A stretch of 64,000 nt of DNA from the NCBI GenBank assembly GCA_019636475.1, contig JAHBXN010000014.1, positions 1 to 64,000 of the forward strand, in the 5' to 3' direction. The translations under genes were made by a program, and so were the position numbers. The notes below the pieces were generated by a model. That model made no database searches, was not told the origin of the DNA, and saw only the letters and a list, made by a program, of their open reading frames with translations. Below are positions 1 to 64,000 of this stretch, piece after piece. The stretch is from Phycisphaerae bacterium (GTDB lineage: Bacteria; Planctomycetota; Phycisphaerae; UBA1845; UTPLA1). The number at the start of each line of letters is the position of its first letter. The stretch's first letter is position 1.

Positions 1-98
1 CTCGATGTCGTATTCCACCGGTGCGACACCCGAAGCAATCGATCCCTAAAAACAAGCGGAAGTTTTTTGGCTTTGAGTAATAAGAAAGTGGGGCGACT

Positions 99-170
99 GG
101 GAGCGCTGGGATTCGAACCCAGGACCAACGGCTTAAAAGGCCGCTGCTCTACCGGCTGAGCTACGCTCCC
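99..170 (-). tRNA. tRNA-Lys (anticodon UUU)
   Basis: Read on the minus strand this is a complete 72-base cloverleaf. The acceptor stem is GGGAGCG paired with CGCTCCC, the D stem is GCTC/GAGC, and the anticodon stem is GCGGC/GCCGT around the loop CTTTTAA, giving anticodon TTT. The T arm is CTGGG-TTCGAAT-CCCAG. The discriminator base is A and no CCA is encoded after it. It decodes lysine AAA/AAG codons. I see no convincing promoter or terminator beside it. Confidence 0.97.
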
Positions 171-446
171 GCTCATTTTGAAGACCTTGAACAGGAACGC
201 CTTACTTTATTCTTCGGGCGGGGCGAAGGCAAGCGAGGTGGGTGAATGGACTGGCCGCGCGGGGCCAGTGGGTGGCCGCGGAGGTTGTGTCGATTGGTTT
301 TTGACCTGGGTATGCTTACGGCACGCGCACGGCGTTGTAAGAACTCCTCATGTGAATGTTGTGACGGGTTTTCCCTTCGGAAGGGGCCTCGTCGGCCCCG
401 GTCGGCAAATGGCCGGATCGCCGGATTGTCTTGAGTGGCGAAGGGA

Positions 447-1139
447 TCATGCGTGAGCGGTAATGCGTTCACCTGACTGGCCGGAGGAGTCGTCAGAAAC
501 GAGATGAAGGATGGTTCGGGTCCAATCAGCGGCGCGGCCTGCCGGTTTGAGTTCGGATGTCATCATTCCGACATCGACAACATTGACCCGCACGCCGGTT
601 CCCTTGAGTTCCGCGGCGAGCAGCCGAGTCAATCCTTCGACGGCGTGGTTTCCGACGAGGTAGGCGCCCCATTCCGGTTTGACGTGGGTGGTGAGCGGCG
701 TGGTGATGTGGACGATGGATCCGCTTCGTTGGCGGACCATCCACGGCAGGGCCTCGCGGCAGAGCAGGTAGGCGCCGGTGACATTTGTCGATATGACGTC
801 GCGCCAGGGGTCTGCCGGATAATCGATGATTGGGAGGCGAGGTCCGAGGACGAGGGCGGCGTTGACAATGGCGTCGATTCGTCCGAAGCGCTGCACGACG
901 CGATGAATGATCCGGACGACGTTTTCCTCATATCGCAGATCGCAGGGGATAATCATGGGGGACTCGCCGCGTTTCGCGAGGGATAGCTCGAGTTGCGGCA
1001 GGTTCGCCATGCGCCGGACGCCGAGGGCGAGCTTTGCGCCGGCATCGAGAAATTCATCGACGAGGACTCGGCCCATTGGTCCGGTTGCTCCCGTGAGGAG
1101 GACCACCTTCCCGCGAACTGAGCCAGTGGTTTCGGGCAT
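447..1139 (-). CDS. short-chain dehydrogenase/reductase-family protein with altered active site
   Basis: A Rossmann-fold SDR of about 230 residues. The N-terminal nucleotide-binding motif LLTGATGPMG is clear and is followed by the family's 'NAALV' and 'STNVTGAY' blocks. I chose the start at 1139 because AAGGAAG lies just upstream and the dinucleotide motif begins about 13 residues in; a start at 1217 is open but has no ribosome-binding site. The catalytic tetrad is not normal. The asparagine of 'STN' is present, the usual serine falls in 'HITTP', and the YxxxK motif reads Y-L-V-G-N, so the essential lysine is an asparagine. It may therefore be a divergent reductase or a non-catalytic nucleotide-binding protein. 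It stands alone beside a dipeptide epimerase on the same strand. Substrate unknown. Confidence 0.85.
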   Translation of the reverse strand: MPETTGSVRGKVVLLTGATGPMGRVLVDEFLDAGAKLALGVRRMANLPQLELSLAKRGESPMIIPCDLRYEENVVRIIHRVVQRFGRIDAIVNAALVLGPRLPIIDYPADPWRDVISTNVTGAYLLCREALPWMVRQRSGSIVHITTPLTTHVKPEWGAYLVGNHAVEGLTRLLAAELKGTGVRVNVVDVGMMTSELKPAGRAADWTRTILHLVSDDSSGQSGERITAHA

Positions 1140-1272
1140 GATCTTCCTTTCGTTCGGATGGTCCCGTGCGGAGTCGTTCGACTTCTTGTTCATCAAGACC
1201 GCGTCTTCGTGTGTCATGGGTCTTGCATCCGGGCAGCTGCGAACCGGTCGCTTCTGTCGGCGATATAGCGGG

Positions 1273-2301
1273 CTACGCGTTGCTATTTGAAACTGTTACA
1301 CCCAGGCCGGGGCCGCCACCAATGCGCAGCCTGCCGCATCGCCCATCAATTCCGGTGAATGGATCGTTGCTGATCAGCAAATGCCCGTCGAGGTCGAGCC
1401 AATCGACAAGCGGGGCAAGCTGCGCGGCCGCGGCGATGCCAAGCGAGCTTTCGATCATGCAGCCGAGCATGATTTTCATGCCGTAAGCCTTCGCAAGGTG
1501 GATCATTTTCAGTGCCGGCCTGATGCCGCCGCACTTTCCGAGCTTGATATTGATGCCGTCGACGCAACCGGCGAGGCGAAGGACGTCGGCAGGTCGAACG
1601 CAGCTTTCGTCGGCGATGATCGGAAGGATCGCGGCCTCGCGCAGTCGTCGCAGGCCGTCGATATCGTTGGCGGGTAGCGGCTGTTCGACGAATTCGACGC
1701 GGGATTCTTTCAGCTCTGGAAGGGCTTCGAGCGCCTGTCGGACGGTCCAGCCCATGTTGGCGTCGACTCGGATTAACTTGTCCGGTGCGTTCCGACGAAT
1801 GACGCGGAGGGCTTGGTCGCCTTCGGGGGTTCCGACTTTGACCTTGAGGATTGGAAACTCGGCGGCGTCGCGCGTCTTGGCAGCCACTATTTCGGAATCA
1901 TCGATGCCGATTGTGAAGGAAGTGAGTGGATGGTTTTTCGGATTCAGGCCGAGCCACTCAACGGTTGGCACGCCATGACGTTTGCCGATCCAGTCGTGAA
2001 TCGCGGCGTCGACAGCGGCGACCGTGGCGAGTTGGTCATCGAAGCGGGCGATGAGATCGTGGCTGATGTCTTCGATGTGAATCGGGTTTCGACCGGCGAG
2101 CAGCGCCTGCATTGAGTGCAGTGCGGCTTCGGATGAATCGAGCGTTTGTCGATAGGTGTCCATCGGGACCGCTTCGCCCCAGCCGACCACGCCATCGTGT
2201 TCGAGTTGAACCCAGATGGTTTCCTTGTCCAGTCGTACCGCTTTCGCGGTGCGGAATGGGTTTGTGGGCCTGATTGAAATTCGCCGCCATGTGAGTTTCA
2301 T
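1273..2301 (-). CDS. L-Ala-D/L-Glu dipeptide epimerase (enolase superfamily)
   Basis: A 342-residue member of the muconate-lactonizing subgroup of the enolase superfamily, which epimerises muropeptide-derived dipeptides such as L-Ala-D-Glu so that cell-wall amino acids can be recycled. All catalytic elements are visible: the K-x-K pair (K153, K155), metal ligands D180 (RVDANMGW), E206 (VEQPLP) and D231 (IADES), and the second lysine K253 in INIKLGKCGG. The family's D-x-D motif, which holds the dipeptide amino group, is D303-L-D305. Those residues favour a dipeptide epimerase over o-succinylbenzoate synthase, which has a similar fold. Length is normal. It is a cytoplasmic enzyme. Exact dipeptide specificity cannot be read from sequence. 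Confidence 0.92.
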   Translation of the reverse strand: MKLTWRRISIRPTNPFRTAKAVRLDKETIWVQLEHDGVVGWGEAVPMDTYRQTLDSSEAALHSMQALLAGRNPIHIEDISHDLIARFDDQLATVAAVDAAIHDWIGKRHGVPTVEWLGLNPKNHPLTSFTIGIDDSEIVAAKTRDAAEFPILKVKVGTPEGDQALRVIRRNAPDKLIRVDANMGWTVRQALEALPELKESRVEFVEQPLPANDIDGLRRLREAAILPIIADESCVRPADVLRLAGCVDGINIKLGKCGGIRPALKMIHLAKAYGMKIMLGCMIESSLGIAAAAQLAPLVDWLDLDGHLLISNDPFTGIDGRCGRLRIGGGPGLGVTVSNSNA

Positions 2302-2725
2302 CGTTGTCGGATTTCAATGTGGTATCGCGATTGCGCCAAGCGTCCAAAGTCGATGAATTGGAGCGGCGGATAAGGGTGCGGTCGAGGCGGCCTTCGGGGA
2401 CGGTTTTTGGGGGGAAGGTTTGTGGCGGGGTTCCCGGGTACATATGGAGTGTAACTTATGCTGGGACAAACAATAAGGGCGGATGCGGCAATCGCCGGGG
2501 GGCTTTGTTGCGTCCTGCCGCGAGTTCGGTATGATTTCGCGGTCGGAAGCAGACGGGTCTATTTGACCGCGAGTTCGCAAATGGACTCCCCATCGGCAGC
2601 GAGGGCGGCTATGATACGCGGCTTCGCGTTTGCCGAATTGGGGGAATGCGAATCGGGTGTTGCCATGCAGGCGCGTGGAAATGGCCTGCAGCCGCGAGCG
2701 CGGTGATCGTTAATTTGGGAGACCT
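2302..2725. other. intergenic region between divergent genes, no gene seen
   Basis: This 424-base gap separates the minus-strand epimerase from the plus-strand ketosynthase. A frame from 2458 to 2706 is open but has no recognisable composition or ribosome-binding site. TTGCGT (2508-2513) and TATGAT (2530-2535), 16 bases apart, could be a weak plus-strand promoter. A 7-bp hairpin (TGCAGGC pairing with GCCTGCA) lies near 2667-2692. Nothing else stands out. Confidence 0.4.
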
Positions 2726-3847
2726 ATGTCATTGTCACTGATACCTGTCAAAATCGCCGGAACCGGTAGTTTTCTTCCCGGTCCGCCGGTTCCGAATGAT
2801 CGTGTTGAAGCGATTCTCGGTCCCCTTGATAACGCACCGACGAAGGTGAAGCGATTTGTCGGCAACCTCGGTCAGGAGATGCTTGATCGTGGCGGTGTGA
2901 AGACCCGGCATTTCGCCGTTGATCCCGAGACCGGCGACATGACACACAACTTCAGCACGCTGGCTGAGCAGGCAGCTCGTCGCGCGCTGGAGATGGCGGA
3001 CATGGAGCCGCAGGAAATTGAGCTGCTTCTGATCTCCTGTCCTTCTTATGATCAGAGTACGCCGCCGACCAGTGCGCTGCTTCAAGAGCGGCTGGCGATT
3101 CAGAACTGCGCTGAGATCGAGGTTCACTCGAACTGCTCGGGCGTCGGCAAGAGCACTCAGATTGCTTTTGACGCGATCCGGACCGGTCGCTACAAGTCGG
3201 CGCTGGTCTGCTACAGCCAGCTTTCGTCGATTTATCTGCGGTCGTGCTACTTCAACCAGCCAAAGGTGGACAAAGTTCATGCCGCGCTGCGGTGGATTCT
3301 CGCGGACGGCGCCGGGGCGATGGTGTTGAAGGCGGCGGACGAAGGCGACACGAGCCGTCGCATTATCGATACATTTGTGGAGTCCGTTGGCGCGGGCCGA
3401 CCGGCGGGTATGACCGCGGGTGGCGCTGCTGCGGACCTGATGAAGACGACGCAGCAGATTCCGGAGCTTTACAACGAGGGACTGCATCATCTTTGGCAGG
3501 ATTTCACCGCGGTGAATGACAACGCGGCGCCGCTGCTCTTGCAGGGGCTCGTGAATTTCACCACTCGATTGAAGATCAATCCGGGCACGGTGGACCACTA
3601 CGTTGTGTCGATTCCGACGACGCAGTTGTACGAAGACCATATTCCGGCGTTTCTCGATCGGTTGCACATCGGGCGGGACAACATCAAGTTCCGAAGCAAC
3701 AAGATCGGGTATTGCGGCGGAGCGGCGACGCTTCTGCACTTCGACCAGATGGTTCGCGAAGGCGAGATCAAGCCGGGCGAGCTGGCCATCGTGCACGCGG
3801 TCGAATCGAGCAAGTGGATGACGGCGGGTTTCGCGGTTCGATGGTAG
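2726..3847 (+). CDS. 3-oxoacyl-ACP synthase III (KAS III/FabH-like) family protein
   Basis: A 373-residue thiolase-fold condensing enzyme. The nucleophilic cysteine is C137 in HSNCSGVGK, the N-terminal strand AGTGSFLPG matches the family opening, and ADGAGAMVL near residue 193 is the usual mid-protein block. The residues aligned by eye with the FabH His and Asn (HQAN and GNTSAAS motifs) fall at SIPTTQ (about 295-300) and GYCGGAA (328-334) and look substituted, so the triad may differ from housekeeping FabH. A Shine-Dalgarno GGGAG precedes the ATG. The next two genes, a membrane methyltransferase overlapping by 7 bases and an NAD-dependent epimerase, suggest an operon for a special acyl product rather than fatty-acid initiation. 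An OleA-type head-to-head condensing enzyme is one alternative. Confidence 0.85.
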   Translation: MSLSLIPVKIAGTGSFLPGPPVPNDRVEAILGPLDNAPTKVKRFVGNLGQEMLDRGGVKTRHFAVDPETGDMTHNFSTLAEQAARRALEMADMEPQEIELLLISCPSYDQSTPPTSALLQERLAIQNCAEIEVHSNCSGVGKSTQIAFDAIRTGRYKSALVCYSQLSSIYLRSCYFNQPKVDKVHAALRWILADGAGAMVLKAADEGDTSRRIIDTFVESVGAGRPAGMTAGGAAADLMKTTQQIPELYNEGLHHLWQDFTAVNDNAAPLLLQGLVNFTTRLKINPGTVDHYVVSIPTTQLYEDHIPAFLDRLHIGRDNIKFRSNKIGYCGGAATLLHFDQMVREGEIKPGELAIVHAVESSKWMTAGFAVRW

Positions 3848-4398
3848 AGAATCTTCCTCCGCAAACACCGGATCCATCGGAAAAGCCATTCGCACTAAGG
3901 GCTGTGGTATTCACCGCAGCCTTTCTGCTTTTCATTCTGGGCCTTGTGCCTTCGATTTTTCATGTCGTGGGCCAACTGATTGTCAGCGACACGACCTTCT
4001 GGGGCGAAGCTCGGAATTTCTGGCGGCAATTTGGCGCGCTGATCGGGCATTCGATCTTCATCATTGGCCTGGCGTCTTATCTGTTCTGCTCCGGCTGGTT
4101 GATTGCGCTGGGGCGGGGCCCGCACGTCGAGTTCGATCCGCCGAAGGTATTTGTGGCGACCGGGCCTTACCGCTGGGTTCGTAATCCGGTGGTGATCACC
4201 CTGCTTGTCACGGCTCTGGGAGAGGCGATCGCGCTGAATTCGATCGGCATCTTCGTCCTGGTGCTCGTCGGGATGCCGCTGGCGCATCTGCAGGTCACGA
4301 AGATCGAGGAGCCCAACTTGCGTGGGCGATTCGGGCAGTCGTACATCGACTATTGCTCGCGCGTCAATCGTTGGCTGCCATCGCGGCCGGCCGATTAG
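3841..4398 (+). CDS. isoprenylcysteine carboxyl methyltransferase-like (PEMT/ICMT) membrane protein
   Basis: A 185-residue integral membrane protein with about four hydrophobic segments. The C-terminal half carries the signature of the phospholipid/isoprenylcysteine methyltransferase family: GPYRWVRNP, then EEPNLRGRFG, then YIDYCSRVNRWLP. These proteins use S-adenosylmethionine to methylate lipid-like substrates at the membrane. The start is the ATG at 3841, which overlaps the stop of the ketosynthase by 7 bases and indicates translational coupling. An open frame reaches further upstream to 3712 but lies inside the ketosynthase. Family members often sit next to condensing enzymes, so it may O- or C-methylate the ketosynthase product. 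The substrate is inference only. Confidence 0.8.
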   Translation: MVENLPPQTPDPSEKPFALRAVVFTAAFLLFILGLVPSIFHVVGQLIVSDTTFWGEARNFWRQFGALIGHSIFIIGLASYLFCSGWLIALGRGPHVEFDPPKVFVATGPYRWVRNPVVITLLVTALGEAIALNSIGIFVLVLVGMPLAHLQVTKIEEPNLRGRFGQSYIDYCSRVNRWLPSRPAD

Positions 4399-4433
4399 AT
4401 CGCGATTGCCTATTCCCAGCTTCGCGAGATCTC

Positions 4434-5498
4434 ATGAAAGCCCTTGTCACAGGCGGAACCGGATTTGTCGGGAGCCATCTCATCGCGGCGTTGCGCGATG
4501 CGGGTGACGACGTGCGTGCGATCGTGCGCTCCGAGAAGAAGCGCGTCGAGGTGGAATCTCTCGGCGCTGAGCCGGTTCCGGCTGATCTGGACGATGCTGA
4601 TTCGCTCGTTCGCGCCTGCGAAAGCTGCGACGTGGTCTATCACGCGGCCGCCCGCGTGGAGATCGTCGGCAGCGAGTCCGAGTTCCAGCGGACGACGGTG
4701 GACGGTACACGGCGCGTCCTTGAGGCGGCTGCCGCGAATCGAGTCGGGCGCTTCGTTCAGGTGAGTTCCTGCGGAATCTATCATCCGAAGCTGTTCAAAT
4801 CGGGACAGGAGATCGACGAATTCACGCCGACGCCGATGCCTCCGGCGTGGTTTCCCTATGGTCGGGCAAAGTTGCGTGCGGAGGAGTTGGTGCGGCAGTC
4901 CTGTCCGCCGGAGATGGAGTGGGTGATCGTGCGGCTGGGCTACCTGTTCGGTCCCGGCAACCGGACGATGAAGACGCACGTCGAGCCGGCGATGCGCGAC
5001 AAGATGATGTCACTCGTGGGCAGCGGCGACAACGAGATGGCGATGGTCTATGTGGCGGACGTGGCGCGGGCGATCATGCTGGCGGGCAGGGTGCCGAAGG
5101 CGGCCCGGCAGATTCTGATTGCGGCCGGTTTTGAGCGGGTGACGCAGCGTCAGTACTTCGACGCGATGGCCGATTGTTTCGGCATTCCGCGCGTGACCCG
5201 GCGAACGCCTTATTGGCTGGCGTTTCTGGCAGGAATGGTGGGGGAGCGGATTTTCCGCAAATCGCCTCGTCGCGATTCAATTCGTCGGTCGGCGGTTGCG
5301 CTGACGGGTCTGCCTCAGCGGGTGTCCTGTCGGCATACCCAGGAATTGATCGGCTGGAAACCCGAGGTCACATTCGCCGACGGCATGTGTCGCGCGGTGG
5401 AATGGTTTCGTGCGGAGTATGGGGGGGAGCCTTCGTCCTTCGCGCCTGCCCGCGATTCGCAGATGAAATCGAGAAAAGCGCTTCGGTCCGATGCGTGA
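4434..5498 (+). CDS. NAD(P)-dependent epimerase/dehydratase family oxidoreductase
   Basis: A 354-residue extended SDR. TGGTGFVG at residues 6-13 is the NAD-binding glycine motif, SS at 111-112 and Y142-x3-K146 (PYGRAK) form the catalytic site, and the whole pattern resembles 3-beta-hydroxysteroid dehydrogenase and OleD-like proteins. The ATG at 4434 begins right at the Rossmann fold; upstream codons in the same frame (from 4353) overlap the previous gene and are unlikely to be used. It lies 35 bases behind the methyltransferase on the same strand, so the three genes from 2726 probably form one unit in which this enzyme reduces or dehydrates the keto product. It ends opposite accA. Confidence 0.88.
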   Translation: MKALVTGGTGFVGSHLIAALRDAGDDVRAIVRSEKKRVEVESLGAEPVPADLDDADSLVRACESCDVVYHAAARVEIVGSESEFQRTTVDGTRRVLEAAAANRVGRFVQVSSCGIYHPKLFKSGQEIDEFTPTPMPPAWFPYGRAKLRAEELVRQSCPPEMEWVIVRLGYLFGPGNRTMKTHVEPAMRDKMMSLVGSGDNEMAMVYVADVARAIMLAGRVPKAARQILIAAGFERVTQRQYFDAMADCFGIPRVTRRTPYWLAFLAGMVGERIFRKSPRRDSIRRSAVALTGLPQRVSCRHTQELIGWKPEVTFADGMCRAVEWFRAEYGGEPSSFAPARDSQMKSRKALRSDA

Positions 5499-5509
5499 TC
5501 GGCGCGCGG

Positions 5510-5534
5510 AGCTTCCATTGAAGAGATGGAAGCT
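5510..5534. terminator. hairpin between convergent genes, possible bidirectional terminator
   Basis: AGCTTCCAT and ATGGAAGCT form a perfect 9-bp stem around a 7-base loop in the 55-base gap between the NAD-epimerase gene and the end of accA. No U-tract follows on either strand, so intrinsic termination is uncertain. Confidence 0.4.
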
Positions 5535-5553
5535 GCCCAATCATCAAAATCCG

Positions 5554-6669
5554 TTACAGGTGCGGCGCTGCGGCGAAGGTGGCCGACGTCTGCCGAACGA
5601 TCGGAGCCGACGCGCGGGTCGTGACACCCTTGGTTCGGGATCTCGGCTTCGCCGGCTTGGCAGGTTTCACGTTGGACTTGTCCGTGAAGAAGCTGCCGGT
5701 TTCGCGAATGCGCTTGTATCGCCGCTTGAGGAGGGTGTCGATCTTGGATCGGCGAAGCTCCTTGAGCGATTCAACGATGTACTGTTCAAGGCTTGCCGCC
5801 GCGGCGGCCGGATCGCGATGAGCGCCGCCCATCGGTTCCTTGATCACATCATCGACGAGGTGTAGATGCTTCAGCTCTTTTGAGGTGAATTTGAGGGCGT
5901 TGGCGGCCGTCTTTGCGTGCTCGGCGCTCTTCCAGAGGATGGCCGCACAGCCTTCGGGTGAGATCACGGAGTAGTAGGCGTGCTCGAGCATGGCGAGTCG
6001 ATCTCCGACTCCGATGCCCAGCGCGCCACCGGACCCGCCTTCTCCGATGACGACGCAGACAATGGGCGTTCGAAGCCGGGCCATCTCCATGAGATTGACT
6101 GCAATCGCCGTTGAGATGCCGCGCTCTTCCGCGCCGATGCCGGGGTAGGCTCCAGCGGTGTCAATCAGGCAGACGACGGGCAGGCCGAATTTCTCGGCAA
6201 GCTTCATCTTCGCGAGCGCCTTGCGATATCCTTCCGGATGAGCCATTCCGAAGCAGTTTTCGATGCGCTCTTTGGTGTCTTTTCCCTTGTTGTGCCCGAC
6301 GAACAGGCATTTGAAGCTGCCGATGCGGCCGAAGCCGGTGATGATGGCCCGGTCGTCCCGGAAGTTTCGATCACCGTGAAGCTCGCAAAAGTCGCGAACC
6401 ATGAGGTTGAGGTAGTCCGGCACGAGCGGACGCTTCGGGTGCCGAGCCATCTGAACCGTTTCCCATGCGTCAAGATTGCAGTACAGCTTCTTTCGGGCCG
6501 CCTGCAACTCGGTTCGGAGTGTTCGGATCATCTCGGAATGGTCGCGGCCGGTTACGGATTGGGCGGCCTCCAGTTCCTCGACTTGTTTTTCCAGTTTGGC
6601 CAGCGGTCGTTCGAATTCCAAGTAGGCTCCCAACTCAAAGGAGCGGGCGCCGTTGCTGTTTTCGCTCAT
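5554..6669 (-). CDS. accA: acetyl-CoA carboxylase carboxyltransferase subunit alpha
   Basis: Catalyses, with the beta subunit AccD, transfer of the carboxyl group from biotin to acetyl-CoA, giving malonyl-CoA for fatty-acid synthesis in the cytoplasm. The 371-residue protein opens with the AccA helical region (LEFERPLAKLEKQVEELE), then LYCNLDAWETVQMARHP and FCELHGDR. The crotonase-fold core shows GAYPGIGAEERG and the oxyanion segment GEGGSGGALGIGVGDR. It is about 50 residues longer than the E. coli protein owing to a basic, Ala/Pro/Lys-rich tail that looks disordered. The neighbouring ketosynthase cassette faces it from the other strand, so any link in lipid metabolism is topical rather than operonic. 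accD and biotin-carrier genes are not in view. Confidence 0.97.
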   Translation of the reverse strand: MSENSNGARSFELGAYLEFERPLAKLEKQVEELEAAQSVTGRDHSEMIRTLRTELQAARKKLYCNLDAWETVQMARHPKRPLVPDYLNLMVRDFCELHGDRNFRDDRAIITGFGRIGSFKCLFVGHNKGKDTKERIENCFGMAHPEGYRKALAKMKLAEKFGLPVVCLIDTAGAYPGIGAEERGISTAIAVNLMEMARLRTPIVCVVIGEGGSGGALGIGVGDRLAMLEHAYYSVISPEGCAAILWKSAEHAKTAANALKFTSKELKHLHLVDDVIKEPMGGAHRDPAAAAASLEQYIVESLKELRRSKIDTLLKRRYKRIRETGSFFTDKSNVKPAKPAKPRSRTKGVTTRASAPIVRQTSATFAAAPHL

Positions 6670-7046
6670 AGATTAGAAATCCTCATGCCGACTCGTCCGG
6701 ATTGGATGGCGCGACTCAACGACGCCGAATACATGAACCAACCGATCCCGGAAAGAAAGCGGCATCACGGAATTGAAATCCCGGACACGATTCCTTCATA
6801 CCTGCTTTGCGTACGGCGAGGCACGCACTGCGGGTGCTCCCGGTGGCAGTCGAATGGCTGCATCGACAGAGAGCCGCCGCAAAGACTAGCGTAGTCCGCC
6901 ATCATTACATCGACAAGTGAAAATTGACGGCAACCCATCAGGTGCTTAGACTAGCCGCGCTCCGACCGCATCAATTTAGATACAAACCAATATATAATAA
7001 GTAGTTAAGGCATTCTTGCCGCAGCAGAATATTATAGGAACGCCGT
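6670..7046. other. divergent intergenic region between accA and purL
   Basis: The 377 bases hold no credible gene. The half next to accA is of normal GC; the half next to purL (about 6960-7035) is markedly AT-rich for this genome and contains a TATAAT at 6993-6998. It probably carries promoters for both flanking genes. Confidence 0.5.
6993..6998 (+). promoter_or_regulatory. -10 box of probable purL promoter
   Basis: A perfect TATAAT inside the AT-rich patch upstream of purL. Transcription would begin near 7005 and give a leader of about 40 bases that includes the AGGAA ribosome-binding site at 7036. No good -35 hexamer is seen 16-18 bases upstream. A further TATTAT at 7030-7035 is an alternative box. 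Confidence 0.45.
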
Positions 7047-10000
7047 ATGGCCATCTGGCGATTTCAGGTTTCGATCAGACCGGAATTATCGGACGCGACA
7101 GGGCGGCGGTTGTGGCAGTTGCTCCGTGATTTCGGAATCCATTCCGTTGAGGACGTTCGGAGCGGCCGGGTCTTTCTGATTGATCTTCCGAATGTGGACG
7201 GCGATGACGAAGTGGTGGCGCGACGCATCGCGGAGGCGCTGCTTTCGGACCCGGTTGTGGAGACATACTCGATTCATCGGGAAGGGCAGTTGATCGTCGA
7301 CCCGGGAAACGAGTTGGCGATCGAGGTGCATCTGAAGCCGGGCGTGATGGACCATGTCGCGCAGTCCACGGTCCTGGCATTGGCGGATCTGGGAATTCAG
7401 GCAGCCGGCGTGAGGACCGCGCGGCGGTATGAGCTTCGGCCAATTCCGCAGGATCGGGATCTGCCGCGAATCAGCCGGTTGATCGGGAATGCCAGCATCG
7501 AGGATGTCTATGTCGGTACGCCTCCGATCAAGGCGCCCCCGACCGCTCCGCGGTATGAGTTCAGCCTGGTAAACGTTGCGATCCGGAATCTGGACGGGGC
7601 GGCGCTCGATCGACTCAGCCGAGATGGGCATTTGTTTCTGTCGTCAGCCGAAATGCGGGCGATTCAGACGTACTTCCAGTCTGTGGAGCGGGATCCGACC
7701 AACCTGGAACTGGAGACGCTGGCCCAGACGTGGTCTGAGCATTGTGTTCATAAGACGTTGAAGTCGCCGTATCAGTACCGAGGCGCGCCGTTTCCGGCAT
7801 GGAGCTTTGCTCGGCCTGTCGCTGACGAGAGGGATCGCTCGGCGAGCGTGACCTATGAATATGAAAATCTGCTGCGGGATACGATCGCTCGGGCGACGCG
7901 AGAATTGAACGCGGATGGACGCGGTCCGACCTGTTTGTCGGTGTTCGTCGACAATGCCGGCGTGATCGCCTTTGACGAGACGTACGGCATTGCATTCAAA
8001 GTCGAGACGCATAACCACCCTTCCGCGATCGAGCCGTATGGCGGCGCGTCGACGGGAATCGGGGGCGTGATTCGCGATGTGCTGGGCTGCGGATTGGGAG
8101 CCAAGCCCGTTGCCAATACCGATGTGTTCTGTGCTGCGCCGCCGGACTGGCCGATCGACCGGGTTCCCAAGGGCATCATTCATCCGAAGAGCAGCTTGCG
8201 GGGGATCGTGGCCGGTGTGCGCGATTACGGCAATCGGATGGGGATACCGACGGTGAATGGCGCCGTGCATTTCGACCCGAGGTACCTGGGGAATCCGCTG
8301 GTCTATTGCGGCTGTGTCGGGTTGATTCGGCGCGATCGGATTGAGAAGTCTGCGCGACCGGGCGACGCGATTGTCCTGATCGGCGGTCGAACCGGGCGTG
8401 ATGGGATTCATGGCGCGACTTTCTCGAGCGCGGAGATGACGGACACACACGAGGACGAATTCTCGCACGCGGTGCAGATCGGCAATGCCATCGAGGAAAA
8501 GAAAGTTCTCGATCTGGTTCTGATCGCCAGCGGACAATCGGTGGACGGCGCGCCAGGGCCCTGCCTTTTTTCGGCGATTACGGATTGTGGCGCCGGCGGA
8601 TTGTCATCGGCCATCGGCGAGATGGGTGCGGAGACGGGCGCGGAAGTCGACCTGGAGCGTGTGCCGCTGAAGTATGCCGGACTGCGTTACGACGAGATCT
8701 GGATTTCGGAGGCGCAGGAGAGGATGGTCCTGTCGGTGCCGCCGGAGAACGTCGAGGCGCTTCTCTCGCTTGCGCGGGCCGAATCGGTCGAGGCGACGGT
8801 GATCGGTCGATTCACTGACAACAAGCGACTGGTGGTGCGGTATTCGGGCATCGTGGTCGGCGATCTGGATATGACGCTATTGCACGAGGGTGTGCCGCGC
8901 GATCGACGCGTCGCGGAATGGCCCGCCGTTGTGAAGGACGCCAAGTTGACGGCACCCAAGGGTGATGCTCACGCGGCCATGGCGCCGGTGGAGGCGGCCA
9001 GGCGACTGAACGGCGTGCTTTCGCAGCCGACAATCGCGAGCAAGCATTGGATCTACCGTCAGTATGACCATGAAGTCCAATCCGGCTCGGTCGTGAAGCC
9101 GTGGACGGGGCCGGGCGAGGGGCCAACGGACGCTGCCGTGATCCGGCCGGTGCTGGGATCGATGCGTGGCGTGGCGATCGGCTGCGGAATAGCGCCGCAG
9201 CTGGCGGATGTTGATCCGTACTGGATGGCGATCGCGGCGATCGACGAGGCGCTGCGTAATGTGGTGTGTGTCGGCGGGGACCCGCGAAAGACGGCGATTC
9301 TCGACAATTTCTGCTGGCCTGCTTCCGATGATCCGGTCGCGCTGGGGGCGCTGGTTCGGGCGTGCCAGGCATGCTATGACGGAGCCAGGCGATACGGGCT
9401 GCCATTCATCAGCGGGAAGGATTCACTGAACAACGTCTTTGCGATGAGTCGCCAGGACGCGGCGATGCTGCTGGAAGTGATCCGCGAACAGTACGGCGAA
9501 ACGTCACCGTTTGTCGAGGCGGAGATGTCGCGGCGTCCGAACAAGCTGTCGATCCCGTACACATTGCTGATCTCCGCGTTGTCAATCGTGGACGACGTGA
9601 GCCGGACGATTCAGCCGATGCCGAGATTCAATGCCGGCGCGGATGGCGAAGCGGATGAGATCGTGCTGCACTATGTCGGAACGACCGTCTCGGACTGGAA
9701 TGCCATTGATCCGGCATCACCGTTCCGGATGCACGCGGCGCTGGCGGACGCCATCGCGGCGGGGGCGATTGTGGCGGTCCACGACGTTTCGGACGGCGGC
9801 GTCGCGACGGCTGTCGTCGAAATGGCGATGGCGCGTCCTTGCATGACGGCGTATCTGCTGGCGAAGGATGGGCCTGCGAGTCGGCCATTCGCTCCGGCGG
9901 CGAGCGCTTATGTCGTTCAGATGCGTGATGCCTCCGCGTTGGCATCGCTGGCCGAAATCGAAGGTGTCGCGGTGATACCGGTTGCGCGATTGAGGCCGGT

Positions 10001-10148
10001 TGCGTCTTACGGCGAGGAGCGATTCCTGTTTGTGTCGGCGGACGATTCGGAGGCCGCGGGGCGCAAGATTGATTGGGCGGCGGCGGCGAATTCGGCGGCA
10101 GCGGTAAGCGATTTTCGGGCCGCCTGGCGCCAGCCGCTCGATTGGTGA
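7047..10148 (+). CDS. purL: phosphoribosylformylglycinamidine synthase, PurS-like double N-domain fused to PurL
   Basis: Step four of purine synthesis: converts FGAR to FGAM with ATP and glutamine-derived ammonia. At 1033 residues it is longer than small PurL (about 730) and shorter than large PurL (about 1300). Residues 1-85 resemble PurS (GIHSVEDVRSGR), and residues 90-165 resemble a second PurS (LAIEVHLKPGVMDH). Large PurL enzymes have an N-domain equivalent to a PurS dimer, so this chain looks like a large PurL without the C-terminal glutaminase. From about 175 the PurL core follows: TWSEHCVHKTL, KVETHNHPSAIEPYGGA with the metal/ATP-binding loop, DCGAGGLSSAIGEMG, and a second AIRS-like half with SGKDSLNN and VHDVSDGGV. 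A separate PurQ must supply ammonia and is not in this window. Confidence 0.93.
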   Translation: MAIWRFQVSIRPELSDATGRRLWQLLRDFGIHSVEDVRSGRVFLIDLPNVDGDDEVVARRIAEALLSDPVVETYSIHREGQLIVDPGNELAIEVHLKPGVMDHVAQSTVLALADLGIQAAGVRTARRYELRPIPQDRDLPRISRLIGNASIEDVYVGTPPIKAPPTAPRYEFSLVNVAIRNLDGAALDRLSRDGHLFLSSAEMRAIQTYFQSVERDPTNLELETLAQTWSEHCVHKTLKSPYQYRGAPFPAWSFARPVADERDRSASVTYEYENLLRDTIARATRELNADGRGPTCLSVFVDNAGVIAFDETYGIAFKVETHNHPSAIEPYGGASTGIGGVIRDVLGCGLGAKPVANTDVFCAAPPDWPIDRVPKGIIHPKSSLRGIVAGVRDYGNRMGIPTVNGAVHFDPRYLGNPLVYCGCVGLIRRDRIEKSARPGDAIVLIGGRTGRDGIHGATFSSAEMTDTHEDEFSHAVQIGNAIEEKKVLDLVLIASGQSVDGAPGPCLFSAITDCGAGGLSSAIGEMGAETGAEVDLERVPLKYAGLRYDEIWISEAQERMVLSVPPENVEALLSLARAESVEATVIGRFTDNKRLVVRYSGIVVGDLDMTLLHEGVPRDRRVAEWPAVVKDAKLTAPKGDAHAAMAPVEAARRLNGVLSQPTIASKHWIYRQYDHEVQSGSVVKPWTGPGEGPTDAAVIRPVLGSMRGVAIGCGIAPQLADVDPYWMAIAAIDEALRNVVCVGGDPRKTAILDNFCWPASDDPVALGALVRACQACYDGARRYGLPFISGKDSLNNVFAMSRQDAAMLLEVIREQYGETSPFVEAEMSRRPNKLSIPYTLLISALSIVDDVSRTIQPMPRFNAGADGEADEIVLHYVGTTVSDWNAIDPASPFRMHAALADAIAAGAIVAVHDVSDGGVATAVVEMAMARPCMTAYLLAKDGPASRPFAPAASAYVVQMRDASALASLAEIEGVAVIPVARLRPVASYGEERFLFVSADDSEAAGRKIDWAAAANSAAAVSDFRAAWRQPLDW

Positions 10149-10255
10149 GTCTTCAATGACGTGGTTCGGGATGTGCGGGGGCTCCGGGGGCGATTTCGGT
10201 TGATGTGCCGTATGCGACCCGAACGGCGAAGAAACCTGTTGGGTGAAGGCTGGCG

Positions 10256-11581
10256 ATGTCGAGAGGTTTCCGGTCTCAGAGGGCTTCGGTGATGTCGGCC
10301 GGTATGCTCGCCGTGGCATGCCTGGTATTTGGCATGAGTTGTGATCGGGCCGGTCCCGGCGACGGGGGGACATCGCGCGAGGCGGCTCGACGCGCGGCGA
10401 GTCAGCCCGCTCGAGGCGGGGAATCCGGCGGTGGCCTCATTCCGGCGATTGATATCGGCGCGAGCGTGGCGGCGCGATCGCTTGTACCTTTGTCAGAGTA
10501 TGACGGACGGATTGAGTACATCGTCATTCATGTGCCGGACGAATTTCTGGAGCAGCTCTGGACGCCGATGCGCGACCTGCTGGCCGCCTTGCCGCTGACG
10601 GCGGGCGTCAGCCTGATCTGTAACAGTGATGCCACGTGCGCGGCACTTTCCAGCCGGTTGGCGAGCGCCGGATTCGACAGTCGGTCGGGGGTGCATGTGC
10701 GGCGCATACCGCGACCGATGCTTATCTGGTCGCGTGACCGATACATCGGTGCGATCTCTGCGGTCAGTGGCGAGTCGATCGTGATGGTGCCGCAGATTGT
10801 TCAGAACTTCGACGCGGTTCGCCGGGCCGCGGAGCGGGAGATTCCGAAGCTGCTCAGGCAGTTCGGCGCGTCGTACGGCATCGCGGACAGTCCCTTGATT
10901 CTGGAGGGCGGCAACGTGCTGAACGGGGGCCGTCACGTACTCGTCGGGGCGAATGTCATGCGAGAGAATCTCGGGCGATTGACCGAGGATCAGACGCGCG
11001 CGGAACTGGCGCGGACTTTCAAGCCGCGCGTGATGCTTGTGGCCGACGGGTCGGGCTTGCCGCCCGTTTCGCACATTGACATGTTCATTACCGTTGTGGA
11101 CGAAGGGGATGTGCTTGTCGGCAGTCCCCGGTTGGCCGGCGAGCTCATGTCGACGGCGGATGAGTCGTCCCGGCGGGCGTTGGACGAACGGCTTTTCATT
11201 CGGCCGGACATGCCGGATGCGAAGGCGCCGGATTTCTCGCCGGAGCGATGCGCACGCTTCGATCAGGTGGCTGCCGCGCTGGAGCGGGAGGGCTATCGGG
11301 TGCGACGTTTGCCGTACGTTGATTGTCGCCACGGTGACTTCATTGTGAGCTACAACAATGTGCTTCAGGAGACAATCGGCGGTCGGCGTGTCGTGTACAT
11401 GCCGACGTACGGCATTCCTGCGTTGGACGAGGCGTCGCGACGGGCGTACGAATCGATGGGGATGTCGGTGCGTCCGATCGACACCTCGGCTGTGTGTCAC
11501 CTGCTGGGGGCGATTCGGTGCATGGCGAATGTGATCGGGCGCGGGACCTCGGCGGATGAGTCGGCCGGTGGCTTGCCGTGA
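10256..11581 (+). CDS. secreted agmatine deiminase / peptidylarginine deiminase-family lipoprotein
   Basis: A 441-residue protein of the guanidino-group-modifying superfamily, which deiminates arginine-like substrates. Visible landmarks are WSRDRYIG near residue 158, ILEGGNVLNGGRH near 215-226, SHIDMF near 266, DCRHGDFIVSYNN, YMPTYGIP and a C-terminal IRCMANV whose C422 sits where the family keeps its nucleophilic cysteine (usually in a G-I-H-C context; here the preceding His is Arg). The N-terminus is a hydrophobic export signal ending in FGMSC (C29), a loose lipobox, so the enzyme is probably anchored outside the cytoplasm. A Ser/Arg/Gly-rich linker follows. GAAGG precedes the ATG. It does not look to be in an operon with purL. 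Substrate not determinable. Confidence 0.8.
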   Translation: MSRGFRSQRASVMSAGMLAVACLVFGMSCDRAGPGDGGTSREAARRAASQPARGGESGGGLIPAIDIGASVAARSLVPLSEYDGRIEYIVIHVPDEFLEQLWTPMRDLLAALPLTAGVSLICNSDATCAALSSRLASAGFDSRSGVHVRRIPRPMLIWSRDRYIGAISAVSGESIVMVPQIVQNFDAVRRAAEREIPKLLRQFGASYGIADSPLILEGGNVLNGGRHVLVGANVMRENLGRLTEDQTRAELARTFKPRVMLVADGSGLPPVSHIDMFITVVDEGDVLVGSPRLAGELMSTADESSRRALDERLFIRPDMPDAKAPDFSPERCARFDQVAAALEREGYRVRRLPYVDCRHGDFIVSYNNVLQETIGGRRVVYMPTYGIPALDEASRRAYESMGMSVRPIDTSAVCHLLGAIRCMANVIGRGTSADESAGGLP

Positions 11582-11622
11582 GACTGCCCATTTCGTGCCG
11601 GGGCACGGCTGGTCACTCAAAG

Positions 11623-11651
11623 TTGAGCCGTTGCGCCAAGTGATCTAGAAT
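11623..11651 (+). promoter_or_regulatory. promoter of tRNA-Leu
   Basis: TTGAGC (11623-11628) and TAGAAT (11646-11651) are separated by exactly 17 bases, and the tRNA begins 10 bases after the second box. This is a good vegetative-type promoter and shows what a -10 box looks like in this genome. Confidence 0.65.
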
Positions 11652-11660
11652 CAACAGGTC

Positions 11661-11742
11661 GCGCGAGTGGCGGAATTGGCAGACGCGCAGGATTTAGGAT
11701 CCTGTACCGCAAGGTGTGCGGGTTCGATTCCCGCCTCGCGCA
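11661..11742 (+). tRNA. tRNA-Leu (anticodon UAG)
   Basis: An 82-base class II tRNA. The acceptor stem GCGCGAG pairs with CTCGCGC, followed by discriminator A. The anticodon stem CAGGA/TCCTG encloses TTTAGGA, giving anticodon TAG. A variable arm (TACCGCAAGGTGT) precedes the T arm GCGGG-TTCGATT-CCCGC. CCA is not encoded. It decodes CUA and related leucine codons. Confidence 0.97.
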
Positions 11743-11899
11743 GTGAGCGGCCGCCTCCTGGCATCTCTGAAACAAGGCATCCTGATCATCACAGGGATTT
11801 TGCTTGCGCTGGGATTGGCTGATCGCGCCATTTGCCGGCGCGACATGCCGTCGGCCCGCCGAGTGTGCCGCAACGGTGGCAGACGCCGTCGTGCGGACT

Positions 11900-12643
11900 T
11901 CACTGCCCGCCTATCTGGATCTCATAGAAATCAGAAGCCCCGAGATCGTCGGCCAGCGGGTTATCGAGTTTCTTCGTGAATTGGCCGTTGTTAAGCACGA
12001 TGGTAACGAAGCCCCACACGCCTTGACCGGGGCCTTGCCATGCGTACATGGCCGGGTCCATGCTATCAAGTTCGGGGCATCCCGGAGTCGAAAAGGTGAC
12101 AATGTACTCCGGACTGGACACATCGACTGCGTGGAGCGTGAGTGAAGTCGTGCCGAGTGCCGGGATGTAGTCGTACGTTCCCTGGACCATCGTATCCCAC
12201 TCGATGGTCCCGGAGTAGTTCGTCGTCGTGCATTGCAGCTCAAGCGAGACATCGGTGCCGGATTCCTCATAAGTGAGGTGCGCCTGGCCGGTGATATCTC
12301 CGAAAATGGCGGTTGTAACTTCGTTGAAATTTATGATGACCTCGCGCGTGTCGGCGGAGGTGGGTGTGAGCGTGTAGGCGGCCGTGAATTTCTCATCGCG
12401 CGTTCGCGAATCGCCATTCATTTCGCTGATGCGAGCGCCTTCGACCATCAGCTCGTTTCCAGTCAACTGGGCGAAGGGTAGATCATCGAGCGACGTGTTT
12501 CCATTGCCCTGGTTGTTGTTATTCGGATTGTTGTTGTTATTACCGCTCGGAGGCGGATCGCACTGGGCTCCGAGCAGCGCAACGGAGAGTGCGAGCGCGA
12601 GCAGCCTTGAAAGCACATCCTGATGCAGTTTGCGTATGGTCAT
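11900..12643 (-). CDS. hypothetical lipoprotein with Asn-rich linker
   Basis: A 247-residue protein I do not recognise by fold. Residues 1-27 form a lipoprotein signal ending in the lipobox LLGAQC. Residues 33-50 are a low-complexity Asn/Gly stretch, a type of spacer that lets a folded domain stand off the membrane. The rest is rich in Thr and beta-forming residues, with three further cysteines (CTT, GCPEL and nearby), suggesting a small beta-sandwich outside the cytoplasm. It is likely exported and lipid-anchored. It lies in a run of minus-strand secreted-protein genes but is separated by 243 bases from the next one upstream. Confidence 0.75.
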   Translation of the reverse strand: MTIRKLHQDVLSRLLALALSVALLGAQCDPPPSGNNNNNPNNNNQGNGNTSLDDLPFAQLTGNELMVEGARISEMNGDSRTRDEKFTAAYTLTPTSADTREVIINFNEVTTAIFGDITGQAHLTYEESGTDVSLELQCTTTNYSGTIEWDTMVQGTYDYIPALGTTSLTLHAVDVSSPEYIVTFSTPGCPELDSMDPAMYAWQGPGQGVWGFVTIVLNNGQFTKKLDNPLADDLGASDFYEIQIGGQ

Positions 12644-12886
12644 GTGTCAGCTCACAGAATCTTCATGGCCTGGGAAACAACTGACGGCGCCGATCCGGTT
12701 GGATGTGTTATCGATTGGGCGATCAACCGTATTGGCTGGGATGCTGCCGCATTTCCCGGCTCGAACATGCTCATCTTATCCGGGCAACGGTCGTGATTGC
12801 CAGCAGGGCGATCGGCCTGTCCGCAACTGATTTATCCTCGCTCCGGAATTCGATGAGGGGACAGACACCGAACCAGGGCACGGCGC

Positions 12887-13777
12887 CTATTGATCGTCGC
12901 CCCGCTGCGCGGGATCGGCGGGCGCGCGGCCGACGGCTTGCTTCACGAGGACTTGGGTGTCGGTTTCGAGGCGGGCTCGCGTGGAGGCGGTGGCCAGCTC
13001 GGGGTTGGCGGCGATGATCTCGGCGGCATAGAGGCGAACCCACCAACGGTCGTGGCGGGCCAGTTTGTCGAGTTCGGCCGTCACGGCAGGATCGCCGCCG
13101 CGGCGGTCAACGAACCCGTAACGGCGTTTCCACATGAGGTCGGCGATAGTATGTTCCGCCCAGAGAATCGGCTTGATCTCTTCCGGGTCTCGGAGTTGGT
13201 ACGCCCGGATCAGCGTCAGCAGGGCGACCGATGGGTCGGACCGGTACATATGGCGGATCAGTGAGCGACTCGGCTCACGGTTCGCGCGGACGTCTTCTTC
13301 GATGATTGCCCGGTAAGGAGAGAAATCGGGCGGGCGCGTGGACGAATGGTCTTCGCAACTGAGGAGTATGTCCCGAACGCGCTCGATCACGCTCGAAACG
13401 CGGTTGTCGAGATGCGGCACGAGGATTCGGACGAGTTGTTCGGTGGGAAGATCCACGACTTTGAGGATTCGGCCGACGAGGACGCGGCGGAGAGGATCCG
13501 TCTGATCCTGCGCGGCGAACCACACGACCTGCTCGATGATCTGCCTGCGATCCGGGTCCGCGGCGATCATCTGCCGGACCTGTCCTTCCAGTGCATCCCG
13601 ATCGGTCGCGTTCGTGAGCGCGGCGAATGCGCTTTGGTAGAACTCAATCGGGACAATCTCCACGATCGGGGCGGCTGGTGGCGAATCGGGAGGCTCCGCG
13701 CTGGTGACATTCAGGAGACACGGAAGCAATGTCGAGGCGAGACTAAGCGAATGTTTCAACAGGCTGTTATTGGCCAT
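12887..13777 (-). CDS. hypothetical exported helical-repeat (HEAT-like) protein
   Basis: A 296-residue protein with an N-terminal signal peptide (about 1-27, ending VTSA-EPP). The mature part is mostly helical. Segments such as LPTEQLVRILVPHLDNRVSSVIERVRDIL and the final LARHDRWWVRLYAAEIIA look like HEAT repeats, although the number is hard to fix by eye. No catalytic motif is visible. GAGGA lies 8 bases before the ATG. It starts 15 bases after the stop of the dockerin-hydrolase gene on the same strand, so the two are probably co-transcribed. It could be a scaffold or binding protein for surface components; that is inference. Confidence 0.75.
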   Translation of the reverse strand: MANNSLLKHSLSLASTLLPCLLNVTSAEPPDSPPAAPIVEIVPIEFYQSAFAALTNATDRDALEGQVRQMIAADPDRRQIIEQVVWFAAQDQTDPLRRVLVGRILKVVDLPTEQLVRILVPHLDNRVSSVIERVRDILLSCEDHSSTRPPDFSPYRAIIEEDVRANREPSRSLIRHMYRSDPSVALLTLIRAYQLRDPEEIKPILWAEHTIADLMWKRRYGFVDRRGGDPAVTAELDKLARHDRWWVRLYAAEIIAANPELATASTRARLETDTQVLVKQAVGRAPADPAQRGDDQ

Positions 13778-13792
13778 GATGGGTTCCTCTTG

Positions 13793-15220
13793 TCACGGGT
13801 CGAACCGTGATACGAAGTTCGATTCGATGTAGCTGCGCACCTGCACATAGTCGTCTACGAGGAAATGTGTTGCTCCGACGCCCCAGGAGACTGTTTCGAC
13901 GTTAAGGCCGGTGGGTGCGGGATTCGAGTCTGGTACGGGTCCGCCGTCGAGGAAAAAATCAGCCAACGTTCCTGTTTGATAGTGATTTGCGTGATATCCG
14001 GTCGCCGGCGGGCGGCGGAGTTCCTGATTGACGTCGAAATCGGAGTTGTTCCTGACGGCGTCGACGTAGGACGTGGCGACAATTTCAAATATGCCGATGC
14101 CGGCGCGATCGTTATCGAGCCGGTCGGACAGGTGGTAGGTCGATCCGCCGCCATGACTGTAGCCGAAGATGGACACGTTCTCGACGAATCGTGTGGTGAC
14201 GGCGTTGACGATTTCGTTATAGACCGCACCCGCGCCCGTGGACGAGACATTGTCTTCATCGTAGAGATAGACATCATATCCGCGCTGATAGAGAGCGATT
14301 CCGACGACGAATGTGCCATGGTTCGGATCAACCGGGACGGACGGAACCTGGTCCTCGCCGCCAAGTGCCATGACGATGGACCTGAACGTGTGGAACTGAA
14401 TCCTGTCGAGAGTCAGGGACTGATCCAGCGGCTCCAGTCGAAGTTCGGCCAGTCCGTGTTCCGCGGCGGCCCATTCGACCCAGAGCGTTCCGGCAGAGCT
14501 GCCGGAATCGAGCGACAATGCCGCGGTCTTGTCGTTGATAAACGGCACTTCGGTGCCGGGTGTCTTGTTTCGCGTTGTCCAGATCCGAATCGCCGAATGG
14601 TTGCGCCGCAGTGCCAAGGGTATGTCCGGCCGGGTTGTCTCGGCGATCAGCTCAATGAGGTCGTCCTCGCCGGCTGGATCGTTGTCGCCCGGGAAGTTAA
14701 TCCGGATTCCGGGTCCGACGATAGGGCTTTCCTCGTCTGTTTCGGCGACGGCGGATCGGGGAAGCGGGAAATAGCCGCCTCCGTGCTGTGGCCGATATGC
14801 GGTCAGGTTTCCGAATGAGCAGGGAGCGGGAATGCATGCGGTTTCCGGTCCGAGCCAGAGGCCGTTGCAATCCGGTTCAATCGTGACGACGCATTCGTCA
14901 GCGGCAAGGCAGCAGGCTCCCGTCGGCGGCGGCGGGCTGAGCAGGCAGTCGATGAAGGGCTGGATGTCCCTTCCGTCGACGATCTGGTCTTCGTTCGCGT
15001 CACCTGTGCAGGGCGAGCATCCGGCGGATTCCTCGATCAGCACGGCGACAAAGTCGGCGATGTCATTGATGTCCGTGAGGGTATCACAGTTGGTGTCGCA
15101 ATGATGACACAGGCCGCCGCGCGGATCGGCCCGATCGATTTCGGAAGCGCTGGTGCTTTGGCATGCGGCCGAAAATGCCGCGACGGCGATTGTGGCAGAC
15201 ATGCGGGCACACATATGCAT
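13793..15220 (-). CDS. secreted dockerin-like, alpha/beta-hydrolase-like protein
   Basis: About 475 residues. The chosen start (15220) has AAGGAA six bases upstream and gives a proper signal peptide (SATIAVAAFSAACQSTSA); an open extension to 15319 is less likely. After the signal come two dockerin-type EF-hand-like repeats (DTLTDINDIADFV, then GDANEDQIVDGRDIQPFIDC) at about residues 25-80. They are followed by a short cysteine module beginning TGACCLAADEC. The C-terminal half contains VSIFGYSHGGGST, a classical G-x-S-x-G nucleophile elbow, with later Asp and His (THFLVDDY), so it resembles a lipase or esterase. The dockerin-like part may bind calcium and another surface protein. The downstream HEAT-like gene follows within 15 bases. 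Confidence 0.78.
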   Translation of the reverse strand: MHMCARMSATIAVAAFSAACQSTSASEIDRADPRGGLCHHCDTNCDTLTDINDIADFVAVLIEESAGCSPCTGDANEDQIVDGRDIQPFIDCLLSPPPPTGACCLAADECVVTIEPDCNGLWLGPETACIPAPCSFGNLTAYRPQHGGGYFPLPRSAVAETDEESPIVGPGIRINFPGDNDPAGEDDLIELIAETTRPDIPLALRRNHSAIRIWTTRNKTPGTEVPFINDKTAALSLDSGSSAGTLWVEWAAAEHGLAELRLEPLDQSLTLDRIQFHTFRSIVMALGGEDQVPSVPVDPNHGTFVVGIALYQRGYDVYLYDEDNVSSTGAGAVYNEIVNAVTTRFVENVSIFGYSHGGGSTYHLSDRLDNDRAGIGIFEIVATSYVDAVRNNSDFDVNQELRRPPATGYHANHYQTGTLADFFLDGGPVPDSNPAPTGLNVETVSWGVGATHFLVDDYVQVRSYIESNFVSRFDP

Positions 15221-15364
15221 GGCAGGTTCCTTGGTGCGGATCGCCCGGGTCCTCGCAGGGCGTATTGGGCTTCTCCGCATTATAACCGGCCGGGTGACCG
15301 AGAAGACTGCTTCGAGCATCTTCCGATCTGTCGGTCGGAAGATGCGGAGTTTTCGTGTCGGGTG

Positions 15365-15402
15365 AAAAGAAAGCGACCGGAACGCCCCATGAGACGTTCC
15401 GG
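15365..15402 (-). terminator. intrinsic terminator of the DUF11-dockerin gene
   Basis: On the minus strand an 8-bp stem (CCGGAACG pairing with CGTTCCGG, 15377-15402) is followed by CTTTCTTTTC. It lies 44 bases past the stop of the large gene ending at 15446, as expected for a rho-independent terminator. Confidence 0.6.
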
Positions 15403-15445
15403 CCGCAAGTGTGTTAACCTCGGAATCCGCCGCGAACTCGATCGA

Positions 15446-18400
15446 TTACGGCTGGTAGGTCAGAACGGTCGCCATGGTATCGATGTCGTTCAGGTCGACC
15501 AGGCCGTCGAGATTCATGTCGGCGCATCGGCAAGTCGATGCGGCCGGATTGCCGACGAGCACGCACTCGGTGAATGCCTGCAGATCCGCACCGTCGACAA
15601 ATCCGTCCGAGTTCAGATCTCCGTAGATGCCGTTGCAGTTGAGGTCAATCGCAACGAACGCGTCGCCGACCTCGGTACCGTTTGCGTTTCTGAGAACGAC
15701 TACCATGTAGGCATGGCCGCTCTCGTCCATGATCAGGTCGTCTTCCCCAAACCGGCTGATATACAGGTCGTCATCGAGCAGCCCGTTTCCGTTCATGTCG
15801 ATCGGATCATTCTCGCGGACAATGATACGTTCGTTGTTATAGACGAGAGCGACGTTCGAATCGTTGTCTCGACTGACCGTGTATCCTCCGACGATCGAAT
15901 CGCCGTTGTTGTTACCGGCGAAAACGAAGTATGCCACGCCGGTCAGTGAAGGGCTCAGCGCGTTGGCCGCTGTCGAGTTGTGCCATGCCTCCGTCGTGCC
16001 GGAATGAACGGGATCGCCGGACTTCGCGAGGACTGCGCCGTTTCGGATGACCCAGTCTTCGTTGTCATTGTTGGTGCCGCGGGCGTACCAGTCGCCGTTC
16101 GGCGCCATCCACGCATAGTTCGCGACAGTGCCGGTCTTGATGGGTGACGCGAACCCGGCAGCCGGGACACCTTCCTCCAGGACGACGGTGGTTGCAGTTG
16201 CGGGGGGATTGCCGGCCGTGCCGATGCCGACGATGCGCCGAAACGATCCGCCGGTCGGCGTGCTGGATGTTCGACCGCGGACGAGATAACTCGAACCTGT
16301 GCCGTTGGTCGTCATCTGGTAGCGCTCCCAGTCGTACCATGCCCAGGTGGGATTGGTGACCTGGTTCTGCGGAACATAGCCGCTGGCATTTCGGAGCTGG
16401 AGTGCCCCGCCATCGTCACTGAAGAATGCACGTCCCGTGATGGAATTGACGTCCGCGCCGAGCAGTGCATAGAACCACGTGGAACCGTTGTTCTGGATGA
16501 CGGGGGATCGCAGGTCGAAATTGTAGAGCTGGATCACTGCGAGGTTGATGTCGTCTTCGCGAGCGACGGTTGTGAAGACGTTTGAAACGCTCTTGACGAT
16601 GATCTCACCAGGCACATTCAGTGTCGTATTCGTATCCGTGGCGAATGCAAAGTCGCCGTTGTCGTTGATTGAAAGTTGCTCATCGAAAGCGCCGTAGGGT
16701 TCGCCGAGGTCATCCAGGCTGACGCCCTCCTGAGCGACGGTTTCCACGAATCCGCCGACGCTCCGGATGATGACGTCGTCATCGGCGCCGCCGTCGGAAT
16801 CGTTCTGCGGGCTGATGTTCTGATCTATCTCGCCGACGATGATCCAGTTCTCGCCGTTGGGGCTGCGCCACGGTCGCTTGAAGTTGGTGAACTTTCTGCC
16901 GGGCAGTCCGGGAACATCGGAACTCGGGTCGGTGACAATGTCGGAGAAAATAGGCCGTGTCAATCCGATGGCATGCGGCAAGGCGGCCGTCACTTCCTCG
17001 ACATTGTTGTTTCCGAGGTTCGGATCGACCTGCACGCCTCCGCCGGTAACCGTCGCGCTGGCGTGGGTATATCGCAGGCCGGAAGTGCTCACAACGACGT
17101 CGAAGCTGACCTGGCCGCCGCTCGCCAGGTTGCCGATGCCGGCCTGGACATTCGGGCCGTTGGGCGCGCCGGGCGCGGTCACGGAAATGAGCGAGGTACT
17201 CGGATCCAGCACAAAATCAGCGACGACGCCGGTCGCGTCGGTGGGGCCGGCATTGCTGACGGTCACGGTGTAAGTGATGTCCGCGCCGGGGCTGATCGGA
17301 TCGGCCGCATCCGTGATCGCGACGGCCAGGTTGGATATCAGCGCGTACGTGGTTGCCGCGGCTGCGTTGTTGTTCGCCGGCGTTCGGTCGGTTTCGTTCG
17401 AGAGGACTGAGCCGCTCACATTGATGGTCCCGACGACGGTCGGCAGCACGACGACTCCGAACGAGAATGATTGGCCGTTCGGCAGGGGACCGTTCAGTCC
17501 GTTAGGTCCGGAGATGTCGGCTGTGACGACGCCACCAAACGGCGAGCCATCGTGAATTGCAACGGCATCGGTTGAAGAGAAGGTTGTCGTTCCGTCGAGG
17601 GTGAAGTTGACGATGATTCCCGATGCGGCCGAAGGACCGTTGTTGGTGACCTGAATGGTGTATGTGATCGGGCCATTCTGCACATTCTGCGGATCCGGCG
17701 AATCGACGATCGAAAGCGCCAGCTCGACGATGGGTTCGACGTTGGAACTGACGGTGATGGAATTGTTTGCGGGAATTGGATCTGCTTCGTTAGCGGCCAC
17801 CACGGAGGTCACCGATTTCAGGCCCGGCGTGGTCACGTCGCAGAGGAACCGGTACTTGAAGACTTCATAGGGTCCGAGGTTTCCGATGTTACCAATGACG
17901 TCGTTTCCGCTGGGTGACGTGACGGGGTCACCAGAATTGTAGGCGACGCCGGTCGGCAGCGTGCTGGTCACCGTAACGCCGGTTGAGCTTGTTGGGCTGT
18001 TGTTCCGAACGCTGACTGTGTATTCGATTTGCCCGGGGACTTCGAACCCGGGATCTGGCGAGACCGTGACATTGATCTGCAGTTCGTGCGATGTGGGCGT
18101 GCCGGTCGGAAGCGTGATTCGATAGAGCCCCTCGACTTCGCCGGTGGTCGGACTCCCGTTGGTATCGACATCGAGATTGGCATAGATCGTGACATTGCCG
18201 GAGGCGTCTCGATCGGAAATCTGCAGGCCGTAGCCTTGGAACGAATTCACGACGGCCATCACCGCGCCGTCGTCATTGGGGTCGCCGTTGTTATTGAGGT
18301 CGACCGGGTCGCCTCGCTTGAGAATCACATTTCCATTGAAGATGATGCATTCGCCTGTCGGGCTGGTGGTGTTCCACGCGACAACCCAGTCGCCATTGCT

Positions 18401-19435
18401 GTTAATCGCGAGCGATTCCGGCGTTGTGCCGAGGGTGACGCCGCCGATCGGTGTGCCTTCGCGGAGAACAATCTGGCCTCGAACGATGATGATTTCGTTC
18501 TGGGCGGCTGCGGCAGTCGAGGAGATGTTCATGATGACATCGCCGAAATCGTTTACCTCGTAAGGATCAAACGCCGTGCCGAAATTCTCGCCGGGCAGTC
18601 CGCCGGGGACAGGCTGGCCTTCCTGAACGATCTGGCCGTTGATTCGCATCGGAGAACCGGAATAAACCATGAATTCGTTCGCGGATGTAGGAACGCCGGT
18701 TCCGGTTGTCTCGAGCTGAGCCTCAACGATGTATTCGAGGCCGTTCGGCGAGACTGAAAGTCGGCCGAATGTCGCACTCGAGTCGTTGTCCAGCGGGGTG
18801 GCCATTCCCGGCAGGATGGTCTGTCCTATCATGATCAGTTCGTTGGTGCCTCGGATCACTGCCTCGTCCAGCACGTTTGATGGGCTGCGAACGCGCGCGA
18901 CAGACCAGGCCACGCCGTTCTGCGTCAGATTCATGTCAGGGCCGTTGTAGAGGTCCATTTCGTAGCCGTCGAGCACGCCGCCGACGATGAATGTGCCTTG
19001 CTGGACGAGCAATGAATCGTCGATGAAAACCGCAGACTCATCGGTTCCTCCAACGACCGAACCGCAGCGATAGAGCGGCCGACCGAGATCGTCGAGACCG
19101 AGTGCGGTCGTGTTGAAGTCATTCTGAAGCAGTCCGGCAACGGTTCCCTCGAATCGGAGGAATCCGGGGGGAGTGACACCATCCGGCGCGCCGTAAATGG
19201 AGCTGATGACGGGAGTGCTACCGGTAAGGTTGGTGACAATTGCCCATCCGCCGACACCGTTGATTTTGGGCGCGTTGATCGTACTGACCGCATATCCGAC
19301 GGGAGTTCCCGGCGGCGTCGAGCCCTCGTTTATGAGTGATGACCACACTTGCGCGTGCGCTGATTGCTGGGTGCTTCCCAGCGCGACGATCATCGCGAAG
19401 ACACTGGCAATCTGAACTGTTTGTTTGAATCGCAT
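15446..19435 (-). CDS. large secreted protein with three DUF11 repeats and a C-terminal dockerin-like domain
   Basis: A 1329-residue exported protein. The signal peptide is about residues 1-29 (ending SAHA-Q). The N-terminal 450 residues and a later part (about 830-1260) share the phrase style NGDWVVAW / INDNGDFAF / ISPNGENW, suggesting related beta-propeller-like repeats. Between them, at about 452-810, lie three DUF11 (conserved-repeat, Ig-like) domains, each with a phrase like ITYTVTVSNAGP and a following T-G-V block. The end (about 1270-1329) has two dockerin-type EF-hands: GDLNSDGFVDGADLQAF and DMNLDGLVDLNDID. AGGAGGAG precedes the ATG. Likely a cell-surface or outer-layer structural protein; no enzyme site is seen. 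The gene stands alone and has its own terminator. Confidence 0.88.
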   Translation of the reverse strand: MRFKQTVQIASVFAMIVALGSTQQSAHAQVWSSLINEGSTPPGTPVGYAVSTINAPKINGVGGWAIVTNLTGSTPVISSIYGAPDGVTPPGFLRFEGTVAGLLQNDFNTTALGLDDLGRPLYRCGSVVGGTDESAVFIDDSLLVQQGTFIVGGVLDGYEMDLYNGPDMNLTQNGVAWSVARVRSPSNVLDEAVIRGTNELIMIGQTILPGMATPLDNDSSATFGRLSVSPNGLEYIVEAQLETTGTGVPTSANEFMVYSGSPMRINGQIVQEGQPVPGGLPGENFGTAFDPYEVNDFGDVIMNISSTAAAAQNEIIIVRGQIVLREGTPIGGVTLGTTPESLAINSNGDWVVAWNTTSPTGECIIFNGNVILKRGDPVDLNNNGDPNDDGAVMAVVNSFQGYGLQISDRDASGNVTIYANLDVDTNGSPTTGEVEGLYRITLPTGTPTSHELQINVTVSPDPGFEVPGQIEYTVSVRNNSPTSSTGVTVTSTLPTGVAYNSGDPVTSPSGNDVIGNIGNLGPYEVFKYRFLCDVTTPGLKSVTSVVAANEADPIPANNSITVSSNVEPIVELALSIVDSPDPQNVQNGPITYTIQVTNNGPSAASGIIVNFTLDGTTTFSSTDAVAIHDGSPFGGVVTADISGPNGLNGPLPNGQSFSFGVVVLPTVVGTINVSGSVLSNETDRTPANNNAAAATTYALISNLAVAITDAADPISPGADITYTVTVSNAGPTDATGVVADFVLDPSTSLISVTAPGAPNGPNVQAGIGNLASGGQVSFDVVVSTSGLRYTHASATVTGGGVQVDPNLGNNNVEEVTAALPHAIGLTRPIFSDIVTDPSSDVPGLPGRKFTNFKRPWRSPNGENWIIVGEIDQNISPQNDSDGGADDDVIIRSVGGFVETVAQEGVSLDDLGEPYGAFDEQLSINDNGDFAFATDTNTTLNVPGEIIVKSVSNVFTTVAREDDINLAVIQLYNFDLRSPVIQNNGSTWFYALLGADVNSITGRAFFSDDGGALQLRNASGYVPQNQVTNPTWAWYDWERYQMTTNGTGSSYLVRGRTSSTPTGGSFRRIVGIGTAGNPPATATTVVLEEGVPAAGFASPIKTGTVANYAWMAPNGDWYARGTNNDNEDWVIRNGAVLAKSGDPVHSGTTEAWHNSTAANALSPSLTGVAYFVFAGNNNGDSIVGGYTVSRDNDSNVALVYNNERIIVRENDPIDMNGNGLLDDDLYISRFGEDDLIMDESGHAYMVVVLRNANGTEVGDAFVAIDLNCNGIYGDLNSDGFVDGADLQAFTECVLVGNPAASTCRCADMNLDGLVDLNDIDTMATVLTYQP

Positions 19436-19955
19436 GAGTTGGACTCCTCCTGTGATAGGGTTTTGGCTTTGCTGGTCGCACGGACCGTCCGGCGCTTTTC
19501 TGGCCGGCGGTTCAGTTGTTCTCGAAGATACCTTTCAGCGGCCAAATCCAGCCGCGATTGAGTTGGCGGAAGTGGTACTTTCACCGACCGCCTTGCGAAG
19601 GCACGGGCTGACTCGACGAAGAAATCAGCGAATCAAGCTACATTCGTGGGTTCGAACGATGGGTCGGACTTCTGAACGGTGCGTCTTCCGCCCGAGAAGA
19701 CAATGCCTTGTTAACAAGCTCGCCGTAATTACTGCCCAGCGTAATGTTTTGGCTGCTGCGATACAAGTGTTTGCGGCCCATTGTTCGCGCCAACCAGGCT
19801 CGGCGACCGGGTCGCAAAGCAAGTGAAAACGCGGGTGTCGATTTTGAGACGCCTTAAAACGATGTGAGTAGTACATTTCCTGCGATTGGTGGACTTTGGG
19901 AACTCGGATAATTACGATACTCTCGGGCGGGTCTGTCATCGAAGGTGAATCGTCT
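19436..19955. other. divergent intergenic region, no gene seen
   Basis: About 520 bases between the large secreted-protein gene (minus) and the zinc-ribbon gene (plus). Open frames exist on both strands but none has a ribosome-binding site or a protein-like composition. GATAAT (19907-19912) with TTGGTG (19886-19891) could be a plus-strand promoter, although the 15-base spacing is short. The middle (about 19700-19770) is relatively AT-rich. Function otherwise unknown. Confidence 0.4.
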
Positions 19956-20366
19956 GTGACGCAACTGAAGATTGCACTGGCGGCTGTTTGTCTGGTTTCC
20001 GCGCTGCTGATTTTCTGGTATCGAAGCGGCGCGGGAGATACGGTGCCTGATTCGTCGGAATCCGCCACGACCTGGATGTGCCGCGACTGCGGAAAAACCG
20101 CCGAACTGACGGCAGCGGAAGCAGTTGCGGCAGAGCAGGCAGTCGATGGGGCCGCTCCGCCTTACATATGTCCGGCATGCAGTAAGAGAGAACTGTATCG
20201 CACAGCACAGTGCATTCAGTGCCAAAGCTATTATTTCTCGTCGGATGTGCCGGGCAGTCAGGGGCGTTGTCTGCATTGTTTTCCAGAGTTGCCGACTGGC
20301 AAGCAGCCTCGGGCAAATGATGAAGCGGCTGAATCTGAGGAAGAACCCGCACCGCCATCTGTTTAG
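19956..20366 (+). CDS. membrane-anchored zinc-ribbon protein (four CxxC pairs)
   Basis: About 136 residues, starting at the GTG at 19956 with GAAGG upstream. An alternative TTG at 19896 would add 20 residues ahead of the membrane segment and is less likely. Residues 5-22 form one transmembrane helix. The remaining part holds four C-x-x-C pairs (C42/C45, C72/C75, C86/C89, C105/C108), enough to bind two zinc ions, and ends in an acidic, Pro-rich tail. I know no function for it. It sits 62 bases before a prepilin gene on the same strand, so a role in pilin-like assembly or secretion is possible but unproven. Confidence 0.7.
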   Translation: MTQLKIALAAVCLVSALLIFWYRSGAGDTVPDSSESATTWMCRDCGKTAELTAAEAVAAEQAVDGAAPPYICPACSKRELYRTAQCIQCQSYYFSSDVPGSQGRCLHCFPELPTGKQPRANDEAAESEEEPAPPSV

Positions 20367-20428
20367 GGTTGGGAGGATCCCGTTTCACGGAATAAAACGG
20401 CCGTCGGGATGATTAAAATGGGCGTGAC

Positions 20429-21373
20429 ATGATCGAGCTCTGCGAAATGAATCGACGAATGCGTGTACGCAGCGAGCGGGGGCGATCCCGGCATTCTGCC
20501 GGATTCACACTGATTGAATTACTGGTCGTTATTTCCATCATTGCTCTATTGCTGGCGATCCTTCTTCCGTCGCTGTCCAAGGCGCGCGAGCGCGGCAAGA
20601 TCGCTTACTGTCTGTCCAACTTGAAAACAATCACACTCGCCTGCGTGGGCTATCTCGGCGAACAGGAAGGAACCAACGCTCCCTATCTGCCGTGGTATAT
20701 CTCGCCGACGCTTCCGGGCTACACCGTGACGGTGCGGACGCCGTGGGTGTTTGCCGGAATCAAGGCTCCGAATCCGGAAAGCGGCACCTTCGCCACGGCG
20801 GATTCGTCGGTGTATCTCGCTGAAGATCGACCGATCAATAAGTACATGATGCCCGGATCGATCAGCGATTCGGATACGACCAATCTGCCTTTTCGATGTC
20901 CGAGCGACCGAACGCATAAGACCGCGATCATCAGCGATCCGCCCATTTTCACGGAGACGGACACGCGCAGTTCCTTCGAGGCCAACGGGAACAGTTACAC
21001 ACTCAATACGAGATGGGCTCAGGGCTATTCGTGGTTCACCGGTGGCGATTTCACCGTGGCACAGCTTTTCGGCCAGACAGGCGGCCAGTCGTACGCCAAG
21101 CGGATCAACAAGGCGTTTGTTGGCGGCAGCGCGTCACGATTCGTGATCGTGCCGGAGCAGGGCTTCTATAGTGCGACGTACCGTGCGGGGCCGACTGTCG
21201 CGTCGTCACTTGCAACGCCGCAGCGCTTCGGCTGGCACAAGGAATTCTCAAAGTGGTCGCTTGGGTTTGCCGATGGGCACGCGGAGTATCAGTACTATGA
21301 CACACGCGTAGCCATCACGCCGACGGCGACAATCTGGCAGCCGAACTGGAAGTTCGCTGACGGCATGCCTTGA
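20429..21373 (+). CDS. prepilin-type (type II secretion/type IV pilin-like) protein with modified H-x-DG tail
   Basis: A 314-residue protein with a class III signal: cleavage after G25 in [13 protein letters not shown], with the conserved Glu five residues into the mature protein (E30). The hydrophobic helix runs to about residue 50. It is followed by a large soluble domain in which [19 protein letters not shown] resembles the planctomycete DUF1559-like pseudopilins. Near the end [14 protein letters not shown] gives a His followed by Asp-Gly 11 residues later, a variant of the H-X9-DG motif. It is probably processed by a prepilin peptidase and assembled in an envelope filament or secretion pseudopilus. 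No other pilus genes are adjacent; a pilT-like ATPase lies 27 kb away. Confidence 0.88.
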
Positions 21374-21466
21374 CGCCTGCGTACTCTGATCCATGTCGTA
21401 ACTGATGTAGTCACGCCGAATTGCATGTTCGCGTACTATGTCCTGTTGGATCTGCGCTTTCGCGAT

Positions 21467-23356
21467 TCACATCAGGTCGAGCAGGCGCTCGACTTGTTCG
21501 GGCGGCAGTCCAAGTCGCTGGGCGAGTCGAATGTGCTGCCATGCCGCTTCTTTGTCACCGAGGTGCGAAAAAGCGATTGCAAGACCGGCATGGATTCGCG
21601 AGAGTTCGTCACTGGCGAATTGGTTTGCGAAGTCGAGGGCGCGGACATAGGCGGCGCGGGCGTCGTCGTATCGGCCTGCGTAGAGACAGACCGCTCCGAG
21701 GTTGCTGTATGCGAAGGCGAAGTCCGGCTTGAGCCGGGCGGATTCCGCAAGGTGGGCCGCCGCGTCCGCCAGCAGCTTGTCGCGGTCGCCGGCAGGCGCG
21801 GTTTGGGCGTCCGACGCGAGGGCCTGTCCCAGGGCGCAATGAGCGTGAGCGCATCGCGGATTGACCGCGAGTGCGGCCGTCCAGAGTGATTCGGAATTCC
21901 GCCAGCTTCGCATCTCTCCGCGAGCGACGAATGAGAGTGCAATACACGTGACACACACCGAGGCGATCACAACCGCCCGGACCGGACGGAATGGCCGGTT
22001 CCACGCGGCGCGGATTGCGCCGGCCAGCAGAAGAAACAGCGGCACCGTGGCGAGGTAGGCATACCGATCGGCGGCGATCTGCTGGGAAATCTGAATCATC
22101 CCGAGATTCGGGGCGAGTATCACGAGATAGGCCGTCCACGCGGCGAGGGGCGCGGCCCGTCGTCTCACAACGACAAGGCAGACCGCCGTCAGGGCGAGGG
22201 ATGCGATCGCCGCGGCGAAATACGGCCGTTGCATCAGGTTCATGGAGCTGGGCAATTCATAGAATGCCGACAGGCCGGTCGGCCAGATCGTTTTCCAGAG
22301 ATAGAAAACAACGCCGTATGCGGACTGGGCGAGACGCTCGGACGCTTTCCATTCACCGAACGGCATGCGGGATTCGTTGACGTCCTTCGCCTTCATCGCG
22401 AGGAAAGCGACGACGACCGCGACCATGATGAACGGCAGCTTCTCCCAGACCAGGGCCAAGAAGCGATGCTTGGCGCGAGCCGAACGCTGATTCGAATCGG
22501 CGCGAACCCGGCGAAGCGGATAAACGTCCAGAATGAGGAGGACGATCGGCAGTGTGATTGCCGGCGCCTTGAATGCCAGTGCGATGAGATAACAGGTGAT
22601 GACGCCGAAATACGACAGAATTCTTCTTCGAGGCCGGTTCGAATCGCGATGGCGTCGGATGTAAAGAATCACGGCGAGCATGCAGAAGAACGCGGAGGGC
22701 AGATAAGGCTGGCAGGAGACCCAGGCGACAACCTCGACGCGAAGGGGATGCAGGGCGAAGAGTGTCGCCGCAATCGCGGCCGCGATGAGGTTGGCGCGGG
22801 AAGTTCGCTGGCCGTGCGCGGATGTTCGAACTGGAGCGGGAGCCTGTCGGCCGGCTTCATCGAGTATGGTCTTCGCCATTAGGAAGAGTGTGGCGGCACA
22901 GAGGGCGTGCATCCCCACGCTGAAAGCGTGATAGATGCGCGGATCAAGTCCGCCCAGTTCATATTGGGTTCCGAAAAGTACCCATGCCAGAGGCTGCCAG
23001 ACTCCGAGGTGAAAAGTTCGCCAGGCCCACGCGAGTTGCGATGCGCCAAGCCCCCGGAACGATTCGTTAGAAAGGAAGTTGCGGTCGTCGTCCCAGTTTA
23101 GAAAGCGGCCGTCGAGGATGGGGTGAAAGACGAGTATCGCAATCGCGGCGATTCCGAGCGCGGCGAGCACGGTCTCGATTCTGGGGCTGGCCGGATTCTC
23201 GGACTGCTGTGTGCTCACTCTGAAGACTCGCGGCGCGATCGTTTCGGACGATGCGCGGAGATCGTGTACGACACCCGGGGGCGGACCGGCGCTGCGGGAG
23301 CGCGTTTTGTTGAGTCGCCGCGTCGCGCCGTTACAGACGGACCGTGTCGCGCTCAA
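21467..23356 (-). CDS. multi-pass membrane protein with C-terminal TPR repeats (TMTC / DUF1736-like)
   Basis: A 629-residue protein resembling bacterial relatives of the TMTC O-mannosyltransferases. It has around ten hydrophobic segments between residues 65 and 490. An acidic loop after the first segment (FLNWDDDRNF) is the usual catalytic site of GT-C glycosyltransferases. The block AAWTAYLVILAPNLG near the middle is typical of the DUF1736 group. From about residue 510 there are two or three tetratricopeptide repeats (AYSNLGAVCLYAGRYDDARAAY and neighbours). The precise start is uncertain; a GTG about 45 codons downstream (VSTQQ) would remove a basic extension. A membrane sugar transferase acting on exported proteins is plausible, but many bacterial members have unknown function. 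Confidence 0.8.
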   Translation of the reverse strand: MSATRSVCNGATRRLNKTRSRSAGPPPGVVHDLRASSETIAPRVFRVSTQQSENPASPRIETVLAALGIAAIAILVFHPILDGRFLNWDDDRNFLSNESFRGLGASQLAWAWRTFHLGVWQPLAWVLFGTQYELGGLDPRIYHAFSVGMHALCAATLFLMAKTILDEAGRQAPAPVRTSAHGQRTSRANLIAAAIAATLFALHPLRVEVVAWVSCQPYLPSAFFCMLAVILYIRRHRDSNRPRRRILSYFGVITCYLIALAFKAPAITLPIVLLILDVYPLRRVRADSNQRSARAKHRFLALVWEKLPFIMVAVVVAFLAMKAKDVNESRMPFGEWKASERLAQSAYGVVFYLWKTIWPTGLSAFYELPSSMNLMQRPYFAAAIASLALTAVCLVVVRRRAAPLAAWTAYLVILAPNLGMIQISQQIAADRYAYLATVPLFLLLAGAIRAAWNRPFRPVRAVVIASVCVTCIALSFVARGEMRSWRNSESLWTAALAVNPRCAHAHCALGQALASDAQTAPAGDRDKLLADAAAHLAESARLKPDFAFAYSNLGAVCLYAGRYDDARAAYVRALDFANQFASDELSRIHAGLAIAFSHLGDKEAAWQHIRLAQRLGLPPEQVERLLDLM

Positions 23357-23585
23357 GGGTATCGCCGGTGACGGCGTCGCAACCTCGGGTGGATCAACAG
23401 ATTAACGCGAATCGTGGAAATTTGGCATGGGGGAGCGTGCTCGGCATGCCGGCTGCATCGAATCTGAGCGTTCGACCGGACGGACGACGAACGGCCGAAC
23501 AACGCAACTCATCGACAAAATGGTGTGTCTGATCAAAGCCGGGTCGATGGTCCCGATGATTCGGGCGAATGCCAGGGGGAAGCCA

Positions 23586-23852
23586 ATGGACGAGCAGACC
23601 TTTCAGAAGAAGTTGGCGGAGTTGACAAAGGAGATCGGCAACTTGCCAGAAGAAGACCGCGTCAAGTTGGAGGCCCTCGCCGAGCAGACGAAGGAACGTC
23701 ACGCGAAGCTGCGCCGGACCGTGACGAGCTTGCAGGAATCCCTCGACTATCTACGCCTCTCGATCAAGTATCTGCTCTTTGATCTGGAAGCCACCCGGCG
23801 CGAGAACGGCTATCTCCGAAAGATGCTCGAAGACCAGTCGGACGGACAGTGA
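23586..23852 (+). CDS. small conserved-looking coiled-coil protein, function unknown
   Basis: An 88-residue, almost entirely helical and highly charged protein with heptad spacing of Leu from about residue 5 to 80 (LAELTKEIGNLPEEDRV, LEALAEQTKERHAKLRR, LQESLDYLRLSIKYL). There is no signal peptide, membrane segment or enzyme motif. I chose the ATG at 23586 because AGGGGGAAG lies just upstream; the frame stays open to 23427 but that part has poor composition. Such small coiled coils often act as structural or regulatory adaptors. A strong RNA hairpin follows 92 bases downstream. Confidence 0.7.
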   Translation: MDEQTFQKKLAELTKEIGNLPEEDRVKLEALAEQTKERHAKLRRTVTSLQESLDYLRLSIKYLLFDLEATRRENGYLRKMLEDQSDGQ

Positions 23853-23943
23853 GTAAATCGAAATGTTCCGCGGGCGGTTGAACTGACTGTCCGCTGAAGA
23901 CAATACACTCCTTACCCTTTTCCCAACCAACACCCAATACCTC

Positions 23944-23980
23944 ACGCAGCGGGCCGCCTACAGTGGGCGGCTCGTTGCGT
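23944..23980 (+). terminator. strong 15-bp RNA hairpin, possible terminator
   Basis: Bases 23944-23958 pair with 23966-23980 around a 7-base loop. Thirteen pairs are Watson-Crick and two are G-U (23949 with 23975, 23952 with 23972), so the stem is complete only in plus-sense RNA. No U-run follows. It lies between convergent genes. Confidence 0.45.
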
Positions 23981-24028
23981 TGTAGCCGGGCAGTCAACCC
24001 TGGCGGCTGCGGCATCGTGCGCCGGAGG

Positions 24029-24970
<942 letters not shown>

Positions 24971-25034
24971 CGAATACCGGCCCTTGATAGAGGACTCTGA
25001 GCCCGGCGGGCACTGACCACCGAGGCGTGCCGTG

Positions 25035-25040
25035 AGTATA
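25035..25040 (-). promoter_or_regulatory. -10 box of probable ABC ATPase promoter
   Basis: On the minus strand GCGATATACTCAC carries TATACT, the -10-like hexamer recurring in this window. It would give a leader of about 58 bases with the ribosome-binding site AAGGG. No strong -35 box is seen. Confidence 0.4.
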
Positions 25041-25281
25041 TCGCACACCGGCGGGTGTGCGAGCCGGGCTTCGACGGGAATTGCCAGTGAATGCCTGGGT
25101 GAAATATTCATAACATAAGTGCGAATAATAAGTTCAGTGGTTTTCGAAGTCCGGAGAGGGTCCGGATGCGGTACTGATATGAATTGATCAGCCCGGGGCG
25201 GGCACGTAGAATCCGGTGCTGGTTTCCATCGGGTTTTTGCGGAGTGCCGTCTGGTGCCTTACGGGACCAGTCAGGAGTCAG

Positions 25282-25301
25282 TGTCCTCGCATGCGAGGAC
25301 A
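25282..25301. promoter_or_regulatory. perfect 20-bp palindrome, candidate operator
   Basis: TGTCCTCGCA is followed directly by its exact reverse complement, with no spacer. It ends 42 bases before the glycosyltransferase start codon, in the 5' untranslated or promoter zone. Such symmetry fits a dimeric repressor site; it could also fold in RNA as an 8-bp stem with a tight loop. Confidence 0.5.
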
Positions 25302-25343
25302 TGACGGCTGATGGCGAATGCTCCGGTAGGGCATTGAGAAGAT

Positions 25344-26888
25344 ATGAACGAGGCCAGTTCACTCGGCGTGTTCCTGGTGACGACGCATCTTGTCGTCTGC
25401 GCGTTGCTCGCCATCTATGGCGTTCATCGCTACCAGCTTGTCTACCTTTATTACAAGCACCGTCGAAACGCCCCCAGGAAAGCTTCCGGCTTCCAAGTGA
25501 AGCCGTATGTGACCATCCAGTTGCCGATGTTCAACGAGCGGTTTGTGGCGCGACGGGTGATTGAGGCCACCTGTGCGATTCGATACCCGCGCGAGAAACT
25601 GGAGATACAGGTTCTCGACGATTCAACGGATGACACGGTTGATATCGCCCGGGAGACGGTCGAGCGGATGCGAGCGCAGGGTCACGACGTCGTATTGCTG
25701 CATCGCGAGAACCGGCAGGGCTACAAGGCGGGCGCGCTGGAGGAGGGGCTGAAGGTTGCCAAGGGCGAGTTCATCATCATCTTCGATGCGGACTTTGTTC
25801 CGCCGGCTGACATACTGGAGGAGATGATCGACTACTTCGCGGATCCGAAGGTGGGCATGGTCCAGGCCCGGTGGGAGCACATCAATCGCGACTCATCGCT
25901 GCTGACCAAGGCGCAGGCCGTCCTGCTGGATGGGCACTTCGTGATTGAACATACGGCTCGAAATCGTTCCGGCCGATTCATGAGCTTCAACGGGACCGCG
26001 GGGGGCTGGCGCAAATCCTGCATCGTCGATGCGGGCGGCTGGCAGCATGACACGCTGACAGAGGACCTTGATCTGTCGTATCGCGCGCAGATGAAAGGCT
26101 GGGAATTCGTCTATCTTCCGCATGTGACCAGTCCGGCCGAACTTCCGCCTGAAGTGAACGCGTTCAAGAGCCAGCAGCACCGCTGGGCCAAAGGCGGGGC
26201 GCAGACCTGTCGAAAACTGCTGCCTGTGATTCTGCGGTCGCGACTTCCGTGGCGCATCAAGCTGGAGGCATTCTTTCATCTTACGAGCTGCGTAAGCTAC
26301 TTCCTGATCATGATGTTGACGCTCCTGCTGTTCCCCGCGCTGTACTTCAAGAATGCGTTGTTTGAGGACAGCCCGTGGATGCGGTTTGCGATGGATATGT
26401 CCCTGGTGTTGCTCGCAACCTTCTCTGCAAGCAGCTTTTATGTTGCGTCGCAGCGAGAGATCTTTCGATCGTGGGGCGAGAGCTTGAAGTATCTGCCTTT
26501 TCTCATGGCAGTGGGCGTGGGAATTTCGGTAAATAATGCGCGGGCGGCAATCGAAGGCTTCTTCGGCGGGCAGTCGGAGTTCGTGCGGACGCCAAAATTC
26601 GGCGTCGCCACAGCGACGGACGAGCGGTGGAAGCGATCAGCCGGCACAAATAAGCTTGACGCGAAGCGGATTCAGATGTGGGTTGAGGCGACGATGGCAA
26701 TCTACATGATGGTTTGCGTCGCGTACACGATCTACATGAAGATGTGGGTCGGACTGTTTTTCATGTGCTTGTTCATGGTCGGTTTCGCGTATGTCGCGGG
26801 CCTGACGGTCATGAGCCGCTATCAGTCAGCCAAAGCGGCCGCTGAGCCGGACGATGATCCGCGTGATGCGCAGATTGTGCGCTTGTAG
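25344..26888 (+). CDS. family 2 processive glycosyltransferase, CslA/cellulose-synthase-like, membrane-bound
   Basis: A 514-residue polymerising glycosyltransferase. One membrane helix is near residues 10-30. The catalytic domain then shows LDDST (D92/D93), DAD (D148/D150), TEDLD (239-243, catalytic base) and the Q-Q-H-R-W motif at 277-281 that binds the growing chain. Four or more membrane helices follow (about 308-330, 350-372, 390-410, 430-490), forming the export channel. There is no PilZ domain, so c-di-GMP control through the protein itself is not indicated. The pattern matches bacterial CslA/mannan-type synthases that add UDP- or GDP-sugars at the cytoplasmic face and extrude the polysaccharide. 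The product cannot be told. The 20-bp palindrome upstream is a likely control site. Confidence 0.88.
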   Translation: MNEASSLGVFLVTTHLVVCALLAIYGVHRYQLVYLYYKHRRNAPRKASGFQVKPYVTIQLPMFNERFVARRVIEATCAIRYPREKLEIQVLDDSTDDTVDIARETVERMRAQGHDVVLLHRENRQGYKAGALEEGLKVAKGEFIIIFDADFVPPADILEEMIDYFADPKVGMVQARWEHINRDSSLLTKAQAVLLDGHFVIEHTARNRSGRFMSFNGTAGGWRKSCIVDAGGWQHDTLTEDLDLSYRAQMKGWEFVYLPHVTSPAELPPEVNAFKSQQHRWAKGGAQTCRKLLPVILRSRLPWRIKLEAFFHLTSCVSYFLIMMLTLLLFPALYFKNALFEDSPWMRFAMDMSLVLLATFSASSFYVASQREIFRSWGESLKYLPFLMAVGVGISVNNARAAIEGFFGGQSEFVRTPKFGVATATDERWKRSAGTNKLDAKRIQMWVEATMAIYMMVCVAYTIYMKMWVGLFFMCLFMVGFAYVAGLTVMSRYQSAKAAAEPDDDPRDAQIVRL

Positions 26889-27112
26889 CCATTTCGGGGA
26901 TCGCTGATCGCCGATCCATCGCTTTTCATTCATCCTGAATTCAATATGAGCGTGCGGGGGAGCGGGCTGATTCTTCGGGCCGGCGTGACGGGGCCAGTGT
27001 CGCTTCGAGTTCGCGCGTCCTGGCGTCGGATTCGGCTGCTGGTTGTGGACGGGCGGGCCGAAGGTATACTCTCGACGGGAAAATGTGGATCGCCGCTTCG
27101 GAGTTCGTCGCC

Positions 27113-28042
27113 ATGTATCGCTCGCCAGCACGCGGATTAACGCGGGTCGCGCTCACCGGGGTCGTTTTCTCGACGCTCTGCCTGATGGCTGGCGCGGGCT
27201 GCCAGGCTCCGGCGAAGCAGGAGGAAATGGGCAAGATCACGCAAATCGGAACGACGCGGGCCGATTTGTTCGGGATTCCGGCGGAATATCGATCGCTTCA
27301 TGCCAGACTTGAAAATCAGCTTGAAGGTCCTGTGATGTTCGCGTCGCAGCCCGATGGGGTCGCGATCGGCGATCAACTTCGGCAGGAACTGATCCAGTAC
27401 GGCATTCTGTCGGCGGCGGAATATGCGTCGATTCGCGACCTGAGCCAACTGAAGCCGATCGCGCAGGCGACGAACTCACTGGGCAAGACAAGTCGCAAGG
27501 CGTACATCGTCATTCGCGCGGAGTCGCATCTCAAGTCGATTGATGACTGCAAAGGGAAGCGATTCGCCTTTGGTGTATACAAGGATCTCTTGACGGATGT
27601 CGCCGCGAAGGCGGCGCTTGAGAATGCCGGCGTGGCGTTGAAGGATTTGTTGCCGGAACTGCTGACCCCGCCGCCCTTGGGGTTGGAGGGGCGTCTGTAC
27701 CTCGGCAAAGATGTCGCGAAAACGATCACGAATGATCCAACAGTGAATGCGGGCGTCGTCGATGAAATCGAGTATGCAGGCCTGAAGGACACAGGCGGGA
27801 GCTTTCTTCTTGGCCCGTCCAAGGACCAGTTGACAATCGTCGGTCAGACGGTCGAAGTCCCGGAGCTGTTGATTGTTGCCGGGCCGGCCGCGAATCCGAG
27901 ACTGACGGAGAAGCTGCGGCGATATCTGATCGAGGAAGTGAAGGATGATTCTCGAATCTGCAAGGATCTCGGGATCAAGGGGTTTGCGGAGCCGAATTTG
28001 AGCACTTACGAGGCGATCCGCCCGCTTGTCCAGTCGAATTGA
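27113..28042 (+). CDS. PhnD-type periplasmic substrate-binding lipoprotein
   Basis: A 309-residue exported binding protein of the phosphate/phosphite/phosphonate (PhnD) superfamily. The lipobox LMAGAGC gives acylation at C30. The mature protein shows the two-lobe pattern with SIDDCKGKRFAFG in the middle, as in PhnD relatives, and KLRRYLIEEV near the end. The ATG at 27113 has GGAG 11 bases upstream and yields a normal signal peptide. An in-frame ATG at 27083 follows TATACT (27065-27070) but would add an atypical head. No permease or ATPase is adjacent; BioY follows 74 bases later. Ligand unknown. Confidence 0.82.
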   Translation: MYRSPARGLTRVALTGVVFSTLCLMAGAGCQAPAKQEEMGKITQIGTTRADLFGIPAEYRSLHARLENQLEGPVMFASQPDGVAIGDQLRQELIQYGILSAAEYASIRDLSQLKPIAQATNSLGKTSRKAYIVIRAESHLKSIDDCKGKRFAFGVYKDLLTDVAAKAALENAGVALKDLLPELLTPPPLGLEGRLYLGKDVAKTITNDPTVNAGVVDEIEYAGLKDTGGSFLLGPSKDQLTIVGQTVEVPELLIVAGPAANPRLTEKLRRYLIEEVKDDSRICKDLGIKGFAEPNLSTYEAIRPLVQSN

Positions 28043-28116
28043 GAGTTATATCCAGTGGGCAGGTTCCGGCCCGTGAGCCACTGCCTTATTGTTGCTCCAA
28101 GGAGTGAACGAAATAC

Positions 28117-28677
28117 ATGTTGACTGCAAACAGCTCGGTTGTTGGTGCGCCATCCATCCGGATCCGCATTGCGAAGGAAGCGGGACTTGTGCTCGCGGCG
28201 AGTCTGCTGATCGCCGTGTGCGCGTGGATTCAGGTTTCTGGTCCGGTGCCGTTCACGATGCAGACCTTTGCGGTGATGCTGATCGCGGGCTCGCTTGGTG
28301 GGACGCGGGCGGTCGCGGCGGTTGGCGTATACCTGATCGAGGGAGCGGCCGGCCTTCCTGTGTTCGCGAATGGGACCGCGGGCCCGGCGTATTTTGCGAC
28401 GGCAACCGGCGGGTATCTCATCGGCTTTCTGCTTTCAGCGGGGCTTGTCGGCCTGACGGTGGAGCGCATGAGGCTGCATGGCGTCACTTCGCTGACGACG
28501 GCCTTCCTTGTGGGGCATGTTGTTATTCTGGCATCGGGATTTGCCTGGCTGTCGTTCTGGGTGGGAATTGAGTCGGCGTTGTCGCTCGGCGTCGTTCCAT
28601 TTCTGGTCACCAGTGTCCTGAAGAGCGCGATGGCGGCCTACGGCGTTACGATATGGCGGCGGTCAACCTCGAAGTGA
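28117..28677 (+). CDS. bioY: biotin transporter BioY (S component)
   Basis: A 186-residue integral membrane protein with about six helices, the substrate-binding component of biotin uptake, working alone or with an ECF energy-coupling module. Family landmarks are VPFTMQTFAVMLIAG, EGAAGLPVFANG and GGYLIGF. AAGGAG lies upstream of the ATG. No EcfA or EcfT genes are here. I found no BirA-like operator. The last 25 bases overlap the next gene in another frame. Confidence 0.93.
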   Translation: MLTANSSVVGAPSIRIRIAKEAGLVLAASLLIAVCAWIQVSGPVPFTMQTFAVMLIAGSLGGTRAVAAVGVYLIEGAAGLPVFANGTAGPAYFATATGGYLIGFLLSAGLVGLTVERMRLHGVTSLTTAFLVGHVVILASGFAWLSFWVGIESALSLGVVPFLVTSVLKSAMAAYGVTIWRRSTSK

Positions 28678-29228
28678 AGTCCGGTGGATCGCGCGAGGCT
28701 TTCGCGGCCGGTGAGGACGAGCTGCGCCTTCGGCGGCGGACGTGTGCTGTTCTGGTACCGGCCTGTTTCCTGTCGGCGCTCCAGATCGGATGTCAGAATT
28801 CCTATCGGGTTGAGGTGGACCTCTCAAATCCAGAGCCGCGGTTTCTGATGCACGAAGTGACCTGGGGTTGGCCGGCGAGATGGCCGCGGGTCAATGCGCT
28901 GGCAATCGGGGCGGACGATGAATCGCTCTGGGAGATTGAGGCGGTCGAGAAATCGGGTGTCCAGGCGAAGCACCTCGCCATTGTCTATGGTCAAACGCCG
29001 GCGGGGTTTGTTCAGAATTACCCGCCACGGGACGCCAGACCCCGGAAACTGACGCAGGGCCGTACCTATTTTGTGGGGGCGACCGGGCCGAATAACGAGA
29101 TCTTCCGGACGATTTTCGCACTTCCGGTGGGCCCGATGGGTCGCCCGGTTGAGGGGGAATTCGCTCCGGACCGCAAGCGGATGGACGAGCCACCAGGTTC
29201 GAAGGATCCGCCAAAGCCTGCCGGTTGA
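28653..29228 (+). CDS. hypothetical lipoprotein
   Basis: A 191-residue protein of unknown function. A hydrophobic stretch at about 31-46 ends in the lipobox LQIGC (C47). The N-terminal region before it is long and charged, so the true start may be further in, but no other start codon with a ribosome-binding site is obvious. The mature part contains a short beta-rich domain (LWEIEAVEKSG, RTYFVGATGPNNEIFRT) and a disordered Pro/Lys tail. It overlaps bioY by 25 bases on the same strand, suggesting co-transcription. Confidence 0.65.
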   Translation: MAAVNLEVKSGGSREAFAAGEDELRLRRRTCAVLVPACFLSALQIGCQNSYRVEVDLSNPEPRFLMHEVTWGWPARWPRVNALAIGADDESLWEIEAVEKSGVQAKHLAIVYGQTPAGFVQNYPPRDARPRKLTQGRTYFVGATGPNNEIFRTIFALPVGPMGRPVEGEFAPDRKRMDEPPGSKDPPKPAG

Positions 29229-29399
29229 CTGGCATCATCTGCGCGTCTTCCCGCCTTATTGCGGCTCCGAGCGCCGCTAATTCCCTAATTTCAAGAAATT
29301 ACCCACGAACCATCGATTCGATTGTGCGTGCGCGGGCTCATGCCTCGCGGCCGTCGGCGCTTGGCGCCTCGGCTGTCGGGGCTGGGTTGTTGTGCACGA

Positions 29400-29418
29400 G
29401 CGACGTTGGAAACGTCGC
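29400..29418 (+). promoter_or_regulatory. GGA-loop hairpin upstream of flgF, candidate CsrA site
   Basis: GCGACGTT and AACGTCGC make an 8-bp perfect stem whose 3-base loop is GGA. The flgF ribosome-binding region GGATGGATG (29429-29437) has two more GGA triplets, the first about 21 bases from the loop. CsrA dimers are known to bridge a GGA hairpin and a second GGA at the Shine-Dalgarno. Confidence 0.5.
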
Positions 29419-29441
29419 GTTCGCCGTCGGATGGATGAATC

Positions 29442-30200
29442 ATGGTAAACGGACTCTGGCTATCCGCAGATGGGCTGATCGCGCAGCAGTATCGTCAGGA
29501 TGTGATCGCGAACAACCTGGCGAATGTTGACACGGCCGGGTTCAAGCCGGATCGGGTTGCGTTCGCGGAGCGGTTGAACGAGGCCGTTCTGCGTGGGGCG
29601 GTCGGCGAGTCGAATCCGACATTCTCGCGCAGCTCGGGCGGTCTGTTCAGCGATCCCGCCTATACCGATTTCGCACAGGGCCGGCTTCTGCCCACGAACA
29701 ATAAGCTGGATCTCGCGCTGGTCGGGGAGGGTTTCTTCGCGGTTCAGACGGGCGACGGGACGTTCTACACGCGCGACGGCCGCTTCACGGCGGACGTGCA
29801 GGGAACCATTCGGCACACGGCGTCGGGCGGCGCGGTGCTCAGTGCGCAGGGACTTCCGCTGCGGATCGATGCGGATTCACGCGATCCGGTGCATATCGAT
29901 TCGACGGGCCGAATGCGTCAGGGTGACAACGTCATCGGCGATGTCGGGATCGTTGATTTTGAGGATCGCCGGTCATTGGACAAGACGGGTGAGAACCTGT
30001 TCAGCGGTGACCGCGCGGTGGCACGAGAGGGACGGGGCGATGTTCGGCAGGGATACGTCGAGGCATCGGGCGTCGATCCGAGTTCGACGCTGGTTGAGAT
30101 GATCGCGGCGACGCGGGCCTACGAGATGGGCGCGTCGCTGATTTCATTACAGAACGAGACGCTTGGCCGGGCGGTGAATGATGTCGGTCGGATTGGATAG
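29442..30200 (+). CDS. flgF: flagellar basal-body rod protein FlgF
   Basis: A 252-residue proximal/distal-rod protein of the flagellar basal body, exported by the flagellar type III system. The N-terminal signature IANNLANVDTAGFK is typical of the FlgB/C/F/G family. The C-terminal helix segment VEMIAATRAYEMGASLI matches the rod/hook family ending that folds back on the N-terminus. It is closest to FlgF by length and by lying directly before flgG. It is the first gene of a 12-gene plus-strand flagellar block, and a GGA-loop hairpin lies in its leader. Confidence 0.9.
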   Translation: MVNGLWLSADGLIAQQYRQDVIANNLANVDTAGFKPDRVAFAERLNEAVLRGAVGESNPTFSRSSGGLFSDPAYTDFAQGRLLPTNNKLDLALVGEGFFAVQTGDGTFYTRDGRFTADVQGTIRHTASGGAVLSAQGLPLRIDADSRDPVHIDSTGRMRQGDNVIGDVGIVDFEDRRSLDKTGENLFSGDRAVAREGRGDVRQGYVEASGVDPSSTLVEMIAATRAYEMGASLISLQNETLGRAVNDVGRIG

Positions 30201-30253
30201 TCGGCGTTGAGCCGTGACGGTTTGCGGCCACTTGGGCAGTCAGGGACGAGCGA

Positions 30254-31060
30254 ATGTCGATTCAGGCGATGTACACATCCGCGACGGGTTTGAAGGCGAT
30301 GGACTCCAAGCTGGAGGTCATCGCGAACAATCTTGCGAACATCGATACGGTGGCGTTCAAGCGGTCGCGGACGAACTTTGAAGACCTGCTGTACCTGTCG
30401 GTGGAGCAGCCCGGGTTACGAAACGGTCTGGATGATCCGCTGCCTTTGGGCAAGCAGGTCGGCATCGGCGTGAATCTGTCCAGCACGCAGCAGGATTTTC
30501 AGCAGGGCTCGGTGAATCAGACCGAGCAGCCCCTGGACATTCTGATTGAGGGCGACGGGTTCTTTCAGGTGAATGCGTTCATCGAGGGGCAGGAGCAGAC
30601 CGTCTATACGCGTGCCGGGAATTTCACGTTGAATGCGAACGGCGACGTGGTTCTGGGCAATTCGCTTGGAGCGCGGTTGGAGCCGTCGATCAACGTGCCG
30701 CAGGAGGCCACGACGATTCGCATCAGTCAGAACGGTTTGGTGTCGGTGATGGTGACGGGTGCGACGGAGTTTCAGGATGTGGGGCAGATCGAGATGGCGC
30801 GGTTCATCAATCCGGCCGGTCTTCGACAACTGGGCGACAACCTGTATCGCAACACGGATGCGTCGGGCCCGCCGATCCTGGCGAATCCCGGCGCGGATGG
30901 CATCGGGATTCTGCATCAGGGAAACCTTGAACTTTCGAACGTGGATCCGGCGCGCGAGCTGATTGAACTGATTCGAACGCAGCGAGCGTTTGAGCTGAAC
31001 TCGCAATCGATCCAGACGGCGGATCAGACGCTGCAGGTGGTGAATCAGTTGAGGCGGTGA
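30254..31060 (+). CDS. flgG: flagellar basal-body distal rod protein FlgG
   Basis: A 268-residue distal-rod subunit, which runs through the L and P rings. MYTSATGLKAMDSKLEVIANNLANIDTVAFKRSR at the N-terminus includes the standard rod signature, and NLELSNVDPARELIELIRTQRAFELNSQSIQTADQ at the C-terminus is a textbook FlgG ending (quoted by parts: NLELSNVDP, RAFELNSQSI). Length matches E. coli FlgG (260). It follows flgF by 53 bases with AGGGA upstream. Confidence 0.96.
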   Translation: MSIQAMYTSATGLKAMDSKLEVIANNLANIDTVAFKRSRTNFEDLLYLSVEQPGLRNGLDDPLPLGKQVGIGVNLSSTQQDFQQGSVNQTEQPLDILIEGDGFFQVNAFIEGQEQTVYTRAGNFTLNANGDVVLGNSLGARLEPSINVPQEATTIRISQNGLVSVMVTGATEFQDVGQIEMARFINPAGLRQLGDNLYRNTDASGPPILANPGADGIGILHQGNLELSNVDPARELIELIRTQRAFELNSQSIQTADQTLQVVNQLRR

Positions 31061-31102
31061 TGAGAGGTCGGCGCTTCGGGGCTTAGAGAAGCTAGGCGGC
31101 AG

Positions 31103-32431
31103 ATGAAAGCACGGGATCAAATGAGTCATCACGCAACATTCCGGTCAACCAGGCAATCCGCGCCGCGAACGATCGGCGCGGTGCTTTCTATCGCGACAGT
31201 CTGCGTGCTGATCTGCACGCAGGTAGTGGAGGCGGGGCGGATCCGGATCTGGCCCACGGCCGTGGTATCGAGCAGAGAGGTGCAGTTGCGCGACGTGGCG
31301 GAGCTGATCGGATTTGACGCGGACGCGATGGTGCGTCTGGAGAGTGTCGGCATTTCGGAGTTTCCGTCGGTCGGCGGCGAGTCGCTTGTGCGGGTGAATG
31401 ATGTGCGAGAGGCGCTGGCGAAATCGGGCGTCAACATGGCGGATGTCGTCGTGTTCGGCGCGTCGCGATGCCGGGTGACGCGCTTTGAGCCGCCGCGGGA
31501 GGCGCGGGCGACCGTTCTGCCGAAACTCGGCAACAACGACAGGGCACCGACACGAAGCAGGCCGGCGCTGCCGAATCACAAACCCATCGGGGCGCGAGGC
31601 GCCAAAGGGGCCCGCGTGGAGACCGCATTGTCGGACGGTGAGTTCGTGACGGATTCTCGCGGTGAGCCGGATGTCGCGGCGGATTCCCTTGAGTCGATCC
31701 TGCGTCGACACATTGTGGCCGGTTTCTCCCACGAAGAGGGTCGGGTCGAAATTCGCTTCAGCCCGACATCGCAGCGCGTGCTGGAGCAATCGGTGGAATC
31801 TGACTGCCGGGTTCGCATTCGCAATCGGGACGGTCGGCGAACAGGCCTGGTCAGCTATGAAGTACGGATTGAGTCCTCGAGCGCCTCGGATGTGGCATCA
31901 TTGTCGCGCGATATCGCGCCGGCGGCGGGAGTTGAAGCCCCGCGGGGTGATCGCGGCGACGAAGGCGCGAAGGCGTCGCGGGAGCTGCTGGTTTCGGCTG
32001 AGGTGATTCTGCTCAAGGCGGTCGTGGTGGCACGCGGGCCGATCAATCAGGGGCAGACGATCACGGTTCGCGACGTGAAGCTTGAAGAACGGCGTTTCGA
32101 TGGAATTGAGCAGATCGGGCTGACGGATGTTGCAGCTGTGGCGGGGCAGCAGAGCCGGCGGTTCATTCGACAGGGCGAGATGCTTGATGCGCGGGCGGTG
32201 GAGTCGAAGCCGGTCATTCGCCGCGGCGAAGTGGTGAAGATCATCATCAGTGGCGGGGGCGTGGAGATCCGTACATCGGGTCAGGCGCAGGCCTCCGGTG
32301 CGGTGGGTGATGTGATCGCGATCCGTCGAGACGGATCGCGGCGGAAGCAGGATCTGATCGACGCGGTGGTGGTCGGGCCCGGGTTGGTGAGCTATGCAGA
32401 GGCACGGCTGATGGCGAGCCGCGAGGAGTGA
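31103..32431 (+). CDS. flgA: flagella basal body P-ring formation protein FlgA
   Basis: A 442-residue periplasmic chaperone for P-ring assembly. A signal peptide (about 20-45, ending VVEA-GRI) is followed by a long N-terminal region. The C-terminal SAF/ChapFlgA part begins near ILLKAVVVARGPINQGQTI and runs to the end with GEMLDARAVESKPVIRRGE. It is about twice the length of E. coli FlgA because of an extra Arg/Gly-rich N-terminal and middle section with an additional SAF-like fold (REVQLRDVAELIG). It lies between flgG and flgH, the usual place in flagellar operons that assemble rings. Confidence 0.88.
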   Translation: MKARDQMSHHATFRSTRQSAPRTIGAVLSIATVCVLICTQVVEAGRIRIWPTAVVSSREVQLRDVAELIGFDADAMVRLESVGISEFPSVGGESLVRVNDVREALAKSGVNMADVVVFGASRCRVTRFEPPREARATVLPKLGNNDRAPTRSRPALPNHKPIGARGAKGARVETALSDGEFVTDSRGEPDVAADSLESILRRHIVAGFSHEEGRVEIRFSPTSQRVLEQSVESDCRVRIRNRDGRRTGLVSYEVRIESSSASDVASLSRDIAPAAGVEAPRGDRGDEGAKASRELLVSAEVILLKAVVVARGPINQGQTITVRDVKLEERRFDGIEQIGLTDVAAVAGQQSRRFIRQGEMLDARAVESKPVIRRGEVVKIIISGGGVEIRTSGQAQASGAVGDVIAIRRDGSRRKQDLIDAVVVGPGLVSYAEARLMASREE

Positions 32432-32436
32432 GGCCG

Positions 32437-33285
32437 ATGCGCGTGAATGGTCGAATCATGACGGCGTTGTTGATCTGTATCCTGCCGACGGCGGTGGCGC
32501 TGGGACAGAGTTCGTCTTTGTACCGGGCATCGCGATCCAACGTTCTGCTAGGTACGGGCTCGCAAAGCGGCGGTTCAGCCACGTCGCGGCCGGCGACGGG
32601 ATCGACGGCTCCGACGACGGAGTCAAATGATTCTGCGCGGGCGTCCGCGGCAGGCGGCGCAACGAATGCCACGAACGGCGCGCTACGGGTCAGCACCGGG
32701 TCGTCGCCCGCGCCGACGGCGCCCCGGAATCTGGCATTGATTCAGAATTCTCTGACGGCGGTATCGCCGCCCGAGCCGACCCTGGTGAAGGTGAATGATC
32801 TTGTCGGCGTCGTGATCCGGCATCGATTCCGGTCGCAGACCGACTCTCGCATGCAGCAGAAGAACGAGTGGGATGTCCAGTCGAAGCTGGATGCGTGGTT
32901 CCGGATTCATGATCGCAAATGGCAGCAGCAGAACTTCGGGGGTGGCAAGCCGGAGGTGGATTTCCAGCATCAGAACGAGATGAAGAATCAGGGTCGATCC
33001 AATCGGCAGGACATCGTCGAAACGCGGCTGATGGCGAAAGTGATCGACGTGAAGCCGAACGGGAACCTGATCATCGTCGGCGCGGCGCGAATCGGCTACG
33101 GCGATGATAAGCAGGTGCTGATGCTGAGCGGTGAGGTAAACAGCCGGGATATCGGTCCGGATCGCACGATCACGAGCGACAAGATCTATGACCTTGACGC
33201 GGACATCAAGAATGAGGGCACGGTGTCAGATGCGATCAAGCGCGGCTGGCTGAAGGAAGTGCTCGATAAGGTGAAGCCATTCTGA
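32437..33285 (+). CDS. flgH: flagellar L-ring protein FlgH
   Basis: Forms the outer-membrane (L) ring. About 282 residues. A hydrophobic signal (MTALLICILPTAVALG) is followed by a Ser/Thr/Gly/Ala-rich linker (about 25-90). The FlgH core follows with VNDLVGVVIRHR, then NLIIVGAARIGYGDDKQVLMLSGEVNSRDI, and DKIYDLDADIKNEG. No lipobox Cys is present after the signal, unlike E. coli FlgH, which is a lipoprotein. An alternative GTG start at 32428 overlaps the flgA stop; I prefer the ATG at 32437 with GAGGAG upstream. Sequence pieces are quoted in part only. Confidence 0.9.
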   Translation: MRVNGRIMTALLICILPTAVALGQSSSLYRASRSNVLLGTGSQSGGSATSRPATGSTAPTTESNDSARASAAGGATNATNGALRVSTGSSPAPTAPRNLALIQNSLTAVSPPEPTLVKVNDLVGVVIRHRFRSQTDSRMQQKNEWDVQSKLDAWFRIHDRKWQQQNFGGGKPEVDFQHQNEMKNQGRSNRQDIVETRLMAKVIDVKPNGNLIIVGAARIGYGDDKQVLMLSGEVNSRDIGPDRTITSDKIYDLDADIKNEGTVSDAIKRGWLKEVLDKVKPF

Positions 33286-33344
33286 CAAGGGTGGACGAGC
33301 GGATGGTCAGGCCAGGGCAAAGGCACAATGGCATGGAGACGACG

Positions 33345-34466
33345 ATGCGAAATGCACGAAGCGACAACTCGGCCGGGAATGTTCCGGGCGGCGCTCGGCA
33401 GCTGTGCGGGGCCGCGCTCATGTCGATTTGCCTGCTTGTGTTCGCGCCGGTGGTGGAGGCTACTTCGGTCAGCGATGTGTCGCATCTGAAGGGCCGGCGA
33501 GCGAATTCGCTGATGGGATACGGACTGGTCGTCGGGCTGTCCGGCACCGGCGATGGCGGCAAATATGCGGCGTCGATCAGGCAGTTGCAGTCGATGCTGA
33601 ATCGATTCGAGATTCCGGTGACGCAATCCGAGCTTTCGGACACGAAGAACGTGGCGATCGTCTGGGTCGAGGTGAAGTTGCCGGAAAACGGCGTTCGCGA
33701 GGGGGACGCCGTGGATGTCCAGGTGAGCGCGGTCGGCTCGGCGAAGAGTCTTCAAAACGGTCGACTGGTGCCGACGCCGTTGCAGGGTCCGGGCCTGGAT
33801 CGAATCTTCGCATTTGCGCAGGGTCCGGTGCGGGTACTCGATCCGAAGCAGAAGGGCACCGGCGTGATCGCGGGCGGCGCGGTGATGGAGGAAGACGTCA
33901 TCCACTCGTACATCAATGAGCACTGGGAATTCACGCTGGTGCTCGAGGATGTTCATGCGAGTCATGCGCTGGCTGCAGCCATTGCACAGGCGGTGAACGA
34001 GGATCAGTCGGAGATCGGTCAGGTGCGGCAGCTTGCGCGGGCGATCGGCCCGAAGAATGTCGTGGTGGAGATTCCGATTGAGTATCGGGTGAATCCGGCG
34101 GAGTTCATTGGTCGGGTTGAGGGGCTCGAGCTGCTGATGCCGACGAGCGAAGGACGCATCGTCATCAATCGGCGGACGGAAACAATCATCATCGGCGAGG
34201 GCGTCGAAATGGGTCCGGCGGCGATCGTGCACGGGGGAATGACGATTCGCATGACGGTGCCGGAGCCGAAGCCGACGGAGCAGAACCCGCTGATCCGCGA
34301 GGATCGTGCGGCGGGGATGGATACGACGAACACGGGCGGACCCAAGCTGCGCGACCTGGTTGACAAGCTGAATCAACTGAATGTGTCGGCAAAGGACATT
34401 ATCGAGATTGTCGAGAACCTCTACCGCACGGGCAAGATTCGCGGCAAGCTGGTCTATCAGGAGTGA
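33345..34466 (+). CDS. flgI: flagellar P-ring protein FlgI
   Basis: About 373 residues, forming the ring in the peptidoglycan layer. The family core appears as SLMGYGLVVGLSGTGD, ASIRQLQSMLNRF, NVAIVWVEVKLP, DAVDVQVSAVGSAKSLQNG and the terminal VSAKDIIEIVENLYRTGKI. A signal peptide ends near VVEATS. The ATG at 33345 has GGAG upstream; starts at 33291 (GTG), 33303 and 33333 are possible. One reason for the choice is that the signal is then of normal size. Between flgH and the rod-binding protein. Confidence 0.95.
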   Translation: MRNARSDNSAGNVPGGARQLCGAALMSICLLVFAPVVEATSVSDVSHLKGRRANSLMGYGLVVGLSGTGDGGKYAASIRQLQSMLNRFEIPVTQSELSDTKNVAIVWVEVKLPENGVREGDAVDVQVSAVGSAKSLQNGRLVPTPLQGPGLDRIFAFAQGPVRVLDPKQKGTGVIAGGAVMEEDVIHSYINEHWEFTLVLEDVHASHALAAAIAQAVNEDQSEIGQVRQLARAIGPKNVVVEIPIEYRVNPAEFIGRVEGLELLMPTSEGRIVINRRTETIIIGEGVEMGPAAIVHGGMTIRMTVPEPKPTEQNPLIREDRAAGMDTTNTGGPKLRDLVDKLNQLNVSAKDIIEIVENLYRTGKIRGKLVYQE

Positions 34467-34470
34467 CGGT

Positions 34471-34929
34471 GTGACGACACTGGATGCGACATGGAGCACG
34501 ACGATTCCGGGCTTGGCGAAGGCGCCGGGAGCGGGAGCGGACGGTCTGAAGCCGAATCGCGAGGCCGGTCGGGATGTGCTGCGCGAGCGCGTCGGCGAAT
34601 TTGTCGGGAACGTGTTTTACGGCACGCTCATGAGACAGATGCAGTCGTCAAAGCTCAAGGGGAAGTACTTTCATGGCGGCCGCGGCGAAGAGGTGTTTCA
34701 GGGCCAGTTGAACCAGGAACTGGCGACTCGAATGGGGAAATCGGTCGCGGACCCGATCGCGAAGAAGATGTATGAGGCGTTCGCGCGATTTGGTCGGGAT
34801 TCGGCCGGCAGCGAGGTAAAGCTGGGCGTGGCGGCGGAACGTTCGGCGCGGAAGGCGAACGCTCGACCGACCACGACTGTTCGGCCGCTTGTTCAGAATC
34901 AGGCGTTCGTGCTGGCGAGAGGTGAATGA
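34471..34929 (+). CDS. flgJ: FlgJ-type rod-binding protein (N-terminal domain only)
   Basis: A 152-residue protein with the rod-binding domain of FlgJ: FVGNVFYGTLMRQMQ, then GRGEEVFQGQLNQELATRMG. It serves as a rod cap or scaffold. The peptidoglycan-hydrolase half found in enteric FlgJ is absent, which is common outside gammaproteobacteria. The start is the GTG at 34471 with AGGAG 7 bases upstream; an open frame reaching back to 34381 lies inside flgI. It overlaps flgN by four bases (ATGA). Confidence 0.85.
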   Translation: MTTLDATWSTTIPGLAKAPGAGADGLKPNREAGRDVLRERVGEFVGNVFYGTLMRQMQSSKLKGKYFHGGRGEEVFQGQLNQELATRMGKSVADPIAKKMYEAFARFGRDSAGSEVKLGVAAERSARKANARPTTTVRPLVQNQAFVLARGE

Positions 34930-35456
34930 TGACGACATCGGCGCAGCTGACATCGCTTGCGGATGACATGGCGGGCGTTCTTGAAGGTCTGTGCGGCATT
35001 CAGGATCGGTTCCTGGCGGCCATCGAGCAGAAGCTGGAGGCGATGCGGCGATGCGATGTATCCGCGATGAGCGCGGCATCGGCGCTTGAGGGGGAGCTTG
35101 CGGCGGACGCCTCGCTCCTGGATGAGCGCCGATGCTGGCTTGCGGTTGAATTGTCCAAGGCGCTGGGCCTTCAGATTCCTCCGCGTGCCGATAGTGTGTC
35201 ACTCCGTTCGCTGTGTTCGCGGCTGGATGCCGCCCGGGGCGGTCGGCTTGCTGAGGTGGGTGCAAGGCTTCGTGAGAAGATGCTGCGCGTGGCTGAGTCA
35301 AATCGCGTGGTTGATCTGGTCTGTCGCGAGATGATGGCGCATTTCAAGGCGATGTTCGGCGCGATGATCCTCGCGGACGAGTCACCGAAAACGTATTCGC
35401 ACCGCGGGGCGATTGAATCGCGCGGACAAGTCTCGGTTCTCGATGCGGTGGGTTGA
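34926..35456 (+). CDS. flgN: FlgN-like flagellar export chaperone
   Basis: A 176-residue, mostly helical protein with the FlgN pattern (an N-terminal coiled segment DDMAGVLEGLCGIQDRFLAAIEQ and a middle ELSKALGL). FlgN holds FlgK and FlgL in the cytoplasm before export. No motif is strictly diagnostic, but the position between the rod protein and flgK, with a 4-base overlap and a 3-base gap, supports the call. Confidence 0.72.
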   Translation: MMTTSAQLTSLADDMAGVLEGLCGIQDRFLAAIEQKLEAMRRCDVSAMSAASALEGELAADASLLDERRCWLAVELSKALGLQIPPRADSVSLRSLCSRLDAARGGRLAEVGARLREKMLRVAESNRVVDLVCREMMAHFKAMFGAMILADESPKTYSHRGAIESRGQVSVLDAVG

Positions 35457-35459
35457 TCG

Positions 35460-37184
35460 ATGGGATTGAGTTCAGCACTGGGAATTGGGCAGAACGCGCT
35501 TGCGGCCTATCAGGCCGCGATGCAGGTGACCGGCCAGAATATCGCTAATGTCGGCACGCCGGGGTACACGCGGAACACGGCGCAACTCGCGTCCGTCGCG
35601 GGTGCGACGATTCGCGCCGGGCAAATGGGCAACGGCGTCCGCCTGCTTGCGATCAATCGGGCGATCAGCGAGTCGCTCCAGACGCGGTTGCGCTCGGCGA
35701 CATCGGACAAGGCATCGGCCAGCGCGGAGCGCGGCACGCTCACGCGGCTTGAAGGCATTCTCGATCCGCTGGGGGATTCGAATCTCGGTTCGCTCCTCTC
35801 GGAATTTTTCGGCGCGGTGGGCGATCTGGAGGCTAATCCGGACAGTGCCGCGACGCGGAGCATCGTCGTGACCACGGCGGATCGGCTTGCAAAGCGGATT
35901 CAGCAGGTCCGTACCGATCTGATCAACCATCGCATCGACGTCAACAGGGATATCGAGTCGTCGGTTGCGTCGGCAGATCGACTGGCGACTGAGATTGCGA
36001 ATCTCAACATTCAGATCAGCGTCGCGGAGGCCGGTGGCACGGGACCGGCTTCGGCGCTTCGTGATCAACGCGATCAGTTGCTTGGGCAGTTGTCAGAGAT
36101 TTTCAACATCACGGTGCGCGAGCAGCCGGGCGGCGCGGTCAACGTGTATGTCGGGAATGAGTCGTTGATTCAATTCGGACAGTCATTCGGCCTGAAGACG
36201 GAGATGGTCTCCGACGCGAACGGCCTGCCGACGGTCAATGTGCGGCTGAAGCTGAATAATGGCCTGATTTCGACTTCAAGCGGGCTGGTGGAAGGTCTGG
36301 TAAGCGCCAGGGATCAGCACAATCAGCTCCAGTTTGACCGGCTCGATCAGATCGCGCTCGCGTTGATCGGTGAGTTCAACAGGATTCACTCGGGCGGCCA
36401 GGGGCTTGCGGCGTTCAGCCAGCTCACGGGCACGAACGGCGTGATTGATTCGACAGTTGCCTTGGACACGGCCAACAACGGACTGCCCTATCTGCCCAAG
36501 ACCGGGTCATTCTTCATCAATGTCCGTGATGCGAACACGGGCGAGGTGGTGGCAACACGACAGATCAATATCAATCTGGACGGGCTGGGTTCGGATACGA
36601 CGCTGGATTCGCTGGCGGCTGATATCAATGCAAATGTTCCGAACCTGTCGGCGACGGTGCTTTCAAACGGCAGGCTTCAATTGTCCTCGGCTGACGGCTA
36701 CAGTTTCACTTTTCTGGATGACACATCCGGTGCACTTGCAGCGCTGGGGCTGAACACCTTCTTCACCGGCTCCGGTGCGGTCGATATCGGCGTCAATCCC
36801 CTGGTCGCGGGCAATGTCAACTACCTTGCCGTGGCCCGGCCGACGGACAACCCGGCTTTCTTCACGGGTGACAACAGCAATGCACTCCGATTGTCGGCGC
36901 TTCAGGATCAGGCGATTGCGAGCCTGGGCGGCGCGTCGCTTAACGAGTTTTACAACTCGTCCATCGCGGCGCTGTCGGTCGGTTCGTCGGCGGCGGCCGG
37001 CGCGGAGAAGGCCGCCGGCGTGATCTGGGATTCCCTGACGGCGCAGCGTGAGAGCATTTCGGGCGTCAACCTGGATGAGGAAGCGGTGAATCTGATGCAG
37101 TTCCAGCGGGCGTACGAAGGCGCTGCCCGTTATATGCAGGTGGTTGATTCGATGCTTCAGACCCTGTTGGGCCTGTTGAGATGA
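35460..37184 (+). CDS. flgK: flagellar hook-associated protein 1 FlgK
   Basis: A 574-residue hook-filament junction protein. The N-terminal ALAAYQAAMQVTGQNIANV and GYTRNT motif and the C-terminal VNLMQFQRAYEGAARYMQV are typical of FlgK. The middle (about 330-470) has a variable D2/D3-like domain containing INLDGLGSDTTLDSLAADIN. Length is close to E. coli FlgK (547). It is translated directly after flgN. Confidence 0.95.
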   Translation: MGLSSALGIGQNALAAYQAAMQVTGQNIANVGTPGYTRNTAQLASVAGATIRAGQMGNGVRLLAINRAISESLQTRLRSATSDKASASAERGTLTRLEGILDPLGDSNLGSLLSEFFGAVGDLEANPDSAATRSIVVTTADRLAKRIQQVRTDLINHRIDVNRDIESSVASADRLATEIANLNIQISVAEAGGTGPASALRDQRDQLLGQLSEIFNITVREQPGGAVNVYVGNESLIQFGQSFGLKTEMVSDANGLPTVNVRLKLNNGLISTSSGLVEGLVSARDQHNQLQFDRLDQIALALIGEFNRIHSGGQGLAAFSQLTGTNGVIDSTVALDTANNGLPYLPKTGSFFINVRDANTGEVVATRQININLDGLGSDTTLDSLAADINANVPNLSATVLSNGRLQLSSADGYSFTFLDDTSGALAALGLNTFFTGSGAVDIGVNPLVAGNVNYLAVARPTDNPAFFTGDNSNALRLSALQDQAIASLGGASLNEFYNSSIAALSVGSSAAAGAEKAAGVIWDSLTAQRESISGVNLDEEAVNLMQFQRAYEGAARYMQVVDSMLQTLLGLLR

Positions 37185-37254
37185 GGACGGGCGGCGGGTT
37201 CACGGAGCCTAAGTTCAAGGAGCCTGGGTTTTAGGATTGGTGAGAGCTGAGTTC

Positions 37255-39201
37255 ATGTATATCTCTTCTGCCGGAACATTATCGCGCGTCTCGACGAGCC
37301 TGAGGACATTCACCCTGTTGTCCCAGCTTCAGAGCAACACGCTGCGCATGTTTCAGGATCAGCAGCGCCTGTCGTCAGGCAGACAACTGCTGTCGGTGGG
37401 AGATGATCCGATCGCGGCGGAGCGCATCGCGCGAATGACCAAGTCGCTGGAAGGGCAGGACCAGATTCTGGCAAACCTGCGCAGCGCGGACAGCTTCCTT
37501 TCGGCGGCTGACTCGGCGATCTCGGACCTCTCGGATCTTCTGAACGACGCGGCGCGGATCGCGAGCGAGCAGGCGGGGAGCCTACAGAGTGCTGACGAGC
37601 GCGCGGCACAGGCAACGATCGTTGAGGGCATCATCGCCCAGCTTCAGAACGTGGGAAACCGTCGATTTCAGAACCAGTATCTTTTCGGCGGCCGGTCGCT
37701 CGATCGTGCTCCGATCACTGATGCATCGGGGCGTGCGACGTTGATTGCCGATCAGGGACTGCGATCGACAGCCGTCGATTTCAGATCGACGCTGCCCTTT
37801 AATCTGACGACAAGCGAGCTGTTCGGGACGGGGGAGCAGGTCATCGGCGGGGCGACGACCTTCGATGTGCAGCTTTCGGGAGGCGGGCGGATCAGCGAAC
37901 TGTCCGGCGCGACCAAGACGGGCGTCAACCTCGGCAGCATCGACATCACGGAAACGGGGCCGAACATCACTTTCCGCGTGGACCTTTCTGGTGCGGAAAC
38001 GATCGATCAGATCATTGCGCGGTTCAACGCGGCGGCATCCGGCGCTGGCAGCGGACTCGTGCTGGCGATCAATCCGGTCGATGGCGCGGCATTGCGAATT
38101 ACGCCGCCGCCGGGCAGCGGCGTCGCGGTGGTGGAAGTCGGCAACGGCACGACCGCGTCTGATCTTGGCATACGGAAGACGGTCGGCGCGGGACTCACGC
38201 TGGACGGCAACCCGGTTAACCGGCGCATGACGCTGACGACCCTGCTTGCCGATCTGGGGCCGGGCGGCATCAGCCTGCCGAGCGGACTGGAGATCAAGAA
38301 CGGGCAGATCAGCCGCACCGTGCTGTTCACGGGCGCAACGACCGTGCAGGACGTCCTGAATCGAATCAACAACGCCGGCGCGCATGTGCGGGCGCGAATC
38401 AACGCCGCCGGCGACGGCTTCGAGCTTGAGAATCTCGCGGCTGGAACGGTGCTGGTGATCGGCGAGAACGGCGGCAGCGACGCCGCGACGCTGGGTCTTC
38501 GCACGTTGAGTTCGAATACACCGCTGTCTCGATTGAACGGCGGTCGCGGCATTCATCCGGTTGAAGGCAACGACTTACGCATTACGAATGCGAATGGCAT
38601 TTCGTTCGAGGTCGATTTGAGCGGCTTGACGACGCTTGAGGCGGTGATTGCTGCCATCAATGCGGCATCGTCAACGGCCGGCGCAGGCATCACTGCGGCG
38701 GTGGCGCCGAACGGCGCGGGGCTGCGACTGACGGGGCCGGCGGGTCCGGATCCGATCACGGTGTCGAGTCCGAATCCGCCGCTGTCGCCGGTCGCGCAGG
38801 AGCTGGGGCTGAACGTGGCGGGAACGTCGACGTTGCTGGATGGTTCCGCGGTCGGTGGATTCATGCAAGCCGGCGTGTTCAGTGCCCTGTATCAGCTGCG
38901 CGATGCGCTGCTGGCGGATGATTCGCAGGGTATCACGGTTGCGGGTGGTTTGATCAACGCGGCCCAGCGGCGCCTGTCGAGCATCGCCGGCAAGGTGGGG
39001 GCGCGGTCTCGCGACATGCAGAGCCGGATGAATCAGTTGGAGGACGCGGTCTCGGCAACGAATGCGTTGCTGTCGGACATTCGAGACGTGGATTTCGTGG
39101 AGGCGGTCACGCGCTTCCAGCAGGCCCAGACGTCGCTGCAGGCGAGCCTGCAAGTGGGTTCACAGACTTTCAGTCTGTCGTTGCTGAATTTCCTGCGATG
39201 A
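37255..39201 (+). CDS. flgL: flagellar hook-associated protein 3 FlgL, extended by IN-motif repeats
   Basis: A 648-residue junction protein, twice the usual length (E. coli FlgL 317). The ends are FlgL-like: the N-terminal FLS/LQSNTLRMFQDQQRLSSGRQ and SVGDDPIAAERI, and the C-terminal DVDFVEAVTRFQQAQTSLQASLQ. Between about 195 and 545 it carries four repeats of the flagellin hook IN motif, each with a phrase like ITFRVDLSGAETIDQIIARFN. These probably form surface domains on the junction. The ATG at 37255 is preferred; the TTG at 37237 is possible. Lies 70 bases after flgK. Confidence 0.88.
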   Translation: MYISSAGTLSRVSTSLRTFTLLSQLQSNTLRMFQDQQRLSSGRQLLSVGDDPIAAERIARMTKSLEGQDQILANLRSADSFLSAADSAISDLSDLLNDAARIASEQAGSLQSADERAAQATIVEGIIAQLQNVGNRRFQNQYLFGGRSLDRAPITDASGRATLIADQGLRSTAVDFRSTLPFNLTTSELFGTGEQVIGGATTFDVQLSGGGRISELSGATKTGVNLGSIDITETGPNITFRVDLSGAETIDQIIARFNAAASGAGSGLVLAINPVDGAALRITPPPGSGVAVVEVGNGTTASDLGIRKTVGAGLTLDGNPVNRRMTLTTLLADLGPGGISLPSGLEIKNGQISRTVLFTGATTVQDVLNRINNAGAHVRARINAAGDGFELENLAAGTVLVIGENGGSDAATLGLRTLSSNTPLSRLNGGRGIHPVEGNDLRITNANGISFEVDLSGLTTLEAVIAAINAASSTAGAGITAAVAPNGAGLRLTGPAGPDPITVSSPNPPLSPVAQELGLNVAGTSTLLDGSAVGGFMQAGVFSALYQLRDALLADDSQGITVAGGLINAAQRRLSSIAGKVGARSRDMQSRMNQLEDAVSATNALLSDIRDVDFVEAVTRFQQAQTSLQASLQVGSQTFSLSLLNFLR

Positions 39202-39345
39202 ATGGACTCATCGCGAGCAACGGCGGTTTTGTCTTTTTTGGGAAGGATCATCCGGGAATCGGTGAATCGGCCAATGGGGCCGCGGACCGAGCGACCGGGA
39301 GATCAGCGATAGAGGCCGCGAACCGGCGGCCGGGAGCACGGTGAC

Positions 39346-39807
39346 ATGATGATCCAGACTTCAAGGTTCGGAGGAATTGAAGTAGATGACCAGCGGTTCC
39401 TGAATTTTCCGAAGGGGCTGCTGGGTTTTCCGGATGACCGCGAGTACGCGCTGATCCAGACGGGCGAGGACAGCGCATTTTACTGGATGCAGGCGGTGCA
39501 TCGACCTGAACTGGCGTTCGTGGTGTGCGACCCGCGTTTGTTCGTGCCGGACTATCGCATCGCGATCAAGACTGAGGATCTGGCCCAGATCGGCCTGGCG
39601 GACACGAGCGGCTCGCAGGTTTTTGTGATCGTGAACAAGGTCGAGGACATGCTGACGGGCAATCTGCAGGGTCCGCTGGTGATCAACATCGCGACGCGCG
39701 TGGGCAAGCAGCTCGTGCTTTCGGACAAGAAGTATTCGACCCGACATCCGCTAATGCGGCTGCCCGGTCAGCAGTCACAGCAGCGCGCGGTCAGCAAGAC
39801 GGCCTGA
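39346..39807 (+). CDS. fliW: flagellar assembly factor FliW
   Basis: A 153-residue cytoplasmic protein that binds flagellin and CsrA. In Bacillus, free FliW sequesters CsrA; when flagellin accumulates, it displaces CsrA, which then blocks flagellin translation. FliW signatures seen are FPKGLLGFPDDREYALI, YWMQAVHRPELAFVV and GPLVINIATRVGKQLVL (near residues 20-125). GGGAG lies before the ATG. It directly precedes csrA, and flagellin follows, the same neighbourhood as in firmicutes. Confidence 0.95.
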   Translation: MMIQTSRFGGIEVDDQRFLNFPKGLLGFPDDREYALIQTGEDSAFYWMQAVHRPELAFVVCDPRLFVPDYRIAIKTEDLAQIGLADTSGSQVFVIVNKVEDMLTGNLQGPLVINIATRVGKQLVLSDKKYSTRHPLMRLPGQQSQQRAVSKTA

Positions 39808-39977
39808 GCACCGGCGCAACGCAGGCTTTAAGGAACGCCTATGATGCACAGGGCGAGGCGTCGGTTTCGGCCGACGGGGCGAGTTTGCTCACGGTGCGCG
39901 ATGGGCTACGAAGGAATGGTGAGTCAAATGTCAGGACGACACCCGCGGGCTCGCGTCGACGGTCCATCGCGTCGGCG

Positions 39978-39994
39978 TGGCTCTGGAGGAGCCA
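39978..39994 (+). promoter_or_regulatory. GGA-loop hairpin overlapping the csrA Shine-Dalgarno
   Basis: TGGCTC (39978-39983) pairs with GAGCCA (39989-39994) around the loop TGGAG. The loop and 3' arm contain the GGAGGAG ribosome-binding site of csrA, whose ATG is at 39998. GGA in a hairpin loop at the translation start is the hallmark of a CsrA-bound site, so CsrA probably represses its own synthesis. Confidence 0.6.
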
Positions 39995-39997
39995 ACC

Positions 39998-40303
39998 ATG
40001 TTGGTGCTATCGCGTCAGCGCGATGAAACAATCATGATCGGAGACGACGTGGAAATCACCGTCGTCGACATCCGTGGCGACAAGGTTCGCCTCGGCATCA
40101 CAGCGCCGCCGCATATTCCGGTGCATCGCAAGGAGGTTTACGAGGCGATCAAGCGGGAGAATCGGGCGGCGGCAAACATCAAACCTGAAGATCTGCCGGA
40201 AGGGTCGCCTCCGCGCGGGCCGCAGCAGCCGCCAGGGTCACAGGGACCGCAGCCAGGTACGGGACGGAAGCCGAAGCAGGACAACCAGGGCAAGGGTTCA
40301 TGA
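39998..40303 (+). CDS. csrA: carbon storage regulator CsrA
   Basis: A 101-residue RNA-binding translational regulator, dimeric. The core [17 protein letters not shown], then [25 protein letters not shown] is typical. It is 40 residues longer than E. coli CsrA because of a Pro/Gly/Gln/Lys-rich tail after IKREN, likely disordered. The ATG at 39998 starts the conserved domain and has a strong ribosome-binding site, though this lies inside a hairpin. The genes around it (fliW, flagellin) indicate that it controls flagellin and flagellar output. Confidence 0.96.
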
Positions 40304-40395
40304 GTTCTTGATGCCGTCGGCCACGGAAGGCTGATTTCGGCGACCTTACGATTCGGCGCCTTGGGGCGCGATCGGATCTTCACGGAGGAATGCGT

Positions 40396-41838
40396 ATGAC
40401 ACGCATTAATACGAACACGTCCGCACTCGCAGCAGTGCGGAACCTATCCCGCTCGCAGCGATCGCTGCAATCCTCGCTTGAGCGGCTCTCGACCGGCCTG
40501 CGAATCAATCGCGGGGCGGACGATCCGGCGGGGTTGATCATCTCGCAGAACCTCCGTTCAGAGATTGAATCTGTTCGGCAGGCGATCGCGAACTCGCAGC
40601 GCGCCAGCAACGTCATTGCGACGACCGAAGGCGCGCTGGATGAGGTGGCGAACCTGCTGAATGACATCAAGAGTCTGATCATCGAGGCGGCCAACAGCGG
40701 CGCGGTGTCCGATGATGAGATTCGGGCCAACCAGCTTCAGATTGACGATGCGATCAATTCGATCACACGGATTGCGAATACGACCACGTTTGGCGGACGA
40801 AAGCTGCTTAACGGCTCGCTTTCGTACATCACCAGTGGCATCGTCGCGACACAGATCACCGACCTCAACATCAGCAAGGCGCAGCTGGGCACGGCGCCTT
40901 TCCTCCCGGTCGAAATCAATGTCATACAATCGGCACAGCGGGCACAACTATTCTTCCCGGTCGATGTGCTGAGCGGCTCCGTCACGATCGAGCTGGCCGG
41001 CCAGAACGGCGTGGACTCCATCGCGCTTCAGTCCGGTCAGACCGCGTCGCAGATCCTGGCCGCGATCAACAGCAAGACGGATGCGACCGGCGTCAGTGCG
41101 ACCTTCATCAACGGCAATGCGGCTTCGGGCATCATCCTCACCTCGGTCGGCTTTGGCAGCGATGCGTTCGTCAGCGTGCAGGAGATCGGCGGTAACGGCG
41201 CGATCCAGGCGCTGTTTGAGGACGAAACCGGTGCACAGAAGGCCCGCGACATCGGCCGCGACGTGTCGGCCACGATCAACGGCGCGGGTATCATCGGAAA
41301 GGGTCTGAACCTCGCGCTGAACAACAGCGCACTGGGCATCGAACTTCGGATTCAGGAGGCATTCAACACAAACGGGTCGGCCTCATCGTTTGCAATCGCC
41401 GGCGGTGGCGCGATCTTCCAGCTCGGACCCGGCGTGGACACGAATCAGCAGGTGAACATCGGGGTCCAATCGGTCGCTGCGACCCGGCTCGGCAACGCGA
41501 CAATCGGCTACTTGCAGGAGATTACCGACGCCGGGAAGTTCTCACTGACCAAGGGCGAAGCTTCACAGGCTGCGATGATCATCGAGGAGGCCATCAAGCA
41601 GGTATCGGTGTTGCGAGGGCGGCTCGGCGCCTTCGAAAAGAACACGCTCGATACCAACGTGAATCAGCTCTCGATCACGATGGAGAATCTGACGGCCGCC
41701 GAATCAAGCATTCGCGATCTGGACTTCGCGATGGAGACGGCGCAGTTGACTCGTAACCAGATTCTCGTGAGCGCGGGAACGAGCATCCTCGCGGTCGCCA
41801 ATCAAACGCCGCAGTCAGTGCTTTCGCTGCTTCGCTAG
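40396..41838 (+). CDS. fliC: flagellin
   Basis: A 480-residue filament subunit exported by the flagellar type III system. The conserved N-terminal D0/D1 region runs from TRINTNTSALAAVRNLSRSQ through LSTGLRINRGADDPAG and the C-terminal end ETAQLTRNQILVSAGTSILAVANQTPQSVLSLLR is standard (quoted in pieces). The central domain (about 195-290) contains a flagellin hook IN motif (VTIELAGQNGVDSIALQSGQ), probably forming the exposed surface. The ATG at 40396 is preferred to that at 40390, because GGAGGA is then at the right distance. FliW and CsrA upstream presumably control its translation. Confidence 0.95.
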   Translation: MTRINTNTSALAAVRNLSRSQRSLQSSLERLSTGLRINRGADDPAGLIISQNLRSEIESVRQAIANSQRASNVIATTEGALDEVANLLNDIKSLIIEAANSGAVSDDEIRANQLQIDDAINSITRIANTTTFGGRKLLNGSLSYITSGIVATQITDLNISKAQLGTAPFLPVEINVIQSAQRAQLFFPVDVLSGSVTIELAGQNGVDSIALQSGQTASQILAAINSKTDATGVSATFINGNAASGIILTSVGFGSDAFVSVQEIGGNGAIQALFEDETGAQKARDIGRDVSATINGAGIIGKGLNLALNNSALGIELRIQEAFNTNGSASSFAIAGGGAIFQLGPGVDTNQQVNIGVQSVAATRLGNATIGYLQEITDAGKFSLTKGEASQAAMIIEEAIKQVSVLRGRLGAFEKNTLDTNVNQLSITMENLTAAESSIRDLDFAMETAQLTRNQILVSAGTSILAVANQTPQSVLSLLR

Positions 41839-41903
41839 TTCGACCGAGCGTTCGCGCACGGACGCGCTTCCCTGACGCGCCCGGCGATCAGTCACAATTC
41901 AAC

Positions 41904-41934
41904 GCCCGCGGCAGACGTGTCGCGGGCTTTTCTC
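41904..41934 (+). terminator. rho-independent terminator of the flagellin gene
   Basis: GCCCGCG (41904-41910) pairs with CGCGGGC (41921-41927) around a 10-base loop and is followed by TTTTCT. It ends the flagellar block and lies before the -10 box of the next gene. Confidence 0.85.
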
Positions 41935-41957
41935 ATTCTACCGGGATTGCGTTCCAG

Positions 41958-41963
41958 TATACT
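41958..41963 (+). promoter_or_regulatory. -10 box of the DNA methyltransferase, leaderless-type
   Basis: TATACT 7 bases before the ATG at 41971, with no Shine-Dalgarno in between, in a spot where the -10 to start distance suggests that the transcript begins at or next to the start codon. Confidence 0.5.
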
Positions 41964-41970
41964 GTGGCCG

Positions 41971-43500
41971 ATGTCGCGACAGGGGATGTCATTTGATAAA
42001 CAGATCGCATCGCGGCGCGCGCTGGGGCAGGTCTTCACGCCGCGAGCGGTGGCGGATTGGATGACGGCGTGGGCCTGCGCGCATGGGCCGAGATCGATTC
42101 TCGATCCTGCCTTGGGGCCTGGCGTCTTTGTCGATGCAGCGGCGTCTTATTTCGCCTTCCGTGGCTTTCCAGATCGACCGTCGGTGGATGCATACGATGT
42201 GGACGCTGCGATGATCCGCTCGTTTTGCGCTCCGGCGGAACTGGGCGTCGTCACGTGCCGATGCGAGGACTTTCTGACGGCCGAGCTTCCTCGGGCTTAC
42301 GAGGCGATCCTTGCAAATCCGCCTTATGTGCGGCATCACGCTCATCGTTACGGCGAGTCGGTATTCGGTCGATTTGATCGGCTTTGCGGACGTCGCCTCA
42401 GTCGACTGACGAATGTTTATGGGCTGTTTCTGCTTCGCATCTGGGAAGCCCTGGCGCCCAGCGGGCGGGCGGCGGTCATCACACCGGCCGAATGGCTGAA
42501 CGCCGACTTCGGAGCGCCGATCAAGGCATTTCTTCTGGAACGGAACGGACTCGACGGTATCGTGCAGTTTCCACATGCTTCGAAGGTGTTTCAGGATGTC
42601 ATGACCACGGCAGCGATCACACTGTTGCGGAGGGGCCGTGGCGATGACGAACCGGTTCAATTGGCTACGGTCGAGACGGCCGGAGGACCGGACGATCGCC
42701 TGTTGGAGCGTGCGCCGGGTGTTCCTCGGAGCGTGCTTGATCCGAAGCGAAAGTGGACGCCGCTGTTCGAAGCGCGCGGGCAGGGTTCGACAAGCTTAGG
42801 GGGCGGACGTTCGCGACATCGCTCGGTCAGGCCCGTTGCGGACGCGATTACGCTAGGGAGTCTGGCGCGGTGTGTTCGAGGAATTGCCACGGGAGCCAAC
42901 CAGTACTTCACGCTTCGCGAATCGGATCGGATGCGACACGGATTGGATCGCGCGGATTTTTCGATTTGTGTGACGAAGGCGCAGTCCGCGATCGGATCAG
43001 TCTTCTCGCTCGATGACGTGGAACGATTGATCAAGGCGGATCAGCGGATTTATCTGTTGAGTCCGCGCGAGCCGCTCAGCGAGCCGGTGCAGGCGTACCT
43101 CGATTGGGGCAAATCTCTGGGAATTCACCGGCGGTATCTGCCCGCGCATCGGCCGGTGTGGTTCAGGCCGGAGCACCGTCCGGCGGCGCCGATCTGGGTG
43201 TCTGTGTTCGCGCGCGGCCGATTCAGGTTTGTCCGGAACGAGGCAGCGGCACTGAATCTGACGGCTTTTCATGGACTGTATCCTCGGACCGACGCCGCCG
43301 CGCTCATGGAGCGTTTGTTCGAATACCTGACAAGCGATGCTGCGCAGGATGCACTGTCCTGTCATCGGCGGATCTATGCAGAGGGACTGCTGAAACTGGA
43401 GCCTCGGGACGTGGAGGCGATTGAAGTTCCTCGAACGCTTTTCGGCGCGAGTCAGTTCCCTGTCACCGCGTTGAGGAATTCCTCGATGCGCGGACCATAG
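41971..43500 (+). CDS. solitary N6-adenine DNA methyltransferase (Eco57I-like)
   Basis: About 509 residues. Motif X-like GQVFTPRAVADWM lies at about 19-31, the SAM-binding motif I LDPALGPG at 44-51, and the catalytic NPPY at 116-119, which marks N6-adenine (or N4-cytosine) methyltransferases. The rest contains a target-recognition-like region (about 300-480). No restriction nuclease or specificity subunit is adjacent. It may guard the cell's own DNA, act in regulation, or be the remains of a restriction system. The ATG at 41971 follows a TATACT box by seven bases; there is no ribosome-binding site. The last 49 bases overlap the convergent hydrolase gene. Confidence 0.85.
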   Translation: MSRQGMSFDKQIASRRALGQVFTPRAVADWMTAWACAHGPRSILDPALGPGVFVDAAASYFAFRGFPDRPSVDAYDVDAAMIRSFCAPAELGVVTCRCEDFLTAELPRAYEAILANPPYVRHHAHRYGESVFGRFDRLCGRRLSRLTNVYGLFLLRIWEALAPSGRAAVITPAEWLNADFGAPIKAFLLERNGLDGIVQFPHASKVFQDVMTTAAITLLRRGRGDDEPVQLATVETAGGPDDRLLERAPGVPRSVLDPKRKWTPLFEARGQGSTSLGGGRSRHRSVRPVADAITLGSLARCVRGIATGANQYFTLRESDRMRHGLDRADFSICVTKAQSAIGSVFSLDDVERLIKADQRIYLLSPREPLSEPVQAYLDWGKSLGIHRRYLPAHRPVWFRPEHRPAAPIWVSVFARGRFRFVRNEAAALNLTAFHGLYPRTDAAALMERLFEYLTSDAAQDALSCHRRIYAEGLLKLEPRDVEAIEVPRTLFGASQFPVTALRNSSMRGP

Positions 43501-44336
43501 CTGGGGTCGAAGATCACGCTGTAGGTATGCAGGCCGGAAAGCGGCACAAAGTACTTCGGCGTGGTCGCGAGATCGAATAGCTCCCTCGCGCTGTCGAAGG
43601 GGGTGATTGTGTCGTCGCGTGATTGCAGGAAAAGCTTCGGAACGCCGATGCGGTCGATGTGAGAGAGTGGGTTGAGGTCGGCGGGAATCCGTGTATACGC
43701 CAGAGGCGAGGGCGTGATGCCGAGCCCGATGAATGAGAGCGGCGGCAAGGATTCGGTGATGAAGCTGCCCTCGAGCATAACTCCCACGACTCGTTCGGGG
43801 TCATCCGCGGCGATTGCCATGGTCGGCAGGGTGCCCATGGAGAGTCCGAACATCACGATCTTTTCGGTGCCGGGCTCGGTGCGTTCCAGCAACTTCGCGA
43901 ACGCCAGCCTGGCATCAGAGAGGATATTGTTGATGGTGATGACACTGAGATTCTCGCCGAATCCCTGGTAGTCGTAGATGAAGACATGGTATCCCATATT
44001 GTGCAGTAGTTCATAGTGGGCGAGATGGCTGCTGCGATTGTTGACGGCTCCGTGGCTGATGAAGACGGTTCCCTTCGCATTTTCAGCGGGAATGAACCAT
44101 GCGAAGATCGACCCGGCGGGTGAGCCGATGCGGACCGTCTCGAAAGTCAAACCGAGCTGGGATGGCAGGGGATAAACAAGGTGGATCGCCGGTAATGGGA
44201 AGATTCCGCTGTCTGTGACGAACGCGCCGCAGCCGGTGCCGCCGAACAGGGCGATCAGCGCGGCGGCGAGCATTGCAAGTCGCGGGCGTCGTCGGGCGGT
44301 CTTACGGGACGGGGGAGGCAACTGATTCGGGAGCAT
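43452..44336 (-). CDS. alpha/beta-hydrolase-fold lipoprotein
   Basis: A 294-residue exported hydrolase. The signal ends in the lipobox GGTGC (C36). The mature protein has VFISHGAVNNRSS, the strand VFIYDYQGFGEN, the nucleophile elbow MFGLSMGT, the acid segment LFLQSRDDTITPF and a terminal GLHTYSVIF, giving a complete Ser-Asp-His triad of the esterase/peptidase type. Probably anchored at the membrane surface. The C-terminal 49 bases overlap the end of the DNA methyltransferase gene on the other strand. It is divergent from the carrier-protein and adenylation genes, which may be a functional link, as hydrolases can act as thioesterases. Confidence 0.85.
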   Translation of the reverse strand: MLPNQLPPPSRKTARRRPRLAMLAAALIALFGGTGCGAFVTDSGIFPLPAIHLVYPLPSQLGLTFETVRIGSPAGSIFAWFIPAENAKGTVFISHGAVNNRSSHLAHYELLHNMGYHVFIYDYQGFGENLSVITINNILSDARLAFAKLLERTEPGTEKIVMFGLSMGTLPTMAIAADDPERVVGVMLEGSFITESLPPLSFIGLGITPSPLAYTRIPADLNPLSHIDRIGVPKLFLQSRDDTITPFDSARELFDLATTPKYFVPLSGLHTYSVIFDPSYGPRIEEFLNAVTGN

Positions 44337-44572
44337 CTTAGGCCGATCGGCACTCGGGCCGGCATGTCCTGGACAATTGGCTTGCGCAGCCTGCGAGGGT
44401 CGACAGGATTGGGTCAGGAAACATCAAAGCGTATTTTAGCATGGCGGCTGAGATTTCAAGCGCTGGCCGACGCGGTCGTTTGGTTTGAAAGCCGTCCTGC
44501 CCGCGATTAAACTCATTGAATAATTCGGAACATTCGGGCGCGCGGATCGAAAACCAGAGGCCTGGCACAGCC

Positions 44573-44812
44573 ATGAATACACGTCAGCAAGTTCGTGAAT
44601 ACCTGTTCGGCACACTGATTCCGACGGAGCGCCATGCATGGCCGGCGGATGACGTGAGTCTTTTCGATCACGGCATGGACTCGCTTCGACTGATGCAAAT
44701 GCTGGTGTTCGTCGAGGATACGCTGAAGGTCCGCCTGCCGGACGAGGAGGTGACACCCGAGCGGATAGAAACGGTCAATTCGCTTGTCGAGTGGATCGAC
44801 TCCCGGCGATGA
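44573..44812 (+). CDS. acyl/peptidyl carrier protein
   Basis: A 79-residue four-helix carrier protein. The phosphopantetheine attachment serine is S37 in DHGMDSLRLM, a variant of the D-S-L motif. TPERIETVNSLVEWI near the end corresponds to helix IV. The ATG at 44573 begins the natural fold; an open frame reaches to 44516. The adenylation-domain gene starts 6 bases after its stop, so the two probably work together: the enzyme activates a substrate and loads it on this carrier. Confidence 0.88.
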   Translation: MNTRQQVREYLFGTLIPTERHAWPADDVSLFDHGMDSLRLMQMLVFVEDTLKVRLPDEEVTPERIETVNSLVEWIDSRR

Positions 44813-44818
44813 TTGAAA

Positions 44819-46345
44819 ATGATGGACGATTCCTCGCTGTATACCCTTCTTGAGAACGCCGCTTCTCGGCACGGCAGCCGGCCATCCGTCGAGTTCGGCG
44901 GCACAAGCCTGTCCTATCGCCATCTGCATGCGCGTGCGTCGGACTTTGCGGGATTATTGGAGTCGGTTGGTGCGGGGCCGGGTGTGCGCGTCGCGTTCTG
45001 CTTCAGAAAATCGATCGAGGCGATTGTTGCGATGTTCGGACTGATCCGGGCGGGGGCAACCTATGTGCCGATCGATCCGGCCTGGCCCGCAGAGCGAGTG
45101 CAGGCGATTGTGGGCGACGCGGGAATCACCATCTGGGTCGGCAGCGGCAATCCGCCGGCCGGCGTGACAGGTGTTGAACTTGTATTCGCGAATCCTGATG
45201 AGTCCGCCATGGCTACCTGGGGCGAGCGTTACGCGTGGCAACCGGCCGCGGAATCGCGTTCTCCGGAGCGGGGCGTGGCGAACATTCTCTATACGTCCGG
45301 TTCAACCGGCAGGCCCAAAGGTGTCGAAATCACGACACGCAGTCTGCTGCACTTTTCGGAATGGGGCGCGGACTGTTTCGAATTAGGACCGGAAGACCGG
45401 CTCTCCAACCACGCGCCGTACAATTTCGATTTATCCACATTCGATATATTCGCGGCGGTGCGGGTGGGGGCGACCATGTGTCCCGTACCTGAATCGCTCA
45501 AGATGTTTCCCTATCGTACGGCGAAGTTCATTGCCGAGCAGGGAATCACCACATGGTATTCGGTTCCGTCGGCACTGATCATGATGCAGCTTCGCGGCCG
45601 GCTCCCGGAGCACGACTTTTCGCGGCTGCGGCATGTGATCTTCGCGGGCGAGGTCATGCCGAAGCCGGCGCTGCAAGCGCTGTCGATGGAGATTCCCCAC
45701 GTTTCATGGACAAATCTCTACGGGCCGACGGAGACGAATGTCTGCACATGGCATCGGTGTACGGGGGCGGATATCGCGGACGACGGACCGGTGCCCATCG
45801 GCGTCGCCATTCGCGACACGCGCCTGTGGATCACTGATGAGAATGGTCAACCGGTCGGAGAGGGGGAATCCGGTGAGTTGCTCGTGGCGGGGCCGACAGT
45901 GACGACCGGCTACTTTGGTGACAATGAGATGACGCGGTCCAGGCTCTGCGCCGTCCCGGATGGTGGGGGACTGAGGTACCGCACGGGGGATCGGGTGCGG
46001 CGGCGCAGCGACGGCGTCTTGCTCTTCGAGGGACGCATCGATCGAATGATCAAGTGTCGGGGACACCGGATCGAGCCGGGAGAAGTGGAAGCGGCGCTGC
46101 ACCGTCATCCGGCCGTGAAGGAGGCCGCGGTGGTTCCTGTCGCCGATCCGGTTTTCGGCAACCGGATTCGCGCCTGCGTATCGGCCAAAGCCGGTGCCGC
46201 GCTCGATGAAGCGGGGCTGGTGGCATTCTGCAGGCCGCTGCTGCCCGGGTACATGATGCCGGATGAATGGCACTTTTCGCCGGAGCTGCCCCGGACAGAC
46301 CGGGGAAAAATCGACCTTCAGGCTCTGATGCGTGCCGGTTCGTGA
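44819..46345 (+). CDS. stand-alone amino-acid adenylation-domain enzyme
   Basis: A 508-residue ANL-family enzyme that makes an acyl-adenylate and transfers it to a carrier protein. The core motifs are visible: A3 LYTSGSTGRPKG, A5 YGPTETNVC, A7 YRTGDRV, A8 GRIDRMIKCRGHRIEPGEVE and A10 PRTDRGKID, whose Lys is essential. The A4-like stretch NFDLSTFDIF keeps the aspartate that in NRPS adenylation domains holds the substrate amino group (Asp235 of GrsA), favouring an amino acid. Length is near that of DltA, but no dltB or dltD is here. Start codon uncertain between ATG 44819 and 44822; no clear ribosome-binding site. Translationally linked to the carrier gene. Confidence 0.88.
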   Translation: MMDDSSLYTLLENAASRHGSRPSVEFGGTSLSYRHLHARASDFAGLLESVGAGPGVRVAFCFRKSIEAIVAMFGLIRAGATYVPIDPAWPAERVQAIVGDAGITIWVGSGNPPAGVTGVELVFANPDESAMATWGERYAWQPAAESRSPERGVANILYTSGSTGRPKGVEITTRSLLHFSEWGADCFELGPEDRLSNHAPYNFDLSTFDIFAAVRVGATMCPVPESLKMFPYRTAKFIAEQGITTWYSVPSALIMMQLRGRLPEHDFSRLRHVIFAGEVMPKPALQALSMEIPHVSWTNLYGPTETNVCTWHRCTGADIADDGPVPIGVAIRDTRLWITDENGQPVGEGESGELLVAGPTVTTGYFGDNEMTRSRLCAVPDGGGLRYRTGDRVRRRSDGVLLFEGRIDRMIKCRGHRIEPGEVEAALHRHPAVKEAAVVPVADPVFGNRIRACVSAKAGAALDEAGLVAFCRPLLPGYMMPDEWHFSPELPRTDRGKIDLQALMRAGS

Positions 46346-46434
46346 TTGCGTACGGGGCGAAAGCGCGGAAGCGACATTTCGTTGAGCTGAGTGATCGGGC
46401 GCTGGTACAGGACGATGCTTCAGCGAGGCTTGAA

Positions 46435-46917
46435 ATGCAAAGGATGCTCGCCTTCCTGTTGATCCTGTTTCTCGCCGCCTGCCGTGACCGTGACGAGGCA
46501 ACCGGGCCGATGAGCCGGCCTGCGGCCGCCGCCGATCCGAACCCGATTGCGACAACAACGGCATCGGAGCCATCGAGCTCGGTCACATCAACCGCACCCA
46601 ACTCATTGGCGGCGAAGAAGCTCTCCGAGCGGCGGAAGATCGAGCGCTTGATCGAGCATGTTGAATCGCTGGAGGGCGCGGTTTTCATTCGTAACGGCGA
46701 TGAACACACATGCCGCGAGGCGGCCGGTCATTTGCGTGACAAGTGGCAATGGAAGCGCCGCGAAATCCGGACGTCGCGCGATTTTATTCGCGTGGCAGCG
46801 ACGAAGTCGTCGGTCAGTGGCCAGCCCTATCTCATTCGCTTCAATGACGGCCGTGAAGTGAGGAGCGACGAATATCTGCTGAAGGAGTTGAAGCGAATCG
46901 AGTCTGGATCGAATTAG
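46435..46917 (+). CDS. DUF5329-family lipoprotein
   Basis: A 160-residue protein. The lipobox LFLAAC gives acylation at C16, followed by a disordered Ala/Pro/Ser/Thr linker to about residue 55. The C-terminal domain matches the DUF5329 pattern: IEHVESLEGAVFIRNGDEHTCREAAGHL, then RTSRDFIRVAATKSSVSGQPY (quoted in pieces). I know no function for this family. The ATG at 46435 has GAGG upstream; an open frame reaches back into the adenylation gene at 46267. Confidence 0.82.
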   Translation: MQRMLAFLLILFLAACRDRDEATGPMSRPAAAADPNPIATTTASEPSSSVTSTAPNSLAAKKLSERRKIERLIEHVESLEGAVFIRNGDEHTCREAAGHLRDKWQWKRREIRTSRDFIRVAATKSSVSGQPYLIRFNDGREVRSDEYLLKELKRIESGSN

Positions 46918-46936
46918 GCGTGCCGGGCACTGGCGC

Positions 46937-48169
46937 TCAGACTCGTTCGATTGCCTTCGCCGTTCTGGCCACGGAAAGAAACAGCGCCTGCTCAGCCGGT
47001 GAATAGACGCGCTTCCGTCGCGCGACGACCTTCATCGCGACGGCGAGCGCCTTTTGCGGCTCGTTGATTGATCGGCCGTCGTCCGTCAACCATGTGAAAC
47101 TGGGCACGAATTTCGGCGGGTGAGAACTGGCGAACAGATTCGCGGCATAGCCGACGATGCAGCCGGTCGGCAGGACGGTGTTGATCCCGGTCTTGGCGTG
47201 GTCGCCGATGATTGAGCCGATGAACATTTCTCCGGTATCGATTTCCGAACCATTGAGGGCGACTTTGATTGATCCGTAGGTGTTTTTCAGGTCGCTCGTG
47301 ACCGTGTCCGCGCCGAGATTGACCCATTCGCCGACATAGCTATGGCCGACGAAGCCGTCATGCTGCTTGTTCGAATAACCGTGGAAAATCGCGCCCTCGA
47401 TTTCGCCGCCAACCTTGCAGAAAGTGCCGATGCTGGTTCCGCCACGGATGTTGGCGCCGGCCTGCACGGTGCATTGGTCGCCGATGAAGCAGGGGCCGGT
47501 GACTGTCACATTCGGCGCGATATTGACGTTCTCCCCAATGTGAATCGGACCGTCTTCGGCATCGAGCACGGTGCAGGGTTTGATCTTCGAGCCCTTGCCG
47601 ATACGGACCGCGGAATCGTTCAAGATGTGCGCTCCGGCATAAACGTTACCCAGAATTTCGCCGCTGCCCAGCGCCAGAAATTGACGATTGATTTCGTCCG
47701 CGTTTGCGTGGATCAGTTGCCATGGATAGCGGATGAGGCGAAACTCGCCAGCGGTTGCTTCGAGGCGGCGCAGATTCGCCGTGGCGGCACGGAGCTTGTC
47801 GTGATCGAGCATCGTCTGAACCGTCCACGCCTTTACGGCGGCGGCGGAGAGATTTGCGGCGACGAGCGTGTCACCTTGCCAGATCGCGCAATCCGGCGGC
47901 AAATCGATGCGCTTTGAGAGTAGCACGCGCCCGTTGATCCAGAGCTGGCGATCGGAGGTTGGAGCGGCATTGACGGGCAGGGACCAACGCTCAACCATGA
48001 CCGGCGCGATCTCCGGCCTCACGAACATTGCATTGATCGGCGCGGCGTAGGCGTGTTCGATCTTGTTGCGAAGATTGTCAAACCCGCAGCGGAGATTGAA
48101 CGTCGCGCGGGAATAGACGAGGGGAAGCAGATCGCGATAACCGGCGTCTTCGAACAGGACGATCGTCAT
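46937..48169 (-). CDS. GlmU-like sugar nucleotidyltransferase/acetyltransferase (left-handed beta-helix)
   Basis: A 410-residue protein of the alternative bacterial GlmU type. The N-terminal part (about 1-160) resembles a weak nucleotidyltransferase (LFEDAGYRDLLPLVYSRATFNLRCG). From about 180 the C-terminal half has the hexapeptide repeats of a left-handed beta-helix (IGKGSKIKPCTVLDAEDGPIHIGENVNIAPN, then VGEWVNLGADTVTSDLKNTYG). It may provide UDP-GlcNAc for peptidoglycan and surface polymers; a role in other sugar nucleotides cannot be excluded. The start ATG is 8 bases after a perfect TATAAT, with no ribosome-binding site, so a leaderless transcript is likely. Confidence 0.83.
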   Translation of the reverse strand: MTIVLFEDAGYRDLLPLVYSRATFNLRCGFDNLRNKIEHAYAAPINAMFVRPEIAPVMVERWSLPVNAAPTSDRQLWINGRVLLSKRIDLPPDCAIWQGDTLVAANLSAAAVKAWTVQTMLDHDKLRAATANLRRLEATAGEFRLIRYPWQLIHANADEINRQFLALGSGEILGNVYAGAHILNDSAVRIGKGSKIKPCTVLDAEDGPIHIGENVNIAPNVTVTGPCFIGDQCTVQAGANIRGGTSIGTFCKVGGEIEGAIFHGYSNKQHDGFVGHSYVGEWVNLGADTVTSDLKNTYGSIKVALNGSEIDTGEMFIGSIIGDHAKTGINTVLPTGCIVGYAANLFASSHPPKFVPSFTWLTDDGRSINEPQKALAVAMKVVARRKRVYSPAEQALFLSVARTAKAIERV

Positions 48170-48177
48170 ACAGGTCG

Positions 48178-48183
48178 ATTATA
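48178..48183 (-). promoter_or_regulatory. -10 box of the GlmU-like gene, leaderless-type
   Basis: Perfect TATAAT on the minus strand, ending 8 bases before the ATG at 48169. The -35 region reads TTCGCG and is weak. Confidence 0.55.
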
Positions 48184-48398
48184 CGATCGACTGCTTTCGC
48201 CGCGAATGGGAAATCGGCGATCAAGGTTTCGCCCGGTGAATTGAAAACGGGGTTGAATTCCGAATCTGCATTCCAATGGACGACCGCGCGAGCGCGAGGT
48301 CGAATCGGAACTGGAGCCGGGTTTGCGGCGCTCGCCGGTGCGACTTTCCAGGGCCGGGATTGTATCATGGTCGGCGACGGTTGCGGAAATGCTTGCCG

Positions 48399-49490
48399 AT
48401 GAGTGAACACATGAATGAGTCGTTTTCCAGGTGGCTTGACGCCATGCACGTTCGCGAGGCGTCGGATCTGCATCTTGTTCCGGGCTACCGGCCGACTTAC
48501 CGGATTCATGGTGAGCTCATACCCGCGGCGGACGAAGTGGTTGAAGGACAATCGCTGCTGGCGCTGCTCGAGCCGATTGTTCCGCCTGCGATGCGGAGCC
48601 GGCTGGGGCAGGGCGATCTGGATTTCGCATTTCAGTTTTCCGGTGCGACGCCCGGCGGGCGTGCTTGCGTGAAGCGGTTCCGGGCCAATGTGTTCTCATC
48701 GCGCGGTTCATGCGGTGCGTGCTTTCGGGCCATTCCCGAATCCATACCGACGCTGATCGAGCTGGGCTTCGATACGGCGCTGGGCAGCCGGTTGTCCATG
48801 CAGAAGGACGGCCTCGTCCTTGTGACTGGAATCACGGGCAGCGGCAAGACGACGACGCTGGCCGCCCTGATCCAGATGCTGAATTCAGGCGGGGGCTATC
48901 GAATCATCACGATTGAAGAGCCGATCGAATATATCTACCCGCAGGACGGCGCGAGCATCATCACCCAGCGGGAGGTCGGTTCGGATGTGCCGTCGTTTTA
49001 TGAGGGTCTTCGCTCGGGACTGCGGCAGGATCCCGATGTCATTCTTGTCGGTGAGATCCGCGACATGGAGACGGCACAGCTCGCCATCTCCGCGGCGGAG
49101 ACGGGGCACCTCATCTTTGCAACCATGCACACGCGCGATGCAAAGGGGGCAATCACACGATTGATTGATCTGTTTCCCGGTGAGCGGCACGACGACATCC
49201 GGGCGCAGCTTTCAATGAGCCTGCGGTTTGTCGTTGGGCAACATCTGCTGCCATCGGCGATCGGTGGGCGTCGCGTTCTGGCGATGGAAGTGCTCGGTGC
49301 GAACTATGCGGTCCGCAATGCGATTCGGACCGGCAAGATTGAATCGATCGAATCGGCGATTCAGAGCGGCCGGGCGGATGGGATGTTCACACTCGATACC
49401 GATCTTCGACGGCTGGTCGGCGTGGGTCGAATCACGCTGGAGACGGCTCGGGCGTACGCCAACGATCCGGACGAGTTTTCCGGGCGGTGA
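48399..49490 (+). CDS. pilT: PilT-like type IV pilus retraction ATPase
   Basis: A 363-residue secretion ATPase of the PilT family, powering pilus retraction (twitching). The N-terminal domain ASDLHLVPGYRPTYRIHGEL is typical. Walker A GITGSGKT is at 144-151. The Asp box REVGSDV, the Walker B region LVGEIRDMETAQLAISAAETGHLIFATMHT (in pieces) and the RLIDLFP segment follow. The ATG at 48399 is the natural start; an open frame reaches to 48276. The partner PilB, PilC and PilM-Q are not here; a prepilin-like gene lies at 20.4 kb. The motif G-A-V-F-R in related proteins reads G-A-C-F-R. Confidence 0.93.
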   Translation: MSEHMNESFSRWLDAMHVREASDLHLVPGYRPTYRIHGELIPAADEVVEGQSLLALLEPIVPPAMRSRLGQGDLDFAFQFSGATPGGRACVKRFRANVFSSRGSCGACFRAIPESIPTLIELGFDTALGSRLSMQKDGLVLVTGITGSGKTTTLAALIQMLNSGGGYRIITIEEPIEYIYPQDGASIITQREVGSDVPSFYEGLRSGLRQDPDVILVGEIRDMETAQLAISAAETGHLIFATMHTRDAKGAITRLIDLFPGERHDDIRAQLSMSLRFVVGQHLLPSAIGGRRVLAMEVLGANYAVRNAIRTGKIESIESAIQSGRADGMFTLDTDLRRLVGVGRITLETARAYANDPDEFSGR

Positions 49491-49609
49491 CGGGGCTTGC
49501 CGTCGGAAGTGCTGGACGGCTCACTTCGATTGTGCCCGCGGAAGCATCGCGAGACATGGGTTGATTCAATCTCAATTCCGGCTGAGTTGTGACGGATCGG
49601 CGCGATCGA

Positions 49610-49615
49610 TATAGT
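49610..49615 (+). promoter_or_regulatory. -10 box of murJ, leaderless-type
   Basis: TATAGT 8 bases before the ATG at 49624. The spacer CTCGCCCG has no Shine-Dalgarno. Confidence 0.5.
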
Positions 49616-49623
49616 CTCGCCCG

Positions 49624-51270
49624 ATGTCCGACCATTCGTCACGATTTCTCGGGTCTGCCCGACTTGTCGCATTCTGCACGCTCCTGTCGCGGGTCACCGG
49701 TCTGGCTCGTGACATGGTGATGAATTATGCCTACGGGCAAAGCTGGGTGCAGGACGCATTCAATTACGGATTCCAGGTGCCTAACCTGTTTCGTCGTCTC
49801 TTCGGGGAAGGGGCGCTCTCCGCCGTCTTCATCCCGGTCTTTACCGATGTCCTCGATAAGAAGGGTCGCGATCGGGCCTGGCTTCTGCTGGGGCGCGTGG
49901 CGGGCATCATGACGCTGGTACTCGTGGTGCTGCTTGTTTTGCTGGAGCTGGTCGCGCTTGTCGTCTATTGGCGTTCGCCGGGCGGGACCATGTCGACCCT
50001 GCAAATCGGGCTGACGGCCGTGATGCTGCCCTTCATGGTGGGTGTATGCCTCGTCGCGCTATTCTCGAGCATCCTCAATTGTCTGAACCACTTCACCGTG
50101 CCGGCGTTGCTGCCCATCGTGCTGAACGTGGTGAATATGGTCGGCGTGACGACGGTCGGTCCGCTGATGTTCGGCGAGCAAATCGAACGTCAGGTTTACG
50201 GCGTGGCTGTCTGCGTGCTGGCCTCGAGCGTCATTCAGTTGTTCATGATCTTCCCGACGCTGCGCCGATACGGCGTGCATTTTCGCCTGTCGCTTGATCA
50301 TCGCGACGAGGACTTGCGAACCATTCTGCGCATGTTCATTCCCGTGATGCTGGGTCAGGGCGTGCTGCTCTTCAACGTGTTCTTTGATGCCCAGATTTGC
50401 ACAATGCTGACACGCGGTCCCGGAGATCCCGCGACATTCACGCTGTTCGGTACCTCAATTCGCTATCCGCTTGAGGAAGGCGCGTTCTCCGCCGTGACGA
50501 ATGCACAGCGCTTGTATCAGTTTCCGCTCGGCGTGCTGGCGATTTCGCTTGCAACGGCGGCGTTTCCGATGTTTAGCCGATTCGCGAGCCGGCGCGATCT
50601 CGCAGGCCTTCGTAGCGCTTTGACGCAGGCGCTTCGGCTGGCGGTGTTTGTCGGGCTGCCGTCAGGGCTTCTGATGATTGTGCTTCGCGAGCCAATCGTC
50701 ACGCTGCTCTTCGAGCGAGGGCGTTTTGATCATTCGGACACCGTGCGGTCGGCGGCCGTGTTGATGTGGTATGGGCTGGGTATGGCGGCATTCTGCTGCC
50801 AGCACATACTGCTTCGCGGCTTCTACAGCCTGAAAGACACGATGACGCCGATGTGGGTCAGTTGCTGGCTCGTCGGATTGAATGCGGTGATGAACGTCGT
50901 ACTGCTCTGGTGGATTGGCGAAGCGGCTTTCGGCGTGAGCACATCGATCACTTCGTTCCTGCATGTATTCATTTCGACGATGCTTCTGCGTCGAAAGCTG
51001 CAAGGGCGAATCGGAGCAACGGCATTGGCCGGATCCACCGCAAAAGCCGTGACGGCCACACTGCTGGCCTGTGGGGTGGCCCACATGGTGCTGTCTCGCC
51101 TGCCGGAGGCGGGCGTCGGTGGGTGGCCGCGAATCGTCCGGGATTGCACGATGGTCTTCGGGCCAGCGGCGGCGGCCGGGCTGGTGTTCATCATCGTCGC
51201 TCGGATGCTCCGAATGGACGAGCTGGGTTGGCTGTTCTCTCGCGGCAGGAAATCGGTCGACACAGTGTGA
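49624..51270 (+). CDS. murJ: lipid II flippase MurJ
   Basis: A 548-residue membrane protein of the MOP/MATE-like superfamily with about 14 helices, which flips the peptidoglycan precursor lipid II to the outer face. The family signature near the N-terminus SRVTGLARDMVMNYAYG and FRRLFGEGALSAVFIPVF is clear, as are YQFPLGVLAISLATAAFPMFSR and FEYSLKDT-like (GFYSLKDTMTPMW). Length normal. Transcribed from its own box, followed by trmB. Its presence fits a peptidoglycan-containing envelope. Confidence 0.95.
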   Translation: MSDHSSRFLGSARLVAFCTLLSRVTGLARDMVMNYAYGQSWVQDAFNYGFQVPNLFRRLFGEGALSAVFIPVFTDVLDKKGRDRAWLLLGRVAGIMTLVLVVLLVLLELVALVVYWRSPGGTMSTLQIGLTAVMLPFMVGVCLVALFSSILNCLNHFTVPALLPIVLNVVNMVGVTTVGPLMFGEQIERQVYGVAVCVLASSVIQLFMIFPTLRRYGVHFRLSLDHRDEDLRTILRMFIPVMLGQGVLLFNVFFDAQICTMLTRGPGDPATFTLFGTSIRYPLEEGAFSAVTNAQRLYQFPLGVLAISLATAAFPMFSRFASRRDLAGLRSALTQALRLAVFVGLPSGLLMIVLREPIVTLLFERGRFDHSDTVRSAAVLMWYGLGMAAFCCQHILLRGFYSLKDTMTPMWVSCWLVGLNAVMNVVLLWWIGEAAFGVSTSITSFLHVFISTMLLRRKLQGRIGATALAGSTAKAVTATLLACGVAHMVLSRLPEAGVGGWPRIVRDCTMVFGPAAAAGLVFIIVARMLRMDELGWLFSRGRKSVDTV

Positions 51271-51311
51271 ATTACCCGAACGCGCCCTCGAACGAGCATG
51301 CCGTTTGAGGC

Positions 51312-51317
51312 TATACT
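51312..51317 (+). promoter_or_regulatory. -10 box of trmB, leaderless-type
   Basis: TATACT 9 bases before the ATG at 51327 with no Shine-Dalgarno other than an isolated GGA. Confidence 0.5.
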
Positions 51318-51326
51318 ATTCGGATC

Positions 51327-51935
51327 ATGCTCGATTTCGCGGCGATCACCGTCGATCCGGATTCGCTCCCGCAGCTCACCGATCTGCGTGAACTGTTCGA
51401 GCGCTCTGCGCCGATTGAGCTTGAGATCGGCTGCGGCAAAGGCGGCTTCCTGCTCCGGCAGGCGCAGACCCATCCGGATCGCAACTATGTCGGCATCGAA
51501 TGGGCGAACAAGTTCTTCAAATATGCCGCTGATCGTATGGCGCGTTGGGGTGTCGCCAATGTCCGTCTGATGCGAACCGATGCACGCGAGTTTGTGATGA
51601 CGCGCCTCGCCGCCGGCAGCCTGGCCGCGCTGCATATTTATCATCCGGATCCGTGGCCCAAGAAGCGGCATCTTCGCCGGCGATTGATCCAGCCGGCCTT
51701 TGTCGATGCCGCGATCCGTGCGCTGGCGAGTGGTTCACGGTTGGCGATTCAGACGGACCACGCTGACTACTTCGAACAGATCAAGGCAGTGACCGCGGCT
51801 CGAATTGAGCTGGAGGCGGTCGATTTTCGCGACGAGGATTTCGGCACGGCCGAAGGCGATGTGAAGACCAACTTTGAGATCAAGTACATCCGCGAGGGCC
51901 GCCCGATCCATCGGCTCGCGTTCAGGCGACGATGA
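51327..51935 (+). CDS. trmB: tRNA (guanine-N7-)-methyltransferase
   Basis: A 202-residue SAM enzyme that methylates G46 in the variable loop of tRNAs. Motifs: [10 protein letters not shown] at 32-41 (SAM), YVGIEW at 54-59, [11 protein letters not shown] near 109-119, and the acidic TDHADYF near 148-154. Length is normal for the short bacterial form. It overlaps yidD by four bases. Confidence 0.96.
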
Positions 51936-52159
51936 TGTTGTACCGGGTGATTACATTCCTGCTGCTGCTTTGCATTCGCGGCTACCAGGCTGCGATCCGA
52001 CCATTGCTCTTTGGCCATTGCCGATACATTCCGACCTGCAGTGAGTACGCCATCGAAGCAATTGAGCGATATGGTCCGCTTCGCGGCATGTGGATCGGTC
52101 TGAAGCGAATTTTTCGCTGCCATCCCGGACGGCGAAGCGGCTACGACCCGGTGCCGTAG
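51932..52159 (+). CDS. yidD: membrane protein insertion efficiency factor YidD
   Basis: A 75-residue small membrane-associated protein. The signature [19 protein letters not shown] followed by [10 protein letters not shown] is unmistakable. It helps YidC-dependent insertion of membrane proteins. Here it follows trmB (4-base overlap) instead of rnpA-yidC, its usual location. Confidence 0.95.
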
Positions 52160-52226
52160 CGAAATGCGATGAAATCACAATGTTCGCCAATCGTGCCGTC
52201 CACGCGGCACGGGGGATCAAGCCATC

Positions 52227-54014
52227 ATGAGTCAAGTCACGAGCTGTCTTCTTGTCACTGTGGCATCGGTGGTCGCGCTGTGCGGTCGGCCGGTTCTGGC
52301 GGTGGATCTTCCACCCATGCCGGATTTCCACCGACACACCAATTACGCCCAATGGTACGAGTCTGTAGCCAGGGTGCCGGACAAGGATGATGCCTATTCG
52401 TTGTACGCCGAGTTCATGCCCGGCCTGGTTGACAGTCCAGTCAAGGAGAAAAACTGGCCGGAATTCGACGGTATGTTGACCGGCTCCGCCGCGGCCGACA
52501 ACACGGAGGTATCAACCGGCGAGGCGGATACGCGCACGAAGCGCAGTCCGGCGCCGTGGTTCCCGAACCGGCGCGGTTCGTGGGAGCAGTCATTCAAACG
52601 CACGAAGGCCGCGCTCAAGAAGTTCGAGATGGCTTCGAAGCGAAAATACGTCGTCGCGCCGATGACCATCGATGGCGATCGTGATGACAATGCCAATCGG
52701 CTTGAGAAAACGCAGTTGAAACACGTCCCGAAGCTGCGTCAATGTGCGCAGGGCGTCATGGAGAATGCATGGCGAATCGGGAAGGATGGCGACGTCGATC
52801 CGGCCAGGTTCATTGCATCTGTCGAAACCAATATTCGCGTGGCCGGGCAGCTGCGAACGGCCCGTTTCTCCATTGAACAGCTCACGGGCTACTCGATTCG
52901 GCGGATGACCTATCAACACATTCGCTGGGCGTTCGCGCACGGAGTATTGAAGCCGGCGGACGCGGCGAAGTTGTCGACGTCTCTGGCAAAGATTGATTCT
53001 CAGCCGCTGGACGCGTCGTACTGCCTCGGAACTGAATGCGCGATCATGCTGGACAATTTGCAGTACATCTTCGGTCCCCTCGGCGGCGGGGTGAAGCTGA
53101 ATAGCAATCGATATCGCGATGTGACCGGCCAGACGCTGGGCGGCGGAAATCGCTTCGCACTGGGCGCGCGCGTCGATGCCGATCCCGCCGGCACGGCAAG
53201 TGCCGTCATGGCGGCGTTCAAGACGATCGACCGACTGATGGAACCGGGATACGCCACCGAGAACAATCAGGGAATCATCGATGCCGGCCGCCAGCTTGCC
53301 CAGACGAACAATCTGACCAAGGGTATGCTCTATGGAGCCGAGGGCACATACTCGCGGATTTACACGCTTGCGGCTCAGTGCGAAGCGGAACGGCGTGCGA
53401 CGCAACTGCTGCTGGCCGTATTCTCGTACAAGCCGAAGAAAGGCGACGGTAAATACGCGTTTCCGAAAAAACTGTCGGAGTTGGACAAGGGACGCGTCGG
53501 CAAGGTGCTCAAGGACCCGTTCAGCGGCAAGACGTTCAAGTACTTTCTGAATGATGGTCAACCCGTGCTCTATTGCCTCGGCCACGACGGCGAAGACGAC
53601 GGGGGCCAGCACGACGAAGGTTGGAACGCCTCGACCGACTATGTCTATTGGCCGTTGCCCGCCAGCGAGGAGGCTGTGATCGCTTCGCGCATTAATCGCG
53701 TGAAGGCTGCCGACATGACGGCACTGGCGGACATCGGAGAAAAGCTGAAGGGAAAGCGCGTCACGGTGTCGGCAGTCGTGGAGAGCATCTCATCACGGCC
53801 CAGCGCGAAACACGGCGAACGGCATTCGGTGATTCTCAAGGATGGCGATGTCGAGGTGAAATTGTACTACTATGATCGGACGGCGCAGGAGATGTCGGCG
53901 TCTCAGAAGCTGGTCGAGGGTCGGCGCATTCGGGTGATCGGGGTTGTCGTCAAGGAAGACGGCAAGTGGCGAATTGAACTCCAGAACGCGCGCGACCTGG
54001 CGTACGAAGAATGA
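52227..54014 (+). CDS. exported mosaic protein: large helical domain, pseudopilin-like segment, C-terminal OB-like fold
   Basis: A 595-residue protein with a signal peptide (about 1-25, ending VLAV-DL). No family is recognised for the first 380 residues. At about 400-475 the text KKLSELDKGRVGKVLKDPFSGKTFKYFLNDGQPVLYCLGHDGEDDGG (in pieces) strongly resembles the calcium-binding C-terminus of GspG-like pseudopilins. The last 100 residues (LKGKRVTVSAVVESISSR, SVILKDGDVEVKLYYYD, VEGRRIRVIGVVVKEDGKW) look like an OB fold such as those that bind nucleic acid or oligosaccharide. GGGGGA precedes the ATG. It overlaps the next gene by four bases. Function unknown. Confidence 0.75.
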   Translation: MSQVTSCLLVTVASVVALCGRPVLAVDLPPMPDFHRHTNYAQWYESVARVPDKDDAYSLYAEFMPGLVDSPVKEKNWPEFDGMLTGSAAADNTEVSTGEADTRTKRSPAPWFPNRRGSWEQSFKRTKAALKKFEMASKRKYVVAPMTIDGDRDDNANRLEKTQLKHVPKLRQCAQGVMENAWRIGKDGDVDPARFIASVETNIRVAGQLRTARFSIEQLTGYSIRRMTYQHIRWAFAHGVLKPADAAKLSTSLAKIDSQPLDASYCLGTECAIMLDNLQYIFGPLGGGVKLNSNRYRDVTGQTLGGGNRFALGARVDADPAGTASAVMAAFKTIDRLMEPGYATENNQGIIDAGRQLAQTNNLTKGMLYGAEGTYSRIYTLAAQCEAERRATQLLLAVFSYKPKKGDGKYAFPKKLSELDKGRVGKVLKDPFSGKTFKYFLNDGQPVLYCLGHDGEDDGGQHDEGWNASTDYVYWPLPASEEAVIASRINRVKAADMTALADIGEKLKGKRVTVSAVVESISSRPSAKHGERHSVILKDGDVEVKLYYYDRTAQEMSASQKLVEGRRIRVIGVVVKEDGKWRIELQNARDLAYEE

Positions 54015-54895
54015 CTGCAACGAGCCGGGAAGAGCAATCCGATCGGCCGGTGCCTCCCTCAACGCGTGATGAATGGCTCACTCGTCACCGGTATTCGGGG
54101 GCGTTTGAGCGCGTGGGCTACGCCGGACTGGGCGAGCGATACAACCGGGCGCTATATCGATTGCGCCATGCCCATTTCATCAGGTTGCTGCGGCGGCTGC
54201 TTCCGACTCAGGAGTGCAACGTCCTTGACATCGGCTGCGGCACCGGATTCTACATTGAAATCTATCGGTCGCTCGGGCTTCGGCGGCTGTCCGGGATCGA
54301 TATCTCACCAGAAGCGGTCCGGCGCCTGCGCGAGCGGTTTCCGGGACAGGTGTTTGAGGCTGGCGACATCAGTGAGGGCCTGCCGGAAATGATTCGTGCG
54401 GGTGGCCCGTTTGAAGTGGTGTCGGCGATGGACGTGCTTTTCCACATCACCGATGACGCGCTCTGGCGACGAGCCCTGAGGGTATGCGGCGAAGCCGTCG
54501 TGCCGGGCGGGATTCTCATCGTGACGGACAATTTTCCAGCGCGCACCTTGCCCGCGACCGCAAGCCAGTCATTTCACACGCTCGACGAGCATCTCGCCGA
54601 ATTGTCGCCCATCGGATTCAGATTGATTCAGATGCGCCCGGTGTTCTTTGTGTCCAATGGTCAGGTATGCGCGGACGGCCTGCGCGGCGCGGCGATGACG
54701 TGGGCCTGGCGTCACTTCTCAAGCGTGCTCGCGAAAACGATCCGGACCTTGCCGTCCGTGGGAGAGGCGGTCGGCGCTGTCGCAGGCGGCGTCCTGACGA
54801 CATTCGATGCGATCCTTCAACGTCAACGGTGGGTCCGCGGCTTCTCGACGAAGGTTGCGGTCTTCCAGCGGGCGCGATCAGCGTCGTCGTTTTGA
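54011..54895 (+). CDS. SAM-dependent methyltransferase (class I)
   Basis: A 294-residue protein with motif I LDIGCGTGFYIEIY near residue 75, the acidic loop SGIDISPEAV, and DVLFHITDDALWRRAL as motif IV. It resembles small-molecule or lipid/sugar methyltransferases; the substrate cannot be told. Translationally coupled to the mosaic protein (ATGA overlap). Confidence 0.88.
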   Translation: MTATSREEQSDRPVPPSTRDEWLTRHRYSGAFERVGYAGLGERYNRALYRLRHAHFIRLLRRLLPTQECNVLDIGCGTGFYIEIYRSLGLRRLSGIDISPEAVRRLRERFPGQVFEAGDISEGLPEMIRAGGPFEVVSAMDVLFHITDDALWRRALRVCGEAVVPGGILIVTDNFPARTLPATASQSFHTLDEHLAELSPIGFRLIQMRPVFFVSNGQVCADGLRGAAMTWAWRHFSSVLAKTIRTLPSVGEAVGAVAGGVLTTFDAILQRQRWVRGFSTKVAVFQRARSASSF

Positions 54896-54897
54896 AA

Positions 54898-56103
54898 TCA
54901 CTTACGCCCGGCGAGAATTCCCCAGACGCCCATGCCGATCGCCACGGCCGACAGTCCCCCGAGGACTGACCAGTGTACAACGCCGGAGGAAATCACTCCC
55001 ATGATCGATTCGGGCCATGTCCCTTGCATGGCGGCCGATGTCGCCAGGCCGAGAATGGCCATCGATAGCACGCCGACAAACAGGCAGATGTTCATCGGAA
55101 GCGTGGATGCGTCGGGACCTCCGACTGCCGCTCGGGCCGCGACCGAAGTCACCGCAGCGGCTGTGGACACCGACTCGCGCGGGGGTGTCATCGCCACGGC
55201 AGTACCGCCTTTGGTGCGAGGCCCGGTGTCCTCTTCGACGACTTCAGCCTCGACTTCCGTCTCGCCGGCCTCGGTCGGTGAGATCACGTCGAGCAGTTCG
55301 GCGCCAAGGCTGGTATCGTCGCTTTCCTGGGTAAGGTCGAGCAGCCCGCTGCCGCTCCCAACGGAGTCGAAGTCGCCGGCGCCGGAGGAAATCTGGGTTT
55401 CGCCCATGGGGTCGCTGGGCACGCCAAGCTCTTCCTCGTCGAAGACGCTGATACCGGGCCGCGTGATCTTGGTGCCTTCCTTTGCGGCCGGGCTGTCAAC
55501 GATTTTCGAATCGCCCGGCTCAAGGCTGATGATGCTCGATCCGGAAAGGCCGAGGTCGGGAACATCCTCGAACGAGGACGGGCGACCCTTCTGCGGCGCC
55601 GGCGCGGGCGCCATGGACGAGCCTTCCTTGTCATCACTCGGGAGCAGATCGATCTCTGAAGAGAATTCGGTTGGCGCGCCGGCCTTCGATCCGGCTGACG
55701 GCAGTTCCTCGGGAATGTCGTCAATATTCAAAGCGCTGTCGTCAGCGAACGAGATGCCCGAAGCGCTGCCGCTGCGTTCACCCGGTTCCAGGCTTGGAAG
55801 CTGGTCCGGCTCGGGGCTTTCGTCGAGCGCGCCAAGCGACGCCGACGAGTCCGCAAGATTCGACAGCGCTGACGCGAACGATTCGTTATCGTCGAGGCTG
55901 ATGATCTCCGGCGAAGCGCCATCGAGGTCGACCACGCTGCTGCCTTCCTTGGCGGCGATGTTGTCAACCTCGGATGCCTTGTAGAACACCTTGCCGGCGT
56001 CTCGGACTTCGCGGAGCTTCCCCTGCCGCACGAGCGCCTTGATCTGGTCTTCGGTCTTGCCGAGCTTTTTGCACGTTTCCTCGATCGTCAAATATCCGTT
56101 CAT
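54898..56103 (-). CDS. membrane-tethered helix-turn-helix protein
   Basis: A 401-residue protein of unusual architecture. Residues 1-55 (MNGYLTIEETCKKLGKTEDQ, then VRQGKLREVRDAGKVFYKASEVDNIA) are an excisionase/MerR-like winged HTH. Residues 56-320 are low-complexity and rich in Asp, Glu, Ser, Gly and Pro, with no fold. Two hydrophobic helices (about 338-358 and 377-397) close the protein. The N-terminus is thus on the cytoplasmic side and could bind DNA at the membrane. It may be a conserved planctomycete type, but its role is unknown. It faces the SAM-methyltransferase gene with a 2-base gap. Confidence 0.75.
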   Translation of the reverse strand: MNGYLTIEETCKKLGKTEDQIKALVRQGKLREVRDAGKVFYKASEVDNIAAKEGSSVVDLDGASPEIISLDDNESFASALSNLADSSASLGALDESPEPDQLPSLEPGERSGSASGISFADDSALNIDDIPEELPSAGSKAGAPTEFSSEIDLLPSDDKEGSSMAPAPAPQKGRPSSFEDVPDLGLSGSSIISLEPGDSKIVDSPAAKEGTKITRPGISVFDEEELGVPSDPMGETQISSGAGDFDSVGSGSGLLDLTQESDDTSLGAELLDVISPTEAGETEVEAEVVEEDTGPRTKGGTAVAMTPPRESVSTAAAVTSVAARAAVGGPDASTLPMNICLFVGVLSMAILGLATSAAMQGTWPESIMGVISSGVVHWSVLGGLSAVAIGMGVWGILAGRK

Positions 56104-56303
56104 GGCGACGTTCCTGCGCTATCGCTCCCCGATGGAGGGAGCGGGTTGGTTAAACGGCGTCGATTCTGCTGACGGCGCTTGCTGGGCGAAAGGCTTCGCG
56201 GCGAGGCACGGCTCGCCCGTCGACTTTCGCGGCGGGTGCTCTTGCGGCGTCCACCCCGACGCCGGTTTTCAAATTACCCGGTCACGGCCGATGGCCGGTG
56301 GAC

Positions 56304-56813
56304 TCACGGCTCGTACTGCGTCGCGGGCACTTTCGGTGGCGCGTCGGTCGTGATGTCCGTTTCTTCGAGCGGCGAATCCGGAGCGATGCCGCCGCCGGAG
56401 ACGCGATTTCTGTTGTTGCGTTCGTCCTCGATCAGTTGCTTGACCATCTGCGGCGTCGGATCGCCGCAGTTGTGACTCTCGAGGTACCGGTCGTACATGT
56501 ACGACCGAGCCGCGACCAGCCGCAACCGACCCAGGCTCGGCACATACTGATAGCACCAGATCGTGCTGTTATCCACGTCCATCATGAACAGGCCATAGCT
56601 GTTGCGGTCAATCTGCCCGGTAAACGCGAAAATGCCTCGCGCGCCGGCCATCGGCGAATCACCAAACGCGGGCCGCGCCCCAAAGGGCAGATCGTTTCGC
56701 AACACCATTGCCGTCGCAATGATGGCGAGCAGCATGGCAATCAACCAGAGGACCGTTTGATTCTGCCGTGTCGGTGGAACCGCCACGGACACCACTTCGC
56801 GTTCTGCGCTCAT
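56304..56813 (-). CDS. hypothetical single-pass membrane protein
   Basis: A 169-residue protein with one transmembrane helix at about 20-38. The remaining part contains GIFAFTGQIDRNSYGLFMMDVDNSTIWCYQY (in pieces), a beta-rich domain with tyrosines and two cysteines, and a Pro/Thr/Asp-rich C-terminus. No function recognised. It is upstream of the HTH protein on the same strand, 200 bases away, so they may be co-expressed. Confidence 0.68.
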   Translation of the reverse strand: MSAEREVVSVAVPPTRQNQTVLWLIAMLLAIIATAMVLRNDLPFGARPAFGDSPMAGARGIFAFTGQIDRNSYGLFMMDVDNSTIWCYQYVPSLGRLRLVAARSYMYDRYLESHNCGDPTPQMVKQLIEDERNNRNRVSGGGIAPDSPLEETDITTDAPPKVPATQYEP

Positions 56814-56978
56814 TCGTGGTTCCTAGCTCCAGTGGGTCCCCCAAGGTTTGCCTGGATATTAGATTATTACGCAAACAGCCTGCAATCTCAAGCGGCATCG
56901 AGACTTGAATCGGTCATGCCGTTCCCGGACCGGTGCCCGATCGGCATTGTCCGCTATGAGAAGCTGGGGGGAAGCGGA

Positions 56979-56984
56979 TATACT
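56979..56984 (+). promoter_or_regulatory. -10 box of pabB, leaderless-type
   Basis: TATACT 6 bases before the ATG at 56991; the spacer CCCGCC has no Shine-Dalgarno. Confidence 0.5.
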
Positions 56985-56990
56985 CCCGCC

Positions 56991-58463
56991 ATGCCCGATA
57001 AGCCCGGTCAGCAGTCCGTCCGGTGGGCGGCCAGAGAGATACCCGCACCGATCAATATCGCCGCTTTGCGATATGAGATCGGTGCGATCCGCCACGGAGT
57101 GATTCTGGAATCGGCAGCCGCCGCGCCGCGCTGGGGCCGATACGCAATATATGCCGTTTCCCCCGTGAAAACGGACATGCTGCTCCAGTCGGACTCGGTT
57201 GATCCGTTTGAACGGCTCGCGGAACGCGTCCGAGCACTCGGCGCCGTACAAAGTCCAGGAGAATTGCCGTTCGTCGGCGGATGGATCGGCTACCTCGCCT
57301 ACGAGGCGGGGCACTGCATCGAGCCGTCCGCAGGCAGGCGTGGGGGCGTCGACCGTCTGCCGATTTCATACTGGTCATTGTTCGACACGGTCATCATCCA
57401 CGATGGCGAGCGTGGAACGTGGCACGTCGCCGGAATCGAGCTTCCACCCCGATTGTTCGACGATGCCCAGGTCGAGCGGGCGCCGCTGGACGATCGGCTC
57501 GATGAGCTTGCGGACTGCGTCGCGACGCTCGATAGCGACTATCAGGCGGACTGTTCGACCGACTGGGTCGAAATCGGCGGCCCCGGCTGGAATTACTCGC
57601 GCGAAGACTACCTCGCCAAGGTTTCTCGGATCATTGAGTACATCCGCGCGGGCGATATCTTTCAGACAAATCTATCCCGGCGGCTCAGCCTGCCGCTCAA
57701 GGCGCACCCTTTTTCGATCTACGAACGCCTGTGCGAGTCGAATCCCGCCACGCACGCGGCCTATCTGCCGATCGATCCTGCCGGCACACACTTCGGACCG
57801 GCCGCGGTCATTTCATCGTCGCCCGAGTTGTTTTTGCATCTGCGTGACGGCGTCGTCACCTCTCGGCCGATCAAAGGCACCCGGCCGCGCGGCGCGACGC
57901 CCGAGGAGGACGCGGCGGCGTACCGGGCCTTGGCGGAGAGCGAGAAGGACCGTGCCGAACTGAACATGATCGTCGATCTCGTTCGGAACGACATTGGCCG
58001 CGTCTGCGATTTCGGCAGTGTGCGCGTCGAATCGGCCGGCGAAATCGAAACGCTTCCAACGGTTTTTCACCGCACCGCCACCGTGATCGGCCGTCTTCGC
58101 CGCGATGCGAACGCGGTGAATCTTCTCCGGGCGGCGTTTCCAGGCGGCTCAGTGACGGGCGCGCCAAAGACGCGAGCGATGCAGATTATCGATGAACTGG
58201 AACCGGATGTGCGCGGAGCGTATTGCGGCGCGATCGGCTTTCTCGGCATCGACGGTTCGATGCATCTGAATCTGCCGATTCGCACCATGACCCTCGTGGA
58301 TGGGCGGCTCGATATGCACGTCGGCAGCGGGGTCGTGGCGGACTCGACGCCGGAAGAAGAATATCGTGAGTTACAAGCCAAGGTTGCCGGGATGGCGCGG
58401 GCTGTTGGCCTTGCCCCAGAAATCGAGGCGCCGTCTCAACCTTCGACTACCAATCATGTCTGA
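56991..58463 (+). CDS. pabB: aminodeoxychorismate synthase component I
   Basis: A 490-residue chorismate-binding enzyme which, with PabA, makes 4-amino-4-deoxychorismate for folate. The C-terminal half carries the family core: PIKGTRPRG (the Lys is characteristic of PabB), LNMIVDLVRNDIGRV, FPGGSVTGAPK and the end HVGSGVVADSTPEEEY. The N-terminal 150 residues are the usual PabB/TrpE N-domain. The ATG at 56991 follows a TATACT; an in-frame ATG at 56916 and an even longer frame lie upstream but are less probable. It overlaps pabC by 8 bases. PabA (glutaminase) is not here. Confidence 0.93.
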   Translation: MPDKPGQQSVRWAAREIPAPINIAALRYEIGAIRHGVILESAAAAPRWGRYAIYAVSPVKTDMLLQSDSVDPFERLAERVRALGAVQSPGELPFVGGWIGYLAYEAGHCIEPSAGRRGGVDRLPISYWSLFDTVIIHDGERGTWHVAGIELPPRLFDDAQVERAPLDDRLDELADCVATLDSDYQADCSTDWVEIGGPGWNYSREDYLAKVSRIIEYIRAGDIFQTNLSRRLSLPLKAHPFSIYERLCESNPATHAAYLPIDPAGTHFGPAAVISSSPELFLHLRDGVVTSRPIKGTRPRGATPEEDAAAYRALAESEKDRAELNMIVDLVRNDIGRVCDFGSVRVESAGEIETLPTVFHRTATVIGRLRRDANAVNLLRAAFPGGSVTGAPKTRAMQIIDELEPDVRGAYCGAIGFLGIDGSMHLNLPIRTMTLVDGRLDMHVGSGVVADSTPEEEYRELQAKVAGMARAVGLAPEIEAPSQPSTTNHV

Positions 58464-59328
58464 TCTGATCTACCTCAATGGCGAAATAGTTCCCGCGGCG
58501 GAGGCTCGCATTTCGGCATTTGATGCCGGCCTGAATCACGCTGCCGGATTGTTCGAGACGATGCGTTCGTACGGCGGACGTGTGATGCGCCTGAACGAAC
58601 ATGTGAAGCGGATGTCAAATTCGGCGGACGCGCTCGAGATGCTGATACGCGTCGATCCGGATGAGATCGCCGATGGAATCAGGCGATTGCTGGCGGCGAA
58701 CAGTCTTCAGGACGCTCGCATTCGCATGGTCGCGACGCCCGGCGAAGTGCCGCGACCGGGCCGATTGGAGGTCAAGCCCGGCTCACAAACCCTGATCATC
58801 TCGGCCTCGCAGGTTCAGCCATATCCGCCGCTGCTTTATGCCCAGGGCATGCGTGTGTGCATTTCGGATTATCGCCAGAATCGACAGGATCCGATCGCGG
58901 GGCACAAGACGCTCGCGTACATGCCGAGGCTCATCGCGCTGAAAGAGGCGGCCGACCGCGAATGCCACGAGGCCCTATGGTTCACGACAGACAACCTGCT
59001 GGCCGAAGGCTGCGTCTGCAATGTCTTCGTGGTTCATGATGGTGTCATCTCCACGCCGCCGCTCGATACACCCATTCTGCCGGGCGCGACGCGCAATGCG
59101 ATCATCGAGCTCTCACGGGAGAACGGAATGTCCATGCATGAGCGGCCGATCGATATCGACGTGCTGCTCGCGGCGGACGAGGTCTTTCTCACGGGGAGTG
59201 TGCTGGAGGTCATGCCCGTAACTTTCATCGAAAAGCACCGGGTCGGCGAGGGGGTTCCAGGCGCCCGCACGCGCGAGATTCAAGGGCTTTACAAGCGGCT
59301 GGTCGCGAAGGAGTGCGAAATTGGCTAA
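58456..59328 (+). CDS. pabC: class IV aminotransferase, probable aminodeoxychorismate lyase
   Basis: A 290-residue PLP enzyme of fold type IV. The start ISAFDAGLNHAAGLFETMRSYGG is typical, the PLP lysine is in AGHKTLAYM, and the segment LLAEGCVCNVFVVH is the cofactor-holding strand. It could be a D-amino-acid or branched-chain aminotransferase, but the 8-base overlap with pabB points to PabC, which splits aminodeoxychorismate into p-aminobenzoate and pyruvate. Confidence 0.87.
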   Translation: MSDLIYLNGEIVPAAEARISAFDAGLNHAAGLFETMRSYGGRVMRLNEHVKRMSNSADALEMLIRVDPDEIADGIRRLLAANSLQDARIRMVATPGEVPRPGRLEVKPGSQTLIISASQVQPYPPLLYAQGMRVCISDYRQNRQDPIAGHKTLAYMPRLIALKEAADRECHEALWFTTDNLLAEGCVCNVFVVHDGVISTPPLDTPILPGATRNAIIELSRENGMSMHERPIDIDVLLAADEVFLTGSVLEVMPVTFIEKHRVGEGVPGARTREIQGLYKRLVAKECEIG

Positions 59329-60490
59329 GCATGGAACACGACGCGAGCCCGGCCGGGCGGTCGTGACGACAGTCTCGCGACTTTGCGCTGCGATGGAGTC
59401 CATCGCACCACTTCACGCGGCTGCCGATTGGGACAACGTGGGCCTGCTGATCGGAGATGCATCCTGGCCGGTTCGCCGCCTGCTGCTGACGATCGATCTG
59501 ATGCCGTCGGTGCTCGATGAGGCGGTCGTCGGCCGGTGTGATGCGATCGTGGCCTATCACCCGCCGATCTTTCGCGGCGTGAAATCGCTGCGGCCGGAGC
59601 GCGCTTCGCAGGAGGGTGTCGCCGCGGCGGCACTTTCGGAGCGGATCGCGGTCTATTCACCGCATACGGCGCTCGACGCCGCGCCCGGCGGAACGAACGA
59701 CACGCTCGCGGCGCTGGCCGGCATATCCGGCGCCGCGCCGTTTACGCCCGCACGCGACCCGTTGCAGCGCTGCAAGCTTGTCACGTTTGTGCCGGAAAAT
59801 GATCTGGAGCGCGTTGCCGCCGCTTTGTTTGAAGCCGGCGCGGGGCGCATCGGTGATTATTCGCACTGCAGCTTCCGGCTTCAGGGCCAGGGAACTTTCC
59901 TCGGAGGGCCGGAAACGAATCCGGCCATCGGACGACGCGGATGCCTCGAGCGTGTGGCTGAGACGCGCCTCGAAGTGTTGTTCGATCGGCGAACGACTTC
60001 AGTCGTCATCGATGCCCTGCGGCGATCACATCCCTATGAGGAGCCCGCATTCGATATTTACTCACTTGATGCCGCACCATTGGCATCACTGGGGCAGGGG
60101 CGGATGGGCGAGTTCGCCAGGCCGACTTCGGTCGCGGCACTCGCGCGATCCCTCGCCCGGCAGATCGGGGTAAATGGCGTAAGCATCGTCGGCAGCCCTG
60201 GTGCCCGGGTCCGGCGGGGGTTCGTCTGCGTCGGGGCCGCGGGCTCGCTGCCGTTCGAAATTCCGGGCGTATCGCTCGGCGAAGGAGATGTCGTCATCAC
60301 CGGCGAGATTCGGCATCACGATGCGCTTCAATATGCGCGCTCCGGCACCGCGGCCATCGCCCTGGGGCATTGGGCCAGCGAGCGACCGGTACTGCAACCT
60401 TTGGCATCACGGCTGCGGGGCCTCCTGAAGGGTCTGAGCATCATCGTCAGCCGGCGCGATCTCGACCCATTCCGAATCCTGACGTCCTGA
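59321..60490 (+). CDS. NIF3 (YbgI/YqfO)-family dinuclear metal protein
   Basis: A 389-residue protein of the NIF3 family, hexameric, with two metals. Metal-ligand segments are visible: AYHPPIF near residue 68, VYSPHTALDAA near 107 and the C-terminal GEIRHHDALQYA and ALGHWASERP. A middle insertion (about 145-250, CKLVTFVPENDLERVAAALFEAG and HPYEEPAFDIY) is the PII/CutA-like domain of YqfO types. The start codon is TTG at 59321, supported by AAGGAG 7 bases upstream; it overlaps pabC by 8 bases. A role in cofactor or DNA metabolism is debated; NIF3 is sometimes annotated as GTP cyclohydrolase I type 2, but this is doubtful. Confidence 0.9.
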   Translation: MAKHGTRREPGRAVVTTVSRLCAAMESIAPLHAAADWDNVGLLIGDASWPVRRLLLTIDLMPSVLDEAVVGRCDAIVAYHPPIFRGVKSLRPERASQEGVAAAALSERIAVYSPHTALDAAPGGTNDTLAALAGISGAAPFTPARDPLQRCKLVTFVPENDLERVAAALFEAGAGRIGDYSHCSFRLQGQGTFLGGPETNPAIGRRGCLERVAETRLEVLFDRRTTSVVIDALRRSHPYEEPAFDIYSLDAAPLASLGQGRMGEFARPTSVAALARSLARQIGVNGVSIVGSPGARVRRGFVCVGAAGSLPFEIPGVSLGEGDVVITGEIRHHDALQYARSGTAAIALGHWASERPVLQPLASRLRGLLKGLSIIVSRRDLDPFRILTS

Positions 60491-60610
60491 CCTCGGTTTG
60501 CCCAATCCGCGAAGCTCCGCCAGTTTGTGGATTTGACTGACTTGCTCGACAATGCTCCGTTGCCGATCGCCGGAACAAGTCGAATCGGGACGGCGGCGGC
60601 GGAGTAATCC

Positions 60611-61765
60611 ATGCCTATGAACTTCCATGCCCCCCTGTTCATTGATCGTCAGTCGCACTGGGTCGTGCGATCGGCAGGCGTCGCAATCTCGGTGGCGGCC
60701 TCGAGCTGTCTTCTCCTGGCGATATCGTGCGCATCAAACGATTCAATCTCGAATCGCTCGTCAAATTCACCACCGACCGTCAGCGAGCGACTTGCCGCCG
60801 CCGGAGCTTCGAACAATCAAGCCGACGGCGTCGAAGCCCAGCCGACTCAACCCGCGCCGGCCGCGCGTCCCCTGGCCACCGTCAACGGCGAACCCATTGC
60901 GTGGTCGGAGTTCATGCGAATTCTGATCGATTCGCATGGCCTCCCGCTGTTTCAATTGATGCTCGTGCGCGAAGTGGCCGCGCAGGAGGCGCGCCGACTG
61001 GGAATCACCATCACGAAGGAAGACATCGACCGCGAATACGACATCACCGCGCACGCCGAACACATGAACGGCAAGGATGTCGAATCACTGACGCCGGCTC
61101 GGCGCGAGAGGATTATCGACGAGTGGACGCGCAGTCGCGGCGTGTCGCGGTCTGAACTGGCGGTCGCGATGGAGCGGCAGGCGATCCTGCGAAAAGTGGC
61201 CGAAGAGCGCCTGGCGGAAAAAGAGGTCACCGACGAGCAGATCGAACGCGCGTATCAGAGGGAGTTCGGCGAAAAGGTCGAGGTCCGCCACATCCAGTTC
61301 AGCAATCAGAGAGTGGCCGCTCAGATTCGTGCACGCCTCGATCAGGGAGAATCATTCGAGCGGCTTGTCGCCGACTACAGTCAGAATGTGCTGACAAAGA
61401 TCAATCAGGGGTTGATGCCGCCGTTCTCGGCCGTCGCGGACCTGGACGATGTACCGGCCGTGCTTGTGAAGGCCGCCTTCGAGCTTCAGCCCGGCGACGT
61501 GTCGAATCCGATAGAGGTCGATGGCTACCTTCATATTCTTAAGCTGGAGCGGCGAATCCCCGCGGTCGAAACGCCGCTCGAGGAGGTCAGGCCGACCCTC
61601 GTGAGGCGGATTCGGCAGCGGATGATTGAGGCGAAAATGGAGGAAATCGGCCGGCGACTTCTGCTTGCCGCGCAGTTGAAGGTCCTCGAGCCGAACCTGA
61701 GGGACCGTTACGACGACGACCAGCGGGCGGGCCGAATCGAAGGTCCCCCGCTCATCGGGCAGTGA
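60611..61765 (+). CDS. parvulin-type peptidyl-prolyl isomerase lipoprotein (SurA/PrsA-like)
   Basis: A 384-residue exported foldase. The lipobox LLAISC gives acylation at C40. A Ser/Asn-rich linker leads to a SurA-N-like helical domain (about 90-210: VNGEPIAWSEFMRILIDSHGL). A parvulin domain follows from about 215 (EVRHIQFSNQRVAAQIRARLDQGESFERLVADYSQ in pieces) to IEVDGYLHILKLERR near 315. The parvulin active-site residues are only partly conserved. It probably assists folding of exported and outer-membrane proteins. GGAG precedes the ATG. Confidence 0.88.
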   Translation: MPMNFHAPLFIDRQSHWVVRSAGVAISVAASSCLLLAISCASNDSISNRSSNSPPTVSERLAAAGASNNQADGVEAQPTQPAPAARPLATVNGEPIAWSEFMRILIDSHGLPLFQLMLVREVAAQEARRLGITITKEDIDREYDITAHAEHMNGKDVESLTPARRERIIDEWTRSRGVSRSELAVAMERQAILRKVAEERLAEKEVTDEQIERAYQREFGEKVEVRHIQFSNQRVAAQIRARLDQGESFERLVADYSQNVLTKINQGLMPPFSAVADLDDVPAVLVKAAFELQPGDVSNPIEVDGYLHILKLERRIPAVETPLEEVRPTLVRRIRQRMIEAKMEEIGRRLLLAAQLKVLEPNLRDRYDDDQRAGRIEGPPLIGQ

Positions 61766-61787
61766 CAATTCCGCGGCGACAAAACAG

Positions 61788-62111
61788 TCAATCGGGCAGT
61801 AGCGCGAGGAGCCGGCCCGATTCAACGCGACAATCATACTTCTTCACGCGAACGGACTCCGATTCAGTGCACAAGGATGTCTCAAGGTTGAACTTCCAGT
61901 CGTGCCACGGGCAAGTCACTACATCGCCGGCCACTTCCCCGGCCGACAGGTTCCCGCCGGCATGTGGGCAACTGTTTGCGATGACGACGAATCGGTCAGG
62001 AGCCCTCAGATGAAAAACGGCCAGTTCATGCCCACCGGCCTCCACAAAATGTTGCGAGCCGGGTGGACAGTCAGCGGTTGCAAGCAGCGGAACCCAGCGT
62101 GCGGTTTTCAT
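61788..62111 (-). CDS. Rieske [2Fe-2S] ferredoxin-like protein
   Basis: A 107-residue stand-alone Rieske protein. The cluster ligands are C48-x-H50 (SCPHAGGNLSAG) and C67-x2-H70 (CPWHDWKF), the standard pair. It resembles NirD and dioxygenase ferredoxins, serving as a small electron carrier. The ATG at 62111 gives a natural length; a TTG at 62132 is also possible. It is convergent with the parvulin gene, 22 bases apart; no oxygenase partner is adjacent. Confidence 0.9.
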   Translation of the reverse strand: MKTARWVPLLATADCPPGSQHFVEAGGHELAVFHLRAPDRFVVIANSCPHAGGNLSAGEVAGDVVTCPWHDWKFNLETSLCTESESVRVKKYDCRVESGRLLALLPD

Positions 62112-62236
62112 CACGTCAGCATCAAAGCACAACGGCCGCGCTGAATCAACGCGCGGCCGCTTGAATTCTCTTTGCGATCAGGTCCGGCTTCGGCCGCGAA
62201 ATGCTTCCGCGCCTTGCGACTCAGGAGCATTCGCGA

Positions 62237-62446
62237 TCAGTCGATAACCCAGCGCGACGTGCGAAGCGTTCGATTGGTCTGGAGGAAGAGCGCGAGGTCG
62301 TCGACGAGCATGCGGCTGTCGTAATCGGCAATTCGCCGGATCGTTCGCTGATTGTCGGCAGCCGTGGTGGCCACGCCGCAACCGATCGTCGGAACGATGA
62401 GCATCGCGACGAAAACCAATGCAAACAGTCGTTTGACAAGCTTCAT
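62237..62446 (-). CDS. small hypothetical lipoprotein
   Basis: A 69-residue protein with a clear lipoprotein signal ending in PTIGC (C23). The short mature part (about 46 residues) is helical (ADNQRTIRRIADYDSRMLVDDLALFL). GAGGA lies 9 bases before the ATG, which supports a real gene. No known function. Confidence 0.7.
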   Translation of the reverse strand: MKLVKRLFALVFVAMLIVPTIGCGVATTAADNQRTIRRIADYDSRMLVDDLALFLQTNRTLRTSRWVID

Positions 62447-62540
62447 GATGGCGTCCTCAATTTTCGCTTTCAGGCTGGCGGTTTAGCGGTACGGCAATGC
62501 TGCGATGCCGCGTGCGGCAGCCCCTCGCTACCGGTGGGAG

Positions 62541-63155
62541 TCAGGATTCCCTGACCTGCGGTAATTCTATCACATTCGAGCGTTTCGGGTCAACGGATCC
62601 GGCCGTGGCGGTCGTGTCGTCAGACCGCTTATCGGCGCCGGCTGTCGGCGAACCCGCCGTCTCCCCAGCGTTTCCCGCCTCGCGTGACAGGATCGACAGT
62701 TCAGTCGAACCGACAGATGCAAGCGCCGATAACCATTCCATATACCGATACGGCACACCGTGGCGCTCGCCAATCGCTTTCAACTCCCCGAGATAGCACT
62801 CGTAAACCGGGTTCTGCCAGTGCTCGGCGGCTGGATCGCAGAAGAACACGCGGCAGCCCATCGGCCGGGCCGCACGCGCCGTGCATTGGCCTTCCACTTG
62901 GTATGGGCAGGCCGCCGCTCCGTTCGCTCCAAGCCACGATCCGCGCTGCTCGCGAACAAAGTACGCGAGTTCAATCGCTGTCACATAGAGACGATGTCCG
63001 AATTCCCCGAATTTGCAGCACGCGCCCTTGTTCCAGCAGGTCGGACGATACGAATCGATGGTGCGATCAAGTCGAGCGTAAAACGCGGCCAGGTCGGCGA
63101 ACAGCGCGTCATTCGTCGCGGCAAAGCGGAGGATTTCGGCGAGGTCGTTGTTCAT
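62541..63155 (-). CDS. YkgJ-family cysteine-cluster protein
   Basis: A 204-residue protein of the YkgJ-type metal-binding family (predicted Fe-S or zinc). The cysteine pattern is C-x4-CC (CWNKGACCKFG) with later CPYQVEGQC, GCRVFFC and ECYLGE. The C-terminal 60 residues are Ala/Thr/Ser-rich and look disordered. A second, different YkgJ relative lies 33 bases upstream on the same strand, so the two are probably co-expressed. Confidence 0.83.
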   Translation of the reverse strand: MNNDLAEILRFAATNDALFADLAAFYARLDRTIDSYRPTCWNKGACCKFGEFGHRLYVTAIELAYFVREQRGSWLGANGAAACPYQVEGQCTARAARPMGCRVFFCDPAAEHWQNPVYECYLGELKAIGERHGVPYRYMEWLSALASVGSTELSILSREAGNAGETAGSPTAGADKRSDDTTATAGSVDPKRSNVIELPQVRES

Positions 63156-63188
63156 CCCGCGCGGCCATCGGCTGCCGGCGAGTCAGGA

Positions 63189-63662
63189 TCAGGACGGCAG
63201 ATCGCCCCAGTCCTTCGCCAGTCGCCGAATCTCAATTTGAACGAAGTCATACGACTTGCCCTTGTTCATCCCGGGGCAATCCCGGGCGGCTTCGTCCCAT
63301 TCCTCGCGGGATTCCAGCAGGCTGTTCCAGAACGGCCAAGTTCGGCATTGCAGCGGACGAACCGGGTAGATCGAACACGTGCGCCGACCCTCGCTCGTCC
63401 GCTTGAGGAATACGCAGTCGCCGGTCGTCTTATCTTCGGTCAGCGATATCCCCCGGCCGACGCGCCGATACTGATGACGCTCAAGCCCCTGACCGGGCCG
63501 CCCGAGAAATGAGGCGATGCGATCAATCTCATCTTCGCTGACAAAGACATATCCCGGCGCGCCGGTGCAGCAGTTGCCGCATTGGGTGCATTCAAATTGC
63601 AGGCCGGACTGATACCACAACTCGGAATCCTTGTCAGAATCTTTGGGTCTGGTCGATGCCAT
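63189..63662 (-). CDS. YkgJ-family cysteine-cluster protein
   Basis: A 157-residue YkgJ-type protein. FECTQCGNCCTGAPGYVFVS at about residues 24-43 is the classical C-x2-C-x2-CC start, then DCVFLKR, RRTCSIYPVRPLQCRTWPFW and the final RDCPGMNKG complete the metal site. These proteins are predicted to bind an Fe-S cluster or zinc; their role is unknown. The ATG at 63662 follows a TAGAAT by 8 bases with no Shine-Dalgarno. Confidence 0.88.
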   Translation of the reverse strand: MASTRPKDSDKDSELWYQSGLQFECTQCGNCCTGAPGYVFVSEDEIDRIASFLGRPGQGLERHQYRRVGRGISLTEDKTTGDCVFLKRTSEGRRTCSIYPVRPLQCRTWPFWNSLLESREEWDEAARDCPGMNKGKSYDFVQIEIRRLAKDWGDLPS

Positions 63663-63670
63663 GAGAAAAG

Positions 63671-63676
63671 ATTCTA
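63671..63676 (-). promoter_or_regulatory. -10 box of the second YkgJ gene, leaderless-type
   Basis: TAGAAT on the minus strand, 8 bases before the ATG at 63662; the same hexamer serves the tRNA-Leu promoter. The spacer CTTTTCTC has no Shine-Dalgarno. Confidence 0.5.
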
Positions 63677-63901
63677 CCCGATCGTCGCTGGTTTTTCGTC
63701 CTGGCGGATAATCGGCGATTCACGCCCGGGAGTCCGAACGTTGGCGGATCGCTCTTCCTCGGCTTGCAGCGCCTGCTCATGCCGGTCGATGATATCCTCG
63801 TCACCGTGTAGGCATGCAAGCGCGGGCGCCAGCAGGCACATTAGAATCATGAAAACGGCAGGTCGGAATGAGAGAAAACTGAGCTGGCTGCGTTTTTTCA
63901 T
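63674..63901 (-). CDS. small hypothetical exported protein or lipoprotein
   Basis: A 75-residue frame starting MKKRSQLSFLSFRPAVF, with a hydrophobic signal (about 14-27) ending ALAC, a plausible lipobox, and a mature part of about 45 charged residues (HGDEDIIDRHEQALQAEEERSA). It ends 12 bases before the second YkgJ gene starts on the same strand and covers that gene's TAGAAT box. Not known; could be a small lipoprotein. Confidence 0.5.
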   Translation of the reverse strand: MKKRSQLSFLSFRPAVFMILMCLLAPALACLHGDEDIIDRHEQALQAEEERSANVRTPGRESPIIRQDEKPATIG

Positions 63902-64000
63902 ATCACACACTTAAGTCAAATGCGGCTCGACCGATCGAACCGCCGCCCGACGCGGATTGTAGGCTGATCCCGAGTCAACTGGCCGGTCTGCTCGGAAAGT

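Follow-up and report, generated by a model that had tools for sequence, protein, structure and literature searches.

In Escherichia coli, csrA represses itself through GGA motifs in its own leader, one of which lies on the Shine-Dalgarno sequence; the system comprises four sites, five promoters and the CsrB/C sRNAs and lacks FliW (PMC7652899; papers are cited here by PMC number). CsrA of Legionella pneumophila is reported to bind its own transcript and to inhibit its translation (PMC5338858), a finding made by experiment, whereas the present study draws on sequence alone. In Bacillus subtilis and Campylobacter jejuni, fliW, csrA and flagellin stand together and the flagellin leader carries GGA hexaloops (PMC4894983, PMC7652899), two of them adjacent in C. 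jejuni flaA (PMC4894983, PMC7652899, PMC6529632); the phrase 'csrA mRNA' is absent from the main text of PMC4894983. Flagellin control by FliW and CsrA operates near 1:1:1 in B. subtilis (PMC6529632), which makes the way csrA sets its own level a direct question. For RsmE, an ANGGAX hexaloop that sits immediately on a stem makes the best site, an AGGAX pentaloop is weaker, and the core bases are irreplaceable; a strong upstream site recruits the dimer to a weak site at the ribosome-binding site (PMC4005645).

An action of FliW on CsrA has already been proposed for Planctomycetes (PMC4682653). In other Planctomycetota, csrA has been noted in the phylum and sigma-54 promoters have been described in Pirellula (PMC12316311), in a paper that concerns transcription in another class and whose extract makes no mention of leader RNA. 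A literature search covering few subscription journals returned no study of csrA leaders of Planctomycetota among the matches listed. Self-repression of csrA is a known mechanism that is apparently undescribed in this group, and the comparative data presented here give testable sites in a class for which those matches hold no csrA-leader study.

At the locus analysed here, as in B. subtilis and C. jejuni, fliW, csrA and flagellin adjoin, but in part of the clade the fliA, csrA and fliW leaders also carry A(N)GGAX hairpins. As in the RsmE sites of hcnA mRNA and RsmZ RNA (PMC4005645), candidate strong and weak GGA sites occur together, as hexaloops and as AGGAX pentaloops on stems. Unlike E. coli csrA, the gene here appears to have one candidate upstream site, one weak site at the Shine-Dalgarno sequence and one candidate promoter element, and fliW adjoins it.

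The fliW-csrA-flagellin locus

The stretch of DNA analysed, referred to as the window, comprises 64,000 nucleotides from a Phycisphaerae bacterium, and the window features described below from fliW to flagellin lie on the + strand. fliW (39346..39807; PF02623, E 2.8e-36) precedes csrA (39998..40303, 101 aa), which Pfam and NCBIfam both assign to CsrA (PF02599, E 2.1e-25; NF002469 and TIGR00202 over the cut-off), and a flagellin gene follows (40396..41838; PF00669, PF00700). The flagellin start at 40396, taken from an alignment of 105 starts of relatives, is likelier than the first in-frame ATG at 40390. The window CsrA has residues L4, R6 and R44 in common with the solved CsrA chain 7yr6_E; in view of the roles of these residues, this may count toward csrA self-repression.

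The window also carries flgK and flgL. A 527-codon frame 3' of flagellin (41917-43500) contains NPPY, a motif found in DNA adenine methyltransferases. A search of the whole window with Rfam at gathering scores gave two tRNAs and nothing else, and a plasmid search with the window gave no match.

The hairpin over the csrA Shine-Dalgarno sequence

An earlier note on this DNA had placed a CsrA-type hairpin at 39978-39998, over the csrA Shine-Dalgarno sequence. The hairpin is present, although it ends at 39994: TGGCTC (39978-39983) and GAGCCA (39989-39994) form six Watson-Crick pairs around the loop UGGAG (TGGAG, 39984-39988), and ACC and the ATG (39998-40000) follow. The Shine-Dalgarno sequence GGAGGAG (39985..39991) occupies the loop and the 3' arm, as the note had it, and stands 7-13 bases before the ATG, with a spacing of 6, rather than the 'four to nine' bases given there.

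The MFE structure of 39950-40020 includes the reported hairpin, with an inner U-G pair (leaving a GGA triloop) and the outer U-A pair open. In a 209-nt context, five of the six pairs are predicted with P 0.97-0.98 and the outer pair with P 0.38. In that context, the first GGA (39985-39987) is predicted to be unpaired (P at least 0.98), the second to be mostly paired, and GGAGGAG to have roughly half of its bases in pairs. The part of the claim that concerns an unpaired GGA in the loop thus agrees with the prediction; the core A that should precede (N)GGA is missing, the loop UGGAG having U in its place when compared with RsmE sites (PMC4005645). With a loop that lacks the core A of A(N)GGAX, the reported hairpin looks poor as a CsrA site.

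As a background, we took 132 genes with GGA in the Shine-Dalgarno region from the window and from 15 stretches of 20 kb of its genome, counting only frames of 450 nt or more and GGA loops of 3-8 nt and placing gene starts by a crude rule; csrA itself is absent from this set because only frames of that length were taken. The best GGA-loop stem reaches 6 or more pairs in 8/132 genes and is all Watson-Crick in 2/132, which places the reported hairpin in roughly the top 2-6 percent, above typical but not extraordinary for its own genome. Among the best background hairpins is TTGAACA-ACGGAG-TGTTCAA, over the Shine-Dalgarno sequence of a FliA/WhiG sigma factor (TIGR02479).

These frequencies bear on the explanation that the reported hairpin arose by chance, its genome being G+C-rich, and has no function. 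We regard this as unlikely: equally long stems in 8 of the 132 genes, and the absence of the pairing from most relatives (see below), are what it would lead one to expect, but all-Watson-Crick stems of at least 6 pairs are confined to 2 of the 132, one of which is that of fliA, a likely CsrA target. Two members of the window's family (L008, L009) moreover carry a different hairpin over the csrA Shine-Dalgarno sequence, CCAGG-AAGGAG-CCTGG, which also speaks against chance.

Conservation of the pairing in the order

PF02599 was detected in 110/114 genomes of the order. fliW lies upstream at 108 of 121 csrA loci, and 105 of these (105/121) also have flagellin downstream. This gene order, together with the CsrA-type hairpin on the flagellin Shine-Dalgarno sequence described below, fits the CsrA-FliW-flagellin circuit. 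The 108 csrA leaders were aligned (alignment A1); the 13 csrA loci without fliW, some of them at contig ends, were omitted, and so were nine weak paralogues of csrA (L017-L025) and other, weaker PF02599 matches.

Two blocks are conserved in the 108 gaps between fliW and csrA, one TATAAT-like and about 150 nt before csrA, the other, GCATCGGCATGGCCAAGGAAGGAGCCGAGG, in the leader ahead of the ATG. In the window, TATGAT (39840..39845) sits in the gap and resembles the block CTATAATG of this alignment. It is possibly the counterpart of the order-wide TATAAT-like block and the -10 element of a csrA promoter, in which case the leader would measure about 146 nt. We also weighed GCATCGGC by eye as a sigma-54 or other promoter and dropped it. 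A conserved upstream peptide was likewise dropped, an ATG being found near that place in just 34/108 leaders.

The pairing of the reported hairpin is not conserved among these leaders. RNAalifold on all 108 returned two pairs only (-0.16 kcal/mol). Specifically, of the cells for the window's six pairs 47.3 percent are paired, and the two loop-closing pairs exist in 4 and 11 of the 97 distinct rows; compensatory changes in the stem show no excess over shuffles. The expectation that relatives keep the stem by compensatory change therefore fails, and so, with a pairing unconserved over 108 leaders, does the reported hairpin in the conservation test set beforehand. The reported hairpin looks like a weak, recent variant, with better supported candidate sites close by and on other flagellum genes.

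CsrA-type hairpins in csrA leaders

The 150 nt upstream of csrA were scanned for A(N)GGAX hairpins of 4 or more pairs, in counts that ignore kinship. The other orders of the class have them in 39/59 csrA leaders (mean of shuffles 2.3, maximum 5), a sample obtained from 60 fliW loci picked from the matches listed, one of which (L228) gave no csrA by pattern. The window's family has them in 7/15 leaders (shuffle mean 0.6, maximum 3) and the order in 15/108 (mean 3.6, maximum 10); the order minus the window's family has 8/93, merely equal to the shuffle maximum of 8 (null mean 3.3). The csrA coding sequence, used as a control, has such a hairpin in 0/59 and 0/108 cases (0/167 in all), below its own shuffles (2.3 and 3.7).

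Hexaloops were also counted alone. Outside the order, they are found in 24/59 leaders at -80 to -1 and in 14/59 at -160 to -81 (nulls below 1), and 9/59 class leaders carry two hexaloop sites each; in the order, the corresponding counts are 7/108 and 4/108 (nulls 1.1 and 0.6). The stems of the A(N)GGAX sites found vary among species. A wider count, which allowed any GGA loop no longer than 16 nt, found 49/108 leaders with stems of 5 or more pairs, against 29.8 in shuffles (maximum 44), and was set aside, unrelated hairpins being mixed in it. A second type of csrA, beside which no fliW was found, has an identical hairpin GCCAA-AGGAG-TTGGC over the Shine-Dalgarno sequence in five genomes of one genus (L046, L068, L070, L071, L073).

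The window leader has one A(N)GGAX hairpin, the pentaloop UGUC-AGGAC-GACA at 39929..39941 (GGA at 39934-39936), a candidate upstream CsrA site on the strength of the predicted fold and the leader counts. It has 4 pairs and a predicted P of about 0.46. When the window's csrA leader is shuffled 500 times, such a site turns up in 18 of the shuffles. Its GGA lies 51 nt before the GGA of the Shine-Dalgarno hairpin, and five of the 15 family members (L001, L004, L005, L010, L011) have a site at -52 to -64, with differing stems.

We propose, with a probability of about one half, that csrA represses its own translation through an upstream anchor and a weak site at the Shine-Dalgarno sequence. A CsrA dimer would anchor on the leader hairpin at 39929-39941, and its second site would cover the GGA at 39985-39987, so that ribosomes could not start, much as with the strong and weak RsmE sites and, in broad terms, E. 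coli csrA. The motif's presence over the Shine-Dalgarno sequences of flagellin and fliA (see below) favours this proposal. The reported hairpin would then act as the low-affinity second site and keep the Shine-Dalgarno sequence half hidden. Binding and repression by CsrA, like a role of FliW in the circuit, are what we infer from the sequences, gene order, statistics and predicted folds. In its outline, the autorepression that the earlier note had proposed gains support, given the enrichment in class leaders, the fliW and flagellin neighbours, and a flagellin Shine-Dalgarno hairpin with compensatory changes; its detail does not, as the hairpin named there lacks the core A and its pairing is unconserved in the order. 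We go no higher than one half because 8/15 family members have no A(N)GGAX hairpin within the 150 nt of csrA leader.

Alternatively, the reported hairpin may merely shield the ribosome-binding site and impose a constant, lower translation of csrA, with no CsrA on it. Such shielding would accord with a loop that lacks the A(N)GGAX core, with a stem that is predicted to be stable and to pair about half of GGAGGAG, and with the lack of order-wide conservation. A covariance model, R1, built from 25 of 53 distinct flagellin and fliA hairpins of the clade, also misses the reported hairpin, which is not among its nine matches in the window with E up to 10; this weighs little, because R1 misses the window's flagellin Shine-Dalgarno hairpin as well. 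Constant shielding accounts poorly for the enrichment of CsrA-type hairpins in class csrA leaders and for the A(N)GGAX hairpin upstream in the same leader, and we consider it rather improbable.

An arm complementary to the csrA start

In the order, the leader has a consensus arm, GCAUCGGCAU, with ten-base complementarity, G-U pairs counted, to AUGUUGGUGC, which holds the start codon of csrA and the codons after it. The window's version, GCGUCGGCGU (the arm GCGTCGGCGT at 39969..39978), pairs 10/10, with G-U pairs, with 39998-40007. This complementarity suggests a start-codon switch, in which the arm would hide the start codon and leave the Shine-Dalgarno sequence and the GGA motifs in the loop, and the choice between the closed and the open state would fall to ribosomes, to CsrA or to some other molecule that partners the arm.

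The pairing is frequent in the order. The arm-start stem scores at least 9 in 66/108 leaders, against a mean of 5.6 (maximum 12 in 100 rounds) for shuffled arms and 8/108 for a control stretch upstream, and at least 9/10 pairs form in 68/108 leaders, whereas the four shifted stretches tried give 3 to 9. In addition, 83.2 percent of cells are paired, compared with 30-54 percent in slid versions, and double-change cells number 6, against 1.6 in shuffles; 1 of 500 shuffles reaches this percentage or this number of cells. Leaders in which the arm sequence is retained more often have TTG as codon 2 (67/71, others 25/37) and GTG as codon 3 (68/71, others 25/37). Each of these results, like the perfect match in the window, favours the switch.

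The manner in which the arm varies argues the other way. Changes are mostly one-sided, and most pairs survive a transition in the arm in any case. The covariation score is no better than that of shuffles, 231 of the 500 attaining it, and double-change cells are more numerous in slid versions (10-20 against 6). Other codons 2-3 are found in 6/71 arm-bearing leaders, the arm pairs predominantly with the start region in 32 of 61 leaders folded, and the counts ignore kinship. For the window, the MFE structure of 39969-40008 alone nests the reported hairpin inside the arm-start stem, but the longer fold, in the 209-nt context, gives that stem a probability of 0. Outside the order, the arm occurs in 3/59 leaders, all of family f14. 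On balance we lean against the switch while giving it more weight than either shielding or chance.

Two other pairings were tried and rejected. An outer stem of GCAU/AUGU and GGC/GCC is paired in 82.2 percent of cells, but its compensatory cells number 2 against 2.5 in shuffles and its covariation score falls below all 500 shuffles; GGC/GCC also fails by eye where the leader has GAACC, and this stem was replaced by the 10-bp arm-start stem. We also dropped the idea that the arm pairs at long range, either with csrA itself or with leader sequence further upstream: exact complements of 7 were found twice and of 8 never.

Hairpins on flagellin, fliA and fliW

Alignment A2, which served as a positive control, comprises 105 flagellin leaders, three of the 108 loci without flagellin being omitted. 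The loop over the flagellin Shine-Dalgarno sequence is ANGGAG in 103/105 leaders, and the contiguous stem has at least 5 pairs in 60/105. The stem is paired in 78 percent of cells, against 21 to 65 percent for slid versions, and 5/6 pairs have changes on both sides. Double-change cells number 21, compared with 8.6 in shuffles, none of which (0/500) reaches 21, although such cells are more numerous in two of the six slid versions (31 and 30), whose covariation score is nearly equal. Among the loci of other orders, 47/59 have an ANGGAG stem of at least 4 pairs before a possible start 3' of csrA, putatively that of flagellin.

The flagellin stem is short in part of the order: 27/105 rows, mostly of family f3, have just 2 contiguous pairs, and the window has 3, in UUC-ACGGAG-GAA (40379..40390), a short form of the hairpin that is widespread in the order. 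The window's flagellin leader also has a candidate hexaloop site further upstream, GGCC-ACGGAA-GGCU (40319..40332), which R1 matches weakly (9.8 bits, E 7.6).

The Shine-Dalgarno sequence of fliA in the own genome lies in the perfect 7-bp ACGGAG hairpin of the background set (G000:C1:65783-65802; L132, L176). Among 30 fliA loci, the own genome included (L146-L175), 17 have a hairpin of at least 5 pairs, namely 15/17 loci of the window's family and both members of family f2; no hairpin of this kind was seen at fliA of the 11 members of family f7. The fliA stems differ (GAACA/TGTTC, GGAACG/TGTTCC, AACAACA/TGTTGTT). In addition, 18/71 named loci have a fliA-type hairpin before a possible start. 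The distribution of these hairpins suggests that sigma-28 and flagellin are under translational control by the same protein.

Hexaloop hairpins are also found in fliW leaders, in 16/59 and 15/107 cases (nulls 0.8 and 1.1), with fliW starts that are approximate. In twelve leaders of the window's family, a G+C-rich hairpin with a changing stem lies directly before the fliW Shine-Dalgarno sequence, and some fliW leaders elsewhere contain A(N)GGAX hairpins.

A broader reading, doubtful as a whole, is that CsrA and FliW of Phycisphaerae form a closed network. CsrA-type hairpins would place the flagellin, fliA (sigma-28), fliW and csrA leaders under its control, and in most of one order the csrA arm, by pairing with the start and the first codons (conserved synonymous codons), would add a translational switch with two states, the Shine-Dalgarno sequence and overlapping CsrA motifs being presented in its loop.

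A search of the own genome with R1 gave two matches with E below 0.1. One is the fliA hairpin (25.9 bits), whose sequence is itself part of R1. The other (24.1 bits), which was outside the R1 build, is TCAAACC-ATGGAG-GGTTTGA (G000:C5:374353-374372, L177) and lies before an unannotated 498-codon frame, the first 200 residues of which have no Pfam match.
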